This document shows, piece after piece, positions 1-64,000 of a DNA stretch of 64,000 bases (its first letter is position 1; each line of letters begins with the position of its first letter). The notes under the pieces were generated by a model. That model was not told the origin of the DNA. It was given only the letters and a program-made list of their open reading frames with translations, and searched no databases. Made by a program: the position numbers and the translations under genes. This DNA is from Euzebya tangerina (GTDB lineage: Bacteria; Actinomycetota; Nitriliruptoria; Euzebyales; Euzebyaceae), in assembly GCF_003074135.1 (NCBI RefSeq), contig NZ_PPDK01000001.1, forward strand, positions 2,232,001 to 2,296,000, read 5' to 3'.

Positions 1-2357
1 TCATCGGTGCCGCCGCCGATGGGGCCGAGCCGTGCGTCGCGCAGCCAGCGCTGCGCTGGGAACTCCGTCATGTAGCCGGCGCCGCCGTGGATCTGCACGC
101 AGGCGTCCGTCACCTCGACGGCAAGCCGCTGGGTGAACAGCTTGGCCTTCGCCGCCACCACCGCGGCATCGCCATGACCGGCCAGCATCACGCGCAGTGC
201 CTGCTCGGTGAGCGCGCGTCCCATCGCGATCTGGGTCGCGAAGTCCGCGAAGGTGTGTCGCCACGTCTGGAAGCTGCCGATCGGGCGGCCGAAGGCGTGC
301 CGCTGCCGTCCGTAGGCCATGGCCCCCTCCAACGCGATCTCCGCCGCCGCGGTCGCCCCGAGCGACATCATCACGCGCTCCCAGGCGAAGTTCTGCATGA
401 CGGCGTAGAAGCCGGCACCCACCTCGCCCAGCCGGTGGCTGTCGGGCACGCGGACGTCGGAGAAGCTCAGCTCACCGGTGTGGGAGGTGTGCCAGCCCAA
501 CATGGACAGGCGGCGGCGCTCGAAGCCCGGCGTGTCGGCCTCGACCACGAACAGCGTCTTGCCGCCGTGGCCGGCAGCGGGATCCGTCGTCGCCAAGACC
601 ACGACGTAGTCACACCAGGATCCGTTGGTGATGTAGGTCTTGGCGCCGTTGATCACCCAGTCGTCGCCGTCCGGGACAGCACGGGTTGTGGTGGCGGCCA
701 CGTCCGACCCGGCGTCCGGCTCCGTGATCCCGAGCGCACCGATGACGGTTCCCGCGATGGAGGGGACCAGCCAGCGGTGCTTCTGCTCCTCCGAGCCGGC
801 GCGGGCGACGTAGAGGGCGGCCAGGTCGCTGTGGGAGCCGAGATCCGCCGCCAATCCGCCGGCACCGGCCCGCGCCAGCTCCTCGACCCACACCGACTGT
901 GCGACGAAGTCCGGACCGGACCCGCCGTACGCCTCGTCGAACTTGAGGCCGAAGAACCCGGCCTGGCCGACCTCGGCGAACAGCGAGCGGGGGAAGTCCC
1001 GGCGCTGCTCCCACTCCTCGACGTGGGGGCTGATCCGCTCGGCGACGAACCGACGAGCGGTCCCACGGAGGGCGTCGTGCTCGGCGGTGTACAGCGGCTG
1101 CAGCCCGCCTCCGTGCTCGTCGGACCCGGCTGCGGTTGCCCCTGGCCGGTGGAAGCGGTCGGGGTCGCGCCGACCGTTGCGATCGGGCGTGCCCAAGCGC
1201 GGCAGGGTCGGGGTTGCCTCGAGCATCTTCCCGATGATCTCGAGTTGGACCTCATCCGCCCCACCGCCGATCCGCGGGAGTCGCATGTCGCGCCAGAGGC
1301 GGGGAATGCCCGACTCCTCGGCGTATCCGAACCCGCCGAACAGCTGCATGACCTCATCGGCCACCCAGTGGGCGAGCCTCGCGCCGGCGAGCTTCACCTG
1401 GGCCACGAGCAGGGTCGGGTACTCACCGCGGTTCCAGGCGTCGGCCGCCACGTACAGCATCCGCTTGTACGCCTCGATCCGCGTGGCCACGTGGGCGAGC
1501 CGATGGCGTTGGACCTGGAACGACGCGATGGGCCGGCCGAACGCGTGGCGCTCGCGCCCGTACGCCAGCGCCCGCTCCAGCAGGTCCTGCGCCGTCCCGA
1601 GGGCCTGGAACCCGCTGATCAGCCGCTCGCCCTGCAGCTGCCACATGATCTGCTCGAAGCCCTTGCCCTCCTCGCCCAGCAGCGCATGGGGACCGAGCGG
1701 GACGTCCACCATGGACAACTCGGCGGTGTCGGAGGAGCGCATTCCGAGCTTGTCCAGCTTCTTCGCGACGCTGAACCCCGGCAGGTCGGTGTCGACCAGC
1801 ATGAGGGAGAGCCCTGCGTGCTCCCCGGGCTCACCGCTGGTCCGGACGACCATGGTGATGAAGTCAGCTCGTGTCCCGTTGGTGATGTAGGTCTTGGCGC
1901 CGTTGAGCACCCACCCGTCGCCGTGCCGCACGGCGCGGGTTCGCACACCGGCGACGTCGGAACCGGCCTCGGGCTCGGAGATGCCGATGGCGGCGATCTT
2001 GGTGCCCTCGACCGCCGGTCGCAGGTAGTGCTGCTTCTGATGCTCCGTCCCGAACTTCTCGATTGGTGGCGTGGCCATGTCGGTCTGGACCGCCAGCGCC
2101 ATCGGTAGGCCACCGAACCCCGACCGGCCGAGCTCCTCGCCGAGCACGGCGGTGGCCCAGTAGTCAGCCCCCGACCCCCCGTAGGCCTCCGCGACCGTCA
2201 GGCCGAGGAATCCGAGCTCCCCGGCGCGCCGCACGATCTTGTCGGGGAAGCCGTCGGCCTCCCACTCCTCCACGTTCGGCGCGATCTCGCTCTGGACCCA
2301 CTGGCGGACGGTGGAGCGGAGCTGGTCGAGCTCCTCGGTGAACGGCTCGGTGCGCAT
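1..2357 (-). CDS. Tandem-fused double acyl-CoA dehydrogenase (C-terminus cut by window edge)
   Basis: One reading frame without a stop runs from the ATG at 2357 to the window edge (785 residues) and holds two complete acyl-CoA dehydrogenase modules. Module 1 covers about residues 1-385 and module 2 about 425-785. They are joined by a Gly/Pro/Arg-rich linker around 1070-1215 with no ATG or GTG that would start a second gene. Each module has the usual flavoprotein motifs: an ITEPDAGSD/ISEPEAGSD strand, a GAKTYITNG strand, a GRERHAFGRPI/GRQRHAFGRPI helix and a terminal RIGGGADE or PIGGGTDE loop. That loop lacks the Glu used by MCAD-type enzymes, but both modules keep a Glu in the helix-G position used by isovaleryl- and long-chain enzymes (GERLIS near E244, WERVMM near E660). 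Both could therefore be active. Double-module ACADs are known in mycobacteria (FadE34 type). It oxidises an acyl-CoA with FAD; the substrate is unknown. It is last in a probable operon with the TRAP transporter. Confidence 0.88.
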   Translation of the reverse strand, partial: MRTEPFTEELDQLRSTVRQWVQSEIAPNVEEWEADGFPDKIVRRAGELGFLGLTVAEAYGGSGADYWATAVLGEELGRSGFGGLPMALAVQTDMATPPIEKFGTEHQKQHYLRPAVEGTKIAAIGISEPEAGSDVAGVRTRAVRHGDGWVLNGAKTYITNGTRADFITMVVRTSGEPGEHAGLSLMLVDTDLPGFSVAKKLDKLGMRSSDTAELSMVDVPLGPHALLGEEGKGFEQIMWQLQGERLISGFQALGTAQDLLERALAYGRERHAFGRPIASFQVQRHRLAHVATRIEAYKRMLYVAADAWNRGEYPTLLVAQVKLAGARLAHWVADEVMQLFGGFGYAEESGIPRLWRDMRLPRIGGGADEVQLEIIGKMLEATPTLPRLGTPDRNGRRDPDRFHRPGATAAGSDEHGGGLQPLYTAEHDALRGTARRFVAERISPHVEEWEQRRDFPRSLFAEVGQAGFFGLKFDEAYGGSGPDFVAQSVWVEELARAGAGGLAADLGSHSDLAALYVARAGSEEQKHRWLVPSIAGTVIGALGITEPDAGSDVAATTTRAVPDGDDWVINGAKTYITNGSWCDYVVVLATTDPAAGHGGKTLFVVEADTPGFERRRLSMLGWHTSHTGELSFSDVRVPDSHRLGEVGAGFYAVMQNFAWERVMMSLGATAAAEIALEGAMAYGRQRHAFGRPIGSFQTWRHTFADFATQIAMGRALTEQALRVMLAGHGDAAVVAAKAKLFTQRLAVEVTDACVQIHGGAGYMTEFPAQRWLRDARLGPIGGGTD

Positions 2358-2420
2358 GCAGGCGACGCTACCGCGGCCGGGCAGAGCAGCGGTAGCGTCA
2401 GCCGGTGATCCGAGCGAGAA

Positions 2421-3728
2421 CTAGGAGGAGGGGGCAGCGGCGTTCATGAACGCCAACTCCGCGGTGCTGTGCCACGCGGTCACGGCGTCCCGGAACGGAC
2501 GCCAGTGCTCGAGGACGGTCGCGAACGCCTCGTCGGAGGCCGCCAGCTCGTCGAGGAGCGCCTCTGACTCCTCCTTCGCGGCCGCCAGCACGTCGTCGGG
2601 GAAGGGACGCACGTCGGCACCGTCGGCCCGGATCTGCTCCAGGGATGCCGGCTGCAGGCTGTCGTAGAAGCCCATCATCCGCGTGTGGCTGAGCTCGCCG
2701 GCGAGGTCGAGGATCTGCTGGTAGGACTCCGGCAGCTCGTCATAGGCCTCGAGGCTCGCGAAGACGTCCAGCGTCGCGCCAGGCTCCCAGAAGCCGGGGT
2801 AGTAGTAGAAGTCGCCGGCCTCGCCCAGTCCCAGGGTGTTGTCGTCGTACGGTCCGACGAACTCGGCGGCGTCGATTGCACCCGTCTGCAGGGCCTGCGC
2901 GATCTCACCGCCGGGCAGGTTCTGCGTGGTCGCACCAAGCCGGCTCATGATCTCCCCGCCCTGACCGGGGATGCGCATGACGATGCCCTGCAGGTCCGCC
3001 AGGCTGTTGATCTCGACGTTGAAGAACCCGCCCATCTGGGTGCCGGTGTTGCCGGCCGGGAAGTTGATGATCCCGAACTCGCGGTACACCTCGCGGAGCA
3101 CATCCAGGCCCCGCCGACCGGAGTCGTCGGTGTAGCTGTACAGCCAGGCGTGCTGCTGGCGGTAGTTGAGGCCGAACGGCACAGCCGTCCCGAAGGCGAA
3201 CACCGGGGAGGTGCCCAGGTAGTAGTAGGAGGCGGTGTGGCCGGCTGGCACGGCACCGGACTGCAGGACGTCGACGACCTCGAGGGCGCCGGCGAGCTCA
3301 CCGGCCTGCACGGCGTTGATGCTGAACCGACCGCCGGAGAGCTGGCCGACGACCTGGGCGAACCCGACCGCTCCCACACCGTTCTCCTCGGTCCCGAACA
3401 GGGTCTCCAGGCCGGCCGGCCAGCTGGTGGTCATGTCCCAGCTGACCTCAGGGCCCTCGCCGCCCGTCAGGTCGAGTCCGCCCGAGGTGCCGCCCTCGGC
3501 CTGTGCGGTGTCCTCGCCGTCGGCGCCCGCGTCCTCGGTGGCACCGTCCCCCTCATCATCGGTCGAGCCGTCGCCGCAGGCGGCCAGCAGCCCGGCTGCT
3601 CCGGCCATGCCGGCCATCGTGAGGAACCGCCGTCGGGACGCCGGGGCGGCGGAGGTTGTGGCGAGTGCTGCCATCGGGTCGGTCACGGACGGGACGGGGG
3701 CTGCCGTGGGGGTGGTGTCATCGGACAT
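2421..3728 (-). CDS. TRAP transporter solute-binding protein, DctP/TakP-like Tat lipoprotein
   Basis: This 435-residue protein is the extracytoplasmic binding component of the TRAP transporter encoded just upstream. The N-terminus is a Tat signal (SRRRFLTMAG) leading into a lipobox (LLAACG), so it is probably exported folded and lipid-anchored. An acidic Asp/Glu/Gly linker follows, then the DctP fold. Segments such as GHTASYYYLG, AFGTAVPFGLNYRQQ, NFPAGNTGTQMGG, MRIPGQGGE and GPYDD strongly resemble TakP, the 2-oxoacid binding protein of Rhodobacter, and the related mannitol/chloroaromatic-annotated group. One TakP-region residue differs: AEFVGP here against AEWVGP as I recall it. The ATG at 3728 was chosen because it gives a complete Tat signal and follows GGAG; the open frame extends further upstream but would run through the permease gene. 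The substrate is inferred to be a monocarboxylic 2-oxoacid. Confidence 0.88.
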   Translation of the reverse strand: MSDDTTPTAAPVPSVTDPMAALATTSAAPASRRRFLTMAGMAGAAGLLAACGDGSTDDEGDGATEDAGADGEDTAQAEGGTSGGLDLTGGEGPEVSWDMTTSWPAGLETLFGTEENGVGAVGFAQVVGQLSGGRFSINAVQAGELAGALEVVDVLQSGAVPAGHTASYYYLGTSPVFAFGTAVPFGLNYRQQHAWLYSYTDDSGRRGLDVLREVYREFGIINFPAGNTGTQMGGFFNVEINSLADLQGIVMRIPGQGGEIMSRLGATTQNLPGGEIAQALQTGAIDAAEFVGPYDDNTLGLGEAGDFYYYPGFWEPGATLDVFASLEAYDELPESYQQILDLAGELSHTRMMGFYDSLQPASLEQIRADGADVRPFPDDVLAAAKEESEALLDELAASDEAFATVLEHWRPFRDAVTAWHSTAELAFMNAAAPSS

Positions 3729-3802
3729 GGGGGCTCCTTCTCGAGTTGACGGTGGGTGGGGTGGAGGGGGTAGGGCGTGGACGGGGCAGGGATCGTGATG
3801 GG

Positions 3803-5137
3803 TCAGAGCAGGACGGTGACGATGGCCGGGAACGCGGCGACGAGGACGAGCGCGACGATCTGCAGGCCCATGAAGGGCAGCGCGCCCCGGTGGATGCTGG
3901 CCGTCCTGACCTCGTCCGGTTTGACCCCTTGCAGGTAGAAGAGGCTGAAGCCGACCGGCGGCGAGATGAAGGCCATGTTGAGGTTGATCGCCATGAGCAC
4001 GGTGAACCAGATGAAGTCGGCTTCGGTGAAGTTCAGCGCGAGCATGGCCGGCACGAAGATCGGGACGACGATGAAGGTGATCTCGAGGAACTCCAGATTG
4101 ATCCCGAGGAGGAACACCGCGATCATCGCCACGACGACGAATCCCCACTTGCCTCCGCCGATGCTCGACAGCCATCGGGTGGCCTGGTCCTGACCACCCA
4201 GCCGCTCGAAGACCTGCGCGAAGAAGGTCGAGGCGAAGAGCAGCGTCATCACGAGGATCACGATGTCGGCGGTCGAGCGGAGGGATTTCCGCATCATCTC
4301 CCAGGACAACTTGCGGTTGGCCGTCGCCAGGACCAGGGCGCCCAGGGCCCCGACGGCACCTGACTCCGACGGGGTGGCGATGCCACCGAAGATCGCGTAC
4401 AGCACGGCGGCGATGAGGAGGACCGGCGGGACCATCGCGACCAGGACCTCGCGGCCGATGTGGATGCCGGCCACCTTGTCGCGCTCTTCCTGCGGCATGG
4501 CCGGCGCGGCGTCGGGGCGACGCCACGCAACCACCGCCACGTAGGCGATGTACAAGCCAGCCATCAGAAGCCCGGGGAGCAGCGCACCGCGGAAGAGTCC
4601 GAGCACGGAGATGTTCATCTGCTGTGCCAGCAGGATGAGGACCAGGCTCGGCGGGAGGAGTTGGGCGAGCGTCCCCGACGCCACGATCGCGCCCGTCGCC
4701 AACTTGTGGTCATACCCGTACTTGACCATGGTCGGCAGGCTCAGCAGACCCATGACGATCACGGTCGCCGCCACCACACCTGTGGCCGCGGCCAACAGGG
4801 TGCCGACGATGATCACCGCGATGGCCACGCCACCGCGGAGGTTGCCCATGACCAGGCCGATGGACCGCAGCAGCCGTTCGGCGACGCCGGACTGCTCCAG
4901 GACGGCGCCCATCAAGACGAAGAACGGGATCGCCAGCAAGGTCTGGTTGGACAGCGTCGGGAACCACCGGGAGGGCAGGAGGGCCAGCGAACTCGGGTCG
5001 AACACCCCGGCCAGGTCACCGATGAAGGTGAACATGACCGCCGTGCCGGCAAAGCAGTAGGCGACGTTGTAGCCGATCAGCAGCAGTGCCAGGAACACGC
5101 CGAACATCACGAACGCGAGGATGACGCCCAGGTCCAT
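3803..5137 (-). CDS. dctM: TRAP transporter large permease, DctM family
   Basis: This 444-residue, highly hydrophobic protein has about a dozen predicted membrane segments and the DctM signature pattern, including IPFFVLMGAVLEQSG, AATGVVAATVIVMG and the late segment AFISPPVGFSLFYLQG. It is the Na+-coupled translocation subunit of a TRAP transporter and works with the DctQ protein encoded 21 bases upstream and the DctP protein encoded 74 bases downstream. Length and motif order fit the family, and the ATG at 5137 starts directly at the first membrane helix. The subfamily resembles the permeases annotated as mannitol/chloroaromatic, a label that usually hides carboxylate transporters. Confidence 0.9.
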   Translation of the reverse strand: MDLGVILAFVMFGVFLALLLIGYNVAYCFAGTAVMFTFIGDLAGVFDPSSLALLPSRWFPTLSNQTLLAIPFFVLMGAVLEQSGVAERLLRSIGLVMGNLRGGVAIAVIIVGTLLAAATGVVAATVIVMGLLSLPTMVKYGYDHKLATGAIVASGTLAQLLPPSLVLILLAQQMNISVLGLFRGALLPGLLMAGLYIAYVAVVAWRRPDAAPAMPQEERDKVAGIHIGREVLVAMVPPVLLIAAVLYAIFGGIATPSESGAVGALGALVLATANRKLSWEMMRKSLRSTADIVILVMTLLFASTFFAQVFERLGGQDQATRWLSSIGGGKWGFVVVAMIAVFLLGINLEFLEITFIVVPIFVPAMLALNFTEADFIWFTVLMAINLNMAFISPPVGFSLFYLQGVKPDEVRTASIHRGALPFMGLQIVALVLVAAFPAIVTVLL

Positions 5138-5158
5138 CAGAACGCTCGCCCCATCGAG

Positions 5159-5872
5159 CTACTCCACCCTCAGCGGCTGGTCGGGATCCACGACCTGGAC
5201 TTCCTCGTGGCCTGCGATGACCACCACGTTCCGGATGATCTCCGCCAGGACCTGGACGGCGAACAGCACGAAGCCGACCGTCATCATCAGCTTGATGGGT
5301 CCGACCGGAAGGCCATCCGGGTTGGCCGAGGTCTCCCACACCTCCCAGAGCCGCCAGGTTGACCAGGTCCCGTCGAACCCCCGGCCCATGCCGCGAGCGG
5401 CGAAGGGCCAGGTCAGTTGGATGGCCAGGATGCAGAAGGGCAGCAGGAGGAGGGTGTGCAGCACCACGTCGATCAGCGCCTTGCGGCGGGCGCTGAAGTC
5501 GGCGTACCAGAAGTCGACCCGGGGGTTCAGTTGGTGCTTGATGCCGTAGGGGAAGCCGAGCAGGAATGCCAGCGCGTACAACTGCCACTGCGTATCGATC
5601 CACAGGTTCGAGACCAGGGTCTGGCCCGTCGCCCGACCGACGTATCGCAGGATCACGTTGAAGATGCCGACGGTGAAGATCACCAGCATCAGCCGGGCCG
5701 CGATCCAGCCGCACCACTCGGCCACGCGATCGGACCCGGCGCGAACCCGGTCGAGGGCGGCCAGCCACCCGGGGAGATCACCTGGCTCCGCAGGTGAGGC
5801 TGCCCCGTCCACGCCTGGCTCGTCTGCGTCGGTCACGGTGGCTGGACTCAACCCCAGGAGCGCCGCTGGCAC
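5159..5872 (-). CDS. dctQ: TRAP transporter small permease, DctQ family
   Basis: This 237-residue membrane protein has four hydrophobic segments and DctQ features such as NVILRYVGRATG in the first half and a conserved LNPRVDFWYADF loop. It is larger than the commonest DctQ proteins because of a 50-residue N-terminal extension and a charged C-terminal tail, as in the TakQ-like subgroup. It bridges the large permease and the binding protein. The gene sits 31 bases after the symporter stop codon and 21 bases before dctM, so all are probably cotranscribed. The start at 5872 is the longest choice; a later start would trim the poorly conserved extension. Confidence 0.85.
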   Translation of the reverse strand: MPAALLGLSPATVTDADEPGVDGAASPAEPGDLPGWLAALDRVRAGSDRVAEWCGWIAARLMLVIFTVGIFNVILRYVGRATGQTLVSNLWIDTQWQLYALAFLLGFPYGIKHQLNPRVDFWYADFSARRKALIDVVLHTLLLLPFCILAIQLTWPFAARGMGRGFDGTWSTWRLWEVWETSANPDGLPVGPIKLMMTVGFVLFAVQVLAEIIRNVVVIAGHEEVQVVDPDQPLRVE

Positions 5873-5903
5873 AAGGGTTTGCGGCGGCGGTTCCGTCCAA
5901 CGG

Positions 5904-7598
5904 TCACCCCTCGACCGCTAAGCGGTGATCGGGGAGGTGCATGACCGCCATCGTCTGGTGCACATCGTCGACCTTCATCGGGTCAAGGCGGGAGACGATG
6001 ACCGCCACCCCGACCGCCAGCGGCACCGACCAGGCGGCGGGCGCCGACGTGAGCGCCTCGGCCCACCCGCTCTGCGGTCCGGAGACCATCGCCCAGAGGA
6101 TGGCCAGGGTGGCGGAGGAGCCCCCCACGAGCATCGCCGCCAAAGCCCCACGCTCCGTCAGGCCCGACCACCAGATGCCCAGGATCAGCAGTGGACAGAA
6201 CGACGACGCGGCGACCGCGAAGGCCCACGAAACCATGATCGAGATGTCGAACGGCTGTGCGATGAGACCGAGCAGCATCGCCACGGCAGCTCCGGCCCAG
6301 GCGGCACGGCGAAACTGCGGCACGCCGCCTGTGGTGAAGTCGTGGCTGAGCGCACCGGCCACGCTGATGAGCAGCCCGGCGGAGGTCGACAGCATGGCCG
6401 CGACGGCCCCGGCGGCGATGACGGCCGTGGCCGCCTCACCGAAGCCCCCTGAGAGCAGCGTGTCGGTGACGACCAGGCTGACCACCTCGGTGTCACCCGT
6501 GGACAGCACCTCCGGGGTCGCCTGGCGCGCGAACAGGCTGTAGAGGGGGATCAGGCTGTAGTAGGGCCCGAGCAGCGCCAACACCCAGACGGTCGTCCGG
6601 CGGGCCGTGTTGCCGTCCGGGTTGGTGTAGAAGCGGACGAGGACGTGCGGCAGCCCCATGGTTCCCAGGGCACTGGCCACCAGCGCGGAGAAGGCGAAGT
6701 ACAACGGGTGGCCACCCGCCAGATCGCTGCCGAGGAAGGGCACGGCCCACTCGTCCTCGGCCGTCGGCTCGAGGTCGCTGACGTGCGGCACCGGCGTCCC
6801 GGCCGACCAGCGCAGCTCCGTGCCGCCGGTGACCTCGAACCGACCTGGTCCGATCTCCAGCGCTTCGCCGGTCCCCGATGCGTCGACCACGATCACCGTC
6901 GTCGGTTGGTCGAGGCTCAACACGACGTCGCGTGGATAGGTGACCTGCGTCGCCTGGTCGAACGCCGGCGGTTGGTCCGTGGCGGTGGGGACGAGCGCCT
7001 CGTCCGAGCCCCAGCCGAGCAGCGCCAACGGCACCACCACGCCGACGGCGATGAGGACGAACTGGAAGGCCTGGATGAACGTGATGGAGCGCATGCCGCC
7101 GGTCGACAGTCCGATGGCCACGACGGTGCCGATGAGGAACACACCAACCCAGTACGGGGCGCCGACGAGCTGCTGCAGGACCACACCGGCCCCCTTCATC
7201 TGCGGGAGCAGATACATCACGCTGATGACGAGCACGAAGCAGGCGGAGACCACCCGCAGCCGACGTGAGCCGAGCCGGCCCTCCGCGAACTCCGGGATGG
7301 TGTAGGCCCCGAAGCGACGCAACGGGGCCGCGACGAACAGCAGCAGGAACACGTAGCCGGCCGTCCACCCAACCGGCAGCCACAGGATGTCGACCCCGAA
7401 GATGACGACCAGGCCGGCCAGCCCCAGGTAGGAGCCAGCGGAGAGGTACTCCCCACACACCGCGAAGGCGTTCATCACGGGGTGAACCGACCGGTTGGCG
7501 ACCAGGAACGTCGAGGTCGTCCGCGCATGGCGAACACCCCACACGCCGACCAGCAGCGTCGAGGACACGACCACGATCGTGGCAACCAGCGCGGTCAC
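5904..7598 (-). CDS. Sodium/solute symporter (SSS family, ActP/MctP-like)
   Basis: This 564-residue integral membrane protein has about 13 helices. It carries SSS-family features: an N-terminal helix followed by ANRSVHPVMNAFAVCGEYLSAG, a GGMRSITFIQAFQF segment (the substrate/Na+ region of the ActP group) and MLSTSAGLLISVAGALSHD late in the protein. It probably imports acetate, pyruvate or another short monocarboxylate with Na+. A loop of about 100 residues between mid-protein helices is longer than usual. I chose the GTG at 7598 because its last bases overlap the TGA of the preceding gene (GTGA), a tight translational-coupling arrangement. A GTG at 7616 in the same frame is the alternative. 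The preceding small membrane protein and the LytS/LytTR pair are classic partners of such symporters in Actinobacteria. Confidence 0.87.
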   Translation of the reverse strand: MTALVATIVVVSSTLLVGVWGVRHARTTSTFLVANRSVHPVMNAFAVCGEYLSAGSYLGLAGLVVIFGVDILWLPVGWTAGYVFLLLFVAAPLRRFGAYTIPEFAEGRLGSRRLRVVSACFVLVISVMYLLPQMKGAGVVLQQLVGAPYWVGVFLIGTVVAIGLSTGGMRSITFIQAFQFVLIAVGVVVPLALLGWGSDEALVPTATDQPPAFDQATQVTYPRDVVLSLDQPTTVIVVDASGTGEALEIGPGRFEVTGGTELRWSAGTPVPHVSDLEPTAEDEWAVPFLGSDLAGGHPLYFAFSALVASALGTMGLPHVLVRFYTNPDGNTARRTTVWVLALLGPYYSLIPLYSLFARQATPEVLSTGDTEVVSLVVTDTLLSGGFGEAATAVIAAGAVAAMLSTSAGLLISVAGALSHDFTTGGVPQFRRAAWAGAAVAMLLGLIAQPFDISIMVSWAFAVAASSFCPLLILGIWWSGLTERGALAAMLVGGSSATLAILWAMVSGPQSGWAEALTSAPAAWSVPLAVGVAVIVSRLDPMKVDDVHQTMAVMHLPDHRLAVEG

Positions 7599-8020
7599 GA
7601 GTGGTCGTCCATCCACTCCTGCTCGACCTGGCGAGCGCGCCTGGCGTGGACGACCGCTAGGACCACGAAGACCGGATAGACCCCGGGGCTGAGCACCAGC
7701 CAGGCCAGCGATGGCACACCCAGTGGTCGCCACGCCGCCACGTCGGGCGCGAGCACGAACGCGACGGGCAGTCCGCCGATGAGCACCACCAGCACCGCGG
7801 CACTGATCAGCGCCAGTCGGCGCTGCCTGGAGACCAGTTGGGCAACGGTCCGCGGATCGGCGCGGTGGCCTCGGACGAACCGGCTGCGGGAGGTGGAACG
7901 CCCATGTCGGCGGGCAGCCGCCGTCCGAGGATGCAGGATCGTCTGACGGCCGTCGCCGGCCTCCGGGGCGCCGGCTTCCGAGCCAGGTGGATTCTCAGCC
8001 GGCTGCACGAGCTCGGTCAC
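7595..8020 (-). CDS. Small two-helix membrane protein, DUF485-like symporter partner
   Basis: The 141-residue protein has a disordered, Pro/Glu- and Arg-rich N-terminal half and two hydrophobic helices at about residues 70-90 and 105-125, ending in a charged tail. Size, topology and position directly before an SSS symporter match the small DUF485-type proteins that accompany ActP/MctP transporters; primary sequence similarity is weak, so the family is an inference. It starts with GTG overlapping the stop of the LytTR regulator (GTGA) and ends with a 4-base overlap with the symporter, so three genes in a row are translationally coupled. Residues 6-17 (QPAENPPGSEAG) are encoded by a 34-nt palindromic repeat that recurs at 60046. 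Confidence 0.7.
   Translation of the reverse strand: MTELVQPAENPPGSEAGAPEAGDGRQTILHPRTAAARRHGRSTSRSRFVRGHRADPRTVAQLVSRQRRLALISAAVLVVLIGGLPVAFVLAPDVAAWRPLGVPSLAWLVLSPGVYPVFVVLAVVHARRARQVEQEWMDDHS
7970..8003. repeat. 34-nt palindromic dispersed repeat, copy A
   Basis: The element begins and ends with GCCGGC. Its 7-base arms (GCCGGCT and AGCCGGC, read on the minus strand) are perfect inverted repeats around a 20-base centre containing GAGAATCCA. It matches the element at 60046-60079 at 32 of 34 positions. Here it lies inside the small membrane protein gene and encodes PAENPPGSEA; the other copy encodes PAENPTGSEA in the same frame in an unrelated protein. Confidence 0.75.
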
Positions 8021-8757
8021 CGGTTCGTCAGCACGTCCTGCAGCAGCTTCGCGTACCGGCGGCTGACCGGAAGCTCCTCAGCCCCGACCTGGACGGTCCG
8101 GCGACCGTCGACGTTCGAGACCTCACGAATCGCGCTGGCCCGGACCAGGTATCCGCGATGGATCCGCACGAAGCCGTGCGGCAGCCAGGCACACGTGAGA
8201 CCCGAGATCGTCTGGGAGACGAGGTGGCTCTCACCCGTCGAGATGTGGACCCGGCAGTACCCGCCCGCGGCTTCGACCCACTCGACGTCGTCCCGCTCGA
8301 TCGTGACCGTCCGGGTGCCGACCGAGGCGTCCAACCGGTCCAGCTCCGCTGTGGCTCCCCGGGCGGCGGGGCCAGATCGTCGCAGTGTGATCCGCCGGAG
8401 CGTCTCCTCCAGTCGCTCCTGATCGACCGGCTTGAGCAGGTAGTCGACCGCGTTCAGTCCGAAGGCATCGACGGCGTACTCGTCGAAGGCCGTCACGAAG
8501 GCAACCGCGGGAGGCGCGCGGAAGTTGCCGAGCAGCCGCGCCAGCTCCAACCCGTCGAGCCCACCCATCTGGATGTCGAGCAGCACGGCGTCAACGTCGT
8601 CGCGGCTGCTCAGCACCCGCAGGGCCTCCGCGCCGCTGGTCGCGTCGATGACCTCGCTCACCGTGTCGGCTGCGTCGAGCAGCCACGTCAGATCATCCAG
8701 CGCCGGCCGCTCGTCGTCGACCGCCAGGACGGTCAGTCCCTCACGATCAGCTGTCAT
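8017..8757 (-). CDS. LytTR-family response regulator
   Basis: This is a 246-residue regulator. Residues 5-120 form a receiver domain with the acidic pair near D14/D15, phospho-acceptor near D61 (VLLDIQM), a TAF motif and the KPVD lysine. The C-terminal LytTR DNA-binding domain (about 140-246) shows GYCRVHISTG, LPHGFVRIHRGYLV and the end motif PVSRRYAKLLQD. It is the partner of the LytS-type kinase encoded upstream and probably controls the symporter and TRAP genes downstream, like BtsSR or YpdAB in pyruvate sensing. The ATG at 8757 was chosen over a TTG at 8829 because it is preceded by GGAGG at good spacing and starts just before the receiver fold. Confidence 0.88.
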   Translation of the reverse strand: MTADREGLTVLAVDDERPALDDLTWLLDAADTVSEVIDATSGAEALRVLSSRDDVDAVLLDIQMGGLDGLELARLLGNFRAPPAVAFVTAFDEYAVDAFGLNAVDYLLKPVDQERLEETLRRITLRRSGPAARGATAELDRLDASVGTRTVTIERDDVEWVEAAGGYCRVHISTGESHLVSQTISGLTCAWLPHGFVRIHRGYLVRASAIREVSNVDGRRTVQVGAEELPVSRRYAKLLQDVLTNR

Positions 8758-8825
8758 CCGCGACCCTCCGTTCCGCCCTGCCGGGTTCAGCTCGTTCGAT
8801 CTCCACGGCTCTGGGGTGTTCCGGT

Positions 8826-9971
8826 TCAACCCAGAGCGCCGGACTTGGGCACCCGCATGGTCACCTCGGTTCCCCGGTCAGGTCCGGTGCGGATCATCAG
8901 ACCATACTCAGGCCCGAACGTCGACCGGAGGCGTTCATCGACGGCCAGCACGCCGATGTGCCGGGTGGCGCGGTTGCCGAGCATGGCAGCCTGCAGCGCC
9001 TCGGGGTCCGTCCCGACCCCGTCGTCCTCCACCACGACCGACACCTCGGTCTGGGCGTCCACCGCACGGATGCGAAGACGACCGCGGCGTTCCAGCGGTT
9101 CCAGGCCGTGGCGGATCGCGTTCTCCACCAGCGGCTGGATGGACAGCGCCGGCACCGGGGCGGTCAGGACCTCCGGCGCCACCCGGAGTGAGACCTCGAA
9201 CCGATCGCCGAACCGCGTCCGCTCCAGGTCCAGGTAGATCTCCACCAGGCGGAGTTCGTCGGCCAGCGGGATCAGATCAGCCGTCGTCCGGAAGCTGGAC
9301 CGCAGGAACTCGGCGAACTTGGAGAGCAGCTCCCTCGCCGTCCCCGGTTCGCGGTGGACCAGCCCGGCGATCGCCGTCAACGAGTTGTGGATGAAGTGCG
9401 GTGAGATCTGCGCCCGGAGCGCGTGCAGTTCGCTGCGCGCCGCCTGCCCGCGCTGTGACTCGAGTTCCTGGGTCCTGATCCCCGTCGCCACCAGCTGTGC
9501 CAGTGCGTCCAGGCTGGCCAGCAGGTCCTCGGTGATGGTGTCGTGGACCAGGTGGATGGTGCCGATCGGGACACCGTCGATCGCGATCACCGCGCAGGCG
9601 GCCGCGACATCCAGTCCGCCGACCTGGGCCTGCTGGACCACCGGATCCGCCCAGCGGCGACGGTCGAGGATGGTGACCACCGTCGCCTCGGAGTCCTCCG
9701 GCACCTCACCCCGGGTGGCCAGCACGCGGTCCAGATCGGTCACGACGACGCCGCGCCCCCCCAGGACCAGGCGGGCAGCGTCGGCGACAACCGTGGCGGT
9801 TGGTCCATCGAGGGTCTGTCCCAGCTGTCGCTGCAGCTCGGCCATCGCAGTCACGCTGGCCAGGGCCCCGACGGCCGGTCCGGCGACACCCGCGGTGCTC
9901 GTGGTGGACGTTCCCCGGCCGCGGGGACGCCAGGGCCGTCGGCTGGCCCCAGTCCGTCCGGACCCGGCCAC
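8826..9971 (-). CDS. LytS-type sensor histidine kinase with GAF-like input domain
   Basis: This 381-residue protein has no membrane segment. Residues 45-165 look like a GAF-type input domain. Residues 175-270 form the His_kinase (PF06580) region with the QISPHFIHNSL box, phospho-accepting His near H192. The rest is a HATPase domain with the N box PLVENAIRHGLEP and the DDGVGTD G box. It should phosphorylate the LytTR regulator encoded next. Being cytosolic, it probably senses an internal metabolite rather than an external one. The first 40 residues are Ser/Gly/Arg-rich and may not be translated; an ATG at codon 43 is an alternative start. It lies 16 bases after the O-methyltransferase gene. 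Confidence 0.87.
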   Translation of the reverse strand: MAGSGRTGASRRPWRPRGRGTSTTSTAGVAGPAVGALASVTAMAELQRQLGQTLDGPTATVVADAARLVLGGRGVVVTDLDRVLATRGEVPEDSEATVVTILDRRRWADPVVQQAQVGGLDVAAACAVIAIDGVPIGTIHLVHDTITEDLLASLDALAQLVATGIRTQELESQRGQAARSELHALRAQISPHFIHNSLTAIAGLVHREPGTARELLSKFAEFLRSSFRTTADLIPLADELRLVEIYLDLERTRFGDRFEVSLRVAPEVLTAPVPALSIQPLVENAIRHGLEPLERRGRLRIRAVDAQTEVSVVVEDDGVGTDPEALQAAMLGNRATRHIGVLAVDERLRSTFGPEYGLMIRTGPDRGTEVTMRVPKSGALG

Positions 9972-9987
9972 CGCCGAGGGTGCCCCG

Positions 9988-10620
9988 CTACTCGGCCAGG
10001 ACCGCGACGAGGATTCCGTCGCCGATCGGCATGATGAGGCCGGACAGGTCAGGGTCCTCGGTCACGGCGGCGTTGAAGTTGCGCAGACCCAGCGTGTCCT
10101 CATCGTCGACCAGTTGGTCGGCCACCCGGCCACCGGCCAGGACGTTGTCGGCGACCAGCACCCCGCCAGGACGGAGCAGCCGCTTGGCGTGCTCGAGGTA
10201 CTCGGGGTACTCCGACTTCTCGGCGTCGATGAACACGATGTCGTAGGAGTCGTCCGCCAGCTTGGGCAGCATCTGCAGGGCCGGGCCGAGCAGAGAGCGG
10301 ACGCGCCCGGCGACACCGGCCTCGGCGTAGGCCTGTTGGGCGAGCGACTGGTGCGAGGCGTCCAACTCGATCGTGGTCAGGATCCCCTTGGGGTCCATGC
10401 CGCCCAGGAACCACAGGCCGCTGTACCCGCCACCCGAGCCGATCTCGACGACGGTCCGCGCCGCGGTCGCGCGGGCCAGGAATCGCAGCACGCCGCCGGT
10501 CTCTGCAGGGACGGCGGGGATGTCGGCTTCTTCGCTTCGTGCCCGGGCGGCGCGGAGAGGTTCGTCCTCTCCCTCGGCCAAGCCGCGTAGGTACGTAGCG
10601 ATGCGCTGGTCGTTGAGCAT
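9988..10620 (-). CDS. Class I SAM-dependent O-methyltransferase (Rv1220c-like)
   Basis: The 210-residue protein is a complete caffeoyl-CoA-type O-methyltransferase. It has the SAM motif VEIGSGGGYSGLW near residues 57-69, the acidic TTIELD strand, the metal/substrate segment DIVFIDAEKSEYPEYLE and the PGGVLVADNVL strand. It methylates a hydroxyl on a small acceptor that cannot be named. A homologous methyltransferase gene stands divergent to sigE in mycobacteria, exactly as here, which is the main support for the Rv1220c-like label. The ATG at 10620 begins the first helix of the fold. Only 72 bases separate it from the divergent sigma gene, so promoters overlap. Confidence 0.88.
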   Translation of the reverse strand: MLNDQRIATYLRGLAEGEDEPLRAARARSEEADIPAVPAETGGVLRFLARATAARTVVEIGSGGGYSGLWFLGGMDPKGILTTIELDASHQSLAQQAYAEAGVAGRVRSLLGPALQMLPKLADDSYDIVFIDAEKSEYPEYLEHAKRLLRPGGVLVADNVLAGGRVADQLVDDEDTLGLRNFNAAVTEDPDLSGLIMPIGDGILVAVLAE

Positions 10621-10655
10621 CGCGTCGTAGCCTACCCCGCCGTCTCCGTGCTCCT

Positions 10656-10682
10656 GGGAACACCAACGGTGGCAGTCGCGTT
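10656..10682 (+). promoter_or_regulatory. ECF-type promoter upstream of the sigma factor gene
   Basis: GGGAAC at 10656-10661 and CGTT at 10679-10682 are separated by 17 bases, matching the general ECF -35/-10 pattern (GGAAC and CGTT). Transcription would begin about 10689-10693, at the ATG of the sigma gene, and there is no ribosome-binding site between. This implies autoregulation and a leaderless transcript. Confidence 0.6.
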
Positions 10683-10692
10683 ATGCCCACAC

Positions 10693-11265
10693 ATGCCACG
10701 GCGACATGGCGACGACGAATCCTCGCAGGAGCCCGACCCCCGACCCTCCTGGGACGACGTCGCTGATCGCTACGGCCGGACGATCTACAACATGGCCTAC
10801 CGGCTCACGGGAAACCCGGACGACGCCGCAGACCTCGCCCAGGACGTGTTCGTCCGCGTCTATCGCAACCTGCATCGCTACGAGCCCGGCACCTTCGACG
10901 GGTGGCTGTACCGGATCACCAAGAACCTGTTCCTCGACCAGGTCAGACGCAAGCAGCGCTTCCGGATGCAGCCGCTGGCCGAGGAGGACTGGAACGAGCC
11001 GGTCTCCGACGAGCCGGGTCCTGCCGACCTGATCGAACGCCGGCTGCTGGAGGCGGGGTTGGAGGAGGGGCTCCTGCAGTTGTCCCCGGACTTCCGGTTG
11101 GCCGTCGTCCTGTGTGACGTGGAGGGATTGCCGTACGAGCAGGTGGCCGAGATCACCGGCTGGCCGCTCGGCACCGTGCGCTCCCGGATCCACCGAGGTC
11201 GGAAGGGCCTCAAGGCCTTCCTGGCGGCGCGGGAGGCGGCCCGGACGGCCGGGGAGGCCACCTGA
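10693..11265 (+). CDS. sigE: ECF sigma factor (SigE-like)
   Basis: The protein has 190 residues. Sigma region 2 lies at about residues 22-90, with DDAADLAQDVFVRVYRNL and DGWLYRITKNLFLD. Region 4 lies at about 125-175, with the helix-turn-helix segment YEQVAEITGWPLGTVRSRIHRG. It directs RNA polymerase to envelope-stress promoters. The assignment to the SigE group rests on gene order: a divergent methyltransferase, then anti-sigma factor, HtrA and TatB downstream, the same order as in mycobacteria. The ATG at 10693 was chosen because the only good promoter would start transcription at or just before it. A GTG or CTG further upstream would lie inside the promoter. Confidence 0.92.
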   Translation: MPRRHGDDESSQEPDPRPSWDDVADRYGRTIYNMAYRLTGNPDDAADLAQDVFVRVYRNLHRYEPGTFDGWLYRITKNLFLDQVRRKQRFRMQPLAEEDWNEPVSDEPGPADLIERRLLEAGLEEGLLQLSPDFRLAVVLCDVEGLPYEQVAEITGWPLGTVRSRIHRGRKGLKAFLAAREAARTAGEAT

Positions 11266-11318
11266 TGACCCGGCGGCGCCCGTACCGGGCGGCCGGGGTG
11301 ATGGAGGACGGGCGGTGA
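11265..11318 (+). CDS. 17-codon coupling ORF between sigma and anti-sigma genes
   Basis: This reading frame starts with an ATG overlapping the sigma stop (TGATG) and ends with a TGA overlapping the anti-sigma GTG start (GTGA). It encodes MTRRRPYRAAGVMEDGR. It may only serve to pass ribosomes from one gene to the next and fix the sigma/anti-sigma ratio; a stable peptide is not implied. The anti-sigma gene also has its own GGAGG site. Confidence 0.3.
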   Translation: MTRRRPYRAAGVMEDGR

Positions 11319-12667
11319 ACGGCGAGCACACGTGTGCCGATCACGAGCCCGAGTTGTCACTCCTCCTCGACGGTCGGTTGAACGGTCGCGCGGCCGCCCG
11401 ACTTCGGCGCCACCTGGTGGAGTGCCCGGGCTGCCTGGCGGAGTTGGAGGGTCTGCGGCGAGCCCGGTCCCTGCTCCGCTCGTTGCCGGTGCGGGAGGTG
11501 CCGGCCGGCCTGTTCACGCAGAGTGCGTTGGAGCGCGACCCGCAGGCCCCGACCGGCGAGGCCGCGTTGCTGCGGTGGGCGGTCACACCCGCCGTCGGAC
11601 CGCCCTCCGAGCAGGTGGCTTCTGATGCTGTCCCGACCCGCCGGTGGCGATCGGTCGGCACCCTCCTCGCCGTCATGGTCATGGCCATCGGGATGGCGAT
11701 GACGGTCGGTGGCGGCGGACTCATCCGACCCGTCGATGTCGACCTGGACCGGCTGGCGGATGATCACATCACCCTGACCAGGGCGGGTGGGGTGCCGATG
11801 CCGATCGGCGCCTGGTCAGACGTGGACGGGGCAGCGTCCGCGTCGGCGGCCCTGCTGACAGAATGGGGGAACCCGGCCAGTGACGGGGCTACCACGCTGC
11901 TGCAGGGGGCCGTGCGCGGCTCCAGCGTCTCTCGTACGGGCGAGACCCTCGTGATGACGTGGCCGAACGGACCGGATCGACCCGCCGTGGTCTCCGTCTC
12001 ACCTGTCTCCGTCGCCGGACAGGCGGTTGCTGGTGGGGTCGCCGATCCGACGGAGAAGTACGACATCACTGTCGGCCACGTCGACCACATCATGGATCGG
12101 CCGTGCATCCGGGTGGACCTTCGACTGCGGGACCAGGAGGAGGTTCGCGAGCAGGTCTGGATCGACGAGTCCACCGGCGTGTTCCTCCGCCGCGTCACCT
12201 TCGACGACGGCAGGCGCCAGCGCTCGGTGTCCTACCAGTCGCTGGACCTGGACGCCGCCGTCGAGCCGGTTCGTAGCGGAGGTGAGACGGCGCTCCAGCA
12301 GCCGGGCCAGGTGGACGCGCTGCGCGCAGGGGGCTGGGACATCCCCGCGTCCCTGCCCGGCTCCTACCAGCTGATCGGTGTTGCGGTCCGCAGCGACGTG
12401 GCCGGGATGCCGGTTCAGGCGGTGTACAGCGACGGGCTCTACGTGGCCTCGCTGTTCGTCCAGCCAGGCCAGCCCGACCTGGCGCAGATCAGCGGGTCTG
12501 CCGAGCACGTCGGTGCCCTGACCGATCGGATGGCCTACCTGTGGGAGGGCTATCCGAACCGGATGTTGTGGGCCGCCGCCGGCCGGACGTACACGCTGAT
12601 CGGGGACGCTCCGGTGGACGACCTGATGGGGATGGCGACCGGCCTCCCGGCAGGGCTGGTCGAGTAG
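11315..12667 (+). CDS. rseA: Transmembrane anti-sigma factor fused to a MucB/RseB-like sensor domain
   Basis: The 450-residue protein begins with a cytoplasmic zinc anti-sigma domain holding H33, C37 and C40 in the ZAS pattern HxxxCxxC (RHLVECPGC). One membrane helix follows at about residues 113-133, then a 310-residue exterior part. That part resembles MucB/RseB-type proteins: a beta-rich region with IRVDLRLRDQEEVREQVWID and FLRRVTFDDGRRQR, and a second domain with GSYQLIG and QAVYSDGLYVASLFV. In mycobacteria RseA is short and lacks this part, so the sensor is fused in cis here. It should hold the ECF sigma factor until envelope stress triggers cleavage. The GTG at 11315 follows GGAGG with 7-base spacing; the open frame extends upstream only as an overlap with the sigma gene. 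Confidence 0.85.
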   Translation: MNGEHTCADHEPELSLLLDGRLNGRAAARLRRHLVECPGCLAELEGLRRARSLLRSLPVREVPAGLFTQSALERDPQAPTGEAALLRWAVTPAVGPPSEQVASDAVPTRRWRSVGTLLAVMVMAIGMAMTVGGGGLIRPVDVDLDRLADDHITLTRAGGVPMPIGAWSDVDGAASASAALLTEWGNPASDGATTLLQGAVRGSSVSRTGETLVMTWPNGPDRPAVVSVSPVSVAGQAVAGGVADPTEKYDITVGHVDHIMDRPCIRVDLRLRDQEEVREQVWIDESTGVFLRRVTFDDGRRQRSVSYQSLDLDAAVEPVRSGGETALQQPGQVDALRAGGWDIPASLPGSYQLIGVAVRSDVAGMPVQAVYSDGLYVASLFVQPGQPDLAQISGSAEHVGALTDRMAYLWEGYPNRMLWAAAGRTYTLIGDAPVDDLMGMATGLPAGLVE

Positions 12668-12760
12668 GTCGGCGCCGTCCGAACCAGGGGTGTGCCATGT
12701 GCCGCCACGATCTCCAGCCAGGGATGTGACACACCGCGGGAGAGCGGCAGGCTGTCAGAC

Positions 12761-13801
12761 GTGACCGACACGCCGCATCCGCCACCGCACCGCCCGCCGA
12801 TCTCGGCCGGCGTCTGGGGGTTCCTCGGCGTCCTGCTGGGACTGGTCGTCGGCGCGGCGGGGGTGTTCCTCCTCATCAGCGAGACGACACCCGGCGACCC
12901 CGACGGGCCCGGCGACGTGGTCCGGGCCGCAGAGATCGCTGCACCCTCCGTCGTCCGGGTCGACGTCCGCGGGATCGGTGGGGACGGCGCGTCCGGCAAC
13001 GCCTCCGGGGTCGTCCTGGATGCCGACGGGCACGTCGCGACCAACGACCACGTGGTTGCCGGTGCCACATCCATCTCGGTGACCTTCGCCTCCGGCAACA
13101 CGGCGCCCGCCACCCTGGTGGGCAGCGATCCCGCAACCGACCTGGCCGTCATCCGGGTCCGAACCCAGGACGAGGAGTTGACGCCCATCACCCTCGGCGA
13201 CATCAGCCGGGTGGTCGTCGGTCAGCCGGTGCTCGCCATCGGCTCACCCTTCGGCCTGAACGGCACGGTGACCGCCGGGATCGTCAGCGCGCTGGACCGT
13301 CCCGTCGACCTCCGCGGCGTCGACGGCACCACCGTGCGCCTGCCTGGGGTCATCCAGACCGACGCGCGAATCAGCCCGGGCAACTCCGGCGGTCCGCTGC
13401 TGGACACCGACGGACGACTGATCGGCGTCAGCTCCTCGATTCTCGGCGAGGAGACCCGCGGCGACATCGGCTTCGCCATACCGGTCGACATCGTCAGGGC
13501 CACGACGCAGACCCTGATCACCGACGGAGGTGTTGCGGCGCCCTACCTCGGGGTGGCCACCACCGAGGCCGAGGAGGGCGGCGCGCTGGTCGACCAGGTG
13601 GTCGCCCAGTCGCCCGCGGATGTGGCTGGTGTCCAGGCTGGTGACCGGATTCTCGCAGTCGGCGATCGGGAGGTTGGCGGCGTCACCGATCTGGTCTCGG
13701 CCATCCAGTCCCAGGAGGTCGGCGCTACCATCGACCTCCGCTACATCCGTGATGGTGCAGAGGTCACGGCCTCCGTCCAACTCTCGGATGGGCCTCCGTG
13801 A
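12761..13801 (+). CDS. htrA: Membrane-anchored HtrA/DegP serine protease
   Basis: The 346-residue protein has a short Pro-rich cytoplasmic start, one membrane helix at about 18-38, a trypsin-like domain with catalytic triad H97 (TNDHVV), D127 (ATDLAV) and S209 (SPGNSGG), and one C-terminal PDZ domain at about 260-345. It is the exterior quality-control protease of the SigE regulon and may also degrade the anti-sigma factor, as proposed for HtrA in mycobacteria. The GTG at 12761 was chosen because the residues before it are not HtrA-like. The gene follows the anti-sigma gene by 93 bases and precedes tatB. Confidence 0.93.
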   Translation: MTDTPHPPPHRPPISAGVWGFLGVLLGLVVGAAGVFLLISETTPGDPDGPGDVVRAAEIAAPSVVRVDVRGIGGDGASGNASGVVLDADGHVATNDHVVAGATSISVTFASGNTAPATLVGSDPATDLAVIRVRTQDEELTPITLGDISRVVVGQPVLAIGSPFGLNGTVTAGIVSALDRPVDLRGVDGTTVRLPGVIQTDARISPGNSGGPLLDTDGRLIGVSSSILGEETRGDIGFAIPVDIVRATTQTLITDGGVAAPYLGVATTEAEEGGALVDQVVAQSPADVAGVQAGDRILAVGDREVGGVTDLVSAIQSQEVGATIDLRYIRDGAEVTASVQLSDGPP

Positions 13802-13850
13802 CCGTGACCCTGCGGCCCGCGGCCCCGACCAAAGGGAGTGACTCGAGCAG

Positions 13851-14315
13851 ATGGGCAGTCTCGGATTCGCCGAGATCATCGCGCTGGCCATCCTCGCGCT
13901 GTTCGTCTTCGGTCCAGAACGGCTGCCGGGGATGGCCCGCAATGCGGGCAAGGCCATCACGGCACTTCGTCGTGAGGCGAACAAGACCCTCGGCGAGTTG
14001 AAGGACGCCGCCGGCCTCGATGACGATCTGCTCGAGGTGGCGAACGAGGCCCGCGAACTCCGCACCCAACTGAAGGACGTCCGGCGCACGGCCGCGGGCG
14101 CGCTCATGGCACCGGTGAACGAGGTCAAGGCAGAGTTCGACGCCATCAAGGGGGAGTTCGACGAGGTCGAGGCAGGCGTCACCGCCGAGATCGGGTCGTC
14201 GGGCACGATGCCGGTGTCCAACAAGCCGCAGTCGGGTCCCGGCATGGCCGCGCTGACGCCCACTGCCAGCGGCGCCGTTCCCGGGGCAGCACCCTTCGAC
14301 CCGGACGCCACCTAG
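13851..14315 (+). CDS. tatB: Twin-arginine translocase subunit TatB
   Basis: The 154-residue protein has the TatA/B layout: a membrane helix at residues 4-21, the hinge FGPERLPGMARNAGK, a long amphipathic helix and a disordered Pro/Ser-rich tail. The conserved Glu in the helix (GFAEIIALA) and the length favour TatB over TatA. It joins TatC in recognising twin-arginine substrates such as the DctP lipoprotein in this window. A GGGAGTG site stands upstream. Position after htrA is the mycobacterial arrangement. Confidence 0.9.
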   Translation: MGSLGFAEIIALAILALFVFGPERLPGMARNAGKAITALRREANKTLGELKDAAGLDDDLLEVANEARELRTQLKDVRRTAAGALMAPVNEVKAEFDAIKGEFDEVEAGVTAEIGSSGTMPVSNKPQSGPGMAALTPTASGAVPGAAPFDPDAT

Positions 14316-14320
14316 GGGTC

Positions 14321-14914
14321 GTGGCGGCTGGGAGGAGGGCAGCACCACAGCGTCTGACGGTCGGACCGGGTCTGCACGCGATCGACGCACAGGCTGGCGA
14401 GGTGGTACGCCAGGCGTTCAGCCGTCTGCCCGGTGCCGTCGCGCTGTCCCGCGCCACCACGGACCTCGGATCCATGTTCATGGTTGCCGGCGCCGCCGCG
14501 ATGCTGCTGGCCGGCGGCCGGGTCAGACGGGCGGGCGAGGTGGCAGCCGCCGGCGCGCTCGGCTGGACCGTTGCGCACCAGGCCAAGAAGGTCTTCGACC
14601 GGCCACGACCGTACGAAGCAGAGGCCACGCCGCGGCTGATCGCCGAACCGACCGGGTCGTCCATGCCCTCGGGACACGCTGCCGTGGCCATGGCGACCGC
14701 CACGGTCCTGGCCGGCAGAGCGGGCCCGGGACGTCGGTGGGTCTGGCTGCTGATGCCCGCCTGGGTGCCGCTCACCCGCATCCACCTGGGCGTCCACTAC
14801 CCCACGGACACCATGGCCGGCCTGATCCTCGGCCACGGACTGGGTCGACTGGTGGTGGCCGTCAGCGACCACCGGTCACGGCGTCAGCCGCAGGATGATG
14901 GGCGCGTGGTCTGA
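14321..14914 (+). CDS. PAP2-family phosphatase
   Basis: This 197-residue membrane protein carries the three PAP2 signature blocks: KKVFDRPRP, the block with PSGHAAVAMA and RIHLGVHYPTD. The two His in these blocks and the Arg form the acid phosphatase site. Substrates in the family include undecaprenyl pyrophosphate and phosphatidic acid; this protein cannot be assigned more closely. The start is GTG at 14321, five bases after tatB, so it is probably in the same transcript. Its 3' end overlaps the convergent exonuclease gene by 39 bases. Confidence 0.87.
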   Translation: MAAGRRAAPQRLTVGPGLHAIDAQAGEVVRQAFSRLPGAVALSRATTDLGSMFMVAGAAAMLLAGGRVRRAGEVAAAGALGWTVAHQAKKVFDRPRPYEAEATPRLIAEPTGSSMPSGHAAVAMATATVLAGRAGPGRRWVWLLMPAWVPLTRIHLGVHYPTDTMAGLILGHGLGRLVVAVSDHRSRRQPQDDGRVV

Positions 14915-15649
14915 GGGCTTCGTGCCCTTCCGGAAGTCTCTTGCCATCTCATAGCTCATGTCGTGCGACCGATGCAGCGGCTCGCTGACCATGAACAGGT
15001 CGATGCGCATGCCGAGGTTCTTGTGGAAGTTGCCACCGCGGTAGTCCCACCAGGAGAACGTCTGCTGCTCGGGGTGCAGGTGCCGGAAGGCATCGACGAA
15101 CCCGACGGAGCCCAGGTCGGTCAGCGTCTGCCGTTCCTTCGCACTGGTGTGCGTGGTGCCGATGTAGCGCACCGGGTCGTAGACGTCGAGGTCACCAGGC
15201 GCGATGTTGAAGTCGCCCGTGACGATGGTCCTCCCGTCCGCCCACGCGGAGGCTCGGTCGGTCAGGGCCTGCAGGAAGCGGAGCTTGTCGGTGAACGCCG
15301 GGTCCTCCGGGCTCCGCCCGTTCGGCACGTACACGCTGACGATCCGGATCCCCTGGACGACGGCGTCGATCCAGCGGGCCTCGTCGGGGTTGGGTTCACC
15401 CGGAAGTCCACGGGTGACGTCCTGCACGTCCAGACCGTCCTTGACGAGGATGGCCACCCCGTTCCGACCGCCGCTGGAGTGGTCGATGGCGGTGTACCCG
15501 GCCATCTGCAATTCGAGGTGCGGCACCGTCTCGGTCCGCACCTTCGTCTCCTGCAGGCACAACACGTCGGGCTGGTGCAGGTCGAGGAACTCGAGGACCC
15601 TGGGCATTCGGACGGTCAACGAGTTGCAGTTCCAGCTTGCGAGGATCAT
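14876..15649 (-). CDS. xthA: Exodeoxyribonuclease III
   Basis: The 257-residue protein is a complete ExoIII/AP-endonuclease. Catalytic segments visible are the ASWNCNSL start, LQETKV (metal-binding Glu), the IVSVYVPNG strand, TGDFNIAP (Asp-Asn pair), a GMRIDLFMVS segment and SDHAPIIL (Asp-His pair). It removes abasic sites and 3' blocks during base-excision repair in the cytoplasm. The ATG at 15649 places Met directly before the first beta strand; the open frame before it is not family-like. A perfect 12-base palindrome lies just upstream. Confidence 0.95.
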   Translation of the reverse strand: MILASWNCNSLTVRMPRVLEFLDLHQPDVLCLQETKVRTETVPHLELQMAGYTAIDHSSGGRNGVAILVKDGLDVQDVTRGLPGEPNPDEARWIDAVVQGIRIVSVYVPNGRSPEDPAFTDKLRFLQALTDRASAWADGRTIVTGDFNIAPGDLDVYDPVRYIGTTHTSAKERQTLTDLGSVGFVDAFRHLHPEQQTFSWWDYRGGNFHKNLGMRIDLFMVSEPLHRSHDMSYEMARDFRKGTKPSDHAPIILRLTP

Positions 15650-15650
15650 T

Positions 15651-15662
15651 GTTGCGCGCAAC
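15651..15662. promoter_or_regulatory. 12-base palindrome upstream of exonuclease III gene
   Basis: GTTGCGCGCAAC is a perfect inverted repeat ending two bases before the xthA start codon, in the 154-base divergent region shared with the secreted protein gene at 15804. It could be an operator. It does not match the actinobacterial LexA box (CGAAC...GTTCG). Confidence 0.35.
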
Positions 15663-15803
15663 GCTACAGGGGGCGGACGATCTGCCGATTGAGTAACGAC
15701 GGCCGTATTGACGACCAGTAGGCACGTATCCATTACCATCCGGCGATGGCCGGTGGCTGAACGGTAGTATCAGCGCGGCCAGTCCAACCCTCTTCACTCC
15801 ACC

Positions 15804-16739
15804 ATGTTCGACCTGACCGGTACCGCCCAGCGGAACTCGATTCGGATACTCGCGCTCTTGGTCGCGAGTGTCCTGTTGATCCCTGTGTCGGCGACGGCGC
15901 AGGACGAGGACACGCCCACGACCACGTCAGCCCCCACGGAGCAGCAGTCTCCGGCAGCGCCGGCGCTCCCGGCAGAGCCGACCCCGACACCGATGCCCAC
16001 GCCGACGCCAAGCCCGACCGCGGATGCGTCCACCGAAGACCTCGGCAGCGTCGGGGATGTCGCTCCGGTACCGCCGACGGCGCCAGCTCTTCCGCAGGAG
16101 GAACAGCCGGCGACCGGCGTCGTCCAGGCAGAGGGCGGGTCCGCGGAGGAGGTGGCGATCGTGCCGGTCGTCCCCGCCGACCCCGGGGCGGCTGAGGCGG
16201 TCGAGGCCGCAGATGGGGCCGCGCCAGCCATCGCGCCTCCGCCGATCACCACCTACGGGCCGCAGGTCGTCCCCTCGCTCGGGACGGCGACAGCGCCCAA
16301 CACCAACACCTACACCGGTGTGCCCGGCGGCTTCGTCCCACCGACGGTTCTGGCGCCTGAGGTGGCGAGTGGCCCCCAGGCTGCTCCGGGGACCCCCGTG
16401 ACGGGCTCCTCGTCGACGGACGGCTCGGTGCAGGCCTCCGGTGCGACCTCGCTGACCACGCCGCAGACCGGGATCGCCGTCGCCATCCAACCCGTCAGCA
16501 ACGTTGCGGCGGCCAGCCTCTCCATCGTCCAGCCGAGCTGGTTCGCAACGGCGTTCGCGATGGTCATCATGCTGGTGGCGGCGTCCTACGGCGCCATGCT
16601 CCGGCGACGGGGTGAGGTGGTCCCCGAGGCGCTCGACTTCAGCCGGGCCATCCGTCCTCGTGACGCCTCGGTCCTGGCCGTCCGGTCCGTGCGACCGCTG
16701 GACCTCGACGAGGGCCAGGTCAGCTCCGTGCGTCCCTGA
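15804..16739 (+). CDS. Secreted, Pro/Thr/Ala-rich protein with C-terminal membrane anchor; unknown function
   Basis: This 311-residue protein is not recognised by family. It has a Sec signal peptide (residues 10-32, ending SATAQ). A long low-complexity region of Pro, Thr, Ala and Glu follows, including a run of PTPTP-like repeats near residues 58-72 typical of a cell-wall spanning stalk. A membrane helix lies at about 250-268, followed by a basic and then acidic cytoplasmic tail of about 45 residues. It probably tethers or spans the envelope. No sortase motif or enzyme domain is visible. Confidence 0.7.
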   Translation: MFDLTGTAQRNSIRILALLVASVLLIPVSATAQDEDTPTTTSAPTEQQSPAAPALPAEPTPTPMPTPTPSPTADASTEDLGSVGDVAPVPPTAPALPQEEQPATGVVQAEGGSAEEVAIVPVVPADPGAAEAVEAADGAAPAIAPPPITTYGPQVVPSLGTATAPNTNTYTGVPGGFVPPTVLAPEVASGPQAAPGTPVTGSSSTDGSVQASGATSLTTPQTGIAVAIQPVSNVAAASLSIVQPSWFATAFAMVIMLVAASYGAMLRRRGEVVPEALDFSRAIRPRDASVLAVRSVRPLDLDEGQVSSVRP

Positions 16740-16781
16740 CGGGCCGCACCGGCTGCAGCGGCGAGGGGTGGCCTGCGCAGC

Positions 16782-17279
16782 TCATCCCCAGCCCTCCGGC
16801 AGGGGTGCAGGGTCGATGTGCCAGTTGCTGGTCCGGTACGCCAGCGCCTGATAGCTGGACAGCAGCCGGTCCTCTTCGTCGCGGACCTGGATCCGATAGG
16901 AGGCGGTTCGACCACCGCGCGTGATCTCCCAGCAGTCCGCGGAGATGCGACCCTCCGTCGGCGCCGGCAGATGGTGGTGGGTCGTAACCTCCAGCGCCAC
17001 CGCCATGCGGCCGTAGGAGTTGCAGGCGATCTCGAAGGCCGCGTCGGCCAACAGGAAGCTGATCCCGCCGTGCAGTGAACCCGCCAAGTTGGCCAGTGAC
17101 GATGTTGGTGCCAGACTCACCAACGCCCAACCCGGCCCCCAATCATCGATGCGGACCCCGTGGACCGCGTACACCGGCGTCCGCGCGAAGATTTCGCTCA
17201 ACTCATCGCGGAACGTGTCGAGTTCTACTGGGAACCCTGGCCGCTCTGACCGTGGCGGAGGGTGGTCCAACGTCGACAT
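16782..17279 (-). CDS. PaaI-type hotdog thioesterase
   Basis: The 165-residue protein has the hotdog fold signature of the PaaI group: a segment LAGSLHGGISFLLADAA, whose HGG and following acidic residue form the active site, and VALEVTTHHHLPAP. It should hydrolyse an acyl-CoA, possibly aromatic or short chain. I set the start at the second of two adjacent ATGs (17279); the other is 17282. It is divergent from the gene at 17393 with 113 bases between. Confidence 0.82.
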   Translation of the reverse strand: MSTLDHPPPRSERPGFPVELDTFRDELSEIFARTPVYAVHGVRIDDWGPGWALVSLAPTSSLANLAGSLHGGISFLLADAAFEIACNSYGRMAVALEVTTHHHLPAPTEGRISADCWEITRGGRTASYRIQVRDEEDRLLSSYQALAYRTSNWHIDPAPLPEGWG

Positions 17280-17392
17280 CATCACGACCCTAGTGCACCC
17301 ACGACTCCATGCCATCTCCGACCCTCGCTCAACCCCGAGCCGATGCACATCGGCCGTCACTCGATGACAAAATCCTGCAAGATGGGGCAGCC

Positions 17393-18997
17393 GTGAACTT
17401 CCCCGAGCAGCAGCTCCTGACCTACCTCCGCGTCTTCCTGCCGGAGTCGCGTCTCGACGCCGTCCTCGACGAGATTGCCCAGGCCGCGCTCGAGTCCGGG
17501 GTCATCGACCAGGTCGAGTTCTTCTCGCTGGCTCACTGGCTGATGGACGCCGACGAACGGCGCACGCCGGCCATGGAGGCTGTTGTGCTCGTCGAGGAGG
17601 TCGGTCTGACCGACGCCGAGGTCGCGATCATCCTCGATACCGACATCGTCGAGGTCGAGCGGGCGGTCGCTGAGGCCTGGGACGCCAGCAAGACAAGTGA
17701 CACCCTCACCAATGGTGTGGTCGTTCCCATCGACTCGAGTCAGATCGAGGTGGACATCCCCGAGGTCGAGGAGACCCTCGACGACCACACCGACGGCCCC
17801 AGGACGGTCACCGATGCCGACGTCTCCAGCGTCCTCGACGACCTGGCCGAGGGCGGTGGCGACGCCGCGTCCGCTGGTGATGAGGCGGCCAAGTGGCATG
17901 CGTTCGACCGGGACGGGACAGATGTCCTGCCGGAGCACGCCAAGGCTGACTCCGACGCCGTGACCGAGGCAGTCCGGAGCGCAACCGCCCGTCGCGAGAG
18001 CGTCGGGTCTGCGGTGCAGAGCGCCGTGGCTGGACTGGTTGGCTCGGGGATGATGCCGCAGGGCAAGTTCGACCCCTCGCTGATCCTCGGACCCCTCATG
18101 GGGAAGAAGGACGGGGCCGAGGCGCTGAGCAACCTGCCGGACGGACAGATCGATGGCGAGACCGTCGAGACCGTTGAGAGCGGGGAGTCCGGCGAGACCG
18201 ACAGCACGGATGCACCGTCAACCGACACGACCGCTGCACCCGGGACCGGGTCAGCCGAGGCCGGGGAGACGACGAGCACCGAGACGTCCGTCGACGACAG
18301 TGCTGACACCGACGGCGAGGACGGGACCGCGCCAGCGGACAGCACGAGCCGCAAGAGCAAGCCAGCCGACAGTCAGGACACCAGCGGTGCCAGCACGGAC
18401 GATGCCGGCTCTGTGGACGAGAGCACCGACACCCAGGCGGCCGACGCCGGCTCCGATGACACGGGCGCAGCGGACACGGGCGCCGTCGACTCGGGACAGG
18501 ACCAGGCGGGGTCAGATGAGGACGACGCTGCGGGCGACGCGGCAGCGGAGACCGAACCCACACCCGGACCGGCGTCGCAGGTGGCAGCCACGGCCGGTTC
18601 CCGCAGGGCTCTGGTCTTCCGCACCACCCTCGCGCTGCTTGCCATGATCGGAATCGCCATCCTCGGCTTCGCCGTCTTCTCCGACGCCGGGCAGGACCGT
18701 CTGGCCGCCCAGGGCTTCGATCCGCTGTACGCCTTCCTGATCGTGGTCGGCTTCCTGAGCCTCGGGGTGCTGTTGCTGTTCGTCGGCGGTCGACGCCGAA
18801 GCGGTCGTGGCATCGAGGACCCCGACCGGTCCTGGAGCCGCGAGACGGAGTCCGCGCGTGCGGCCCGGGCGTCCAACATCGTCATCCCGTCCGAGCCGGA
18901 CAACCGGATCGTGACCGGGACCGTCGACAGCACGGCTGGCTCGCTCGCGCGCACCGGCCCCATCACGCGTGAACGCTCGGAGTCCGACGACCGCTAA
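17393..18997 (+). CDS. Acidic, low-complexity protein with two C-terminal membrane helices; unknown function
   Basis: The 534-residue protein matches no family I recognise. The first 110 residues are ordered and helical (LLTYLRVFLPESRLDAVLDE, then a HTH-like LTDAEVAIILDTDIVEVERA). The middle, about residues 150-430, is very acidic and rich in Asp, Ser, Thr, Ala and Gly with few hydrophobics, so probably disordered. Two hydrophobic helices follow at about 435-455 and 470-490, then a basic/polar tail. With no signal peptide, the long acidic part is probably cytoplasmic. The GTG at 17393 follows GGGG and begins the ordered part; the frame is open back to 17309. Confidence 0.75.
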   Translation: MNFPEQQLLTYLRVFLPESRLDAVLDEIAQAALESGVIDQVEFFSLAHWLMDADERRTPAMEAVVLVEEVGLTDAEVAIILDTDIVEVERAVAEAWDASKTSDTLTNGVVVPIDSSQIEVDIPEVEETLDDHTDGPRTVTDADVSSVLDDLAEGGGDAASAGDEAAKWHAFDRDGTDVLPEHAKADSDAVTEAVRSATARRESVGSAVQSAVAGLVGSGMMPQGKFDPSLILGPLMGKKDGAEALSNLPDGQIDGETVETVESGESGETDSTDAPSTDTTAAPGTGSAEAGETTSTETSVDDSADTDGEDGTAPADSTSRKSKPADSQDTSGASTDDAGSVDESTDTQAADAGSDDTGAADTGAVDSGQDQAGSDEDDAAGDAAAETEPTPGPASQVAATAGSRRALVFRTTLALLAMIGIAILGFAVFSDAGQDRLAAQGFDPLYAFLIVVGFLSLGVLLLFVGGRRRSGRGIEDPDRSWSRETESARAARASNIVIPSEPDNRIVTGTVDSTAGSLARTGPITRERSESDDR

Positions 18998-19011
18998 TGT
19001 GAGCCGTCGCC

Positions 19012-20145
19012 ATGCCCCGCGACGAGCCCTCACCGCCGCCGACATCACGTCGGGAGCCGATCAAGCCCGACTACGGTGCGGCGTGGATCGGTGGAGTGAT
19101 CCCAGGGCTGTGCAGTTCATCACCGCCTGACTGGCTGCCGGATGCGGCTGTGGCGGCCAACCGGGTCGTGGTGCTGGTCCTCGACGGGTTGGGCTGGAGC
19201 ATGCTGGCCGACCACGGCACCCACCTGCCGACCATCAGCGGGATGACGGGCCGCGCCGTGACCTGTGGAGTCCCGTCCACCACCGCCACCGGTCTGTCGT
19301 GCATCACGACCGGCCTGACGCCGGCGGAGCACGGCCTGCTGGGCTATCGCTTCGGCCTGGACCAAGGGGTCCTGAACGTCCTGCGGTGGCGCTACGACGG
19401 TGGGCGCAAGGGCCCTGATGCCGCCACCCTGCAGCCCGTACCGGCCTTCGACGGTCGACCGCTGCCAACCATCGTCAAGTCGGAGTTCGACGGGACGGGG
19501 TTCACCGAGGCCCACCTGCGCGGTGGGCACTTCCGGGGCTGGCAGACACCCGCCGTGCTCCGCAACCAGGTGGCGCTGGCCCTGCAGGCGGGATCACGGG
19601 TGGTCTACGCCTACTACGACGGCATCGACAAGGTTGCGCACGCCCACGGGTTGGGGGACCCGATGTTCACCGCCGAGTTGGCCGACACGAACCGGCTGGT
19701 GGACGACCTGTTGGCACTCATCCCGAGCGACGGCGCCCTGGTCATCACCGCCGATCACGGCCACGTCGAGGTCGGTCCGGACGCGATCGTGGGGACCGAT
19801 CCGGTTGACCGCCTGATCGCGCGCCGGGCCGGAGAGAGTCGGTTTCGCTCCCTCTACGCGCGTCCCAACAAGCAGCAGGAGCTGCTGACGGCCTGCCGGG
19901 AGGTGTTCGGCGATCGCTGTTGGGTGTTCAGCCGCGACGAGCTGTTCGACGGCGGGTGGTTCGGCCCTGCCGGCCCGCCGCAGCACCGACGACGGATCGG
20001 CGACGTCGTCCTTGCACCCTTCGCCGACATCGGCATCGCCGACCCCGCCACGCCGGGCGAGGATCAGATGGCCTCGCGACACGGCAGCCTCACCGAGGAG
20101 GAGATGCTGGTCCCGCTGCTGGCGGCCGCCGGTCAGGCGGCGTAG
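19012..20145 (+). CDS. Alkaline phosphatase superfamily phosphodiesterase/pyrophosphatase
   Basis: This 377-residue protein has the metal site of type I phosphodiesterases: VLDGLGW (Asp58), a nucleophile Thr in VPSTTATGL (T90/91), YDGIDKVAHAHG, DHGHVEVG and RHGSLTEEEM near the end. No signal peptide or membrane segment is evident, so it is probably cytosolic. The family hydrolyses phosphodiester or pyrophosphate bonds of nucleotides or lipids; the substrate is unknown. It begins 14 bases after the previous gene and overlaps the convergent mshC by 13 bases. Confidence 0.85.
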   Translation: MPRDEPSPPPTSRREPIKPDYGAAWIGGVIPGLCSSSPPDWLPDAAVAANRVVVLVLDGLGWSMLADHGTHLPTISGMTGRAVTCGVPSTTATGLSCITTGLTPAEHGLLGYRFGLDQGVLNVLRWRYDGGRKGPDAATLQPVPAFDGRPLPTIVKSEFDGTGFTEAHLRGGHFRGWQTPAVLRNQVALALQAGSRVVYAYYDGIDKVAHAHGLGDPMFTAELADTNRLVDDLLALIPSDGALVITADHGHVEVGPDAIVGTDPVDRLIARRAGESRFRSLYARPNKQQELLTACREVFGDRCWVFSRDELFDGGWFGPAGPPQHRRRIGDVVLAPFADIGIADPATPGEDQMASRHGSLTEEEMLVPLLAAAGQAA

Positions 20146-21284
20146 CCCAGCAACTCGGCGGCACGCCTCGCGGCATCCCCGTCGCCGTCAGCGACGGCAT
20201 CGTCGATGAGTGCCAGCGCCGCCGGTGTGTCCAGATCGTCATCCAGGCGCTTGGCGACGGCGTCACGGAGGGCGTCTGCTCGCCCGGCGTCACCCGCGGG
20301 AGCTGACTCCAGGGCGGCCGCTGCCTCCGCAGAGGCCATCATGGACTCTTCGGTGTAGGTCCACCCGCTCCGGTAGTGGTTCCGGAGCAGCAGGTGCCGG
20401 ACGGCCCATGGGGAGTAGCGGTCCAGCAGATCCCCGAGGAAGACCAGGTTCCCGAGGCTCTTGGACATCTTGACGTCCTCGAGTGCGACCATCCCCACGT
20501 GCATCCAGACGCCGGCGAACGGGCCCTGGCCGGTCAGGCCCTCGCTCTGGAGGATCTCAGCCTCGTGGTGAGGGAAGATCAGGTCGTTGCCGCCGCCGTG
20601 GATGTCGATGACATTGCCGAGGTGCTCCATCGCCATGACGGAGCACTCCAGGTGCCATCCTGGGCGGCCGGTGATGGACGGATCGCCCCACGGGGTGACC
20701 CAGCCGGGTTCGCCGGGAGCGCTGGGCTGCCACAGCAGGAAGTCGAGGGGATCGTTCTTGCCTGCCGCATCAGGGTCGCCGCCCTTCTCGGCGAACTGCT
20801 CCAGTGCGGTCTCGCGGTCCAGGCGGGAGAAGGACAGGAACCCCTCCATCTGACCGGTGTCGGCATAGACGCGTCCATCTGGCAGCTGGTAGGCCAACTC
20901 GCGGTCCAGCAGTCCCTGCACCATCGGGATCATGGCTGGCACGGTCTCGGTGGCGTAGGGGATGACGTCGGCATCCCGCAGTCCCAGACGTCGCAGGTTC
21001 GTGTCGAAGGCTGCCGCCTCCGTGCGGGCGAGCACCTCGAAGTTCACGTCTCGAGCGGCTGCTGTACGGAGGATGTCGTCATCCAGATCCGTCACGTTGC
21101 GCACGTAGCGAACCCGGTGACCCTTGGCCTCGAGGTGTCGGATCAGCACGTCGAAGACCGTGTAGGTGAAGGCATGGCCCAGGTGCGCCGAGTCGTACGG
21201 GGTGATCCCACATACGTACAGCCGGACCGTGGCAGCCGGGACGAACGTCGACGTTGACCGCGTACGGGTGTCGTGCAGTTGCAT
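20133..21284 (-). CDS. mshC: Mycothiol ligase (cysteine:glucosaminyl-inositol ligase)
   Basis: This 383-residue enzyme joins cysteine to GlcN-inositol with ATP, the third committed step of mycothiol synthesis. It is related to cysteinyl-tRNA synthetase but has MshC features: VCGITPYDSAHLGHA with zinc-binding C25 and an HLGH nucleotide motif, FAEKGGDPD, RPGWHLECS, HGGGNDLIFPHHE and KMSKS at about 272-276. It lacks the C-terminal anticodon-binding part of CysS, and its length fits MshC. I chose ATG 21284 because alignment with the mycobacterial protein begins there. A GTG at 21362 would add 26 residues containing a QCW resembling the QSW of mycobacterial MshC, so it cannot be excluded. Confidence 0.9.
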   Translation of the reverse strand: MQLHDTRTRSTSTFVPAATVRLYVCGITPYDSAHLGHAFTYTVFDVLIRHLEAKGHRVRYVRNVTDLDDDILRTAAARDVNFEVLARTEAAAFDTNLRRLGLRDADVIPYATETVPAMIPMVQGLLDRELAYQLPDGRVYADTGQMEGFLSFSRLDRETALEQFAEKGGDPDAAGKNDPLDFLLWQPSAPGEPGWVTPWGDPSITGRPGWHLECSVMAMEHLGNVIDIHGGGNDLIFPHHEAEILQSEGLTGQGPFAGVWMHVGMVALEDVKMSKSLGNLVFLGDLLDRYSPWAVRHLLLRNHYRSGWTYTEESMMASAEAAAALESAPAGDAGRADALRDAVAKRLDDDLDTPAALALIDDAVADGDGDAARRAAELLGYAA

Positions 21285-21432
21285 GAGGTGACTATCCGAT
21301 AGCAGGGTGTGATGGTGTGGCGGGCGCCAGCACTGGATCCGGTCAACACCGCAGTCTGACACGAGATTCCTGCAGTTGAGCCGTAAGGGTCGCTGCCGCC
21401 GAGACGTCTGTTCTACTTGAGACCAACCATCT

Positions 21433-21482
21433 GTAGACAGAGAGAAGCCCGGCGAAGAGCGCAGTCAACTCTCCGCCGGGCT
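21433..21482 (-). terminator. Strong hairpin terminator after rnhB
   Basis: Read on the minus strand, AGCCCGGCGGAGAG pairs with CTCTTCGCCGGGCT over 14 bases with one G-U pair and a 9-base loop, then runs into TTCTCTCTGTC. A second GC hairpin (GGGGC...GCCCC, 21487-21504) lies just before it. Together they fill much of the 297-base space between rnhB and mshC. Confidence 0.65.
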
Positions 21483-21560
21483 ATCAGGGGCGCCCTAGGG
21501 CCCCTCTTCTCTGGAGTGTGCACCGCCTGCTCCTACTTTGCCATGGTACGGATGGGCTAT

Positions 21561-21574
21561 GCAACATATGTTAC
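21561..21574. promoter_or_regulatory. AT-rich near-palindrome downstream of rnhB
   Basis: GCAACATATGTTAC contains the perfect palindrome AACATATGTT and stands out from the GC-rich surroundings in the rnhB-mshC gap. It may be an operator or only part of the 3' region. Confidence 0.25.
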
Positions 21575-21581
21575 TGAATAA

Positions 21582-22277
21582 CTAGTCCTTCTGAGTGGTG
21601 TCGAGCAGCTCCCGCAGCGGTGCCCACGTCTGCCGATGGGATGCGCACGGTCCGTGCTGGGCCAGCGCAGCTCGGTGGCTGGGGGAGGGGTACCCCTTGT
21701 TGCTGGCGAAGTCGTACGGGGGGTGCTCGGCGGCCACGACCTCGGCCATGTGACTGTCCCGCGTGACCTTGGCCACGATCGACGCCGCAGCGATGGACGC
21801 TGAGTGGGCATCCCCGTGCACGATGCACTCGTTGGTGGTCTCCAGATCCGCACAGAAGTCCCAGTTGCCGTCCAGCAGCAGCACCTCAGGACGGACCTCC
21901 AGGCCCTGGACGGCACGTCTGGCCGCCAGCTGCATGGCGGCCGACATGCCCAGGGTGTCGATCTCGGCGTTGGTGGCCTCACCGATGCTCACGGCGCGGG
22001 CGAAGTCGTGAACCCGGGCGGCGAGTTGTCGGCGTCTGACCGGATCGAGCAGCTTTGAGTCGCGCAGTTTGTACATCCGCCGGTCGCTGGGGAGGATCAC
22101 GGCGGCGTAGGTGACCGGACCGGCCCAGGCACCGCGCCCCACCTCGTCCACGCCGGCAACGATGCGACCGGCGTCCCAGTGCGGCTGTTCGCGTCGGACG
22201 CCCGGAACGTCTGGTAGTCGGATCCGTCGTCCCCGTTTGTAGGTGACGTTCTTGCGGCGGTTGACGGGAAGTCCCAT
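21582..22277 (-). CDS. rnhB: Ribonuclease HII
   Basis: This 231-residue protein has the RNase HII catalytic set: D44 and E45 in GVDEVGRGAWAGP, a third Asp in LLLDGNWD and the block GDAHSASIAAASIVAKVTRD with the final Asp. It removes ribonucleotides from DNA/RNA hybrids. The N-terminus (about 35 residues) is basic and longer than usual. The ATG at 22277 is 14 bases after the malic enzyme stop, so the two are probably cotranscribed. Confidence 0.94.
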   Translation of the reverse strand: MGLPVNRRKNVTYKRGRRIRLPDVPGVRREQPHWDAGRIVAGVDEVGRGAWAGPVTYAAVILPSDRRMYKLRDSKLLDPVRRRQLAARVHDFARAVSIGEATNAEIDTLGMSAAMQLAARRAVQGLEVRPEVLLLDGNWDFCADLETTNECIVHGDAHSASIAAASIVAKVTRDSHMAEVVAAEHPPYDFASNKGYPSPSHRAALAQHGPCASHRQTWAPLRELLDTTQKD

Positions 22278-22291
22278 GGCTGGCGGCTTGA

Positions 22292-23683
22292 CTACTCCTC
22301 GGGTGTGCGTCCCTGTGCGACGGCTTCCACGGCTGCGGCCACGGCTGGCGCAACACGGCTCGAGAACACACTGGGGATGATGTAGTTGGCGTGCAACTCC
22401 TCATCCTCGACCACGCCGGCCAGAGCCCTGGCCGCGGCCACCTTCATCTCCTCGGTGATGTCGGTGGCCTTCGCGTTCAAAGCGCCTCGGAAGACCCCGG
22501 GGAAGGCCAGGACGTTGTTGATCTGATTCGGGTAGTCGCTGCGACCGGTTGCAACGACCGCAGCGTGAGCGGCGGCCTCCACCGGATCGACCTCCGGATC
22601 GGGGTTGGCCAGTGCGAAGACGATGGCGTCGTCAGCCATGGTGGCGATGTCCTCGCCCGTCAGGATGTTCGGCCCGCTCACGCCGATGAAGACGTCGCTG
22701 CCGGCCAGCACGTCTCGCAGCGTCCCGGTCCGACCGTCGGCGTTGGTGTGCTCCTGCAACCACGCCTTCGCGGGGTCGCCGAGCGCCTTGTGGATGGCAC
22801 CATCCCGATCGCACACGACGATGTCACGGGCGCCTCCGTCGATCAGGATCCTGGCGATCGCAGTCCCAGCGGCACCAGCGCCGGCCATCGTGATCCGCAC
22901 GTCGGCCAGGGACTTGTCGACGACCCGCAGGGCGTTGGTGAGCGCAGCCAGGGTCACGATGGCCGTGCCGTGCTGATCGTCGTGGAAGACGGGGATGTCC
23001 AGCGTCTTGCGCAGGCGCTCCTCGATCTCGAAGCAGCCCGGGGCTGCGATGTCCTCGAGGTTGATGCCCCCGAACCCGGGCGCCAGGGCGGTCACGATCG
23101 AGACGATCTCATCGGGATCCTGCGTGTCCAGGCAGATGGGCCAGGCGTCGACGTCGGCGAACTCCTTGAACAGCACGGCCTTGCCCTCCATCACCGGCAT
23201 CGCCGCCCTGGGGCCGATGTTGCCGAGGCCCAGGACAGCCGAGCCGTCACTCACGACCGCCACCGTGTTCCGCTTGATGGTCAGACGCCATGCGTCCTCT
23301 GGCTTCTCCGCGATGGCCGTGCAGATGCGGGCCACCCCCGGGGTGTAGGCGCGAGAGAGGTCGTCGCGTGACTTGATCCGGACCCGCGAGCGAACCTCCA
23401 ACTTGCCCCCGAGGTGCATGAGGAAGGTGCGGTCGGACAACTTGTGCACCTGGGCGCCCGGGACGGCGTTGACGGCCTCACGGATGTGGCGGCCGTGCTC
23501 GGCGTTGCCAGCGTCTGCCGTCAGGTCCACCGTCATGCCCTCGCTCGTGGACTCGACGATGTCGACGGCGGTCACCGAGCCGCCCGCTTCGCCGACGGCG
23601 GTCGTCGCTCGGCCGATGGCGGTCGGGTCGTGGCTCAACTTCACGCGGAGGATGATCGCGTAGGACGCTCGTGGGATTGCCAT
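22292..23683 (-). CDS. NAD-dependent malic enzyme with N-terminal ACT domain
   Basis: The 463-residue protein starts with an ACT-like regulatory domain (residues 5-85) and continues with the compact bacterial malic enzyme core. Visible active-site parts are the tyrosine near Y113 (SRAYTPGVA), the lysine segment EGKAVLFKEFADVDAWPI, the metal-binding HDDQHGTAI and the nucleotide motif GAGAAGTAIA. It decarboxylates malate to pyruvate; NAD preference is inferred from the family. The ACT domain suggests amino-acid or acyl-CoA control. It links C4 acids and pyruvate, which fits the carboxylate uptake locus in this window. Confidence 0.92.
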   Translation of the reverse strand: MAIPRASYAIILRVKLSHDPTAIGRATTAVGEAGGSVTAVDIVESTSEGMTVDLTADAGNAEHGRHIREAVNAVPGAQVHKLSDRTFLMHLGGKLEVRSRVRIKSRDDLSRAYTPGVARICTAIAEKPEDAWRLTIKRNTVAVVSDGSAVLGLGNIGPRAAMPVMEGKAVLFKEFADVDAWPICLDTQDPDEIVSIVTALAPGFGGINLEDIAAPGCFEIEERLRKTLDIPVFHDDQHGTAIVTLAALTNALRVVDKSLADVRITMAGAGAAGTAIARILIDGGARDIVVCDRDGAIHKALGDPAKAWLQEHTNADGRTGTLRDVLAGSDVFIGVSGPNILTGEDIATMADDAIVFALANPDPEVDPVEAAAHAAVVATGRSDYPNQINNVLAFPGVFRGALNAKATDITEEMKVAAARALAGVVEDEELHANYIIPSVFSSRVAPAVAAAVEAVAQGRTPEE

Positions 23684-23727
23684 GGTTGTTCGGGCTCCGG
23701 CGTTGGTGCGTGGTCAGGTGGACTATC

Positions 23728-24111
23728 TCAGAGGTACAGACCGGTGTTGCTCGCGTCCTCTTCGGTGGAGGCGACCGCGTGGATGTCGCGCTCGCGCACG
23801 ATCAGGTAGTCGGTGCCGTGGACATCGACCTCGATGGCACTGTCCGGCAGGAACAGGACCTTGTCCGTCCGTGTCGTCGAGCGGACGAGTGGCCCCACGT
23901 CGACGACCTCGGCCCACACGCCCTGGCGGTTCTTCGACTCGGCCGTCGCGGGGATCAGGATGCCCCCACGTGACGTTCGCTCCGAGTTCGGGTCCATCTC
24001 GCACAGGACCCGGTCGGCGGTGACCCTGACGGCGTAGCCGGCGGTCGCCGTGCTGGCGTCTGCGGCGGTCATCCGCCCGGTCCCGCTCTCGGTGTCGCTG
24101 ATGTCACTCAT
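23728..24111 (-). CDS. GroES-like co-chaperonin, stand-alone
   Basis: The 127-residue protein has a 25-residue polar N-terminal extension followed by a cpn10 fold: VRVTADRVLCEMD, a mobile-loop region SERTSRGGILIPATAESKN, GVWAEVVDVGPLV and a YLIVRERDIHAV end. No GroEL gene is near. The mobile-loop IL pair that contacts GroEL is present (GGILIP), so it may still serve as a chaperonin cap, or it may be a divergent paralogue with its own role. Acidic residues and the extension distinguish it from housekeeping GroES. It lies 44 bases before the malic enzyme gene. Confidence 0.75.
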   Translation of the reverse strand: MSDISDTESGTGRMTAADASTATAGYAVRVTADRVLCEMDPNSERTSRGGILIPATAESKNRQGVWAEVVDVGPLVRSTTRTDKVLFLPDSAIEVDVHGTDYLIVRERDIHAVASTEEDASNTGLYL

Positions 24112-24266
24112 GGCTCACGAGAGGATAGCGGCGGTGATCCGGCCGAGGTGGTCGAGCAGCGGTGCCCGGCCAGCCCGTCGTCGGCGACGATGCGCCTGCG
24201 GCAGTACGGTCGAGGCACATCAGCCGACCGGCCGACGTGGCCGTGACCGTTTGCGAGGTGACCCGC

Positions 24267-24683
24267 GTGCGCAAGACCGTCAGACGTAACGCTGCCATCG
24301 GCCCCGAGCAACGCCTGGCCCAGGCGATCGGTGGTCTGCCCGGTCCCGCCCAGCACGCCCTCGCGGCCATCGCTGATCGCACGGATCTGCCGCTGGTCGC
24401 TGGTTCGTGGGAGGGCGGCGAGGGCGGCTGCCTCGTCGCCAACGTCGTACGGGTCCTGGACGGCGATGCGGTCCGGCCGCCGACGGCGGGACCCGCGACC
24501 TTCGACCTGCGTGTCCTCGACCTCCTACCGGAGTTGTCCTCCCGCGACCTCAACCACCTCATCGTGGCGTGGGACGAGGCAGCGCTGCAGGAGGGACGAG
24601 GCGACGACGCGACGCTGCGCCGGCTGCTGCGGGGTGCCCTGCTCCGCGCCGGCGTCGCCGTGGAGCGCTCGCTGCCCGTGTAG
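24267..24683 (+). CDS. Conserved-looking protein of unknown function
   Basis: This 138-residue protein is not recognised. It starts with a basic stretch (RVRKTVRRN), then an Ala/Leu-rich helical region and segments VLDLLPELSSRDLNHLIVAWDEAALQEG. A Gly-rich turn (GSWEGGEGGCLVANVV) near residue 50 could be a strand pair. No signal peptide or membrane helix. The start is uncertain: GTG 24267 follows GAGG at 8 bases; GTGs at 24258 and 24243 are in frame. It diverges from the GroES-like gene and its end faces the htrA gene. Confidence 0.6.
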   Translation: MRKTVRRNAAIGPEQRLAQAIGGLPGPAQHALAAIADRTDLPLVAGSWEGGEGGCLVANVVRVLDGDAVRPPTAGPATFDLRVLDLLPELSSRDLNHLIVAWDEAALQEGRGDDATLRRLLRGALLRAGVAVERSLPV

Positions 24684-24722
24684 CTCCGGGCCGTCTGGAT
24701 TCCGGGCGTGCAGATCCCGGGC

Positions 24723-24747
24723 GTGCAGATCCCGACGGGACCTGCAC
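24723..24747. terminator. Hairpin between convergent genes
   Basis: GTGCAG and CTGCAC pair, with an inner TCCC/GGGA pair around GAC. It sits in the 72-base space between the gene ending at 24683 and the protease gene ending at 24756 and could stop both transcripts, although no T-run follows. A tandem direct repeat of CCGGGCGTGCAGATC (two copies, about 24706-24731) overlaps its left arm. Confidence 0.4.
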
Positions 24748-24755
24748 GGGCCGGG

Positions 24756-26321
24756 CTAGTCGTTGGTTCGGACGCCGCCCAGGGTCACCTCGACGGTCCG
24801 GCTCTCGCCGTCCTCGCCGATGACCTCGAGTTCGATCTGATCACCCGGGTTCATGCCGCGGATCGACGCGGCCAGGTCATCGAAGCTGCTGATCTCCTCA
24901 CCGGCGATCGCGACCACGATGTCGCCCGTGACGATGCCCGCGACGTCGGCCGCACTCTGCGGGTTGACGTCCCCCACCAGCGCGCCGTTGGTGGTGTCGA
25001 GTCCGCGGGACTCCGCGATCTCGGGGGTCACGCCGCCGGGGATCTGGCCGACACCGAGTTGGGCGTACTCGAAGAAGCCCTGCTCGATCAGCTGGTCGCC
25101 GACGCGGACGACTGATGACGTGGGGACGGCGAACCCGATCCCGTCATTGGTCCCACCGCCGACGATGGCCGTGTTCAGGCCGATCACCTGGCCGCTGGCG
25201 TTGACCAGCGCGCCGCCGGAGTTGCCGGGGTTGATCGCGGCATCCGTCTGTACCAGGTCGACGAGTGAGGTCTGCGTCGCGGGGTCGCTCAGCGTCCGAC
25301 CGGTCGCCGACACGATGCCGGACGTCACGGTCGAGTTGAAGCCGAACGGGGCCCCGATCGCGATGGCCGTCTCACCCACACGGGGCTCGGCATCCGCATA
25401 GCCCGGGACGACCAGATCGTCTGCCGTCACCTGGAGCACGGCGAGGTCGAAGTCGGCGGCCGTCCCGACCACGTCTGCCTCGAGGACACGCCCATCGAAC
25501 AGCCGGACCCGGACCTGGTCGGCCTGATCGATCACGTGGTTGTTGGTCACGAGGTAGCCGTCCTGGCGGAAGACCACTGCGGACCCGGAGCCGACCTGGC
25601 GCCCGTTCACCGCGGTCTCGACGACCGCGACGGAGGGCAGGACCTGCTCCGCCACGTTGGCGACGGTGTCGGAGGTGATCTCAGCTGCCGGGGCCGCGGG
25701 TGCGACAGGCGTCTCGTCCTCCTCCTGCTGGGGCGCACTCGCGTCCTCCTCAGCGGGGAGTGCGATCGTCTGCGTCGTTGTAGCCGCAGCCGTTTCCTCG
25801 CCGGCGTCGGCCAGTCGCAGCGTGAGCGGAACCGTCAGTCCGGCAGCGACCAGCGCGGCCACGAGCGAGGCCGCCAACACCTGGCGGACGGTGGCGCCGC
25901 GACGCCGGGTGTCGCTCCCGCGATGGTCTGGTCCACTCAGCGGAGGTGATGGGTGCTCCTCCTCGGGGCGGGTCGCGCCCGTGGAGTCACCGAGGTCGGC
26001 TGTGCCTTCCGGCGCCTGCCACAGCGGCGCGGTTGGGATCTGCTGGCCCGGCATGCCGGGTGCGGCAGGACGGCCGGGCAGCGGCCCAGCGGGCGCCTGC
26101 CCCGGAGCCTGCCAGCGACCGTATCCCTCCGGCGTCGCCTCCCACGCCCCGCCGTCACGGGCCCGGCCGTTGGACGGCCGGTTGGCCTCCCCGGTCGGTG
26201 TTCGGCCGGTCTGACCTGGTGCCGGAGCGGTCGGGGCGGCCAGCTGCGCCGTCGGGGTCCGATCGGCTGCGCGCTTGGGACCACCGGTCCACTCATCGTC
26301 GTCGAGCCATGTCGAACTCAT
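24756..26321 (-). CDS. Second HtrA/DegP-type protease with long cytoplasmic region
   Basis: This 521-residue protein has a 145-residue disordered, Pro/Gly/Ala-rich cytoplasmic part, one membrane helix at about 147-169, an acidic linker, a trypsin-like domain with H262 (TNNHVID), D292 (DFDLAV) and S368 (NPGNSGG), and a C-terminal PDZ domain at about 425-515. The layout is that of mycobacterial PepD/HtrB-type proteases. Separation from the SigE block and a 247-base promoter region shared with a two-component system suggest control by that system, as with mprAB-pepD in mycobacteria; this is an inference from layout. Confidence 0.9.
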   Translation of the reverse strand: MSSTWLDDDEWTGGPKRAADRTPTAQLAAPTAPAPGQTGRTPTGEANRPSNGRARDGGAWEATPEGYGRWQAPGQAPAGPLPGRPAAPGMPGQQIPTAPLWQAPEGTADLGDSTGATRPEEEHPSPPLSGPDHRGSDTRRRGATVRQVLAASLVAALVAAGLTVPLTLRLADAGEETAAATTTQTIALPAEEDASAPQQEEDETPVAPAAPAAEITSDTVANVAEQVLPSVAVVETAVNGRQVGSGSAVVFRQDGYLVTNNHVIDQADQVRVRLFDGRVLEADVVGTAADFDLAVLQVTADDLVVPGYADAEPRVGETAIAIGAPFGFNSTVTSGIVSATGRTLSDPATQTSLVDLVQTDAAINPGNSGGALVNASGQVIGLNTAIVGGGTNDGIGFAVPTSSVVRVGDQLIEQGFFEYAQLGVGQIPGGVTPEIAESRGLDTTNGALVGDVNPQSAADVAGIVTGDIVVAIAGEEISSFDDLAASIRGMNPGDQIELEVIGEDGESRTVEVTLGGVRTND

Positions 26322-26568
26322 GCCAACGTTCCTTCCATGCTGTTGGTGTACCCGAATCGTCCGGGTCCATGTGCGTCATCACGGGGTCGTGTCGTGCAGG
26401 GATGACGGTAGGTCCGGCCATCACAAGCACGGACGTGGCAGCGGCAAAGATTCCGCAAAGCACCAGCGGAGGGGTTCGGCGCTGGTAGGCATACTGCTGG
26501 GCACCAGGCCGGAGGGCCGAGAACCGCAGGGACGAGACCAGCACCGACAGGAGTGGGTGAGACCGACC

Positions 26569-27300
26569 GTGGCCACCACAGGCAACCAGTCAACCGACGA
26601 GCAGAAGGTCCTGCTGGTCGAGGACGATGACGGCATCGCCATCCCGCTCGGCGCTGCGCTTCGTGGCGGCGGGTACGACGTCCATCGCGTGGCCACCGGT
26701 CGGGAGGCCCTGGCGCTGGCTCACGATGAGCTCGCTGCCGTCGTCCTTGACCTCGGCTTGCCCGACATTGACGGTGTCGAGGTCTGCCGGCGCCTGCACG
26801 ACCAACTGCCGGGCGTCCCCGTCCTGATGCTGACGGCCCGGACCAGCGAAGCCGATGTGGTCGTCGGTCTGGACGCCGGCGCTGATGACTACGTCACCAA
26901 GCCGTTCCGCCTGGCCGAGCTGCTGGCCCGGCTCCGCGCGCTGATCCGTCGCGCCCAGGCCGGCGCCGGGGAGGCCGAGCTCGGGCCGGTCGAAGCCCAG
27001 GACGTCAGGGTGGACCTGGCCGCACGTCGCGCGTGGCGAGGGGAGGAGGAGTTGGACCTGACACCCAAGGAGTTCGACCTGCTCGGCATGCTGGTCCGTG
27101 AGGCCGGGACGGTGGTCTCCCGTGAGGACATCATGCGGGAGGTGTGGGACACCACGTGGTTCGGCTCGACCAAGACCGTGGACATGCACGTCTCGTGGCT
27201 GCGGCGGAAGCTGGGCGACGACGCCTCTGACCCGACCTACATCTCGACGGTCCGCGGCGTCGGGTTGCGCTTCGAGTCGGAGGCCGAGCCCAGCCGGTGA
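26569..27300 (+). CDS. OmpR-family response regulator
   Basis: This 243-residue regulator has a receiver domain with acidic residues D20/D21, phospho-acceptor D61 (VVLDLGLPD), T in MLTART and K in TKPFR. A winged-helix domain follows with LTPKEFDLLGMLV and SWLRRKLGDDASDPTYISTVRGVGLRFE. It is cotranslated with the kinase downstream through a GTGA overlap. GTG 26569 was chosen as the start; GTG 26557, 12 bases earlier and closer to AGGAG, is the alternative. It is divergent from the membrane HtrA gene, a likely target. Confidence 0.93.
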   Translation: MATTGNQSTDEQKVLLVEDDDGIAIPLGAALRGGGYDVHRVATGREALALAHDELAAVVLDLGLPDIDGVEVCRRLHDQLPGVPVLMLTARTSEADVVVGLDAGADDYVTKPFRLAELLARLRALIRRAQAGAGEAELGPVEAQDVRVDLAARRAWRGEEELDLTPKEFDLLGMLVREAGTVVSREDIMREVWDTTWFGSTKTVDMHVSWLRRKLGDDASDPTYISTVRGVGLRFESEAEPSR

Positions 27301-28616
27301 GGCGCCGCCTGCTGCTGGCAACCGTCGGCACTGTCGCCGTCGGGGTGGTCCTGCTCGGTCTGCCGCTGGCCTTCGCCATGCGGCTGACGCTGCTGGGCTC
27401 ATCGCTCGACGCACTGCAGGGCCAGGCGGAGCAGGTCCAGGTCCTGATCAACTCCGAAGCGATGTCGGCCGCGGAAGTTCGTCAGCAGCTCGACCGCCTG
27501 GCGGCGGAGTCCGACCTTCGCTTCCAATTGGTCGGCCGCAGTGGCAATCGGGGGTTGGTCCTCGACACCGGTGGCCCCCCAACCGTCCCGGCCGACTTCA
27601 CCGAGGACCTCGAGAGCGCGTTCGGCGGTGAGGTCGGCCAAGCGCGGGGGCCTGGCGTGCTGGCCGTGGCCGTGCCGCTGCGGACGGGCCAGTTCAGTCA
27701 GATCCTGCGGGCGGTCAGCAGCGACGAGGACTATCGGCGCCAACTGGGTGCCGCGTGGCTCTCGATCGCTGGGTTGGGCGTGACCGCGCTCGGACTTGCT
27801 GGCCTGGTGGGGCTGATGCTGGCCCGGCGCCTGGCCGAGCCGATGGAGTCACTCGCCGAGGCCGCCGCCCAGCTCGGGGAGGGCGACTTCACGGCCCGGG
27901 CACCCCGGACGGGGATTCCCGAGTCCGATCAGGTCGCCACCGCCCTGGACATCACGGCCGACCGGCTGGGAACGATGGTCGAGCGCAGCCGGTCCTTCGG
28001 CGCGGACGCCAGCCATCAGCTGCGCACCCCCCTGACCGCCCTGCGGCTGGACTTGGAGGCGCTCGAGCTGGCCGGCGCCGATGAGGCTCTGCTCGGCGCA
28101 GCGTTCACCGAAGCAGACCGGCTGGAGGCGACCATCGAGGAGCTGCTGGCCCTGGCCGACGTGCCCATGGGGGATGAGCACCTGCAGCTGGCTGCCCTGG
28201 TCGACGACCGCATCGACTCCTGGCGCGCCGTGGCGCAGGCCGCTGACCGGGACGTCCTGGTCGACGCACAGGACGTGCCGGCGGTGCGGGCTCGTGCGGC
28301 CGCGATCGGCCAGTGCCTGCAGGTGCTGCTGGACAACGCGCTGGTCCACGGCCACGGCACCATCACCATCCGCATCGCCGAGGCGGCCCGGCCGGCCGCC
28401 ACGGGCCGTGAGTGGGTCCGATTATGTGTGTCGGACGAGGGCAGCGGCTTCGAGGAGGACGCAACGCCCGGGCGCGGCCTGCGCCTGGCCAAGTCGCTCA
28501 TCCAAGGGGAGGGGGGTCGCATCCGGGTCGAGCGGGACGCCACGGTCTGCCTGCTCCTGCCCGCGGTGCCACCCGAGCACCTGTCGTTCATGACCGCGCC
28601 GGAGGGGATCCGGTGA
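27297..28616 (+). CDS. Membrane sensor histidine kinase
   Basis: The 439-residue kinase has membrane helices at about 5-28 and 150-176 enclosing a 120-residue exterior sensor region, a HAMP domain (RRLAEPMESLAEAAAQLGEGDF), a HisKA domain with H240 (ASHQLRTPLTALR) and a HATPase domain with LLDNALVHGHG and SDEGSGF. The ATP lid is short and the Gly boxes are somewhat reduced, but catalytic Asn and Asp are present. It phosphorylates the OmpR-type regulator encoded just before. Its GTG start overlaps that gene's stop and its own stop overlaps the lipoprotein start. Confidence 0.92.
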   Translation: MRRRLLLATVGTVAVGVVLLGLPLAFAMRLTLLGSSLDALQGQAEQVQVLINSEAMSAAEVRQQLDRLAAESDLRFQLVGRSGNRGLVLDTGGPPTVPADFTEDLESAFGGEVGQARGPGVLAVAVPLRTGQFSQILRAVSSDEDYRRQLGAAWLSIAGLGVTALGLAGLVGLMLARRLAEPMESLAEAAAQLGEGDFTARAPRTGIPESDQVATALDITADRLGTMVERSRSFGADASHQLRTPLTALRLDLEALELAGADEALLGAAFTEADRLEATIEELLALADVPMGDEHLQLAALVDDRIDSWRAVAQAADRDVLVDAQDVPAVRARAAAIGQCLQVLLDNALVHGHGTITIRIAEAARPAATGREWVRLCVSDEGSGFEEDATPGRGLRLAKSLIQGEGGRIRVERDATVCLLLPAVPPEHLSFMTAPEGIR

Positions 28617-29299
28617 GGGCTGACGTGACGCGTCTGGTCGTCACCCTGCTGCTGGGCCTCGGGCTGGTCGGCTGTCAGATCACCGACCCGGAGGGCCAGG
28701 TCACCATCGAGGCCTCCGACGACCAGGCAGGACCGGAGGAGGAACCGGCCCTGGGATCCCCGGAGGAGGAGTGGCCTCGCACCATCCCGGCACTTCGGGC
28801 CGCTGCGCTGCCCGAGGCCCAGATCTGGCAGGACGAACCGGTCCTGGCCGACCTCGTGGTCTTCATGACCGACGGCCGCTGGGACTCCGTCCGGCTGACC
28901 TACGTCGCGCCGGACGCGGAGCGGATGTTGGTGTATCGCTCGGCGCCTGACGACCTCCGGCTCGAGCGGCCACTGCTGGAGGGCCTGCAGTTGCCATCGA
29001 TTCCGGCACTCGGGGTCGAGTTGATCGACCCGTTCCCCGAGGATGCCCTGGAGCCGATCGACCTGGCGGCGGCAGCGGCACCTGCGCTGGCTGACTGCGA
29101 CGCCGAGGGAGAGGAGGTCCGTGCGGTGTTGTACGCCACCGGCGCACCGGCGACCTGGGACGGCTCGACCTGGACCCGCCTGCCGTCGTGGCGGGCGACT
29201 GTGGTGACGGAGTCCGTCGGCGTCGTGGTCGACCCGTTGAACGGGCAGGCCTTCGCGCCGCTCACCTGTGTCGAGCCGCTGCTCCTGGGGACTGAGTAA
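28613..29299 (+). CDS. Lipoprotein of unknown function, cotranscribed with two-component system
   Basis: The 228-residue protein has a short signal peptide with a lipobox (GLVGC), so it is exported and lipid-anchored. The mature part starts with an acidic Glu/Pro linker; the rest is beta-rich without a recognised domain (VRLTYVAPDAERMLVYRS, VRAVLYATGAPATW). The GTG start overlaps the kinase stop (GTGA). Such a third gene is often an accessory sensor or inhibitor of the kinase, like LpqB beside MtrAB; that is an inference from position only. The 3' end overlaps the convergent HNH gene by 38 bases. Confidence 0.8.
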   Translation: MRADVTRLVVTLLLGLGLVGCQITDPEGQVTIEASDDQAGPEEEPALGSPEEEWPRTIPALRAAALPEAQIWQDEPVLADLVVFMTDGRWDSVRLTYVAPDAERMLVYRSAPDDLRLERPLLEGLQLPSIPALGVELIDPFPEDALEPIDLAAAAAPALADCDAEGEEVRAVLYATGAPATWDGSTWTRLPSWRATVVTESVGVVVDPLNGQAFAPLTCVEPLLLGTE

Positions 29300-30809
29300 C
29301 CGCCTGGTCGTGGGGAGACTCTCGGTCGAGCCGGTGGGGGATCCAGCCGTGCTGGTGGAGGAGTCGCTGGCGGTGTGGGGAGGGTTGGTCCGCCGTCGGG
29401 CTGGGGTTGCCGTCGCAGTGGATGGCTTGGCCGTGCCAGTGCCCGATCCATGGTTGGTTGCGGTGTTGCCGACCGAGTTGCAGTCCGCGGTTGCGGAAGG
29501 CGGCCTGCCGGTACCGCGCTGACCGCTGCCCCTGACTGCTTGTCCGGGTTGAGCTGTCGGATCCAACCGGCGTCACGGCTGGTCGATCAGCGTCTTGTCG
29601 ATTTGTGTTCGCCGGATCGGCGGCGTCGCTCCCAGCATGGTGAGTCTTGGTGTCGAGGAGTGATGGTTGTGCGGCCGGCGCGGTTGACTGTGCGCCAACC
29701 GACCGGCCAGCAGGCTCAGGTGGGCTGTCCCGGGTGTCGGGAGGGTTGGTCTGGATCCAGTGGCGGTGGCCGGGTGGGCCGGTCAGCCGGTGAGTGCCGC
29801 GAGTCTTGTCGCGGTGATGATGACGGCACAGCCAGGCGAGCTGGTCCAGACGGGTCTGTCTCGATATCGCCCAGTCCGTGGTGTGGTCGATCTCCAACAG
29901 ATGGGTCGACCGGCACTCGGGGACCTCGCACTCATAGCCGCGGGCTTGTAGGGCGGTGCGCTGGGCCGCCGTGACCTGCCGACCGACATGCACCACGGTC
30001 GCGTCCACGGCGTCACGGATGACGTAGGCAAGGTGGGCGTCAGGGATGGCCTCCTTGACTGCCTCGACGGGTACCCGCCCAACCCCGGCGATGTGGCAGG
30101 TCTCACCACGCTCAGCATGGCCACGCTTCAACGCCGCGGCGTCAACGGTGATGATCACCTTGGTCTGCCGACCACCCCGGCCAGCTGTCCCGGGCCATGA
30201 TGCCGCGGCCGCCGGTGCAGTTGGATCAGCGGCATCAGCATCGGCGCCTTCGAGGGTGGCCAGCAGGGCATCGAACCGGTAGGCGGTGTCCTGCTCCCGC
30301 CGCCCCTCGGCGTGTGCGGTCTTGAAGATCTGGTCGTGGGTGCTGCGGATGGCTGCTTCGATCCGGGCACCGGCATCCGCCGGACCTGACAGGAACGCCT
30401 TCCACTCCCCATCGGACTGTGACCACGCCCGGAAGGACCGGTCACGGTGATGCCGACGTCGGGTTACTGCGGGGTCAGGGTCAGCAGCAGCACGGGTGTC
30501 CCGACAGGTCCGTTTCAGATCCTGCACCGACTGCACCCGAGCCGCCGCCAGCAGGTCAGCGGTCTGGTCAGGGGCGGCCTCGGCCGCATCAGCTACCACC
30601 TCGGCCTGGACCGCGGACAGGCTGCCCGCACGCACTGCCTCGGCAACCTGCTCGTTGCCCTGCAGGCTGATCGAGGTGGCCAGCCGCGGGCGCGCCTGCG
30701 ACTCGGTGATGCCTGTTGCCGTGGCCAGCTGCTGCCGCACCTCGCGTGCTGCGGTCTGCCCGGTCGCAGAGGTCACGTCGTAGGCGCGGCGGGCGACCAG
30801 GGTGGTCAT
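29262..30809 (-). CDS. DUF222 / 13E12-type HNH endonuclease family protein
   Basis: The 515-residue protein has an N-terminal DUF222 domain (about 1-270), common in multicopy actinobacterial 13E12 repeat proteins, and an HNH domain at about 300-350. The HNH segment has two Cys before LLEIDHTTDWA and a CRHHHRDKTRG end. The last 160 residues are polar, His/Gln/Asp-rich and probably disordered. A DNA nicking or homing role is supposed for the family but not shown. Such genes often spread by recombination. ATG 30809 follows GAGGGG and stands five bases after a mini-ORF, so translation is probably coupled. Its 3' end overlaps the lipoprotein gene. Confidence 0.85.
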   Translation of the reverse strand: MTTLVARRAYDVTSATGQTAAREVRQQLATATGITESQARPRLATSISLQGNEQVAEAVRAGSLSAVQAEVVADAAEAAPDQTADLLAAARVQSVQDLKRTCRDTRAAADPDPAVTRRRHHRDRSFRAWSQSDGEWKAFLSGPADAGARIEAAIRSTHDQIFKTAHAEGRREQDTAYRFDALLATLEGADADAADPTAPAAAASWPGTAGRGGRQTKVIITVDAAALKRGHAERGETCHIAGVGRVPVEAVKEAIPDAHLAYVIRDAVDATVVHVGRQVTAAQRTALQARGYECEVPECRSTHLLEIDHTTDWAISRQTRLDQLAWLCRHHHRDKTRGTHRLTGPPGHRHWIQTNPPDTRDSPPEPAGRSVGAQSTAPAAQPSLLDTKTHHAGSDAADPANTNRQDADRPAVTPVGSDSSTRTSSQGQRSARYRQAAFRNRGLQLGRQHRNQPWIGHWHGQAIHCDGNPSPTADQPSPHRQRLLHQHGWIPHRLDRESPHDQAVTQSPGAAARHR

Positions 30810-30813
30810 CCCC

Positions 30814-30909
30814 TCAGCCAGTAGCGTCGGGGTCCAACCGGGCCGCCAGACGCTGCAGGGCCGCCACCAGTTGGGTGACCTCTGCCGCCTCCATCACACC
30901 CGCCGTCAT
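30814..30909 (-). CDS. 31-residue leaderless mini-ORF before the HNH gene
   Basis: The ORF begins with ATG at 30909 and ends with a TGA four bases before the HNH start. A TAGAAT -10 element (30917-30922 on the plus strand, read in reverse) stands seven bases before the ATG, which would place the transcription start at the ATG itself. The peptide is helical and amphipathic (VTQLVAALQRLAARLD). It may be a coupling leader or a small functional protein. Confidence 0.4.
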   Translation of the reverse strand: MTAGVMEAAEVTQLVAALQRLAARLDPDATG

Positions 30910-31186
30910 CTGTCTGATTCTACTGCCCGTAGGTCCTGAGATCGATACAAAACCCCAGCTCAAGGCCACTTCGGACAATCTGGCACCCCCCTCCGTTCAA
31001 GGTCGACGTGGCGCGTCTCTGCCGGGCCACCCGTGCAGGTTCAGGCGCCTCCGGCTGGCTGGCGAAGGGTCGGCGCTGGCCGCAAGAGCCCTGACGCTGG
31101 AACGGCGCCGGGCCGTGCTCTGACGATCCCGCGGGACAGGCCTGACGATCTGTCGGATCTTCCGGTCGTCCCGCCTCGGCCGATGG

Positions 31187-31786
31187 TCATCCTGGGTCAT
31201 CCTGTGGGTGGCCGAAGGGGTAGACATCGGTCTGGACGATGACCTTCGCGGTCCCCGGTGGTGGGTTGTCGCGGTCCCGGAGACCCTTGTACCGCTCCGC
31301 GACCTCGGCCAGTTCGTTGGCCAGACTCCACATCTCATCTGGCGTCAGCGCCATCCAGCGGAACGACAGCGTCGTCGAGTCCCTCCACCGCTTCCCCCAC
31401 TCGCGTCGATGCGCCTGCCAGGTACGTAGCCGCGCGACCCGTGCGCCAACCGATTGATCGAAGATGATGTCGACGTCACCCCGGTCGTCCTCGCTGTCAT
31501 GGTCGTCGTCAATCGTCCAGCCGCCGACCGCCTCCCACCAGCGGTCCCGCGCGTCGCCGAGTTCGTCGGCCTCTCTGATCAGGTCGGCTGCCGCCAGCTG
31601 CCGCAAGTGGTAGCTGGTGGTCCCGCTCGACTCTCCCAGTTCCCTGGCCAGCATGCTGGCGGTGGCCGCCCCACCCAGCTGCAACATCTCCAAGAGGCGA
31701 AAGCGGATCGGGTGGGCAAGAGCCTGGAGCATCGTCGTGGTGAGGCGTCGTGACTCACCCGGGTGAGAGGGGCGTTCATCGGCCAT
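31187..31786 (-). CDS. ArsR/HTH_20-like transcriptional regulator
   Basis: The 199-residue protein has a winged helix at about 15-90: TTMLQALAHPIRFRLLEMLQ, GAATASMLARELGESSGTTSYHLRQL and LIREADEL. A C-terminal half rich in Trp, Arg and Asp (RLRTWQAHRREWGKRW) may bind a ligand. It matches the ArsR-type regulators with an extended C-terminus found next to exporters. The gene diverges from an MFS transporter gene across 111 bases with direct repeats, so it probably represses that transporter. ATG 31786 begins just before the DNA-binding domain. Confidence 0.85.
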   Translation of the reverse strand: MADERPSHPGESRRLTTTMLQALAHPIRFRLLEMLQLGGAATASMLARELGESSGTTSYHLRQLAAADLIREADELGDARDRWWEAVGGWTIDDDHDSEDDRGDVDIIFDQSVGARVARLRTWQAHRREWGKRWRDSTTLSFRWMALTPDEMWSLANELAEVAERYKGLRDRDNPPPGTAKVIVQTDVYPFGHPQDDPG

Positions 31787-31796
31787 GCCAGATCCT

Positions 31797-31858
31797 TTGC
31801 AGAGAAGATTTTGCAGAGAGACTTTTGGGGAAGTAGCTTCGAGCTCCGATTGCAGAGA
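31797..31858. promoter_or_regulatory. Direct-repeat operator candidate between ArsR-like and MFS genes
   Basis: TTGCAGAGA occurs three times, at 31797-31805, 31811-31819 and 31850-31858. The first two are 14 bases apart from start to start. CCTTTGCA recurs on both sides of the array (31794 and 31861). The stretch is clearly poorer in GC than its surroundings and is the only space between the divergent genes. Confidence 0.5.
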
Positions 31859-31897
31859 TTCCTTTGCATTGAAGCACGGTTTCGACGAGATCTGAGG

Positions 31898-33118
31898 ATG
31901 GCCGACCACGACAACGACAACATGAACGGGTTCGGTTCGCTATGGCTGGCCACGGGCGGTGCCAACCTTGCGGACGGCATCCTGCTGGCAGGATTGCCGG
32001 TCCTCGCCACCCTGGCGACGACGGACCCGGCCCGAGTTGCGGGTGTTCAGACGGTCTTCATGGGTGCACTCGCCATTTCCGCACTTCCGGCCGGAGTACT
32101 CGCCGACCGTGGTGACCGTCGAAGCATCTTGGTCTCCTCGAACGTTGTTCGGGCGACCCTGCTCGCAGGCCTCGCACTCTTGGCACGCGACCAGACGCTG
32201 CTGCTTGTCGTCTATGCGGTCGCAGCGCTTGGCGCGACCTGTGAGATGGTCAACGACGTCACGGCTGAGACCGCCACGCCGTCGCTCGTCACACCCGAAC
32301 GCCTGGCAACAGCACACAGCCGGTTGGGCGCCACGCAGATCGTCATGAATGCGGGGGTGGGTGCGCCAGTTGGTGCCGTTCTGGCCGGAAGCAGCGTCCT
32401 ACTCGCACTGGGCATCCCAGCGGCCTTGTACGGCATCGCGGCTGGGCTCTGCCGCCGAGTGCGACTTGCCCCGCGCGAGGTCATTGGATCGGCTGAAGCC
32501 TCCGACTCCCTCAAGGGAGACGTCAGAGCGGGCTTCGCCGCCATCTGGGGTGATCGGGTCCTCCGCAGAATCGCGATCTGCGCCGCTCTGCAGAACATGG
32601 CCAATACCGCAATCTTCGCCATCGCCGTGCTCCTGGTCATCGGGCCGATGGGACTACCTAGGTCGCTCTACGGCGGCGCACTGACAGCTCTGGCCGTCGG
32701 AGGCGCCGTTGGGGGTTGGGCTGCCGACCGCGTCCTCAGACTGCTGGGCTATGCGTGGTTGCTACGAGCCGGCGCACTCGCCATCGGCCTTGGGTACGGG
32801 GTGGTCTTCATGACGGTCGACCCGGCGATGTCTCTCGTCGCACTGCTGATCGTCAGTGCTGTCGGCGTGTGCTGGAACGTCGCAACTCGAGTGCTGCGCC
32901 AAGATCGAGTGGCCGCGGACCTTCTGGGCCGAGCAGCCGTTTCCATGAAGCTGGTCGCGCTGTGCGCCGCACCAATCGGCGGACTTGTGGCCGGGCTGAC
33001 CGCGGATCGGCTGGGGGTGCGCAGCGTCGGATGGGTCACGCTGGCGGCCGGTGTTACGGCCACGGCCGTGATCTGGCGTGTCGATGCCGACATGGATGGA
33101 TCAGATCGATCGAGATAG
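31898..33118 (+). CDS. Major facilitator superfamily transporter, exporter type
   Basis: The 406-residue membrane protein has 10-12 helices and MFS features: the loop ADRGDRRSILVSSNVVRA after helix 2 (motif A) and a corresponding ADRVLRLLG loop in the second half. It resembles the NarK-like/MFS_3 group that includes macrolide and other drug exporters. ATG 31898 follows GAGG at short spacing. Neighbouring ArsR-like regulator and repeats suggest ligand-induced export. Slightly lower GC and rarer codons (for example ATA-free but CTA, TTG use) hint at a different origin from its neighbours. Confidence 0.87.
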   Translation: MADHDNDNMNGFGSLWLATGGANLADGILLAGLPVLATLATTDPARVAGVQTVFMGALAISALPAGVLADRGDRRSILVSSNVVRATLLAGLALLARDQTLLLVVYAVAALGATCEMVNDVTAETATPSLVTPERLATAHSRLGATQIVMNAGVGAPVGAVLAGSSVLLALGIPAALYGIAAGLCRRVRLAPREVIGSAEASDSLKGDVRAGFAAIWGDRVLRRIAICAALQNMANTAIFAIAVLLVIGPMGLPRSLYGGALTALAVGGAVGGWAADRVLRLLGYAWLLRAGALAIGLGYGVVFMTVDPAMSLVALLIVSAVGVCWNVATRVLRQDRVAADLLGRAAVSMKLVALCAAPIGGLVAGLTADRLGVRSVGWVTLAAGVTATAVIWRVDADMDGSDRSR

Positions 33119-33187
33119 GTCCGCGGCTCGGTCGTGGCCGGCCTGTGGTGTGCGGCCGATGCGGAAACTGCCACCCAGCCCGTGGAC

Positions 33188-34537
33188 CTACTGCAGGTTC
33201 TTCCAGCCGTCCAGCTCGTCCTGCAAGGTCGCCCGCTTGGCGGCGTCCTGCACGCCCTGCCCCTCCGCGGTGGCGCCCACCAGCACCCCGAGCTTCCCCG
33301 TGTGGGCATTGGTGTGCATGGCGTAGGCGGCGTCCGCCACGTCGTCCAGCGCGAAGGTCTCGGTGAGGATCGGGTGGATCATGCCGAGGTCGACCAGCCG
33401 GTTGGCTTCCCACGCCTCCTTGTAGTTGGCGAAGTGCGAGCCGATGATCGACTTCAGGTTCATCCACAGGTAGCGGTTGTCGTAGTCGTGGTTGTAGCCC
33501 GACGTCGACGCACACGTGACGATCTTGCCGCCCTTGCGGGTCACGAAGACACTCGCGCCGAAGGTGGCGCGCCCCGGGTGCTCGAAGACGATGTCGATGT
33601 CCCGTCCACCCGTGAACTCGCGGATCCGGCTGCCGAACCGCTTCCACTCCTTGGGGTTCTGCTCTTCGCCGTTCCAGAACTGATAGCCCTCGGCTTTGCG
33701 GTCGATCACGGTGTGGATCCCGAGGGAGTTGAGCAACTGCACCTTCTCGGGGGAGGAGACCACACAGATCGGGATCCCGCCGCCGTTGGCCACCAGCTGC
33801 GCCGCGAACCCGCCGAGCCCCCCGGTCGCACCCCAGATCAGGACGATGTCGCCCTGCTTCATGCCACCCGCGTTGGGGCTGACCAGCATGCGGTAGGAGG
33901 TCGCCAGGGTCAGGCCCAGGCAGGCGGCCTCCTCCCAGTTCAGGTGGGTCGGCATCGGCATCAGCTGGTTGGCCTTGACCATGCTGAGGTCGGCCATGCC
34001 CCCGAAGTTGGTCTCGAAGCCCCAGATCCGCTGGCGCGTGTCGATCATGGAGTCGTCATGCCCCTCGGGGCCCTCCATGTCGACGTAGTTGCAGTGGACG
34101 GTCACCCGATCGCCGGCCTTCCACCGAGTCACCCCCGGGCCGACGCGCACCACGACGGCGGCCGCGTCAGAGCCGACGATGTGGTACGGGAGATCGTGGC
34201 GCGCCCCCAGCGCACCTTCGCGCGCGAAGCGCTTGAGGAAGCCGAACGTGGGCAGGGGCTCGAAGATCGAGGTCCACACGGTGTTGAAGTTGAGGGCGGA
34301 GGCCATGGGTGCGATCAGGACCTCGTTCGGACCCAGAGGAGGGATCGGCACCTCATCGATGTGCAGCGACTTCCGCGGGTCCTTCTCCGAGGAGTCCAAC
34401 CCGGCGAACATCTCGACCTCGTCTGCTCGGACGACGGCAGCACGCATCGACTGGGGGAGCGGTGTGGACTCGATGGCCTCCGGTGTCGCCTCGGGGGAGA
34501 GGGCGACGTCCAATAGGGTGCTCATCTCGGTCGGCAT
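33188..34537 (-). CDS. ccr: Crotonyl-CoA carboxylase/reductase
   Basis: The 449-residue protein is a full-length reductive carboxylase of the MDR superfamily. It reduces crotonyl-CoA with NADPH and adds CO2 to give ethylmalonyl-CoA. The CO2-pocket residues known from Kitasatospora are visible: Asn in ALNFNTVW (N85), the FE pair in WGFETNFGG (F174-E175) and the His of GSHFANY. The nucleotide motif is WGATGGLGGFA. This is the signature enzyme of the ethylmalonyl-CoA pathway for acetate assimilation, or of extender-unit supply. ATG 34537 follows GAGGA; an ATG at 34549 is possible. Upstream lies an unusual cluster of DnaA-box-like sites. Confidence 0.95.
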   Translation of the reverse strand: MPTEMSTLLDVALSPEATPEAIESTPLPQSMRAAVVRADEVEMFAGLDSSEKDPRKSLHIDEVPIPPLGPNEVLIAPMASALNFNTVWTSIFEPLPTFGFLKRFAREGALGARHDLPYHIVGSDAAAVVVRVGPGVTRWKAGDRVTVHCNYVDMEGPEGHDDSMIDTRQRIWGFETNFGGMADLSMVKANQLMPMPTHLNWEEAACLGLTLATSYRMLVSPNAGGMKQGDIVLIWGATGGLGGFAAQLVANGGGIPICVVSSPEKVQLLNSLGIHTVIDRKAEGYQFWNGEEQNPKEWKRFGSRIREFTGGRDIDIVFEHPGRATFGASVFVTRKGGKIVTCASTSGYNHDYDNRYLWMNLKSIIGSHFANYKEAWEANRLVDLGMIHPILTETFALDDVADAAYAMHTNAHTGKLGVLVGATAEGQGVQDAAKRATLQDELDGWKNLQ

Positions 34538-34680
34538 GGCAGTCCTCATCTCGATTCTCGCGGGATCGGTGAGCGGAGGTTACTGGCCGGTAGCTCCTGA
34601 ACGCCAATCGAGCGGACCGGATCGGGAGCCGAGCAAAATCGGGAGAAGGTAGACGCCGTTCATCGTCCTGTCAACTCACG

Positions 34681-34843
34681 TTTTCCACAGGGTCAGGTGT
34701 GGATTGGAGAGACCCCCGGTTGACCTGCACAAACGGTGCCCGCCAGGCTGAGGAGAGTTGTTGACAAACTGTGGATGTTGCGCGGCATTGCCGTGCTGAC
34801 CTGGTGTTTTGGCCTGTGGACAAACATTTTTCGCTGTGGATTA
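34681..34843. promoter_or_regulatory. Cluster of five DnaA-box-like 9-mers
   Basis: Five sites lie in 163 bases upstream of ccr: TTTTCCACA at 34681 (plus) and four on the minus strand, CAATCCACA (34698-34706), ACATCCACA (34770-34778), TTGTCCACA (34815-34823) and TAATCCACA (34835-34843). The fourth is the exact actinobacterial consensus; the others keep the TCCACA core with one to three changes before it. The stretch is AT-rich for this genome. The 320-base space between ccr (start 34537) and the DUF2342 gene (end 34858) holds no gene that I can support. Confidence 0.6.
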
Positions 34844-34857
34844 CTGGCGCGCGCCGG

Positions 34858-36156
34858 CTACAGATCATCCAGGCCGGCGAGGTCGTCCGGCACCTCCAGA
34901 TCCTCCAGAACGTCCTGTCCTGAAGCCGCCTCCTCGACCGAGATGGCGCCCGTGGCCTCGTCCGCAGCCAGGCGCAGGAGCCAGCGGCTCGGCTCGGCGA
35001 TCTCGGCGGGTGTGGGCAGGTGGACGGCATCGCTCCAGACGACGTCCAGGCCCTGCGGCCCCCGTGCTGCCAGGACCGCCTCGCAGAACACGCGACCGGC
35101 ACCGATGTCGGCGGGTCGAAGGTCCAGTCCCACCAGTTGGGTCAGGAACTGCTCGCCCTTGCCCTGCTGCCCACGCTCAGTGAGCGTGGCGGCTTCGATT
35201 CGCTCGAGGTTCGGCAGCTTCCCGGTTCCGGCGCGGTCCACCAGGACATCGGCGTACCCGGCGATCAGCGAGACCAGGGCCTGCAGCCTGGCGAGGATGT
35301 CGCGCTGCCGATCACTCGGCTCGATGCCCGCGCCGGCCTCTTCGGCCATCCGCTGCATGGCCTCAGGGTCACTGAGCATCTCTGGCCCGAGGTTGCCGAG
35401 GCCGCCCATCTGCTCGACCAGACCGGAGGGGTCGAACTCCGCGGCCGCGGCGAACTCCTCCATCTGCTGCGTTAGATGGGGCATCACCCACTCGGCACCC
35501 TCGAACACGCGCCGGTGAATGCACTCGCGCAGCGCCAGCCAGAACCGCATCTCGTCGCTCGAGATGTCGTGGCTTCGGGCCAACAGCCCTGCCTGGTCGC
35601 CCACCGTTGCCACGATGTTCGTCGGCAGGGTGGGAACGGTCAGGCTGTAGGAGCCCAGCAGCTGGTCGGCCAGGTGGCCTGCGATCGTGCCGACCTGCAT
35701 GCCCGTCAGCATCGCGGTGATCGGGTTCATGGCGCCGGACATGCCGCCAAGACCCGCCATGCCACCCGGAAGTTGGTCGGCCAGGCCCTCGGCCAGCGCC
35801 TTCTGCATGCCGGTGGCGATGGGCTCGACGTAGACGGCGATGCCGCCGGGCCCGGCAGCGCGCTCGACCCACTCCTGTGCCGTGAGGGCCAGCGCGGGAC
35901 CGGGGACCGCGTCGAGCGTCGTGTGGGGATCCAGCCACGACTCCGCGACCCGGACGGCGTCGGCCCAGGCTTCTCCGTCAGCATCAACGCCGATCGCCAG
36001 GCGGGGCTCGCCGGCGATGCCGGCGGCCGTCTGCCGGGCGAAGTCCCAGTTCACGGCTCCTCCTTGCCAGGACATCAGCTTGCTCAGCTCCTTGAAGAGC
36101 GGGATGTTGGCGAAGTCCTGCGGATCGAAGCCGAAGCCGGAGTCGTTGTCGGACAT
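34858..36156 (-). CDS. DUF2342-family protein (zinc-metallopeptidase-like fold, putative hydrolase)
   Basis: The 432-residue protein belongs to the actinobacterial DUF2342 group (Rv3195-like). Family parts visible are the Gly/Met-rich middle (LPGGMAGLGGMSGAMNP), QLLGSYSLTVPT and the helix FWLALRECIHRRVFEGAEWV. In the metalloprotease-like branch this helix reads HExxH. Here it is RECIH, so the first zinc ligand is an Arg and peptidase activity is doubtful; the branch is annotated as putative hydrolase. ATG 36156 starts a Gly/Phe/Asp segment typical of the family; the open frame upstream runs through the divergent gene and is not used. Confidence 0.83.
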   Translation of the reverse strand: MSDNDSGFGFDPQDFANIPLFKELSKLMSWQGGAVNWDFARQTAAGIAGEPRLAIGVDADGEAWADAVRVAESWLDPHTTLDAVPGPALALTAQEWVERAAGPGGIAVYVEPIATGMQKALAEGLADQLPGGMAGLGGMSGAMNPITAMLTGMQVGTIAGHLADQLLGSYSLTVPTLPTNIVATVGDQAGLLARSHDISSDEMRFWLALRECIHRRVFEGAEWVMPHLTQQMEEFAAAAEFDPSGLVEQMGGLGNLGPEMLSDPEAMQRMAEEAGAGIEPSDRQRDILARLQALVSLIAGYADVLVDRAGTGKLPNLERIEAATLTERGQQGKGEQFLTQLVGLDLRPADIGAGRVFCEAVLAARGPQGLDVVWSDAVHLPTPAEIAEPSRWLLRLAADEATGAISVEEAASGQDVLEDLEVPDDLAGLDDL

Positions 36157-36201
36157 GCAACCCATGGTAGTGATGTTGGGCATGGAGCAGAGAAGCCGCT
36201 G

Positions 36202-37236
36202 ATGGCCCGCGTCGCAGTGGTGGGGGCGGGCAATCCCCTGGGCCTGGCGGTACTCACCGAACTGGCGGCGTCCCAACCGGCCTGGGAGCGGCTTGCGGTG
36301 GATGTGGAGTCGCAGCCGACCGTCCCACCGCTCACCCAGGTCGTCCAGGCCGACATCAGAGATCGCACCCTGGGGCAGAAGCTGCGCGATGTGGACATCG
36401 TGATCCACCTGCCCGCGGTCCGGCCGACCGGCGAGACGCCTGACGCGGGCTACGGACGGCGTGTGCGGGGCACCCAGAACCTGCTCCGCGCGGCCGCGCA
36501 GGCCGACGTGCGCCACGTCGTCGTGGTCATCGGTGGCGCGGTGTACGGCGCCCACCCACACCGGGTCGAACCGCTGGATCCCAGCGCCGCGCTCGCGGCC
36601 AACCCGGGGTTGCCCGCGGCGATGCACCAGCAACTGGTCTGCGAGGAGGTGGACCGGTGGGCCGAGGTCCATCCCGGCGTGACCGTGACTCGCCTGCGAA
36701 CAGCGGCCATGCCGGGTCTGACCGACGTGGCGGGCCTGGCTGGTCGGCTGCTGGCCCCTCGCCTCCTGGTGCCGACGGACCCGGAGGTGCGGTGGCAGTT
36801 CGCCACGGCCCGCGACGTCGCCACCGCGGTCGTCCTCGTGGCCGAGCAGACCCTGGACGGCACCTTCAACGTGGCCTGCCCGGGGTCGCTTCCGACCACC
36901 GCGGTGGCTGACCTCACCGGTCAGGTCATCATGCCGCTGGACCCGACGGCGCTCGAGTCCCTGGTCAGTCGGGGCCGCCGCCTCGGTGTGCCCGGGGCTG
37001 CGGGTGACGTGTTGCCCTTCCTGCGCTGGCCGCCCGTGCTCGAGGTGGCCGCACTGCAGGCTCGCGGCTGGAGCCCGCAGGACACCAACGAGTCGGCGCT
37101 GCGCGCCTTCCTGGCCGCTCATGCGGATGTGACCGCGGTGGGCCCGTGGCGCTTGCGCCGCGCGGGGCTCCGCCAGGCGCTCCTCGGGGCCGCAGGTTTG
37201 CTGACCGTGGCCGGGTGGCGGATGATTCGAGGATGA
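36202..37236 (+). CDS. NAD-dependent epimerase/SDR family protein
   Basis: The 344-residue protein has an extended SDR fold: VAVVGAGNPLGLAVL at the start (GxxGxxG variant), an acidic ADIRD segment, HLPAVRP and a YG..H segment (GAVYGAHPH) where the usual YxxxK is altered. The lysine is not in place, so classical epimerase catalysis is doubtful; a NAD-binding regulatory or reductase role is possible. A hydrophobic segment near the C-terminus (LLGAAGLLTVAGW) may touch the membrane. It diverges from the DUF2342 gene by 45 bases, a pairing found in other Actinobacteria, and its stop overlaps the moaE start (ATGA). Confidence 0.75.
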   Translation: MARVAVVGAGNPLGLAVLTELAASQPAWERLAVDVESQPTVPPLTQVVQADIRDRTLGQKLRDVDIVIHLPAVRPTGETPDAGYGRRVRGTQNLLRAAAQADVRHVVVVIGGAVYGAHPHRVEPLDPSAALAANPGLPAAMHQQLVCEEVDRWAEVHPGVTVTRLRTAAMPGLTDVAGLAGRLLAPRLLVPTDPEVRWQFATARDVATAVVLVAEQTLDGTFNVACPGSLPTTAVADLTGQVIMPLDPTALESLVSRGRRLGVPGAAGDVLPFLRWPPVLEVAALQARGWSPQDTNESALRAFLAAHADVTAVGPWRLRRAGLRQALLGAAGLLTVAGWRMIRG

Positions 37237-37691
37237 CCCGGCTGCACACCGCCATCTCCACCGACCCGCTGAGCCTGGACGACGCGCACGCCTTCGTCGC
37301 CGACCCGGCCGCCGGTGCCAGCGTCACCTTTACCGGTGTCGTCCGTGACCACGCCATCGATGATGCCGAGCACGGCGACGGCTCCGGCGAGCGGCGTGCC
37401 GTCACCGGTCTGGACTACGAGGCGTACGAGTCCGCGGCCGAGCAGCGACTCGCGGAGCTCGCGGCCCAGGTGGCGGAGCGGTGGCCGGATCTGTGCGCGG
37501 CGTGGGCGGTTCACCGCACCGGATCCCTGGCCATCGGCGACACCGCCGTGGTCGTGGCGGTGTCAAGCCCTCACCGGGACACGGCGTTCGAGGCGGGCCG
37601 CCACTTCATCGACACGCTGAAGGCCACGGTGCCGATCTGGAAGAAGGAGCACTGGGCCGACGGCGGCTACCACTGGCCCGGCACCGACTGA
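37233..37691 (+). CDS. moaE: Molybdopterin synthase catalytic subunit
   Basis: The 152-residue protein has MoaE features: GASVTFTGVVRDHA, LDYEAYESAAEQRL, the HRTGSLAIGDTAVVVAV strand pair, SPHRDTAFEAG and the active-site lysines in VPIWKKEHWADGGYHW. It transfers sulfur from MoaD to precursor Z in molybdenum cofactor synthesis. No moaD or other moa gene lies in the window. The ATG overlaps the stop of the epimerase-like gene. Confidence 0.93.
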   Translation: MTRLHTAISTDPLSLDDAHAFVADPAAGASVTFTGVVRDHAIDDAEHGDGSGERRAVTGLDYEAYESAAEQRLAELAAQVAERWPDLCAAWAVHRTGSLAIGDTAVVVAVSSPHRDTAFEAGRHFIDTLKATVPIWKKEHWADGGYHWPGTD

Positions 37692-37736
37692 TCAGGGGCG
37701 GATGAGCGACGAAGTCCTCCGCCTACGCTTGAGGTC

Positions 37737-38732
37737 ATGGGCGCAGACTTCGCGATCGACCTCGGCACGGCCAACACCGTCGTCTGGGCGCGGCGCCGCG
37801 GCATCGTGATCCGTGAGCCCACGGTCGTTGCGATGGACGTGCGCAGCGGCAAGGTGATCGCGGCTGGCCAGCGGGCCTACGACACCGTTGCCACAGCGCG
37901 TCGGCCGGCCCAGCTGGAACGCCCGCTCGACGGTGGCGCCGTCACCGACTTCGCCATGACCGCGTCCATGCTGCGGTTGCTCTTCGACCGCCTGGGGATC
38001 AGCCGGTTCAGCCGGACGGGCGTGCTGATCAGCGTCCCGTCGGGGGTCACGCCGGTCGAACGGGATGCGCTGCGGGATGCGGCCAAGCAGGCGGGGGCGG
38101 GACGGGTCTATCTGATCGAGGAGCCCATGGCCGCCTCCATCGGCGCGGGGATGCCGATCCAGGATCCGGTCGGCTCCATGGTCGTCGACATCGGTGGGGG
38201 CAACACCGAGGTGGCCGTCATCTCCCTCGGCGGCGTGGTCGTCAGCAAAGCCGTCCGGGTCGGTGGCTTCGACCTTGATCTGGCGGTCCAGTCCTGGGTG
38301 CGGGACCACTTCGACATCGCGATCGGTGACCGGACCGCAGAGGAGCTCAAGATGGCCCTGGGGCGGGCGTTTCCGGCTCCGGACGGCGTGGCGGCCGAGG
38401 TCCGGGGGCGTGACCTGGAGGGCGGTGGCGCACGGGTTGTGCGCGTCGAGTCCGAGCAGATCCGGGTGGCCCTGGAGAAGCCGACTGCAGCCATCGCCGG
38501 TGTGGTCATCGACACCCTCTCGGAGTGCCCACCCGAGCTGGCCCAGGACGTGATGGGCCAGGGCATCCTGCTGGTCGGTGGTGGTGCGCTTCTCGAGGGG
38601 TTGGACCAGCGAATCGAGGCGGAGACCCAGGTCACGGTCCGCGTCGCCGACAACCCACTGGATGCCGTCATCACCGGTGCCGGCGCCGCCATCGACGCCG
38701 ACTGGGACCTCGGGACCGTGTTCGGGGCGTGA
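37737..38732 (+). CDS. MreB/Mbl-like actin-family protein
   Basis: The 331-residue protein has the actin-fold nucleotide motifs of MreB: FAIDLGTANTVVWA (phosphate 1), VLISVPSGVTPVERDALRDA, LIEEPMAASIGAG, VVDIGGGNTEVAVISLGG (phosphate 2), ELKMALG and LVGGGALLEGLDQRI (adenosine). It may support cell shape or envelope synthesis. It is isolated from mreC/mreD and rod genes, so it could be a paralogue with another job. ATG 37737 starts the first strand and follows GAGG at short spacing. The gene lies 45 bases after moaE. Confidence 0.9.
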   Translation: MGADFAIDLGTANTVVWARRRGIVIREPTVVAMDVRSGKVIAAGQRAYDTVATARRPAQLERPLDGGAVTDFAMTASMLRLLFDRLGISRFSRTGVLISVPSGVTPVERDALRDAAKQAGAGRVYLIEEPMAASIGAGMPIQDPVGSMVVDIGGGNTEVAVISLGGVVVSKAVRVGGFDLDLAVQSWVRDHFDIAIGDRTAEELKMALGRAFPAPDGVAAEVRGRDLEGGGARVVRVESEQIRVALEKPTAAIAGVVIDTLSECPPELAQDVMGQGILLVGGGALLEGLDQRIEAETQVTVRVADNPLDAVITGAGAAIDADWDLGTVFGA

Positions 38733-38889
38733 CCGCAGACCGGCGTTGCCCACGCCGACTTCCGGTGGTTGCCACGTCAGGACCCTCAAGTCCCTAAAGT
38801 CGGTGGCCGTGGGTGCCGATGAGAGATCCACGTCCACGTCGTCCACCTACCCGAGGGAGATCCCTCGACGACACCGAAGTGAGGGCTAG

Positions 38890-39348
38890 ATGCAACACGT
38901 TGTCCGTTTCACCACCGCCGAGGGTCGTGACGGTACCCACTTCAGCGACTCCTTGGATGACGCGGTCACGTTCATCGAGCGGGTCCGAAACCTCGAGAAC
39001 GCCAGCGACGTCCGGCTGTTCAAGTTGACTGAGGTGCCGGTGAGCTTCAAGACGTACTACCAGGCTCAGGTCGGCGGGGCCTCAGTCCCCCGTGTCGGTC
39101 ACGCAACCATCTCGTCGGCCGACGATGACGCCGCGGCCGATGGCTCCACCACCGCCTCCGCGCTCGACTCACCCGCGCAGGATGCGACCCCGCAGGACCA
39201 GACCACACCGGACCAGACCGGCGCCTCCTCGGCAGCTCTGTCAGCGGTCGAGGCCGGCTCGCCACCTCTGGAGAGTCGCTTCTCGGAGAGCAACGGGAGT
39301 CAGGAATCCGCGCCGACCAACGGGCGCCGACTGTTCTCCCGCGCCTGA
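38890..39348 (+). CDS. Small protein with ordered N-terminus and disordered tail; unknown function
   Basis: The 152-residue protein is not recognised. Residues 1-65 look like a compact alpha/beta domain (QHVVRFTTAEGRDG, LDDAVTFIERVRN, VRLFKLTEVPVSFKTYYQ). The rest is low complexity, rich in Ala, Ser, Thr, Asp and Gln. No signal peptide or membrane helix. A good ribosome site (GTGAGGG) precedes the ATG at 38890. It sits between mreB-like and divIVA genes, so a link with cell-wall growth is possible but unsupported. Confidence 0.75.
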   Translation: MQHVVRFTTAEGRDGTHFSDSLDDAVTFIERVRNLENASDVRLFKLTEVPVSFKTYYQAQVGGASVPRVGHATISSADDDAAADGSTTASALDSPAQDATPQDQTTPDQTGASSAALSAVEAGSPPLESRFSESNGSQESAPTNGRRLFSRA

Positions 39349-39490
39349 GGCAACACGCCAGGGTTCGTTCCCGAACCAAGCTGGATGGCCACCGCCGCTG
39401 TCGTAGACTGCCCCCGCGACCACGTCCCACACCGAATCCGGTCGCGAGCTGTTCAGGTAGGACCACTAGAGACGTAGGAAAGGTGTGCGG

Positions 39491-40117
39491 GTGCTGACTC
39501 CAGAGGAGATCCATTCACGAGAGTTCCTCGTGTCCCTTCGTGGGTACGACCGGGACGAGGTCGACGCCTTCCTGGGCGAGGTCGCCGAAGCCTTCTCCCA
39601 GCTGCTGGAGGAGACCGGCGGCGCCGCGGCCGACGTGGACACCGACGAACCTGCAGCCGAGACGGACGCCGAGTCGGAGGAGGTCGCCCAGCCCCAGCCG
39701 GCCGCGGCAGCACCAGCTTCGGAGTCACCGTTCGCCGCGATCGGCGCGGAGACCCAGCGCATCCTCGACGCGGCCCAGGAGGCCGCCGACGAGATCCGCA
39801 AGAAGGCGCAGACCGAGGCTGAGGAGGCCCGCGAGGAGGCCCTTGCAGCCGCCCAGAAGGAAGTTGCCTTCCTCCGCGAGCAGGCCAGCGCCACCCAGGA
39901 TCAGATCGACGCACTGGTCGCCCGCCGGTCCGAGCTGGCCCAGAGACTCGAGCAGGCACGCGAGACCGTCGAGGTCGCCTTGCACGAACTGGAGGAGAAC
40001 GTTGAGGAGGCAGCTGCCACCGACGCGAGCAACTCCGTGCTGGCCGAGGCCGCCGAGCCAGATGCCGCTGACAGCGACACCGCCACTGCCACCGACACCT
40101 CGGAGGACGAGGAGTAG
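39491..40117 (+). CDS. DivIVA-domain protein
   Basis: The 208-residue protein has the DivIVA N-terminal membrane-binding module (LTPEEIHSREFLVSLRGYDRDEVDAFLGEV), a Pro/Ala/Glu-rich linker, then a long coiled coil (about 80-180) and an acidic tail. It probably marks curved membrane such as poles or septa; whether it is the main Wag31-type protein is unclear because it is shorter and has a long acidic linker. GTG 39491 fits AGGAAAG at 8 bases; GTG 39485 is the alternative. TAGACT at about 39413 is a plausible -10 element. Confidence 0.88.
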   Translation: MLTPEEIHSREFLVSLRGYDRDEVDAFLGEVAEAFSQLLEETGGAAADVDTDEPAAETDAESEEVAQPQPAAAAPASESPFAAIGAETQRILDAAQEAADEIRKKAQTEAEEAREEALAAAQKEVAFLREQASATQDQIDALVARRSELAQRLEQARETVEVALHELEENVEEAAATDASNSVLAEAAEPDAADSDTATATDTSEDEE

Positions 40118-40126
40118 GTAATCCGG

Positions 40127-40142
40127 CGCCCCTGCCGGGGCG
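40127..40142 (+). terminator. GC hairpin after divIVA
   Basis: CGCCCC pairs with GGGGCG around a TGCC loop, ten bases after the divIVA stop. No T-run follows, so termination may be partial and the UPF0182 gene may also be read through. Confidence 0.4.
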
Positions 40143-40208
40143 TCACATCCGGCCCGCGAACACCCCAGCGGCGTCCGCCGCCAAGCGCGTTACCCTCGGC
40201 CGTCGAAC

Positions 40209-43200
40209 ATGAACATCGTTGCTGAGCTGCGTCGACGCTGGATCCTTGTCGTCTTCGGGGTGGTGGTCCTGCTGGCGGTCGTCGGGCCGCGCCTGGCGGC
40301 CTTCTACACCGACATCCTCTGGTTCCAGTCCGTCGGGTTCGCCGACCGCTTCTTCGACCTGCTGTACACGCGCTTCGGGCTCGGGATCGTCTCGGGACTG
40401 GTCATGGCGCTGCTCGTCGGGGGCAACCTCTTCCTCGCGCGGCGGCTGGAACCTGACTTCCGGATCCCCTCTGAGGCCGAGGAGATCGTGGAGCGCTACC
40501 GGATCGCCCTGAAGCCCTACGCCAAGCCGATCATGATCGCGGTGGCGCTGGGCATCGGCCTCATCGCGGGCTCGGCGCTCGTCAGCGAGTGGCGGACCTA
40601 TCTGCTGTGGGCCAACGGGGACAGCTTCGGCATCGATGACCCGCACTTCGGCATCGACCTCGGCTTCTTCGTCTTCGATCTGCCGTTCTGGACGATGATC
40701 AACGGCTGGCTCTTCGGCGCGATCGCCGTCACGATCGTCGTGACCGCGGGGGCGCACTACATCTTCGGCGGAATCCGACCACAGGCTCCGGGGCAGAAGA
40801 TCACGGCCCCGGCGAACGTCCACGTCTCGGTCCTGCTGGCCTCGCTGGTGGCCGTCCGGGCCTGGGGCTTCTGGCTCGACCGCTATCACCTCAGCTACTC
40901 CGAGCGAGGGTTGGTCACCGGTCTCTCCTACACCGACGTCAACGCCGAGCTGCGCGCCTTCACCCTCCTGACGTTCATCAGCGTGGTCTGCGTCGCCCTG
41001 TTCCTGGCCAACATCCGCTACCGCGGATGGGTCCTGCCGAGCGCTGGCGTCGGGATCCTGCTGGTCGCCTCCGTCGTGCTGGGTGGTGCCTACCCCGCCG
41101 CCATCCAGGCGCTGCGAGTCAACCCGCAGGAGCTGCCCCGCGAGCGCGAGTTCATCGAGCGAAACCTCGACTTCACGCGCTACGCCTTTGACGTCGCGAC
41201 CGATGAGCAGGCCCTGGAGGGGCAGGAGGGCAACCTCACCTACGAGCAGTTCCCGGCCACCGAGGACCTCACCAACGAGGAGGTCGCGGACAACACCAAC
41301 ACCCTGCAGGCCATCCGGCTGTGGGACCCGGCCACCCTGCAGAACACCTACAACCAGCTGCAGGAGCTGCGGCCCTACTACGACTTCCGGGACGTCGACG
41401 TCGGCCGCTACATCGTGGACGGCGAGCCGCAGCAGGTGATGATCAGCGTCCGTGAGCTGAACATCGACGAGCTGACCGAGCCGTCCTGGCAGAACCGGGC
41501 GCTCTCGTTCACCCACGGGTACGGCGTCGTGTCCTCCACCGTCGCGACGGCAGCCAGCAACGGTCAGCCGGAGTTCCTGGCGCGCGACATCCCGATCGAC
41601 GGGGTCGACGAGTTGCAGCTCGAGCAGCCGCGCATCTACTTCGGTGAGAGCGCCCCCACCTACTCGATCATCGGGACCGAGGACCCCGAGTTCGACTTCG
41701 AGACCGACACCGAGCAGCAGTTCAACCGCTATGACGGAGAGGACGGCGTCGGCGTCGGGGGGATCATCAACCGGGTCGCCTTCGCACTGCGCTACGCCGA
41801 GCCGAACATCCTGCTGTCGGGTCTGATCGAGAGCGACAGCCGGATCATGTTCAACCGCAACGTGCGTGAGCGCGTCGGGGCCATCGCGCCATTCCTGCAG
41901 CTGGATCACGACCCGTACCCGATCGTGGTGGACGGTCGGATCAAGTGGATCCAGGATGCCTACACCACCACGGACATGGTCCCGTACTCCGAGCGGATCG
42001 ACTTGGCCACGGAGAGCCAGGTGACCGAACGGCGCACGCTGTTCATCCCGAACGCCGAGGGGGACCTGATCCCCCAGGAGCGGATCGCGAGCTTCGCCGC
42101 GTTGCAGGGCCAGGCCAACTACATCCGCAACTCGGTCAAGGCCGTGGTGGACGCCTACGACGGCACCGTCGAGCTCTACGTCACCGACCCCGAGGACCCG
42201 CTGATCCAGGCGTGGGACCGGGCCTTCCCCGGCGTGTTGACGCCAGGCGACGAGGTGCCGGACAACATTCGCGAGCACTTCCGCTCGCCGGAGGACATGT
42301 TCCGGGTGCAGGCCAGCATCCTGGAGCGCTATCACATCCCCGGCCCGGACGGCTTCTACAACGCCTCGGACCTCTGGGAGCTGCCGGCCGATCCGGCGTT
42401 CGCGGACAACAACCAGGATGCCGGAGCTGCTGCCGACCGCAGCTTCCCGCCCACCTACCAGCTGATCCGACTGCCCGGCGAGGCGGAGGAGGACTTCGCC
42501 CTCATCCAGCCCTTCAGCCCGGCCAACCGTGAGGTGCTCAGCGCCTACATGGCAGCCAGTGGCGACAGCGAGACGTTGGGCGAGATCCGGATCCTCAACA
42601 TGCCGCCGAACCGCACGGTGTTCGGACCGGAACAGGTCTTCGCACGGATCAACCAGGACTCGGTCATCGCCCGGGAGCTGACCCTGCTGAACCAGGCCGG
42701 CTCGGGGGTGATCTTCGGGAATCTGATCGTGGTCCCGGTCGAGGACTCGCTGTTGTACGCCCTGCCGCTCTTCCTGCGGGCAGAGCAGTTCGACATCCCC
42801 GAGCTTCGCCGGGTCGTGCTCGTCTACGGCGATGAGGTCGTGCTCGAGGACACCTTGGGCGAGGCCCTCGAGTCCCTGTTCGGCGACCTGCCGGAGGACA
42901 TCGACGACACGCCGGCGTTGCCGGAGGATCCCGGGGCCGCCGAGGAGAGTCCAACGCCGATCCCGGGTGAGGGCGGAGAGGTCACGCCGGAGGTGCAGGG
43001 CCTGATCGGTCAGGCGATCGAGGCGTTCGCGGCGGCCGAAGCTGCGCTTGCCGAGGGAGACCTGGGCGAGTACCAGAACCAGGTGTCGCTGGCGCAGGAC
43101 CTCGTGGCGCGCATCGAGGAGCAGGTCGGTGGCGGTCTGCCCTCGACCGAGGGTGCCGGGGACGAGTCCGATGATCTCTTGGACGGCGATGCCTCGACGG

Positions 43201-43232
43201 ACGATGCGACGGATGATGACTCCAGCAGCTGA
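40209..43232 (+). CDS. UPF0182-family large membrane protein
   Basis: The 1007-residue protein matches the UPF0182 family (Rv3193c-like) in length and layout. Seven membrane helices occupy about residues 10-310, with family segments FYTDILWFQSVGF and PHFGIDLGFFVFDLPF. A large exterior domain follows, with NLDFTRYAFDV, LWDPATLQNTYNQLQELRPYY, DVDVGRY and YIRNSVKAVVDAYDG. The last 110 residues are acidic and low complexity, with a small helical pair (IGQAIEAFAAAEAALAEGDLGEYQ) as in many homologues. Function is unknown. Confidence 0.94.
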   Translation: MNIVAELRRRWILVVFGVVVLLAVVGPRLAAFYTDILWFQSVGFADRFFDLLYTRFGLGIVSGLVMALLVGGNLFLARRLEPDFRIPSEAEEIVERYRIALKPYAKPIMIAVALGIGLIAGSALVSEWRTYLLWANGDSFGIDDPHFGIDLGFFVFDLPFWTMINGWLFGAIAVTIVVTAGAHYIFGGIRPQAPGQKITAPANVHVSVLLASLVAVRAWGFWLDRYHLSYSERGLVTGLSYTDVNAELRAFTLLTFISVVCVALFLANIRYRGWVLPSAGVGILLVASVVLGGAYPAAIQALRVNPQELPREREFIERNLDFTRYAFDVATDEQALEGQEGNLTYEQFPATEDLTNEEVADNTNTLQAIRLWDPATLQNTYNQLQELRPYYDFRDVDVGRYIVDGEPQQVMISVRELNIDELTEPSWQNRALSFTHGYGVVSSTVATAASNGQPEFLARDIPIDGVDELQLEQPRIYFGESAPTYSIIGTEDPEFDFETDTEQQFNRYDGEDGVGVGGIINRVAFALRYAEPNILLSGLIESDSRIMFNRNVRERVGAIAPFLQLDHDPYPIVVDGRIKWIQDAYTTTDMVPYSERIDLATESQVTERRTLFIPNAEGDLIPQERIASFAALQGQANYIRNSVKAVVDAYDGTVELYVTDPEDPLIQAWDRAFPGVLTPGDEVPDNIREHFRSPEDMFRVQASILERYHIPGPDGFYNASDLWELPADPAFADNNQDAGAAADRSFPPTYQLIRLPGEAEEDFALIQPFSPANREVLSAYMAASGDSETLGEIRILNMPPNRTVFGPEQVFARINQDSVIARELTLLNQAGSGVIFGNLIVVPVEDSLLYALPLFLRAEQFDIPELRRVVLVYGDEVVLEDTLGEALESLFGDLPEDIDDTPALPEDPGAAEESPTPIPGEGGEVTPEVQGLIGQAIEAFAAAEAALAEGDLGEYQNQVSLAQDLVARIEEQVGGGLPSTEGAGDESDDLLDGDASTDDATDDDSSS

Positions 43233-43278
43233 CGGCTGACGCCGCTGCCCGGGCCCCCGCGGCACACTCGGAGCTGGT

Positions 43279-44082
43279 ATGACCTCACGCCTCGCCGCCT
43301 TCTGGTCCCGCAGCCCGACGTGGCGCAAAATCGCGACCGTGGCCGGCGTCAGCTTCCTCATCGTGGCCACCTGGATCGGGCAGGGCGTGGCCTCGGTCTT
43401 CGGCCAACACGACGCCTACGCCGAGTACTGGGAGGCCCGGTCGGAGGAGCCAGGCGACCTGCTCTACGTCGCGCTGGGGGACTCCGCAGCCCAGGGCGTC
43501 GGGGCCACCGACCCCGAGGACGGCTACGTCGGGCAGATCGTGCGGCACGTCGAACAGGCCACGGACATGACCGTCAGGATCGTGAACCTCTCCGTGACCG
43601 GTGCCCGGACCGCGGATGTGCTCGAGACCCAGCTGCCGCAGCTGCGCTCGGTCGTGCAGGAGAGCGGTGAGCCGGACCTGATCACCCTCGACGTCGGCGG
43701 CAACGACGCGACCAACACCCCGGCCGCCGTCTTCGAGGAGCAGTTCGATGAGCTCTTGTGCGAGCTGCCGGCTGGCACGCTCGTCGCCGACCTGCCGGAC
43801 TTCCAGGGCGGTCCCCGGCTCGAGGAGTCTCGACGGCTGTCGGCCATCGCCCGGGAGGTGATTACTGAGCACCCGGATCTGGTGCCGGTGGCCCTGGAGG
43901 CTGCGACTCGTCCGATCACGATGCTCGACTACTCTCCGGACTTCTTCCATCCTGACGACTCGGGCTACGAGTACTGGGCCAGCGCCTACATCGAGCAGCT
44001 GCCCGAGGCACTCGGAGGTGACGGAGCCGAGCCAGCCTCGGCCGTCTTCGATGCCGAGGCAGCGGAGGACGGAGAGTCATGA
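43279..44082 (+). CDS. SGNH/GDSL-type hydrolase, membrane-anchored
   Basis: The 267-residue protein has one N-terminal membrane helix (about 18-38) and an SGNH domain outside. Blocks visible: YVALGDSAAQGVGA with the nucleophile Ser, a Gly in LSVTGARTADVL, GGNDATN with the oxyanion Asn and DFFHPDDSGYEYWA with the catalytic Asp-His pair. It is probably an esterase or lipase acting on cell-envelope glycolipids or polysaccharide acyl groups. ATG 43279 is 46 bases after UPF0182, and the stop overlaps the next start (ATGA). Confidence 0.88.
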   Translation: MTSRLAAFWSRSPTWRKIATVAGVSFLIVATWIGQGVASVFGQHDAYAEYWEARSEEPGDLLYVALGDSAAQGVGATDPEDGYVGQIVRHVEQATDMTVRIVNLSVTGARTADVLETQLPQLRSVVQESGEPDLITLDVGGNDATNTPAAVFEEQFDELLCELPAGTLVADLPDFQGGPRLEESRRLSAIAREVITEHPDLVPVALEAATRPITMLDYSPDFFHPDDSGYEYWASAYIEQLPEALGGDGAEPASAVFDAEAAEDGES

Positions 44083-44432
44083 GCCAGCCGACCTCACTCA
44101 GTGCCGTCACGCTGGTGGTCACCGACATGCGTCGGTCGTGGGCCTTCTACGCAGCCCTCGGGTTCGAGGCGGCCTACGGCGGCCCTGACGAGCCGTTCAC
44201 CTCGTTTCGCGTCGGGTCGTCCTACCTCAACCTGCAGGTCACCGGTGAGGATCCGGAGACCGGTTGGGGCCGGGCGATCTTCTACGTCACGGACGTCGAT
44301 GGGATGTATCGGCGGGCTGTGGAGGCGGGGATGGAGCCGGAGTTCGAGCCGCGCGACGCCGAGTGGGGTGAACGCTACTTCCACCTCCGTGACCCTGACG
44401 GTCACGAGCTCTCCTTCGCCAAGCCCCTGTGA
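44079..44432 (+). CDS. VOC-family (glyoxalase/bleomycin-resistance-like) protein
   Basis: The 117-residue protein has the paired beta-alpha-beta-beta-beta modules of the vicinal oxygen chelate fold: VTLVVTDMRRSWAFYAALGF at the start and YFHLRDPDGHELSFAKPL at the end. The His and Glu positions in HLRDPDGHELSF are in place for a metal site. Substrate unknown. The start overlaps the SGNH hydrolase stop. Confidence 0.85.
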   Translation: MSQPTSLSAVTLVVTDMRRSWAFYAALGFEAAYGGPDEPFTSFRVGSSYLNLQVTGEDPETGWGRAIFYVTDVDGMYRRAVEAGMEPEFEPRDAEWGERYFHLRDPDGHELSFAKPL

Positions 44433-44451
44433 GCGCGCCTCGGCCTCCTGC

Positions 44452-44571
44452 TGGGGAACCTGACCTCGCGGTGGGGAACCTGACCTCGCGGTGGGGAACC
44501 TGACCTCGCGGTGGGGAACCTGACCTCGCGGTGGGGAACCTGACCTTCCGGTGGGGAACCTGACCTCCGGC
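44452..44571. repeat. 20-bp tandem repeat (six units) between convergent genes
   Basis: The unit TGGGGAACCTGACCTCGCGG is repeated head to tail: four identical copies (44452-44531), a fifth with two changes (44532-44551) and a sixth diverging at its end (44552-44571). It fills the space between the VOC gene (stop 44432) and the radical SAM gene (stop 44574). There are no spacers, so it is a minisatellite and not a CRISPR array. Each unit holds GGGAAC, a sequence also seen as the ECF -35 element in this window. Confidence 0.95.
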
Positions 44572-44573
44572 AG

Positions 44574-45659
44574 TCAGGGCAGGAGAGAGAGCTGCTCGGC
44601 CCTGGCGGCTGACGGGGCTGCCGCGGGTGTGGTGTGGCCGCTCGGGTTCTCGGGACCGTCGGGTCTCCTGGGCCACTGTGCCGGATCCGGCATCCGGCCA
44701 TGTCGCGTCCACGCCGCGGCGCGGGTACGCCGCACGACCGACACCAGTGGCGCGGCCGCATCCTCCGGCAGCGTCGCCCGTCCTCGGGCCTGCGGCTGGC
44801 CGTAGAGCTCCTCGTAGGTCCTCAGGAGGTTCGGATACGTGGCGACCAGCCACGGCCAGAACGCCTCCTTCACCTTGGGGCGCAGGTGCAGGGTGATCGG
44901 CGTGACGTGGGTGGCGCCGGCCTCCACGGCAGCCTCGGTCACCGCGGCCAACTGGCCCGGGTCGTCGTTCAGGCCGGGCATGATCGGGGCGAGCATCACA
45001 CCGGTCGGGATCCCGCTGGCGTTCAGCCTGGCGACGGCCTCGAGCCGTGCCCGCGGTGAGGGTGTCCCGGGTTCGGTCTGCCGCCACACCTCCTCGTCGA
45101 GCATGCCGATGGTCAGCGTGGCGGTTGCCCCGACCTTCTCGGCCGCGACTCTGAGCCCCTCCGTGTCCCGGGTGATCAGCGTCCCCTTGGTCAGGATCGA
45201 GAAGGGCGTCCACGAGGTCGTCAGGGCCCGGATGATGCCCGGCATCAGCTCGTAGCGCCCCTCGGCCCGCTGGTACGGGTCGACGTTGGTCCCGAGCGCG
45301 ACGTGCTCGCCCTTCCACGACGGACGGGCCAGCTCGCGGGCGAGCACCTCGACGATGTTGGTCTTCACCACGATCTTGGTGTCGAAGTCCGTGGTCGCGG
45401 TCAGATTCAGGTACTCGTGGGTCGGTCGGGCGAAGCAGTACACGCAGGCGTGGGAGCAGCCCCGGTACGGGTTGATCGACCAGCCGAACGGCATGCCCGA
45501 GACCTTGTTCAGCGCCGACTTGGTCTCGACCTCGAGGAAGGTCAGGCCGCGGAAAGCCGGCGTGTCGACCGTGGTGGCACGCTGCAGTGGGAGTCGGAGC
45601 CCCGGCGGTGGGTCGGCTGGAGCGTCAGGTGCGCGCTGCAGCTCGGCTAGTGTCGGCAT
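44574..45659 (-). CDS. Radical SAM protein, Rv2578c family
   Basis: The 361-residue protein has the cluster motif CSHACVYC (CxxxCxxC) in NPYRGCSHACVYCFARPTHE, followed by GTNVDPYQRAEGRYELMPG, ILTKGTLITRD and a GVMLAPIMPGLND strand. These match the SplB-related Rv2578c family, whose role is unknown; spore photoproduct lyase itself is a distant relative. A Pro/Ala-rich C-terminal tail is disordered. ATG 45659 starts MPTLAEL; a GTG nine bases upstream is possible. Its start region overlaps the beginning of the divergent GH15 open frame. Confidence 0.88.
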   Translation of the reverse strand: MPTLAELQRAPDAPADPPPGLRLPLQRATTVDTPAFRGLTFLEVETKSALNKVSGMPFGWSINPYRGCSHACVYCFARPTHEYLNLTATTDFDTKIVVKTNIVEVLARELARPSWKGEHVALGTNVDPYQRAEGRYELMPGIIRALTTSWTPFSILTKGTLITRDTEGLRVAAEKVGATATLTIGMLDEEVWRQTEPGTPSPRARLEAVARLNASGIPTGVMLAPIMPGLNDDPGQLAAVTEAAVEAGATHVTPITLHLRPKVKEAFWPWLVATYPNLLRTYEELYGQPQARGRATLPEDAAAPLVSVVRRTRAAAWTRHGRMPDPAQWPRRPDGPENPSGHTTPAAAPSAARAEQLSLLP

Positions 45660-45729
45660 GCCGGACACGGTAGCAGAACATGTGTTCGATTATGGGCCAG
45701 CGGCCGTGCTCGCCGCTACCGTCGGAGGG

Positions 45730-47580
45730 GTGGATGACACCCGCGGTCCGGCGCCCGGTGGCAGCGAGCAGTCGTTCCGCTCGATCGCGCAGCACGGCCT
45801 GATCGGGGACCTGCACACCGTCGCCCTCGTGGGGAGCGACGCCACGATCGACTGGTACTGCCCGGGACGGGTGGATGGGCCGAGCGTCTTCGCGAGTCTG
45901 CTGGATGCCGAGGACGGTGGTCGGTGGGCGCTCGCCCCCACGGCTCCCGCCACGACATCACGACAGCTCTACATCCCTGACACCAACGTCCTGGTTACCC
46001 GCTTCCACAGCGACCAGGGCATCAGCGAGGTCGTCGACTTCATGTGCCTGCCCGGCGAGGAGGGCGTCCTCGGGACCGCGGACGGAACAGACGGTCACGT
46101 CGGCCGGATCGTGCGTCGCGTCACCTGTGTGCGTGGCCAGGTCGAGTTCGGCATGCAGTTGGCCCCTCGATTCGATTACGGACGCGCCCACCACCAGGTT
46201 CGCTGCCATGACGGCGCAGCGGTCTTCACGTCGAGCCACCAGCAGCTCACCGTGCGGACGACACAAGTCCTCGACGTGGACGATGGGGACATCAGCTGCA
46301 CGTTCACCCTCACCACGGGCCAGTCGACCACCTTCGTGCTGCGGGACGGCGTGGAGACCGACGACCTGGACGAGGTGGAGGCGCAAGACCTGTACGACCA
46401 CACCGTGGCCTGGTGGCAGGCATGGATCAGGCAGTCGACCTACCGGGGTCGCTGGCGCGAGATGGTCCAGCGCTCGGCGCTGACGCTGAAGCTGCTGACC
46501 TACGCCCCGACCGGTGCGATCGTGGCCGCCCCCACCACCAGCCTCCCGGAGATGCTCGGTGGCCAGCGGAACTGGGACTACCGGTACACCTGGATCCGTG
46601 ATGCCGCCTTCAGCATCTATGCACTGCTCCGCCTCGGCTTCACCGCCGAGGCCACGGCGTTCTTCGACTGGTTGGCACAGCGGTTCTGCGATCGGGGCGC
46701 GGACGAGCGGCCGCTGGAGATCATGTACCGCATCGACGGCGAAGCAGTGCCCGATGAGGAGGTGTTGGACCACCTGTCCGGGTACCGCGGCTCAGCCCCG
46801 GTGCGGATCGGCAACGCTGCAGGATCGCAGACCCAACTGGACATCTACGGCGAGTTGATCGACTCGCTGTACCTGTACAACAAATATGGCCGGCCACTCT
46901 CCCACGACGAATGGACCGACGTTCGCCGCCTGGTCGACTGGGTCTGCGACCACTGGGACGAGGCGGACTCGGGGCTGTGGGAATCCCGCGGCGAGGCCAA
47001 GCACTTCACGTTCTCCCGACTGATGTGCTGGGTGGCCGTCGAGCGAGCCATCCGCGTCGCAAACCAGCGGGGCTTGCCCGCCGATCACGACCGCTGGCTG
47101 GCCACCCGCGACGCGATCCACCTCGCGCTCTGGGAGCAGAGCTACGACGAGGACCTCGGTGCGTTCGTCCAGCACATCGATGACGACGTCGTCGACGCGT
47201 CGATCCTGCTGATGCCACTGGTCAAGTTCGTCTCGCCCACGGATCCGAAGTGGCTGTCGACGCTCGAGGCCATCGAGAAGTCCCTCGTCGTCGACAGCCT
47301 CGTCTACCGCTACGACCCCGAGCGCACCCAGGACGGCGTGGGCGGCGAGGAGGGCACCTTCAGCATGTGCTCGTTCTGGTACGTCGAGGCGCTGACGCGC
47401 GCCGGACGGGTTGACCAGGCACGTCTCGCCTTCGAGAAGATGCTGACCTACGCGAATCCGCTCGGCATGTACGCAGAGGAGATCGGCCCGAACGGCGAGC
47501 AGTTGGGGAACTTCCCACAAGCCTTCACCCACCTGGGCCTGATCAGCGCCGCATTCAACCTGGACCGTGCGCTCGGCTGA
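45730..47580 (+). CDS. Glycoside hydrolase family 15 (trehalase/glucoamylase-like)
   Basis: The GH15 layout is clear: HGLIGDLHTVALVGSDATIDWYC near the start (super-beta-sandwich domain), then an (alpha/alpha)6 barrel with NWDYRYTWIRDAAFSIYALL, LWESRGEAKHFTFSRLMCWV (general acid region) and GEEGTFSMCSFWYVEALTRAG (base region). Homologues in mycobacteria hydrolyse trehalose; others act on malto-oligosaccharides. It appears cytosolic. The start is uncertain: GTG 45730 (616 residues) leaves room for a promoter, GTG 45706 and ATG 45658 are in frame, but the ATG would overlap the divergent gene start. The 3' end overlaps the convergent membrane protein gene by 26 bases. Confidence 0.9.
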   Translation: MDDTRGPAPGGSEQSFRSIAQHGLIGDLHTVALVGSDATIDWYCPGRVDGPSVFASLLDAEDGGRWALAPTAPATTSRQLYIPDTNVLVTRFHSDQGISEVVDFMCLPGEEGVLGTADGTDGHVGRIVRRVTCVRGQVEFGMQLAPRFDYGRAHHQVRCHDGAAVFTSSHQQLTVRTTQVLDVDDGDISCTFTLTTGQSTTFVLRDGVETDDLDEVEAQDLYDHTVAWWQAWIRQSTYRGRWREMVQRSALTLKLLTYAPTGAIVAAPTTSLPEMLGGQRNWDYRYTWIRDAAFSIYALLRLGFTAEATAFFDWLAQRFCDRGADERPLEIMYRIDGEAVPDEEVLDHLSGYRGSAPVRIGNAAGSQTQLDIYGELIDSLYLYNKYGRPLSHDEWTDVRRLVDWVCDHWDEADSGLWESRGEAKHFTFSRLMCWVAVERAIRVANQRGLPADHDRWLATRDAIHLALWEQSYDEDLGAFVQHIDDDVVDASILLMPLVKFVSPTDPKWLSTLEAIEKSLVVDSLVYRYDPERTQDGVGGEEGTFSMCSFWYVEALTRAGRVDQARLAFEKMLTYANPLGMYAEEIGPNGEQLGNFPQAFTHLGLISAAFNLDRALG

Positions 47581-48580
47581 TCTGCGCGGCGGAGACCGTC
47601 GCCTCCTCGAACTGCAGTTGGGCTGATAGCGAGTAGACGAAGCCGACCAGCGCCAGTGCGAACGCGAAGTTGACGACGGCGAAGGAGACCCGCAGCCAGA
47701 TCCGGCGATGGAGCGCGATGGGTGGCTTGTAGAAGCTGCCGGGGCCGTTGAGGAGGAACACCACGAGAGCCGCGTGCAACGGCGTGTGGCCGATGACCTC
47801 AACCCGTCCGAAGACCAGCGTGGTGGTGAAGAAGACCAGGGTGATGACGGCGGCCAGGGGACGCTCGAGCAGGCCGATGATGAGGAGGAAGCCCAAGCTG
47901 ATCTCGACGAACGCGGCCCCCTGGAGGAAGAAGTCCGGTGGGAGCCCGAGGACGAGGTTCGGATTCTCCTCCAGGATCAGCAGGCTCCACTCGGGATAGA
48001 CCAGCTTCTCGAACCCCAGCCAGATCAGGGCGAACCCGATGGTCAGGTAGAGGGCCGGCAGGCCGATGCCGCGGATCTTCTCGTCCTTGCTGGCCGACAC
48101 GAAGAGGTAGATCCCGATCCCCACGTAGTGCAAGTAGTCCAGCATGTGGAGGGGGCCGTACTCACCCAGACCGATCACCCAGAGGAAGATGATCCCGATG
48201 CCTGCCGCGGGTGCTGACCGAGGGAAGAGCAGCAGGAGGGCCAGGACGAACTGCATCCAGCCGACCCAGGCCTGTGGTTCGGCGAGTTCGGGGGTGAGCA
48301 GCGCGCGATTCTCCCAGGAGATCAGCAGCACGGCGGCCATGGCCACGCGGATGACGGTGGTGCTGTACTCGGCTCGATCGGACAGCCATGAGTTGATCCG
48401 GCCGTACCAGCCGACATCGTCCAAACGGCGGTCGATGAACACCATGGCTCCGATGACGGTCATCGCCAGCGCCGCGAGGGCGAAGAAGGTCGGCGTCAGG
48501 ACCTCGGAGAACGACCGCGGCGGATCGGTGAAGTCGAACTCGCTGAACCACTTCACGTGCGCCAGAACAGCTGGTTCCAT
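47555..48580 (-). CDS. DoxX-like integral membrane protein
   Basis: The 341-residue protein has about nine hydrophobic helices. The second half has DoxX-type features: GFALIWLGFEKLVYPEW, FFLQGAAFVEISLGFLLIIGLLERPLAAVI and a VEVIGHTPLHAALVVFL helix with a His near the membrane. DoxX proteins are linked to quinone or thiosulfate redox and to detoxification; no substrate can be named. It faces the GH15 gene and stands upstream of the tRNA on the opposite strand. Confidence 0.8.
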   Translation of the reverse strand: MEPAVLAHVKWFSEFDFTDPPRSFSEVLTPTFFALAALAMTVIGAMVFIDRRLDDVGWYGRINSWLSDRAEYSTTVIRVAMAAVLLISWENRALLTPELAEPQAWVGWMQFVLALLLLFPRSAPAAGIGIIFLWVIGLGEYGPLHMLDYLHYVGIGIYLFVSASKDEKIRGIGLPALYLTIGFALIWLGFEKLVYPEWSLLILEENPNLVLGLPPDFFLQGAAFVEISLGFLLIIGLLERPLAAVITLVFFTTTLVFGRVEVIGHTPLHAALVVFLLNGPGSFYKPPIALHRRIWLRVSFAVVNFAFALALVGFVYSLSAQLQFEEATVSAAQISRAHGPG

Positions 48581-48653
48581 GCTCCTAAGGGTAGTGACGG
48601 GACTGGGCCGGACAGCCGTTGCAGCACCCTGTCTGCCTCGCTAGATTCAAACG

Positions 48654-48727
48654 TGCGAGGTGGAGCAGTTCGGTAGCTCGCCGGGCTCATAACCCGGAGG
48701 TCGCAGGTTCAAATCCTGTCCTCGCAA
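48654..48727 (+). tRNA. Initiator tRNA-fMet (anticodon CAT)
   Basis: A full cloverleaf of 74 bases is visible: acceptor TGCGAGG paired with CCTCGCA, D stem GAGC/GCTC, anticodon stem CCGGG/CCCGG with loop CTCATAA (CAT at 48688-48690) and T arm GCAGG/CCTGT with TTCAAAT. The three G-C pairs (GGG/CCC) next to the anticodon loop and A11-T24 in the D stem mark it as initiator rather than elongator. The 1:72 position is T-A, a true pair, where most bacterial initiators have a mismatch. CCA is not encoded (CTA follows). Confidence 0.95.
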
Positions 48728-48744
48728 CTACCACTAGGAGTCAG

Positions 48745-48770
48745 AGGCCCTTCCATTCGGAGGGGCCTTT
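48745..48770 (+). terminator. Rho-independent terminator after tRNA-fMet
   Basis: AGGCCCTTCC pairs with GGAGGGGCCT (one T-G pair) around an ATTC loop and is followed by TT. It lies 17 bases after the tRNA. Confidence 0.8.
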
Positions 48771-48795
48771 GCCGTTGGGGGCCCAAATGGGGGCG

Positions 48796-48851
48796 ATTGG
48801 TCACAGAATGGTCACAAGCGTCTGAGCAGCGCGTCAGATCCTGTGACCAAT
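48796..48851. repeat. 11-base inverted repeat in tRNA-proximal spacer
   Basis: ATTGGTCACAG (48796-48806) and CTGTGACCAAT (48841-48851) are perfect inverted copies 34 bases apart. TGGTCACA is also repeated directly at 48809. The spacer from the tRNA (48727) to the gene at 49082 is 354 bases. Apart from the terminator and this repeat it holds a second palindromic patch, GACTAGTC and GACTAACTAGTC at 49018-49047. I see no gene in it. Confidence 0.55.
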
Positions 48852-49081
48852 GGTCGCTGATCGATGGCGTCGGGGTCTGGTTGGCTCAGCGGCCTCGCCG
48901 CCTCCCACGCTGGCTAATGGGCCGCCCGCGGCATCCGAGAGGAACCTGCGGCCCCGGGGGAGGCCAGCTCTCGTGCCGCGAACGTGAGGCAGGGGCCACT
49001 GGCCATCAGTCCAGTATGACTAGTCACCAATGGATGACTAACTAGTCTTCTAGCTCGAAACTGCATCCGAAAGGCAAGCAC

Positions 49082-49342
49082 ATGAAGAGGTCTCTTGTCT
49101 CGCTTGTCATCTCGCTCCTCTTGGTTGGACTGACTCCTGTCGCCGCGGTCGGCCTAGAGCGTCCGGTGTCCTCCGCCGCATCGATCAGCTCGTCCATGTC
49201 TGAACCTGGGATAGAGTGCGGGCCGACTATCGACGGGCTGATTCTGACAACACCAGACGGCTTGCATTGGGAGTGCCTACACCATTGGCTCGCCGGCTGG
49301 ATCTGGATGCCCTGGGGACAGCCGATTCTGAATGAGCACTGA
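49082..49342 (+). CDS. Small secreted protein of unknown function
   Basis: The 86-residue protein has a typical Sec signal peptide (MKRSLVSLVISLLLVGLTPV, cleavage near AVG). The mature part of about 60 residues has two Cys (IECGPT, HWECLHHW) and is rich in Trp and His near the end (HHWLAGWIWMPWG). The two Cys may form a disulfide. Codon use and GC are lower than in neighbours. ATG 49082 follows AAGGCAAGCAC. It overlaps the next gene by 11 bases. Confidence 0.55.
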   Translation: MKRSLVSLVISLLLVGLTPVAAVGLERPVSSAASISSSMSEPGIECGPTIDGLILTTPDGLHWECLHHWLAGWIWMPWGQPILNEH

Positions 49343-49592
49343 AATCTTCCAGCATCCGAGCCGGCGGTTCACTCCGAGAATGCTGCGGGCTCTCGAGGGC
49401 GCCGCGCAGATCGTCCAGGACAACGGACAGACCGCAATCGGCACGGAGCACATGTTGTTGGCACTCATTCAGGATTCGCGGGGTATCGCGGCTCAAGCGC
49501 TCCTTCGGAGTGGTGTGGATCTGAGGGCTCTTTCGTTGAGTCTCGAGGAGCTATTGGTGTCTGAGCGCTACCGAGGTGGAGAGAACATCTGA
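49332..49592 (+). CDS. Single Clp_N-domain protein
   Basis: The 86-residue protein matches one repeat of the Clp_N domain: RFTPRMLRALEGAAQIVQDNG, IGTEHMLLALIQDSRGIAAQALLRSGVDL and LEELL. In ClpA/ClpC/ClpB two such repeats precede the ATPase part; free Clp_N proteins can act as adaptors or decoys. It overlaps the small secreted protein gene and has no ATPase gene nearby. Lower GC than the flanks suggests a separate origin. ATG 49332 is the only sensible start. Confidence 0.7.
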   Translation: MSTEIFQHPSRRFTPRMLRALEGAAQIVQDNGQTAIGTEHMLLALIQDSRGIAAQALLRSGVDLRALSLSLEELLVSERYRGGENI

Positions 49593-49638
49593 CTATTGGC
49601 TCCCCCGATCGACTGGACCGTCCAGCTCACGCGGACGC

Positions 49639-50187
49639 CTACACGGTGAGGTACTCCACCGGGACGTGCTGGACCAGCCAGACGCCATTGGCAGCCAGGT
49701 AGAACTCGTGACCATCCAACTGCATACGCTGGGCATCGACGGTCAGGATCACCGGCGTGCCCCGACGGGCGCCGACGACTCTGGCTGTGTCGGTGTCGCT
49801 TGAGAGGTGCACGTGCGTCCGGCTGCCACTGAGGAGGCCCTGGTCGAGAATGCTCGCAAGGAACCGCTCCACCGTTCCGTGGAAGAGCTGCGCTGGAGGC
49901 GTGGTCGGTGCAAGGTCGAGGTCGCCGGGCACCGAGTGCCCCTGTGCTGCCCGGATCAGGCCGTCACGGATCTCGTAGCGCCGCTTGTCGGATCGGTTGA
50001 TGATCGCATCGAGTTGGTCTGCGGTGATCCGGTGCCCAGCAGCGTTCATCCGCTCGAGGAGCTCCTCGACATCGATCCAGCCGGAGGGGTCGAGTTCGAG
50101 CCCTGCGGCCGCAGGGTTGTGGCGGAGGAGATAGGCGACGGTCTTGCTCAGCTGGATGCTCGGCTCATTCCGACCCACCGATCTCAC
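49639..50187 (-). CDS. kptA: RNA 2'-phosphotransferase (Tpt1/KptA)
   Basis: The 182-residue protein has all KptA blocks: SKTVAYLLRHNPAAAGL with the conserved Arg-His, DVEELLERMNAAG, DKRRYEIRDG with RRYE, LFHGTVERF, THVHLSSD and FYLAANGVWL. The conserved Arg, His, Arg, Arg active-site residues appear present. It removes an internal 2'-phosphate from RNA with NAD+. In bacteria without intron-splicing ligase the natural substrate is unknown. The start is GTG 50187; a GTG at 50178 is possible. The gene is on the opposite strand to its neighbours. Confidence 0.9.
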   Translation of the reverse strand: MRSVGRNEPSIQLSKTVAYLLRHNPAAAGLELDPSGWIDVEELLERMNAAGHRITADQLDAIINRSDKRRYEIRDGLIRAAQGHSVPGDLDLAPTTPPAQLFHGTVERFLASILDQGLLSGSRTHVHLSSDTDTARVVGARRGTPVILTVDAQRMQLDGHEFYLAANGVWLVQHVPVEYLTV

Positions 50188-50361
50188 CGTCCGTGCGTTC
50201 GGCGGCGGCGACGTTGTCCGTCATCCACGCCTGTATCTCCGAACACTACGGCTGGTTCCCGACCGAGCCCACCGAGGACGACTTGACGGGGGATCGCTCA
50301 GGGATCACCATGTCGCGCGCCGTCGTGCCGTCCTGGACCCTCGGCTCTTTGGGAGGTCAGC

Positions 50362-51312
50362 ATGTTCGACGGTGTGTTGGCGATCGTGGCCGGTGTGATC
50401 GCACTCGCATGGGCGGCCGATCAGTTCGTCATCGGGGCTGCGCGGGTCGCCCTCATGCGCCGTGTGCCCGCGTTGGTCGTCGGCGTCGTGATCATCGGGT
50501 TCGGGACGAGCGCACCGGAGTTGCTCGTCTCCGCGCTTGCCGTCGCCGACGACAACACCGGCGTCGCCATCGGGAACGTGGTCGGCTCGAACCTGGCCAA
50601 CCTCACGCTGCTGCTCGGTATGGGCGCGCTCATCGTCCCGCTCACCGTCCAGTCACGGACCGTCAGAGTGGAGGCACCACTCGTCCTCGCCTCCACCATC
50701 GCCTTCGGCGTCGCCGTCCAAGACGGCGTCGGGCGCTGGGAGGGCATCGCCTTGGCCGCCGGACTTGTGGCAAGCCTCGCGATCGTCGTCCGACAGCCCG
50801 CTTCAGCGTCGCCGGTCCCCGACGCGGTGGGCGAGGACGTCACCGAGCTGGCCGATGCCGAGCACCACAGGATCGGCATCGAGTCGGCCCGGACCGCGGT
50901 CGGTCTGGTGGCAACGGTCGGCTCCGCGCAGCTGCTCCTGTGGGGAGCCCTGCGGGTCGCCGACGAGACGGGGCTGTCGGGTGGCTTCGTCGGGGTGACC
51001 CTCGTCGCGGTGGGCACCTCCCTGCCCGAGCTGGTCACCGTCATCCAGTCCGCACGTCGCCGGCAGACCGATCTGATCGTGGGCAATCTGCTAGGGTCCA
51101 ACCTGTTCAACGCGTTGGCCGTGGGTGGCATCATCGGCATCCTCGGTGGACCTCCTGTGGATGACCCCGCACTCACGATCACGGCGACCGGTGCCGCGAT
51201 CGGCGCGGCGGTCATCGCCACTGTGGCCATGGTCACGCGCCGCACCGTCACGCGAAGCGAGGGTGCCGTGCTCATCGTGCTCTACCTCGCCGTCCTCCCG
51301 CTGCTCACCTGA
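50362..51312 (+). CDS. Calcium/sodium antiporter, CaCA family (YrbG-like)
   Basis: The 316-residue membrane protein has about ten helices in two inverted halves. Each half has the alpha repeat that binds the ions: GFGTSAPELLVSALA near residues 47-61 and AVGTSLPELVTVIQSARR near 215-232. An acidic cytoplasmic loop joins the halves. It exchanges cytosolic Ca2+ for Na+ or H+. GGAGG stands 10 bases before ATG 50362. Confidence 0.92.
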   Translation: MFDGVLAIVAGVIALAWAADQFVIGAARVALMRRVPALVVGVVIIGFGTSAPELLVSALAVADDNTGVAIGNVVGSNLANLTLLLGMGALIVPLTVQSRTVRVEAPLVLASTIAFGVAVQDGVGRWEGIALAAGLVASLAIVVRQPASASPVPDAVGEDVTELADAEHHRIGIESARTAVGLVATVGSAQLLLWGALRVADETGLSGGFVGVTLVAVGTSLPELVTVIQSARRRQTDLIVGNLLGSNLFNALAVGGIIGILGGPPVDDPALTITATGAAIGAAVIATVAMVTRRTVTRSEGAVLIVLYLAVLPLLT

Positions 51313-51341
51313 GGCTTGGTCGCGGCTCCTACGATGGAGAT

Positions 51342-52148
51342 ATGTCGGAGACGCGGGACACACAGATGGTGCAATTCCCTGCACCGAGGCTGCGCCCCTA
51401 CGTGGACCAGTACGTCGGGTACCGGGTGTCGGGGCTGCAGCCAGGCATCCACGCCGGGCTGCCGTCGCGATCACTCACCATGATCGTTGCGTTCGACGAG
51501 CCGCTCCACGTCTCCAGCGCTCGCACTGGCTCCGACCGGTTCTGGGGGATGGTCGCCGGGCTGCACGACGCGCCCTCCAGCGTCCATCACCACGGGTCGA
51601 TGCACGGCATCCAACTGTCGCTGACACCGCGTGGTGCGCTCGCCCTGTTCGACGCGTCACCTGCGGAGCTGTCGTCGACGCACGTGCACCTCGGCGACAT
51701 CGTCCCCGCCATCGCGCAGGGGCTGGTCGATCGGCTGGGTTCGGCGCCCTCCTGGGCCGAACGCTGGGTCGTCCTCGACGAGGTCCTCGGCACCATGATC
51801 GATGACAGCATCACAATCCCCGACCCGCTCGACGCGGCCTGGACCCTGCTGAGCGAGACCGACGGGTCGGCACGCATCACCGACATCGCAGATCACGTCG
51901 GATGGGACCGTCGAAGGCTCAGTCAGCGGTTTCGTGGGATGTTCGGTCTGACGCCCAAGCTCGCCGCCCGTGTCATGCGATTCGAGCGAGCACAACGACT
52001 GCTCGCCTCACCACGTCGTCCGGACCTGGCCAGCGTCGCCGCAATCTGTGGCTACGCCGACCAGGCGCACATGACCCGGGAGTGGAATCAGTTCGCTGGT
52101 GCGCCACCGGCCACGTGGCTCGCATCCGAGGACGTCTCGATCTCCTGA
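51342..52148 (+). CDS. AraC-family transcriptional regulator
   Basis: The 268-residue protein has an N-terminal ligand domain of the DUF6597/cupin-like kind (LRPYVDQYVGYR, LPSRSLTMIVAFDEPLH, GIQLSLTPRGALALF) and a C-terminal double HTH: ITDIADHVGWDRRRLSQRFRGMFGLTPK and DLASVAAICGYADQAHMTREWNQFAGAPP. The target is unknown. It follows the antiporter by 29 bases. Its TGA stop is in the same frame as the following damaged EAL gene. Confidence 0.9.
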   Translation: MSETRDTQMVQFPAPRLRPYVDQYVGYRVSGLQPGIHAGLPSRSLTMIVAFDEPLHVSSARTGSDRFWGMVAGLHDAPSSVHHHGSMHGIQLSLTPRGALALFDASPAELSSTHVHLGDIVPAIAQGLVDRLGSAPSWAERWVVLDEVLGTMIDDSITIPDPLDAAWTLLSETDGSARITDIADHVGWDRRRLSQRFRGMFGLTPKLAARVMRFERAQRLLASPRRPDLASVAAICGYADQAHMTREWNQFAGAPPATWLASEDVSIS

Positions 52149-52184
52149 CGGCTGCTCGCCACGATCGTCGCCCGCGACCTCCGG

Positions 52185-53169
52185 GTGATCCGCAACGTCA
52201 TCGTCCTGGTCCTCGGCATCGACGTCCGGACCGCCGTCGAGCTGGTCAACTACCCCTCCCGTGCCGACGAGGGCGCGTCCTGGGTCGAGCAGCGTCCGCT
52301 CGACACCGTCGCCTGCATCCCGCTGGGGCCGGCGGCTCGCACCATCGGTGTGCTCGAGGTGCCCGTGGACGCCGCGATGGCCGTCCCGGCAACGGAGGAT
52401 CTGGCGGCCCTGGCGCCCCAGCTGACGACCCTGCTCCGCCCGTCCATCGATGCGGCCCAGCAGGCCTGGACAGAGCGGGCGTCCATCAGCCGCGTGTTGG
52501 AGACGGCCGCCCTCGACATCGTCTTCCAGCCGATCGTCCGGCTGCAGGATCGCCAGCCCGTGGGCTACGAGGGCCTCAGCCGCTTCGGCCCTGGCATCAA
52601 CCCGGCCGACCGGTTTGCCGAGGCCGCCCCGGGCCGGCTTGGGCGTCCAGCTCGAGCTCCTGGCCGTCCGCAAGCTCCTGGAGGGAGCCAGGCGGCTACC
52701 TCGAGATGCCTACGTCTCCATCAACGTGTCGGGAGCGACGATCCAGTCCGTGGAGCTGCGCGACCTGATCATGGCGGTCGACCGCGCCATCACGCTCGAG
52801 GTGACCGAGCACGAGCCCATCACCAACTACCAGCAGGTCGCCTCGATGGTCGAGGGGTTGACCGACGTCCGCCTGGCAGTCGATGACGCCGGCTCGGGCT
52901 ATGCGACGCTGCAGCACGTCCTCAGACTCCGTCCACAGGTGGTCAAGCTCGACCGGGCGTGGGTCAGCGGCGTGGATGGTGACCGGCCACGGCAGGTCCT
53001 CATCTCGGGTCTGATCTCTCTGGCCAGGGAGATCGATGCCACGCTGATCGCCGAGGGCGTGGAGACTCCCGAGGAGGCCCGGACCCTGACTGACCTCGGT
53101 GTCGTCTACGCGCAGGGGTACCTCTTCGGCAAGCCGGCACCGCTCGGCGACATCCTGGCCCAGCAGTAG
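52185..53169 (+). pseudogene. EAL-domain protein, frameshifted (putative c-di-GMP phosphodiesterase)
   Basis: The gene is split by one extra C in the run CCCC at 52627-52630. Frame 1 (from GTG 52185) gives a GAF-like region and the start of an EAL domain (DIVFQPIVRLQDRQPVGYEGLSRF). After the run the match continues in the next frame: LGVQLELLAVRKLL, VSINVSGATI, LEVTEHEPI, AVDDAGSGYATL, VKLDRAWV and LIAEGVETPEEA. Removing one C restores one protein with all catalytic acids (E, D, D, K, E) present. The N-terminus also looks short, since open frame of the GAF part runs back to the AraC stop with no good start. It could be a sequencing error, phase variation or true decay. Confidence 0.85.
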
Positions 53170-53181
53170 GACGGCTTGGAG

Positions 53182-55512
53182 CTACCGACTGGCCAGATCG
53201 ATCGTGGCGGCCTCGCCTGGCCGGACCTCGATGGCCACGCCCGCAACGCTCAGCGCCACCGCCGTGGAGTTGGCCTCCTCCGCCTGGACCGTCACGCCGT
53301 CGTGGGCAACCAGGATCGTCAGGCGCTGACCGCGCCACTGCACCGGGTAGGTCAGTCTTGTCCACGCCTCCGGCAGCCGTGGGTCGACCGTCAGCATGTC
53401 CTGCACGAAGCCGAGGCCCCCGAGACCCTGCACGGCCAACTGGTTCGTCCCACCGCAGGCGGCGGTGTGGATTCCGCCGATGAAGGTGCCGGCGACCACG
53501 GCGTGCTGGGCGTTCAGCAGGTCGACGCGAGCCGTCTCGCGGAAGTGACGGAGCGCGACAGCGGTATCGCCCATCTGGGCCGCGACCATCCCGTAGGCGG
53601 CGTCGCTCAGCGACGACTTGTGTGCGCAGCGAGGCTCGTAGTAGTCGTGGTTTGCTCGCACCACATCGCCCGAGAACCGCTCCCGATGAAGCCACAGCAG
53701 CATCACCACGTCGGCCTGCTTGGCAACCTGGGTGCGGACGGCGATGCCGTTCGGCCAGCCCCAGTACTCGTCGGGGTGCTGCAGCCGGGTGGCCAGCTCC
53801 TCGGGTGAGATGTCCTCCAGGTCGAAGAAGCCGCGGAACTGCTCGATCAACCCGGTTGTCTCGTCCGGCTGGGGTAGGAAGAGGTTGTCCCGGACGTGAC
53901 GCCACCGGTCGACCTCTGACGCCTGCAGTCCCATCTCGGCTGACAGCTGTGTCAGGGCGTCGGCGTGCTCCTGCTCGAGCCACTCGTAGGTCTCGATCGC
54001 AAACGTGAGGGCCGCGTGGGTCTGGTAGTTGGTGAAGGCGTTGTCGTCGACGTTCTCATGCCACTCATCGGGTCCGAGCAGCCGGATGATGTGGTACTGG
54101 CCACCCCAGTCGTTGAAGTGCACGAAGGACCGCAGGAACCGGGCGACCTCGAACGCCACCTCGGCACCGTGCTCGACCATGAAGGCGGTGTCGCCGGTGA
54201 CGTCCACATACGTGCGGATCGTCGTGACGATGTCCGGCGAGACGTGCATCTGCCAGACGTTGAAGTGGTTGCGGATCTCCCGGCCGGTGAGGACGTCGAC
54301 GAAGAAGACGTCGGGGCACAGCTCCTCACCCGTCACCCCGGACACCCAGGCGTAGTACGCGCCGTCGTAGCCGAGGTCCCTGGCCTTGGTTCGGGCACCG
54401 TCGAGCGTCTTGTGGCGGTAGGCCAGGATGCTGCGTGCGACCTCGGGTTCGGTGAAGAGGAACGCCGGCAGGTTGTAGACCTCCTGATCCCAGAAGGCCG
54501 CACCCTGGTAGGCCTGACAGGACAGCCCGCGCGCACCCACCGGCAGGTGATCGGTGTGCAGGGGCGTGTGGACGCGGTTGTGGTAGTTGCTGAACCGCAA
54601 CGACGCGTCATCGAGCACGTCGCCCTCGATCCGGACATCCATCACCCCCCAGATCCCCTGCCAGGTGGCGGTGGTCCGCTCGAGCAGGGTGCCGAAGCCC
54701 TCAGCGGCTGCCGCGGCCGCCTGATTGAGCGCCACGGCCAGCGGGTCCTCGACGTCGGAGGAGGTGGCCACCGCGGCGAACGTCTCGAGCACCAGCGGCT
54801 GGTCGGGCTGTAGGTCGAGCGTGACCGTACGCGCCACCAGGCGGTCTCCGGTTGCCGGCTCCTCGGTCGGTACATCTCCGTCCAGCCGGTGGGCAGCCGC
54901 AACGGCCACTCCGATCCCGCTCTCGCCGGTCACGCCGGACAGGGCGGTGACATCACCGTCGATCGTGGGGTCGAGCGTGGGGAGGTGCACACCGTTCAGG
55001 TCCCAGACGTTCCCGTCGATGCCGCACCGCAGTTGCATCTCGAGTGGCGCGTCGCTCTCCACCGTGACCCGCTGGCACAGCAGGTGGAGGTTGTCGTAGG
55101 AGGCGAAGCGCTCGACCGTCAGGGTGATCGATGCCTCATCGAGCACGTGCGTGCGGCGTTGTCCGTTGACCCCGGCGCGGAGGTCCAGCCAGCTCTCTGG
55201 CTCAGCTGACTCCTCCAGCCGCAGGGTGGTCCCGTCCACGGCGAAAGTGACCATGAGGGGGTTGGGGGCATTGACCAGTTCGCGCCAGCGACCGTCGGCA
55301 CAGTCGTAGGTGTCGCTGACCGTGAGCGCGACGAAATCCTCGGCGCCCTGCTCGGGTGCGGTCGCCCGGTAACCCAGGTAGCCGTTGGCGACGGTGAAGT
55401 TCGATCCGACGGCGACAGCCCGGTCCTCCTCGAACCCCGTCTCGACCAGCCGCCAACCGTCGTCGTCAACGCGGAGCGTGTCGTTGAAGCGTGCATCTGG
55501 GCCTCTGGTCAT
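53182..55512 (-). CDS. Glycoside hydrolase family 65 phosphorylase (1)
   Basis: The 776-residue protein is a complete GH65 enzyme: N-terminal beta-sandwich (GYLGYRATAPEQG), linker, (alpha/alpha)6 barrel with FWDQEVYNLPAFLF and the catalytic acid near E483 in LGPDEWHENVDDNAFTN, and KQADVVMLLWLH where phosphate binds. It should split an alpha-linked glucose disaccharide (maltose, trehalose, kojibiose or nigerose) with phosphate into beta-glucose 1-phosphate and glucose. The WHENVD signature is unlike the second GH65 gene (YTTVVND), so the two probably differ in substrate. ATG 55512 was chosen because the frame upstream overlaps the divergent gene. Confidence 0.92.
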   Translation of the reverse strand: MTRGPDARFNDTLRVDDDGWRLVETGFEEDRAVAVGSNFTVANGYLGYRATAPEQGAEDFVALTVSDTYDCADGRWRELVNAPNPLMVTFAVDGTTLRLEESAEPESWLDLRAGVNGQRRTHVLDEASITLTVERFASYDNLHLLCQRVTVESDAPLEMQLRCGIDGNVWDLNGVHLPTLDPTIDGDVTALSGVTGESGIGVAVAAAHRLDGDVPTEEPATGDRLVARTVTLDLQPDQPLVLETFAAVATSSDVEDPLAVALNQAAAAAAEGFGTLLERTTATWQGIWGVMDVRIEGDVLDDASLRFSNYHNRVHTPLHTDHLPVGARGLSCQAYQGAAFWDQEVYNLPAFLFTEPEVARSILAYRHKTLDGARTKARDLGYDGAYYAWVSGVTGEELCPDVFFVDVLTGREIRNHFNVWQMHVSPDIVTTIRTYVDVTGDTAFMVEHGAEVAFEVARFLRSFVHFNDWGGQYHIIRLLGPDEWHENVDDNAFTNYQTHAALTFAIETYEWLEQEHADALTQLSAEMGLQASEVDRWRHVRDNLFLPQPDETTGLIEQFRGFFDLEDISPEELATRLQHPDEYWGWPNGIAVRTQVAKQADVVMLLWLHRERFSGDVVRANHDYYEPRCAHKSSLSDAAYGMVAAQMGDTAVALRHFRETARVDLLNAQHAVVAGTFIGGIHTAACGGTNQLAVQGLGGLGFVQDMLTVDPRLPEAWTRLTYPVQWRGQRLTILVAHDGVTVQAEEANSTAVALSVAGVAIEVRPGEAATIDLASR

Positions 55513-55633
55513 GCGGCACACCGTTGCACATCCGCTCCGCCCAGTCCTGCTGCTCCACAAAAGACCGCTTCCCCTCGCGCTCCACCTCCCGGAGGTCGTA
55601 GGCTCCCCGCTGAGGAGGAGGTGTCGAGCTGCC

Positions 55634-56443
55634 ATGCGTGTCGACGAGCACTACAGCCGTCAGGCCGACCTGTCGGAGCGCGTGCAGACGGCCTTGCAGG
55701 ACGCCGGCTTGGACCCCGGGGACCTGACCGCCGACGATCTGGCGGGTGTCGACGAGTTCCATCTCGGCGGCCGGGCGGCCACCATCGCACTCCTCGACGA
55801 CCTCGACCTGACCGATGGCATGGCCGTCCTGGATGTGGGCTGCGGGATCGGTGGAGTCACACGGACGATCGCCAGGCGTCACGCCGGACCGGTCACCGGC
55901 GTCGATCTGACCCCCGACTTCGTGGATGCCGCCCGGGCCCTGACGGCCCTGGTCGGCCTCTCGGAGCAGATCAGGTTCCAGCAGGCCGATGCGCTGGCGT
56001 TGCCGTTCGACGCGGAGACCTTCGACGCCGTCGTGCTGGTGCACGTCGGGATGAACATCCACGCCAAGGACGCCTTGATCCGCGAGTTGGCGCGGGTCAC
56101 GGTTCGCGGCGGCACCGTGGCCGTGTACGACATCATGCGGATCTCGGATGGGCCCCTGTCCTTCCCGCTGCCGTGGGCCAGCAGTGACTCGATGAGTTGG
56201 CTGGCCAGCCCGGACGTCTACGGCGATGTCATGGCGGCTGCCGGCCTGGTGCCGGGCGAGGCAGTCGACCGTCGTCCGGTGGTGCGGCAGGCGTTGGCCG
56301 ATGCGGCCGCCAATCCGCCACCGGTCAATCTCTCGCACCTGATGGGTTCGGAGTGGCCCGCGATGTTCGCCAACCTCCGGGCCGCTCTGCAGGCCGGCAT
56401 CCTCGCCCCGACCCAGATCCTGGCGTCCAAGCCCTCTGGTTGA
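55634..56443 (+). CDS. Class I SAM-dependent methyltransferase
   Basis: The 269-residue protein has a Methyltransf_11/25-type fold with motif I VLDVGCGIGGVTRTIA, an acidic VTGVDLTPDFV strand, FQQADALALPF and VVLVHVGMNIHAKDALIREL. It is like the small-molecule and sarcosine/phosphoethanolamine-type enzymes; the substrate is unknown. ATG 55634 begins MRVDEHYSRQADL, a common start for such enzymes. It diverges from the GH65 gene with 121 bases between. Confidence 0.85.
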   Translation: MRVDEHYSRQADLSERVQTALQDAGLDPGDLTADDLAGVDEFHLGGRAATIALLDDLDLTDGMAVLDVGCGIGGVTRTIARRHAGPVTGVDLTPDFVDAARALTALVGLSEQIRFQQADALALPFDAETFDAVVLVHVGMNIHAKDALIRELARVTVRGGTVAVYDIMRISDGPLSFPLPWASSDSMSWLASPDVYGDVMAAAGLVPGEAVDRRPVVRQALADAAANPPPVNLSHLMGSEWPAMFANLRAALQAGILAPTQILASKPSG

Positions 56444-56514
56444 CGGCGCGCCGGTATGGTCGTTCCCGACCGCCACAGATGCACATATCCTGCAGTCACG
56501 CCAGGAGTCCACCC

Positions 56515-56904
56515 ATGGGAAAGCGCAACAAGAAGTCCGACAAAGCGGCCGAGAGCGTGGCGAACGCCACCGCCACGGCCACCGATCACGTCGTGGCCGC
56601 CGCCAGTCAGGTGGAGAAGAAGGCCGGCAACGCCGTGGTCCGCCTCCTGGTGGGGGTCATCACGCTGCTGCTCAACCTGGTCCGTGGTCTGCTGGCCACC
56701 ATCCTGGGTGGGCTCGGCGGGATCATCAGCGCGATCGGTTCCACCCTCAATGGTGTCAGCAACGTCCTGAAGGCACCCCTCGTCGGTGCCGCCAAGGCGA
56801 TCAGCCCGCTCGATCACGCCCCAGCCGCCGTGGAGGACGCGACCGGCAAGGCGCCGAAGAGCGGCAAGAAGGCCTCGAGCAGCAAGAAGGACACCGCGGA
56901 CTAG
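56515..56904 (+). CDS. Small Lys/Ala-rich membrane-associated protein; unknown function
   Basis: The 129-residue protein has a basic start (MGKRNKKSDKAAE), a hydrophobic central part from about 40 to 85 with Leu/Val/Gly/Ile repeats (GVITLLLNLVRGLLATILGGLGGIISAIG) and a Lys/Ser tail (GKKASSSKKD). It may insert as a hairpin or lie on the membrane face. AGGAG stands eight bases before the ATG. No family recognised. Confidence 0.7.
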   Translation: MGKRNKKSDKAAESVANATATATDHVVAAASQVEKKAGNAVVRLLVGVITLLLNLVRGLLATILGGLGGIISAIGSTLNGVSNVLKAPLVGAAKAISPLDHAPAAVEDATGKAPKSGKKASSSKKDTAD

Positions 56905-56911
56905 CAGACGG

Positions 56912-58120
56912 TCACGACCCCCAGACCGCTCGATCGGTCAGCAGTCCCGTGATGGCCTGCTCATCGAAGCCGATCTCCGCCAACAGGTCCGCGGTGTCCT
57001 GACCCGGCAGTGGTGGGGGACCGGGATGCGGCTGCGCCTCGCCGGCATACCGCACGGGGTGACGGGGCGACACCACGGTCCCGTAGACGGTCTCGGTCCG
57101 CTCGAAGAACCCGAGCGCGGCAAGGTGTGGGTCGTTGAAGACCTCCGCCAGCGAGTTGACGTGTCCCGCAGGGATGTCCAGCTCCCGGAGGACGGTGATC
57201 CACTCCTCCGAGGACCGGGTCCGCAGCAGGTCGCCGAGCATCCCGTAGAGCTCGCCGACACGACCGGCCCGCTCATCCGCGTCGGTGATCCAGGTGGCGG
57301 CCGCCCAGGCACCGGCCGGATCCGCATCCGCTGCCTCGATCCAGTCCAGGAGCGCCGCCCAATGCCGTGAGGTGTAGGGGAGGATGACGACGTGGCCATC
57401 GGTGGTCGCAAACGGCCGACGGTTGGGGGTCAGCAGCCGGTTGTAGCCGACTGGCCCGATGGGTGGCTCCATGGCGGCGCCGCCCATGTGCTCTGCCATG
57501 ACGAAGGACGTGACCGTCTCGAGCATCGGCACCTCGACCACCAGGGCCTCGCCCGTCCGCTCCCGGTGGTAGAGCGCCGCCAGCACGGCCTGGGTGACGT
57601 GAAGTCCGGTGACCTTGTCTGCCATCACGGTCGGCGCCAGCACGGGTGCCGAGCGGTCGAAGCCAAGCAGCGACGACAAGCCGGCGCGGCCCTGGATCAC
57701 GTCGTCGTAGGCCGGCAGTTCGGCGTCAGGCCCGTCGCTGCCGAAGCCGGTGGAGGAGCAGTGGATCAGCTGCGGGTTGTGCGCCTGCAGTGCTTGGGCG
57801 TCCACCCCGAGCCTCGTGGCGGCCGCTGGGCGCATGTTCGACACCACGACATCACACCTGCTGGCCAGACGCGCCAGCACGGTTTGCCCGCCGGGGGTCT
57901 TCAGATCGATCCCAACCGATCGCTTGCCTCGGTTCACGCCGACGAACGGCGCGCCGACTCCCCGCTGGATGGTGGGTTTGGCTGAGCGGTAGGCATCACC
58001 GCCAGGTGCCTCGACCTTGATGATCTCAGCACCCAGGTCGGCCAACAGCATCGTGGCGTAGGGGCCTGCCACGATCGTGGTCAGGTCGAGGACGCGGACG
58101 CCGTGGAGGATCGCAGCCAT
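56912..58120 (-). CDS. Family III CoA-transferase (CaiB/BaiF)
   Basis: The 402-residue protein has the family III features: VRVLDLTTIVAGPYATMLLADLGAEIIKVE at the start, FVGVNRGKRSVGIDLKTPGG, the catalytic Asp in AYDDVIQGRAGL and VVEVPMLETVTSFV. It transfers CoA between carboxylic acids, with a formyl, carnitine or methyl-branched acid substrate in known members. ATG 58120 was chosen; the open frame runs far upstream only as an antisense of gpsA. Like the ACAD and CCR genes it adds to acyl-CoA metabolism here. Confidence 0.9.
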   Translation of the reverse strand: MAAILHGVRVLDLTTIVAGPYATMLLADLGAEIIKVEAPGGDAYRSAKPTIQRGVGAPFVGVNRGKRSVGIDLKTPGGQTVLARLASRCDVVVSNMRPAAATRLGVDAQALQAHNPQLIHCSSTGFGSDGPDAELPAYDDVIQGRAGLSSLLGFDRSAPVLAPTVMADKVTGLHVTQAVLAALYHRERTGEALVVEVPMLETVTSFVMAEHMGGAAMEPPIGPVGYNRLLTPNRRPFATTDGHVVILPYTSRHWAALLDWIEAADADPAGAWAAATWITDADERAGRVGELYGMLGDLLRTRSSEEWITVLRELDIPAGHVNSLAEVFNDPHLAALGFFERTETVYGTVVSPRHPVRYAGEAQPHPGPPPLPGQDTADLLAEIGFDEQAITGLLTDRAVWGS

Positions 58121-58258
58121 GGCCGTGGACTGTAGAGGCCGCAGCGGCACGAGCCCGGCGGCTCGACGCGATCGCTGGTCCCTGCCTTGGTCATTGCTCT
58201 CTCCTCGGGTCCAGGCACCAGTCGACACGAGGTCAGGAAGCCGTGCAATAGTCGGCAG

Positions 58259-59266
58259 ATGACCAGACAGATGAACGTCACGATCCTCGGCTCCGGCTCG
58301 TGGGGGACCACTCTCGGCAGCGTCTCGTGCCACAACACCCCGACGACGATCTGGGCCCGTCGGCCGGAGATCGCAGAGGAGATCCGGACCCAGCACACCA
58401 ACACCCAGTACCTGGGTGACAACCAGCTGCCCTCCAAGCTCGATGCCACCGCGGACCTCGCGGCCGCCTGTGCCCAGGCCGACGTTCTGGTCGTGGGGGT
58501 TCCGTCGCAGTCGATCCGGCAGGTGCTGACCGACGCCGAGCCGCACCTGCGACCCTGGGTCCCGGTGCTGTCGCTGGTCAAGGGTCTCGAGCAGTCCACG
58601 AAGCTGCGCCCCACCCAGGTGATCGACGAGATCCTGCCCGGCCATCCCATCGGCTTGCTCGCCGGTCCCAACATCGCGAGCGAGATCATCCAGGGCAAGG
58701 CCGCGGCCGCCACGATCGCGATGCCCGACCTGCGCATCGCCAGTTCGTTGCAGCCCCTGTTCGCCCGCAACCGGTTCCGGGTCTACACCAACACCGACGT
58801 GCTCGGCAGCGAGCTCGGCGGGGTCCTGAAGAACATCATCGCGATCGCCGCCGGCATGGCTGACGGGTTGGGGGTCGGGGTGAACACCGCCGCCATGGTC
58901 ATCAGCCGGGGGTTGGCGGAGATCACCCGGCTGGGCGAGGCCCTGGGCGCCGACCCGCTGACCTTCTCGGGCCTGACCGGACTCGGAGACCTGATCGCGA
59001 CGTGCATGAGCCCGGCCTCCCGAAACCGCCGGGTGGGGGAGCAGTTGGGCGAGGGCAGGACCATCGAGGAGGCCGTCGAGATCCTGGGTCAGGTCGCCGA
59101 GGGCGTCAAGACCGTCCGCAGTGTGGTGGATCTGGCCCGTGAGCACGATGTGGAGGTGCCCATCTGCGCCGAAGTCGACGCGGTCGTCAACGAGGGTCGA
59201 ACTCCGATCGAGGCGTATCGCGGCCTTGTCCGAATCCAGCCCGGGATGGAACACGAGGCGGGGTAG
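58259..59266 (+). CDS. gpsA: NAD(P)-dependent glycerol-3-phosphate dehydrogenase
   Basis: The 335-residue enzyme makes sn-glycerol 3-phosphate for phospholipids. It shows the nucleotide motif [12 protein letters not shown], a VSLVKGLE segment, [11 protein letters not shown], the catalytic lysine in [13 protein letters not shown] and GLGDLIATC. Two ATGs are close, 58259 and 58271; I used the first. Ten bases separate it from the HAD gene downstream, so the two are probably cotranscribed. Confidence 0.94.
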
Positions 59267-59275
59267 CGTCTAGTC

Positions 59276-60100
59276 ATGAGCGACCATCCCGCCGAAACCG
59301 TTCCCGCAATCCCCGCCTCGGAGTACGACGCCGTCCTGTACGACCTCGACGGTGTCCTGACCGACACGGCATCCCTGCACGCCCAGGCGTGGAAGCAGAT
59401 GTTCGATGAGTTCCTCCGCCGGTACGCCGCGGACCACGACATCCCCTTCGAACCGTTCGAGATCGCCACCGACTACCGCAGCTACGTCGACGGCAAGCCA
59501 CGCTACGAAGGCGTCAGCGCCTTCCTCGAGTCGCGCCGCATCGTGCTGCCGGAGGGGTCGATCGACGACCCGCCCGAAGCCGACACGACCTACGGGCTCG
59601 GGAACCGGAAGAACGAGGTCGTCCAGAAGCTGATCCAGGAGGGCGTCGACGTCTACGAGACATCCCTCCGACTGGTCCGGATCCTGCTCGACGCGGGCGT
59701 TCGGGCGGCGGTCGTCTCCTCCAGCCGCAACGCTCGCCCTGTGCTCGACACCGTCGGGATCGCCGACCTGTTCGAGGTCGTCGTGGACGGGGTCACTGCG
59801 GCCGAGGACGACATCCCCGGCAAGCCCGAACCAGACATGTTCCTCGCCGCCGCGGAGCGGCTCGGCGTGGAGCCCGCGCGAACAGTGGTGGTCGAGGATG
59901 CCATCGCCGGCGTCGAGGCCGGGCATGGTGGCGAGTTCGGGCTGGTCATCGGCGTCAACCGCGAGGATGACCACGGTGAGAACGCTGTCGCACTGCGCAA
60001 TCACGGTGCGGACATCGTGGTCGACGACCTGGGTGAGTTGCTGCAGCCGGCTGAGAATCCAACCGGCTCGGAAGCCGGCGGCTCGGCAGCAACGGCATGA
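59276..60100 (+). CDS. HAD-family beta-phosphoglucomutase-like enzyme
   Basis: The 274-residue protein has HAD motif I with nucleophile D23 and acid/base D25 (YDLDGVLTD), a helical cap, motif II VVSSSRN, Lys in GKPEPDMF and the acidic pair in VVVEDAIAGVEAG. It resembles Rv3400, whose gene is next to a GH65 gene as here. It should convert beta-glucose 1-phosphate from the phosphorylase to glucose 6-phosphate. Its C-terminal tail (LLQPAENPTGSEAGG) is encoded by the 34-nt palindromic repeat and extends past the usual fold end. Confidence 0.9.
   Translation: MSDHPAETVPAIPASEYDAVLYDLDGVLTDTASLHAQAWKQMFDEFLRRYAADHDIPFEPFEIATDYRSYVDGKPRYEGVSAFLESRRIVLPEGSIDDPPEADTTYGLGNRKNEVVQKLIQEGVDVYETSLRLVRILLDAGVRAAVVSSSRNARPVLDTVGIADLFEVVVDGVTAAEDDIPGKPEPDMFLAAAERLGVEPARTVVVEDAIAGVEAGHGGEFGLVIGVNREDDHGENAVALRNHGADIVVDDLGELLQPAENPTGSEAGGSAATA
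60046..60079. repeat. 34-nt palindromic dispersed repeat, copy B
   Basis: This copy matches copy A (7970-8003, opposite strand) at 32 of 34 positions and has the same 7-base arms GCCGGCT and AGCCGGC. It adds the residues PAENPTGSEAG to the end of the HAD protein. TGCA precedes and a G follows both copies, so the shared stretch may be about 39 bases. Confidence 0.75.
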
Positions 60101-60153
60101 GAAACCGCGAGTTGCTGCAGGCAGCCGAGTAGCGGCGAGAGAGAGGTACACCG

Positions 60154-62559
60154 ATGCTGCAACGTGACATCGTCGGACTGCCGACATCGATGTACCCGCC
60201 CGATGAGTGGGCGCTGGTCGAGACGGCCTGGACCGAGCGGTACATGGCGGTCACCGAGACCATCTTCGCCATCAGCAACGGCTACCTGGGACTACGTGCC
60301 GTGCAGGAGGAGGGCCATCCGCACGCCGAACGCGGCACGCTGATCAACGGTCTCCACGAGCAGTGGCAGATCGAGCATGCCGAGGAGGCGTTCGGGTTCG
60401 CCAAGACCGGCCAGACCATCATCCCGGCCCCGGATCCGCGGCGGTTCCACCTCTACGTGGACGACGAGATCCTGAACCTCGCCTCAGCTGAGGTGAGCGA
60501 GTACGAGCGTCGGCTGGACTTCCGCACCGGCCAACTCACACGCCGGATGACCTGGCGGCTGCCCGCTGGCGTGGTGGTCCGCGTCACCTCCGCCGCCATG
60601 ACCTCGCTGGCTCAACGCCACCTGGTCGCCATGCGCTATGACATCGAGGTCCTCGAGGGCAGTGCGCCCATCGTGATCAGCAGCCAGTTGCGCAACGAGG
60701 CTGACAGCCGGGACAACGCCGGCGACCCGCGGCTGGCTGACGGGTTCGATCATGAGGTGCTCGAGTGCGTCGACGCGCGGGCTGACAGCACCCGACAGAT
60801 GCTCGAGTACACCGTCGCGAACTCGAAGATGACCCTGGCGTGTGCCATCGACCACGTCGTCGAAGGCGACCACATCACCGACATGACCGGCCATGCCACC
60901 GCCGACCGCGGGAAGCTCGTGATCACCGCCGACGGCGTCGAGGGCTCGCGCATCAGCATCACGAAGTTCGCGGCCTTCCACACCTCGGCGGTGAACCCCA
61001 GCTCCACGGTCACGCCGACCCACCAACTCGCCGATCGCTGTGACCGGACCTTGGATCGCGCGCTGCGAACCGGGTTCGACGGGGTGGCCGCCGAGCAGGC
61101 CGAGTACCTGGAGGACTTCTGGGATCGCAGCGATGTCCAGATCGGCGGAAACACCACCGTCCAGCAGGCCGTCCGCTGGAGCCTGTTCCACATCATCCAG
61201 GCGGCGGCCCGGAGCGACGGCCTCGGCATCCCGGCCAAGGGTCTAACCGGCAGCGCGTACGAGGGTCACTACTTCTGGGACACCGAGATCTACGTCCTGC
61301 CCTTCCTCACCTACACCCAGCCGCGCGTTGCCAGGAATCTGCTGCAGTTCCGCCATCGTCTGCTGGACCACGCCCGCGCGCGAGCAGTTGAGGTGGGGGA
61401 GCGGGGGGCGCTGTTCCCGTGGCGGACGATCACCGGTGAAGAGGCGTCGGCCTACTACGAGGCCGGGACGGCCCAGTACCACATCGACTCCGACATCAGC
61501 TACGCCGTGGACAAGTACGCCCGCGTGACCGGTGACGTCGAGTTCCACCACGACGCCGGTGCGGAGATCCTGGTGGAAACCGCGCGCATGTACGCGAGCC
61601 TCGGGTTCTTCCGCGAGACCGACGCGGGCACGTCGTTCCACATCCACGGCGTGACCGGGCCGGACGAGTACACGACGGTGGTCAACGACAACGCCTACAC
61701 CAACTTGATGGCCGCGAAGAACCTGGCTGATGCCTGGAAGTTGGTCACCCGCCTGCGTGAGCACGACCGTGAGGCGCACCTGCGGCTGATCGGACGGACC
61801 GGTCTGCGACGGGAAGAGGTGGAGACCTGGCGTCGAGCCGCCCGGACGATGTACCTGCCCTACGACGCCGCGAAGGGCATCACCCCGCAGGATGATCACT
61901 TCCTGTCGCTCGAACCGTGGGACTTCGAGGGCACGCCGCGAGAGAAGTACCCGCTGCTGCTGCACTTCCATCCGCTGGTCATCTACCGGCACCAGGTCCT
62001 CAAGCAGGCCGACGTCGTGCTCGCCATGTTCCTGCGGGACGAGTGCTTCGACGACGAGCACATCGCCCGCAACTTCGAGTACTACGACCCACTCACCACC
62101 GGGGACTCCTCACTCTCGACGTCGGTGCAGTCGATCATCGCCAGCCGGATCGGCAACGCCAGCAAGGCCATCGAGTACTTCCGCTACGGCGTCTTCATGG
62201 ACCTGGCCGATGTCGCCGGGAACACCAGTCACGGGGTCCACGTCGCCGCGGCCGGTGGCGTGTGGATGTCGATCGTGTACGGCTTCGGCGGTCTGACCGA
62301 CACGGCAGAGCGGTTGACCTTCCGACCGCGACTGCCCTCGTCCTGGGACCACCTGCACTACTCGTTGATGTGGCAGGGGCATCGCCTCGACGTGGCGGTC
62401 GAGCGGAGCGAGGTGATCTACCAGCTGAACTCGGGCCCCGACCTGGTGATCGACCACGAGGGCCACTCGGTGACCTTGACCGCCGGGGTCGAGGAGCGCT
62501 GTCCGATCACCTCGGTGTGGGATGACCAGCACCGGGGTGAGGTGGAGTCGGTCGCCTGA
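60154..62559 (+). CDS. Glycoside hydrolase family 65 phosphorylase (2)
   Basis: The 801-residue enzyme has the full GH65 layout: N-terminal sandwich (SNGYLGLRAVQEEG), barrel with YFWDTEIYVLPFL, catalytic acid near E505 in TGPDEYTTVVNDNAYTN, phosphate site VLKQADVVLAMFL and C-terminal beta cap (FRPRLPSSWDHLHYSLMWQG). It is closest in layout to the Rv3401-type proteins paired with beta-phosphoglucomutase. Substrate is an alpha-glucobiose; maltose or trehalose are the usual ones. ATG 60154 follows GAGAGAGG. It is downstream of the HAD gene by 53 bases. Confidence 0.93.
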   Translation: MLQRDIVGLPTSMYPPDEWALVETAWTERYMAVTETIFAISNGYLGLRAVQEEGHPHAERGTLINGLHEQWQIEHAEEAFGFAKTGQTIIPAPDPRRFHLYVDDEILNLASAEVSEYERRLDFRTGQLTRRMTWRLPAGVVVRVTSAAMTSLAQRHLVAMRYDIEVLEGSAPIVISSQLRNEADSRDNAGDPRLADGFDHEVLECVDARADSTRQMLEYTVANSKMTLACAIDHVVEGDHITDMTGHATADRGKLVITADGVEGSRISITKFAAFHTSAVNPSSTVTPTHQLADRCDRTLDRALRTGFDGVAAEQAEYLEDFWDRSDVQIGGNTTVQQAVRWSLFHIIQAAARSDGLGIPAKGLTGSAYEGHYFWDTEIYVLPFLTYTQPRVARNLLQFRHRLLDHARARAVEVGERGALFPWRTITGEEASAYYEAGTAQYHIDSDISYAVDKYARVTGDVEFHHDAGAEILVETARMYASLGFFRETDAGTSFHIHGVTGPDEYTTVVNDNAYTNLMAAKNLADAWKLVTRLREHDREAHLRLIGRTGLRREEVETWRRAARTMYLPYDAAKGITPQDDHFLSLEPWDFEGTPREKYPLLLHFHPLVIYRHQVLKQADVVLAMFLRDECFDDEHIARNFEYYDPLTTGDSSLSTSVQSIIASRIGNASKAIEYFRYGVFMDLADVAGNTSHGVHVAAAGGVWMSIVYGFGGLTDTAERLTFRPRLPSSWDHLHYSLMWQGHRLDVAVERSEVIYQLNSGPDLVIDHEGHSVTLTAGVEERCPITSVWDDQHRGEVESVA

Positions 62560-62564
62560 CCGGC

Positions 62565-62626
62565 CGGGATTCGGCACGATCGGGGCCTGACCCACGCCAG
62601 GGCGGAGTTCTGCACGATCGTGGCCC
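62565..62626 (+). repeat. Imperfect direct repeat with CACGATCG core
   Basis: TTCGGCACGATCGGGGCC (from 62570) and TTCTGCACGATCGTGGCC (from 62609) agree at 16 of 18 positions. The second holds the palindrome CACGATCGTG. They occupy the 76-base space between convergent genes ending at 62559 and 62636 and may be part of a terminator or a short dispersed repeat. Confidence 0.45.
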
Positions 62627-62635
62627 GGAAAGCCC

Positions 62636-63133
62636 TCAGAACCAGCTGCCGTCGTCCTCGTCAGGCTCCTTGGTGCCGTTCCACACCGCGTACGCGCCTG
62701 GAATGACCCCGAGCCCCGTGCCCATGATGGGCCAGACGGGCCAGAAGTAGCCGCCGAAGTCCGTGACCGCCCAGATCATGGTGAAGAAGAGCGCCAGCGT
62801 CAGCCAGCCGACGATCATCGACTTTGCGGCGGCCCTCCGCCGGGCAGCTGACGGGTCAACCGGCGGTTCTACCACTGCCGGCCGACCGTCGGCGTCCAGG
62901 GCCGGCAGGTCGTCGAGGATGCCGGCCAGGTCCGACTGCTTCCGCGCGGCCATGGTGCGCTCGAGCCGGTCCTCGTACTCGAGCATGTCCAGCCGCCCGT
63001 CGGCCAGATGGCGACCGAGGAGGCGTGACACCTCCTGCCGGGCGGCGTCGTCGATCCTGAGGTCAGCCCGGTTGCCCGATCGGGGCACGGCCGCACTCGA
63101 CTCCGACGGCGGCTGGGCGTCGAAGGCGGACAT
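62636..63133 (-). CDS. DUF1707 membrane protein
   Basis: The 165-residue protein has a DUF1707 domain at about residues 22-75 (LRIDDAARQEVSRLLGRHLADGRLDMLEYEDRLERTMAARKQSDL...DLP). Two hydrophobic helices follow at about 104-122 and 128-150, then an acidic tail. DUF1707 is common in Actinobacteria, often with envelope regulators or 2TM domains; function is unknown. ATG 63133. Confidence 0.85.
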   Translation of the reverse strand: MSAFDAQPPSESSAAVPRSGNRADLRIDDAARQEVSRLLGRHLADGRLDMLEYEDRLERTMAARKQSDLAGILDDLPALDADGRPAVVEPPVDPSAARRRAAAKSMIVGWLTLALFFTMIWAVTDFGGYFWPVWPIMGTGLGVIPGAYAVWNGTKEPDEDDGSWF

Positions 63134-63279
63134 CGGCTCCTAGCATATTCCCCAGGCGGGCCGTCCGGGTGGGCACCGTCGAGAGCGGTGCCCCGTCACA
63201 TGGCCCCTACGCTCGGTTCATCCTCATCTCACCCAGTCCAGCAGTCACCACGGCTCGTCTTCGACGGTTCGGCGCGTCA

Positions 63280-64000
63280 GTGCGCTCGATCGGGGAGCGG
63301 TTTCCGCTGGCCCTGGTCGCACTTGGCGTCCTGCTGTACTCCACCGGTCCCGTGATGTTGCAGGCGTCATCGGTGTCGGGCCCGGTGTTCAGCTTCTGGC
63401 GCCTGTGGCTCGGCACCGCGGTCCTGTGGGTCGCGGTAGGTGTGGTCCACCTGCGCTCGCGTGTCGGCGCCGGCCCGCGCCATCGCCGCGAGGTCACACC
63501 TCCCGGCAGGGCCGGCTGGCGCTGGCCGGTCATCGCCGGTGTGTTCTTCGGCGTCCACCAGTTGATGTTCATGTCTGCGGTCAAGATGACGACCGTCGTC
63601 GATGTCGCGTTGATGAACGCGCTGGCGCCGATCATCACCGCGCTGGGCGCCTGGTGGTTGTTCCGCGAGCGGCCCGGCGGCCGGTTCTGGGCCTGGTCCC
63701 TGATCGCCATCGCTGGCGGGGCGTACCTGGCTGTGGGCGCATCCTCCGGGCCTGCGGGGAACATCGGGGGGATGACGCTCGCGGTCCTGAACGTCGCCTT
63801 CTTCGCGGGCTTCTTCCTCGCGTCCAAGCGCAGTCGGGGCCAGATCGGCGTGTTGCCGTTCCTGGCTGGGACGATGGGGACGGCGGCCCTGGTCGTGACC
63901 AGCTGGATCCTGGTCTCCTCGACCGACGTCGGGACGGTCACCTCAACCGACCTCTGGTTGACGTTTGCGGTGGCCGTGGGACCTGGTGCGATCGGACACT
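63280..64000 (+). CDS. EamA/DMT-family transporter (cut by window end)
   Basis: At least 240 residues of a 10-helix drug/metabolite transporter are visible, with about seven hydrophobic helices. The first EamA repeat ends with MNALAPIITALGAWWLFRER, a typical EamA signature, and GGAYLAVGASS follows. The second repeat begins at GGMTLAVLNVAFFAGFFLAS. Substrate unknown. GTG 63280 was chosen; no good ribosome site is seen. The 146-base gap to the DUF1707 gene is a divergent promoter region. Confidence 0.83.
   Translation, partial: MRSIGERFPLALVALGVLLYSTGPVMLQASSVSGPVFSFWRLWLGTAVLWVAVGVVHLRSRVGAGPRHRREVTPPGRAGWRWPVIAGVFFGVHQLMFMSAVKMTTVVDVALMNALAPIITALGAWWLFRERPGGRFWAWSLIAIAGGAYLAVGASSGPAGNIGGMTLAVLNVAFFAGFFLASKRSRGQIGVLPFLAGTMGTAALVVTSWILVSSTDVGTVTSTDLWLTFAVAVGPGAIGH

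Follow-up and report, generated by a model that had tools for sequence, protein, structure and literature searches.

The DnaA-box cluster upstream of the crotonyl-CoA carboxylase/reductase gene (ccr) of Euzebya tangerina would be the DnaA-binding part of a control locus common to the class Nitriliruptoria. Judging from comparison of the sequences, we consider it probable (roughly 0.6) that this locus responds to DnaA and makes an RNA acting in trans, by pairing with the leader of dnaA. The observations that were computed are the conservation of the cluster, of the promoter and of the RNA, the covariation in the RNA, the complementarity between its loop and the dnaA leader, and the joint absence of RNA and leader motif. 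In E. tangerina the RNA appears to have been deleted, the deletion being visible in the alignment, and the boxes and the promoter are left.

The DnaA-box cluster of E. tangerina

Five 9-mers with the core TCCACA, and a sixth site, TTGTCAACA at 34759 (minus strand), lie within 163 bp (positions 34681-34843) of the window, i.e. the whole stretch of 64,000 nt that was analysed. The sequence-only reading had counted five boxes, one of them an exact consensus, and all five were recovered at the positions given for them; TTGTCCACA at 34815 (minus strand) is the sole exact consensus box in the 64-kb window. The features of the locus are as follows.

34835..34843, minus strand: DnaA box TAATCCACA, farthest from ccr; recognised by its sequence and by a counterpart at the corresponding position in relatives
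34815..34823, minus strand: DnaA box TTGTCCACA, exact consensus
34770..34778, minus strand: DnaA box ACATCCACA, recognised by its sequence
34759..34767, minus strand: DnaA box TTGTCAACA, with a single mismatch; G002 and G003 have TTGTCCACA at the aligned position
34698..34706, minus strand: DnaA box CAATCCACA, first arm of the inverted pair closest to the promoter
34681..34689, plus strand: DnaA box TTTTCCACA, abutting the -35 element; TTGTCCACA in G001-G003
34797..34812, plus strand: first TGACCTG-type motif TGACCTGGTGTTTTGG, among the boxes; conserved on the opposite strand in relatives (Euzebyales) as CGTTTCCGCAGGTCAGCG
34721..34735, plus strand: second TGACCTG-type motif TGACCTGCACAAACG, among the boxes; conserved on the opposite strand in Euzebyales as CGTTTCCGCAGGTCAGCG
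34669..34674, minus strand: -35 element TTGACA of the promoter that would drive the RNA in relatives, from the alignment with G001-G003
34646..34651, minus strand: -10 element TACCTT of the same promoter, from the same alignment
34625..34626, minus strand: junction of the putative RNA deletion, where the RNA of G001-G003 is missing, with a stub of the 5' arm at about 34626-34635; from the alignment of the metalloprotease-ccr gap
34579..34594, no strand: palindrome TTACTGGCCGGTAG, conserved in G001-G003, near the ccr start; probably a ccr operator
33188..34549, minus strand: ccr, crotonyl-CoA carboxylase/reductase (TIGR01751)
34858..36195, minus strand: zincin-like metallopeptidase gene (PF10103, TIGR03624), the marker of the locus in nearly all relatives

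The G+C content of the 163-bp stretch is 54.6%, against 68.6% for the whole window. The window holds 36 TCCACA cores, and outside the cluster never more than two fall within 170 bp. As a background we sampled 780 kb in stretches across the main contig of the same genome, where the core occurs 0.39 times per kb. This sample contained no 163-bp stretch with four or more cores and only one with three, which appears to be coding. About 0.001 clusters of at least five cores would be expected in the 4.78-Mb genome under a Poisson model, and the exact box TTRTCCACA occurs 48 times genome-wide versus 14 for the reversed control. The density and the conservation described below led us to reject an origin by chance, in agreement with the earlier judgement that chance was very unlikely, and the sample gave no sign of similar clusters scattered around the genome.

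A similar cluster is present in the gap between ccr and the metallopeptidase gene in all three other genomes of the genus (G001-G003), as well as in nearly all relatives at the level of the order whose contig permits a view. It follows the PF10103 metalloprotease gene in nearly all Nitriliruptoria examined; in one family (f4) this element comes only some 1-2 kb later. The sequence-only reading had named loss of the sites in relatives that keep the flanking genes as evidence against it, and no loss pattern of that kind was seen. G004, a family member with a reduced genome (2.1 Mb), has kept the metallopeptidase; its cluster, RNA and leader motif are all absent. A metalloprotease query of the genome contigs found no relatives.

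A predicted structured RNA next to the boxes

In the relatives the cluster is directly followed on its 3' side by a TTGAC-N17-TAnnnT promoter, which is conserved across the order, and then by a rod-shaped hairpin of about 90 nt. The predicted RNA has an outer stem of at least nine pairs, an inner stem of eight pairs and an invariant loop, GGGGAAGG; single-strand folds of eight sequences gave z-scores of -3.5 to -8.6. Among 50 distinct sequences, 95.8% of the cells are paired and 17 of the 18 pairs show two-sided changes (172 cells, against 55 +/- 9.5 when shuffled and at most 26 when slid), in an alignment that was fitted to the model and therefore leans toward structure. RNAalifold, run on a plain MAFFT alignment, returned the same two stems, with two-sided changes in 11 of 20 pairs. 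The 280 bp upstream of 52 of the RNAs hold a mean of 5.1 TCCACA cores.

The RNA is essentially single copy and adjoins the metallopeptidase gene in nearly all genomes where both can be placed. A first model matched 46 of the 66 genomes of the class, and later models added others. Seven drafts without a match (G020, G025, G031, G041, G056, G061 and G077) were not counted as losses, since most are incomplete and, in those checked, the marker gene either is absent or sits at the edge of a contig. Outside the class, another small class with three genomes yielded the RNA in two of them (G091 and G105), with boxes upstream in both and, in G091, with the same neighbour genes as in the Nitriliruptoria. 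No match was obtained among the other Actinomycetota sampled (about 350 genomes). A pattern scan of the genome contigs gave many chance matches outside the class, of which only those also fitting the model well were retained; matches of model R1 on the opposite strand of the same hairpins were ignored as a mirror effect of the stems. In Rfam no family reached or approached its gathering score for this RNA, and matches to RsmY, mraW and miRNA families, all far below their gathering scores, were dismissed. The RNA family is thus new to Rfam.

No match to the RNA was found anywhere in the E. tangerina genome (G000). Aligned with G001-G003, its locus retains the boxes, the -35 element TTGACA, the -10 element TACCTT and the ccr-proximal palindrome TTACTGGCCGGTAG, and about 100 bp spanning the RNA are missing. 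The RNA is absent from an intact locus in two genomes, E. tangerina and G004, and both also lack the leader motif described below, a joint absence seen in two genomes of one family.

Complementarity to the dnaA leader

The sequence to which the loop GGGGAAGG is complementary is CUUCCC(C), located in the dnaA leader. CTTCCC occurs upstream of dnaA in 57 of 64 genomes and the DnaA-box core TCCACA in 58, whereas permuted 6-mers that do not overlap CTTCCC reach 12 at most; these counts are strong, not independent, as the motif had already been spotted when it was put to the test, and as the genomes are related. The motif sits between the dnaA promoter (where recognised) and a DnaA-box triad, often in a small hairpin, CACCG-CUUCCC-CGGUG. 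The complementary stretch measures 6-8 bp and precedes the start of dnaA by about 100-300 nt.

All but one of the 54 RNA-bearing genomes have the motif, 52 within the scanned stretch and G055 just outside it. The remaining one, G010, carries the variant CUUUCC in this hairpin, with which pairing is still possible through G-U. In predicted pairing the real loop GGGGAAGG performed best on average and ranked first of 28 permutations of the loop 8-mer. The motif is also present in six of the seven drafts without an RNA match, and is absent from the dnaA leader of G080 (the single RNA-less outside Actinomycetota control). The E. tangerina leader lacks, besides CTTCCC, the DnaA-box triad that is common to most relatives.

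In E. tangerina dnaA lies at G000:C1:929698, 1.34 Mb from the cluster, i.e. at 28% of the genome. The corresponding distance is 26% of the chromosome in G003, 29% in G006, about 18% in G018, 16% in G032 and 17% in G039. The RNA (or its promoter) faces dnaA in all six genomes, and synteny accounts for part of this constancy of position and orientation. Since the RNA is far from dnaA in the last five of these genomes, a cis antisense of the dnaA leader was rejected.

Box layout and alternative functions of the locus

The main rival, which is compatible with the small RNA, is that the boxes are themselves a site that titrates DnaA or exchanges its nucleotide, like datA or DARS. DnaA oligomers on the inverted and tandem boxes would then tune ATP-DnaA, and the RNA would be a neighbour or a second output. 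Relatives at the level of the order usually have, toward the RNA, the boxes +, 63-77 bp, + + (12-13 bp), + (42-43 bp), - (12 bp) and - (12 bp), with the two TGACCTG-type motifs conserved among them in the Euzebyales; family f4 has + - - (12, 11 bp), + + (11 bp) and often + and - (14 bp apart) beside the promoter. A triad + - - with start spacings of 12 and then 11-12 is thus found in many relatives, close to the arrangement + 14 - 12 - that we measured for DARS1 and DARS2 of E. coli (NC_000913) and that agrees with the DARS core as described (PMC5742627). It occurs within one mismatch upstream of 36 of the 52 RNAs, versus 2 such matches in the 780-kb background. Yet the first spacing is unlike that of the DARS core (mostly + 12 - 12 - or + 12 - 11 - in the relatives), and strict membership of DARS was rejected for this reason. 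Nor is the triad intact in the E. tangerina cluster or in front of 16 of the 52 RNAs; most relatives, besides, carry a similar triad (spacings 11-12 and 12) in the leader of dnaA, and there it has the look of an autoregulatory site. The location of the locus at 16-29% of the chromosome from dnaA points back toward a DARS-like role, as does the retention of the boxes in E. tangerina after the loss of the RNA, which favours some role of the boxes beyond the RNA. On balance we regard titration or nucleotide exchange as the main function as somewhat unlikely.

It is unlikely, too, that the hairpin is a terminator, an attenuator or a protein-binding RNA and that the leader motif is conserved for another reason. 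The hairpin is strong, G+C-rich and located 3' of a gene, its purine-rich loop could be bound by a protein, and antisense sites do not usually lie at such a distance from the start of dnaA as the motif does. However, a conserved promoter lies immediately 5' of the hairpin, a long U run is lacking, the invariant part is the loop and not the stems, the downstream gene varies, and the loop is matched by a complementary leader motif whose variants preserve G-C or G-U pairs. The sequence-only reading had further suggested that DnaA regulates ccr and so couples carbon assimilation to replication. This has become very unlikely: the cluster stays beside the metallopeptidase in at least eight genomes where ccr had no match (G005-G009, G011, G018 and G023), so the element belongs to the locus and not to ccr, and the gene that follows there is unrelated or convergent. 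Control of ccr as a general function was therefore rejected. In G001-G003 the RNA sits between the cluster and ccr, which has its own palindrome close to its start; only in E. tangerina, with the RNA gone, does the promoter beside the boxes face ccr directly, and regulation of ccr there would at most be a late by-product. Equally little remains of the proposed second origin, and a secondary or relic origin seems to us most improbable. The box density does exceed that of the E. tangerina dnaA-dnaN region, but dnaA and its own downstream boxes are elsewhere, the origin genes are not nearby, and the 64-kb window, which contains neither the dnaA-dnaN pair nor a switch in GC skew, thus lacks both marks of oriC. 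What holds of the original description is its datA- or DARS-like part, a fair account of a cluster that is genuine, conserved and ectopic; the RNA beside the boxes of relatives, and its match to the leader of dnaA, had escaped that description.

A putative DnaA feedback circuit and its relation to known systems

The control of DnaA supply is largely open in bacteria outside the model species. We propose that DnaA, bound to an array that ends at the -35 element, would sense the amount or the nucleotide state of DnaA and switch the RNA accordingly. The box abutting the -35 element would let DnaA either aid or block RNA polymerase, the sign being unreadable from the sequence. The invariant loop GGGGAAGG would then base-pair with the CUUCCC(C) motif of the dnaA leader, altering DnaA synthesis and so closing a feedback loop; DnaA binding, expression of the RNA, pairing in the cell and the sign of regulation are what we infer here. 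In E. tangerina, where the RNA would have been deleted and the motif is absent, the remaining boxes and promoter may now do no more than bind DnaA or influence transcription into ccr, and their retention may reflect a function of their own. Whether this amounts to a new feedback circuit of the Nitriliruptoria, in which a DARS-like array and a small RNA acting on the dnaA leader let DnaA activity set DnaA synthesis from a roughly fixed chromosomal distance, and in which E. tangerina is a natural loss of the RNA arm, we consider an evenly balanced question.

Two regulatory RNAs of dnaA resemble the proposed one. ArrA of Bacillus subtilis is described as an antisense RNA to the dnaA leader whose transcription is under DnaA control (PMC12112137); the Nitriliruptoria RNA would share the complementarity and the DnaA-controlled transcription, but ArrA acts in cis, opposite the dnaA leader, whereas the RNA described here lies 0.65-1.5 Mb away, would pair through a short loop and is accompanied by a DnaA-box array of its own. 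EcpR1 of Sinorhizobium meliloti is described as a trans small RNA with a conserved loop that pairs with dnaA mRNA (PMC4414408). The relatives likewise encode in trans a predicted structured RNA whose loop is the complement of a segment of dnaA mRNA, a likeness in the mode of action; unlike it, EcpR1 is stress-induced and alphaproteobacterial, and the description cited (PMC4414408) does not mention a DnaA-box cluster. Judged by sequence, the Nitriliruptoria RNA most likely combines the role of ArrA (cis, B. subtilis) with that of EcpR1 (trans, S. meliloti).

The array itself shares with DARS1 and DARS2, as described (PMC5742627, PMC4585315), a box I opposite to boxes II and III, a second spacing of 12 bp, and a non-coding location at a roughly fixed distance from oriC. 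It differs in the first spacing, 12 in the relatives and not 14, and in the triad not being intact in E. tangerina; the E. coli elements, moreover, are described there without an RNA. DARS sites are further characterised by stimulating ADP release from DnaA, and DARS2 by IHF and Fis sites. With datA of E. coli, and with the DnaA-box clusters of Streptomyces coelicolor and B. subtilis that are described as datA-analogous (PMC5742627), the array has in common that it is a dense, ectopic DnaA-box cluster in a non-coding region, whereas the box layout is different and that description contains no such RNA. Sites of the datA type are also characterised by binding DnaA and by repressing untimely initiation.

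If the proposed circuit is real, it adds a dnaA-distant RNA arm under DnaA boxes to the few known controls of the initiator, in a deep actinobacterial lineage. The system is amenable to clean tests, given a single-copy RNA, a short complementarity between loop and leader, and a natural genome that lacks both.

Elsewhere in the E. tangerina genome, at G000:C1:1635472-1635508, two exact DnaA boxes (TTGTCCACA and TTATCCACA) lie 28 bp apart.
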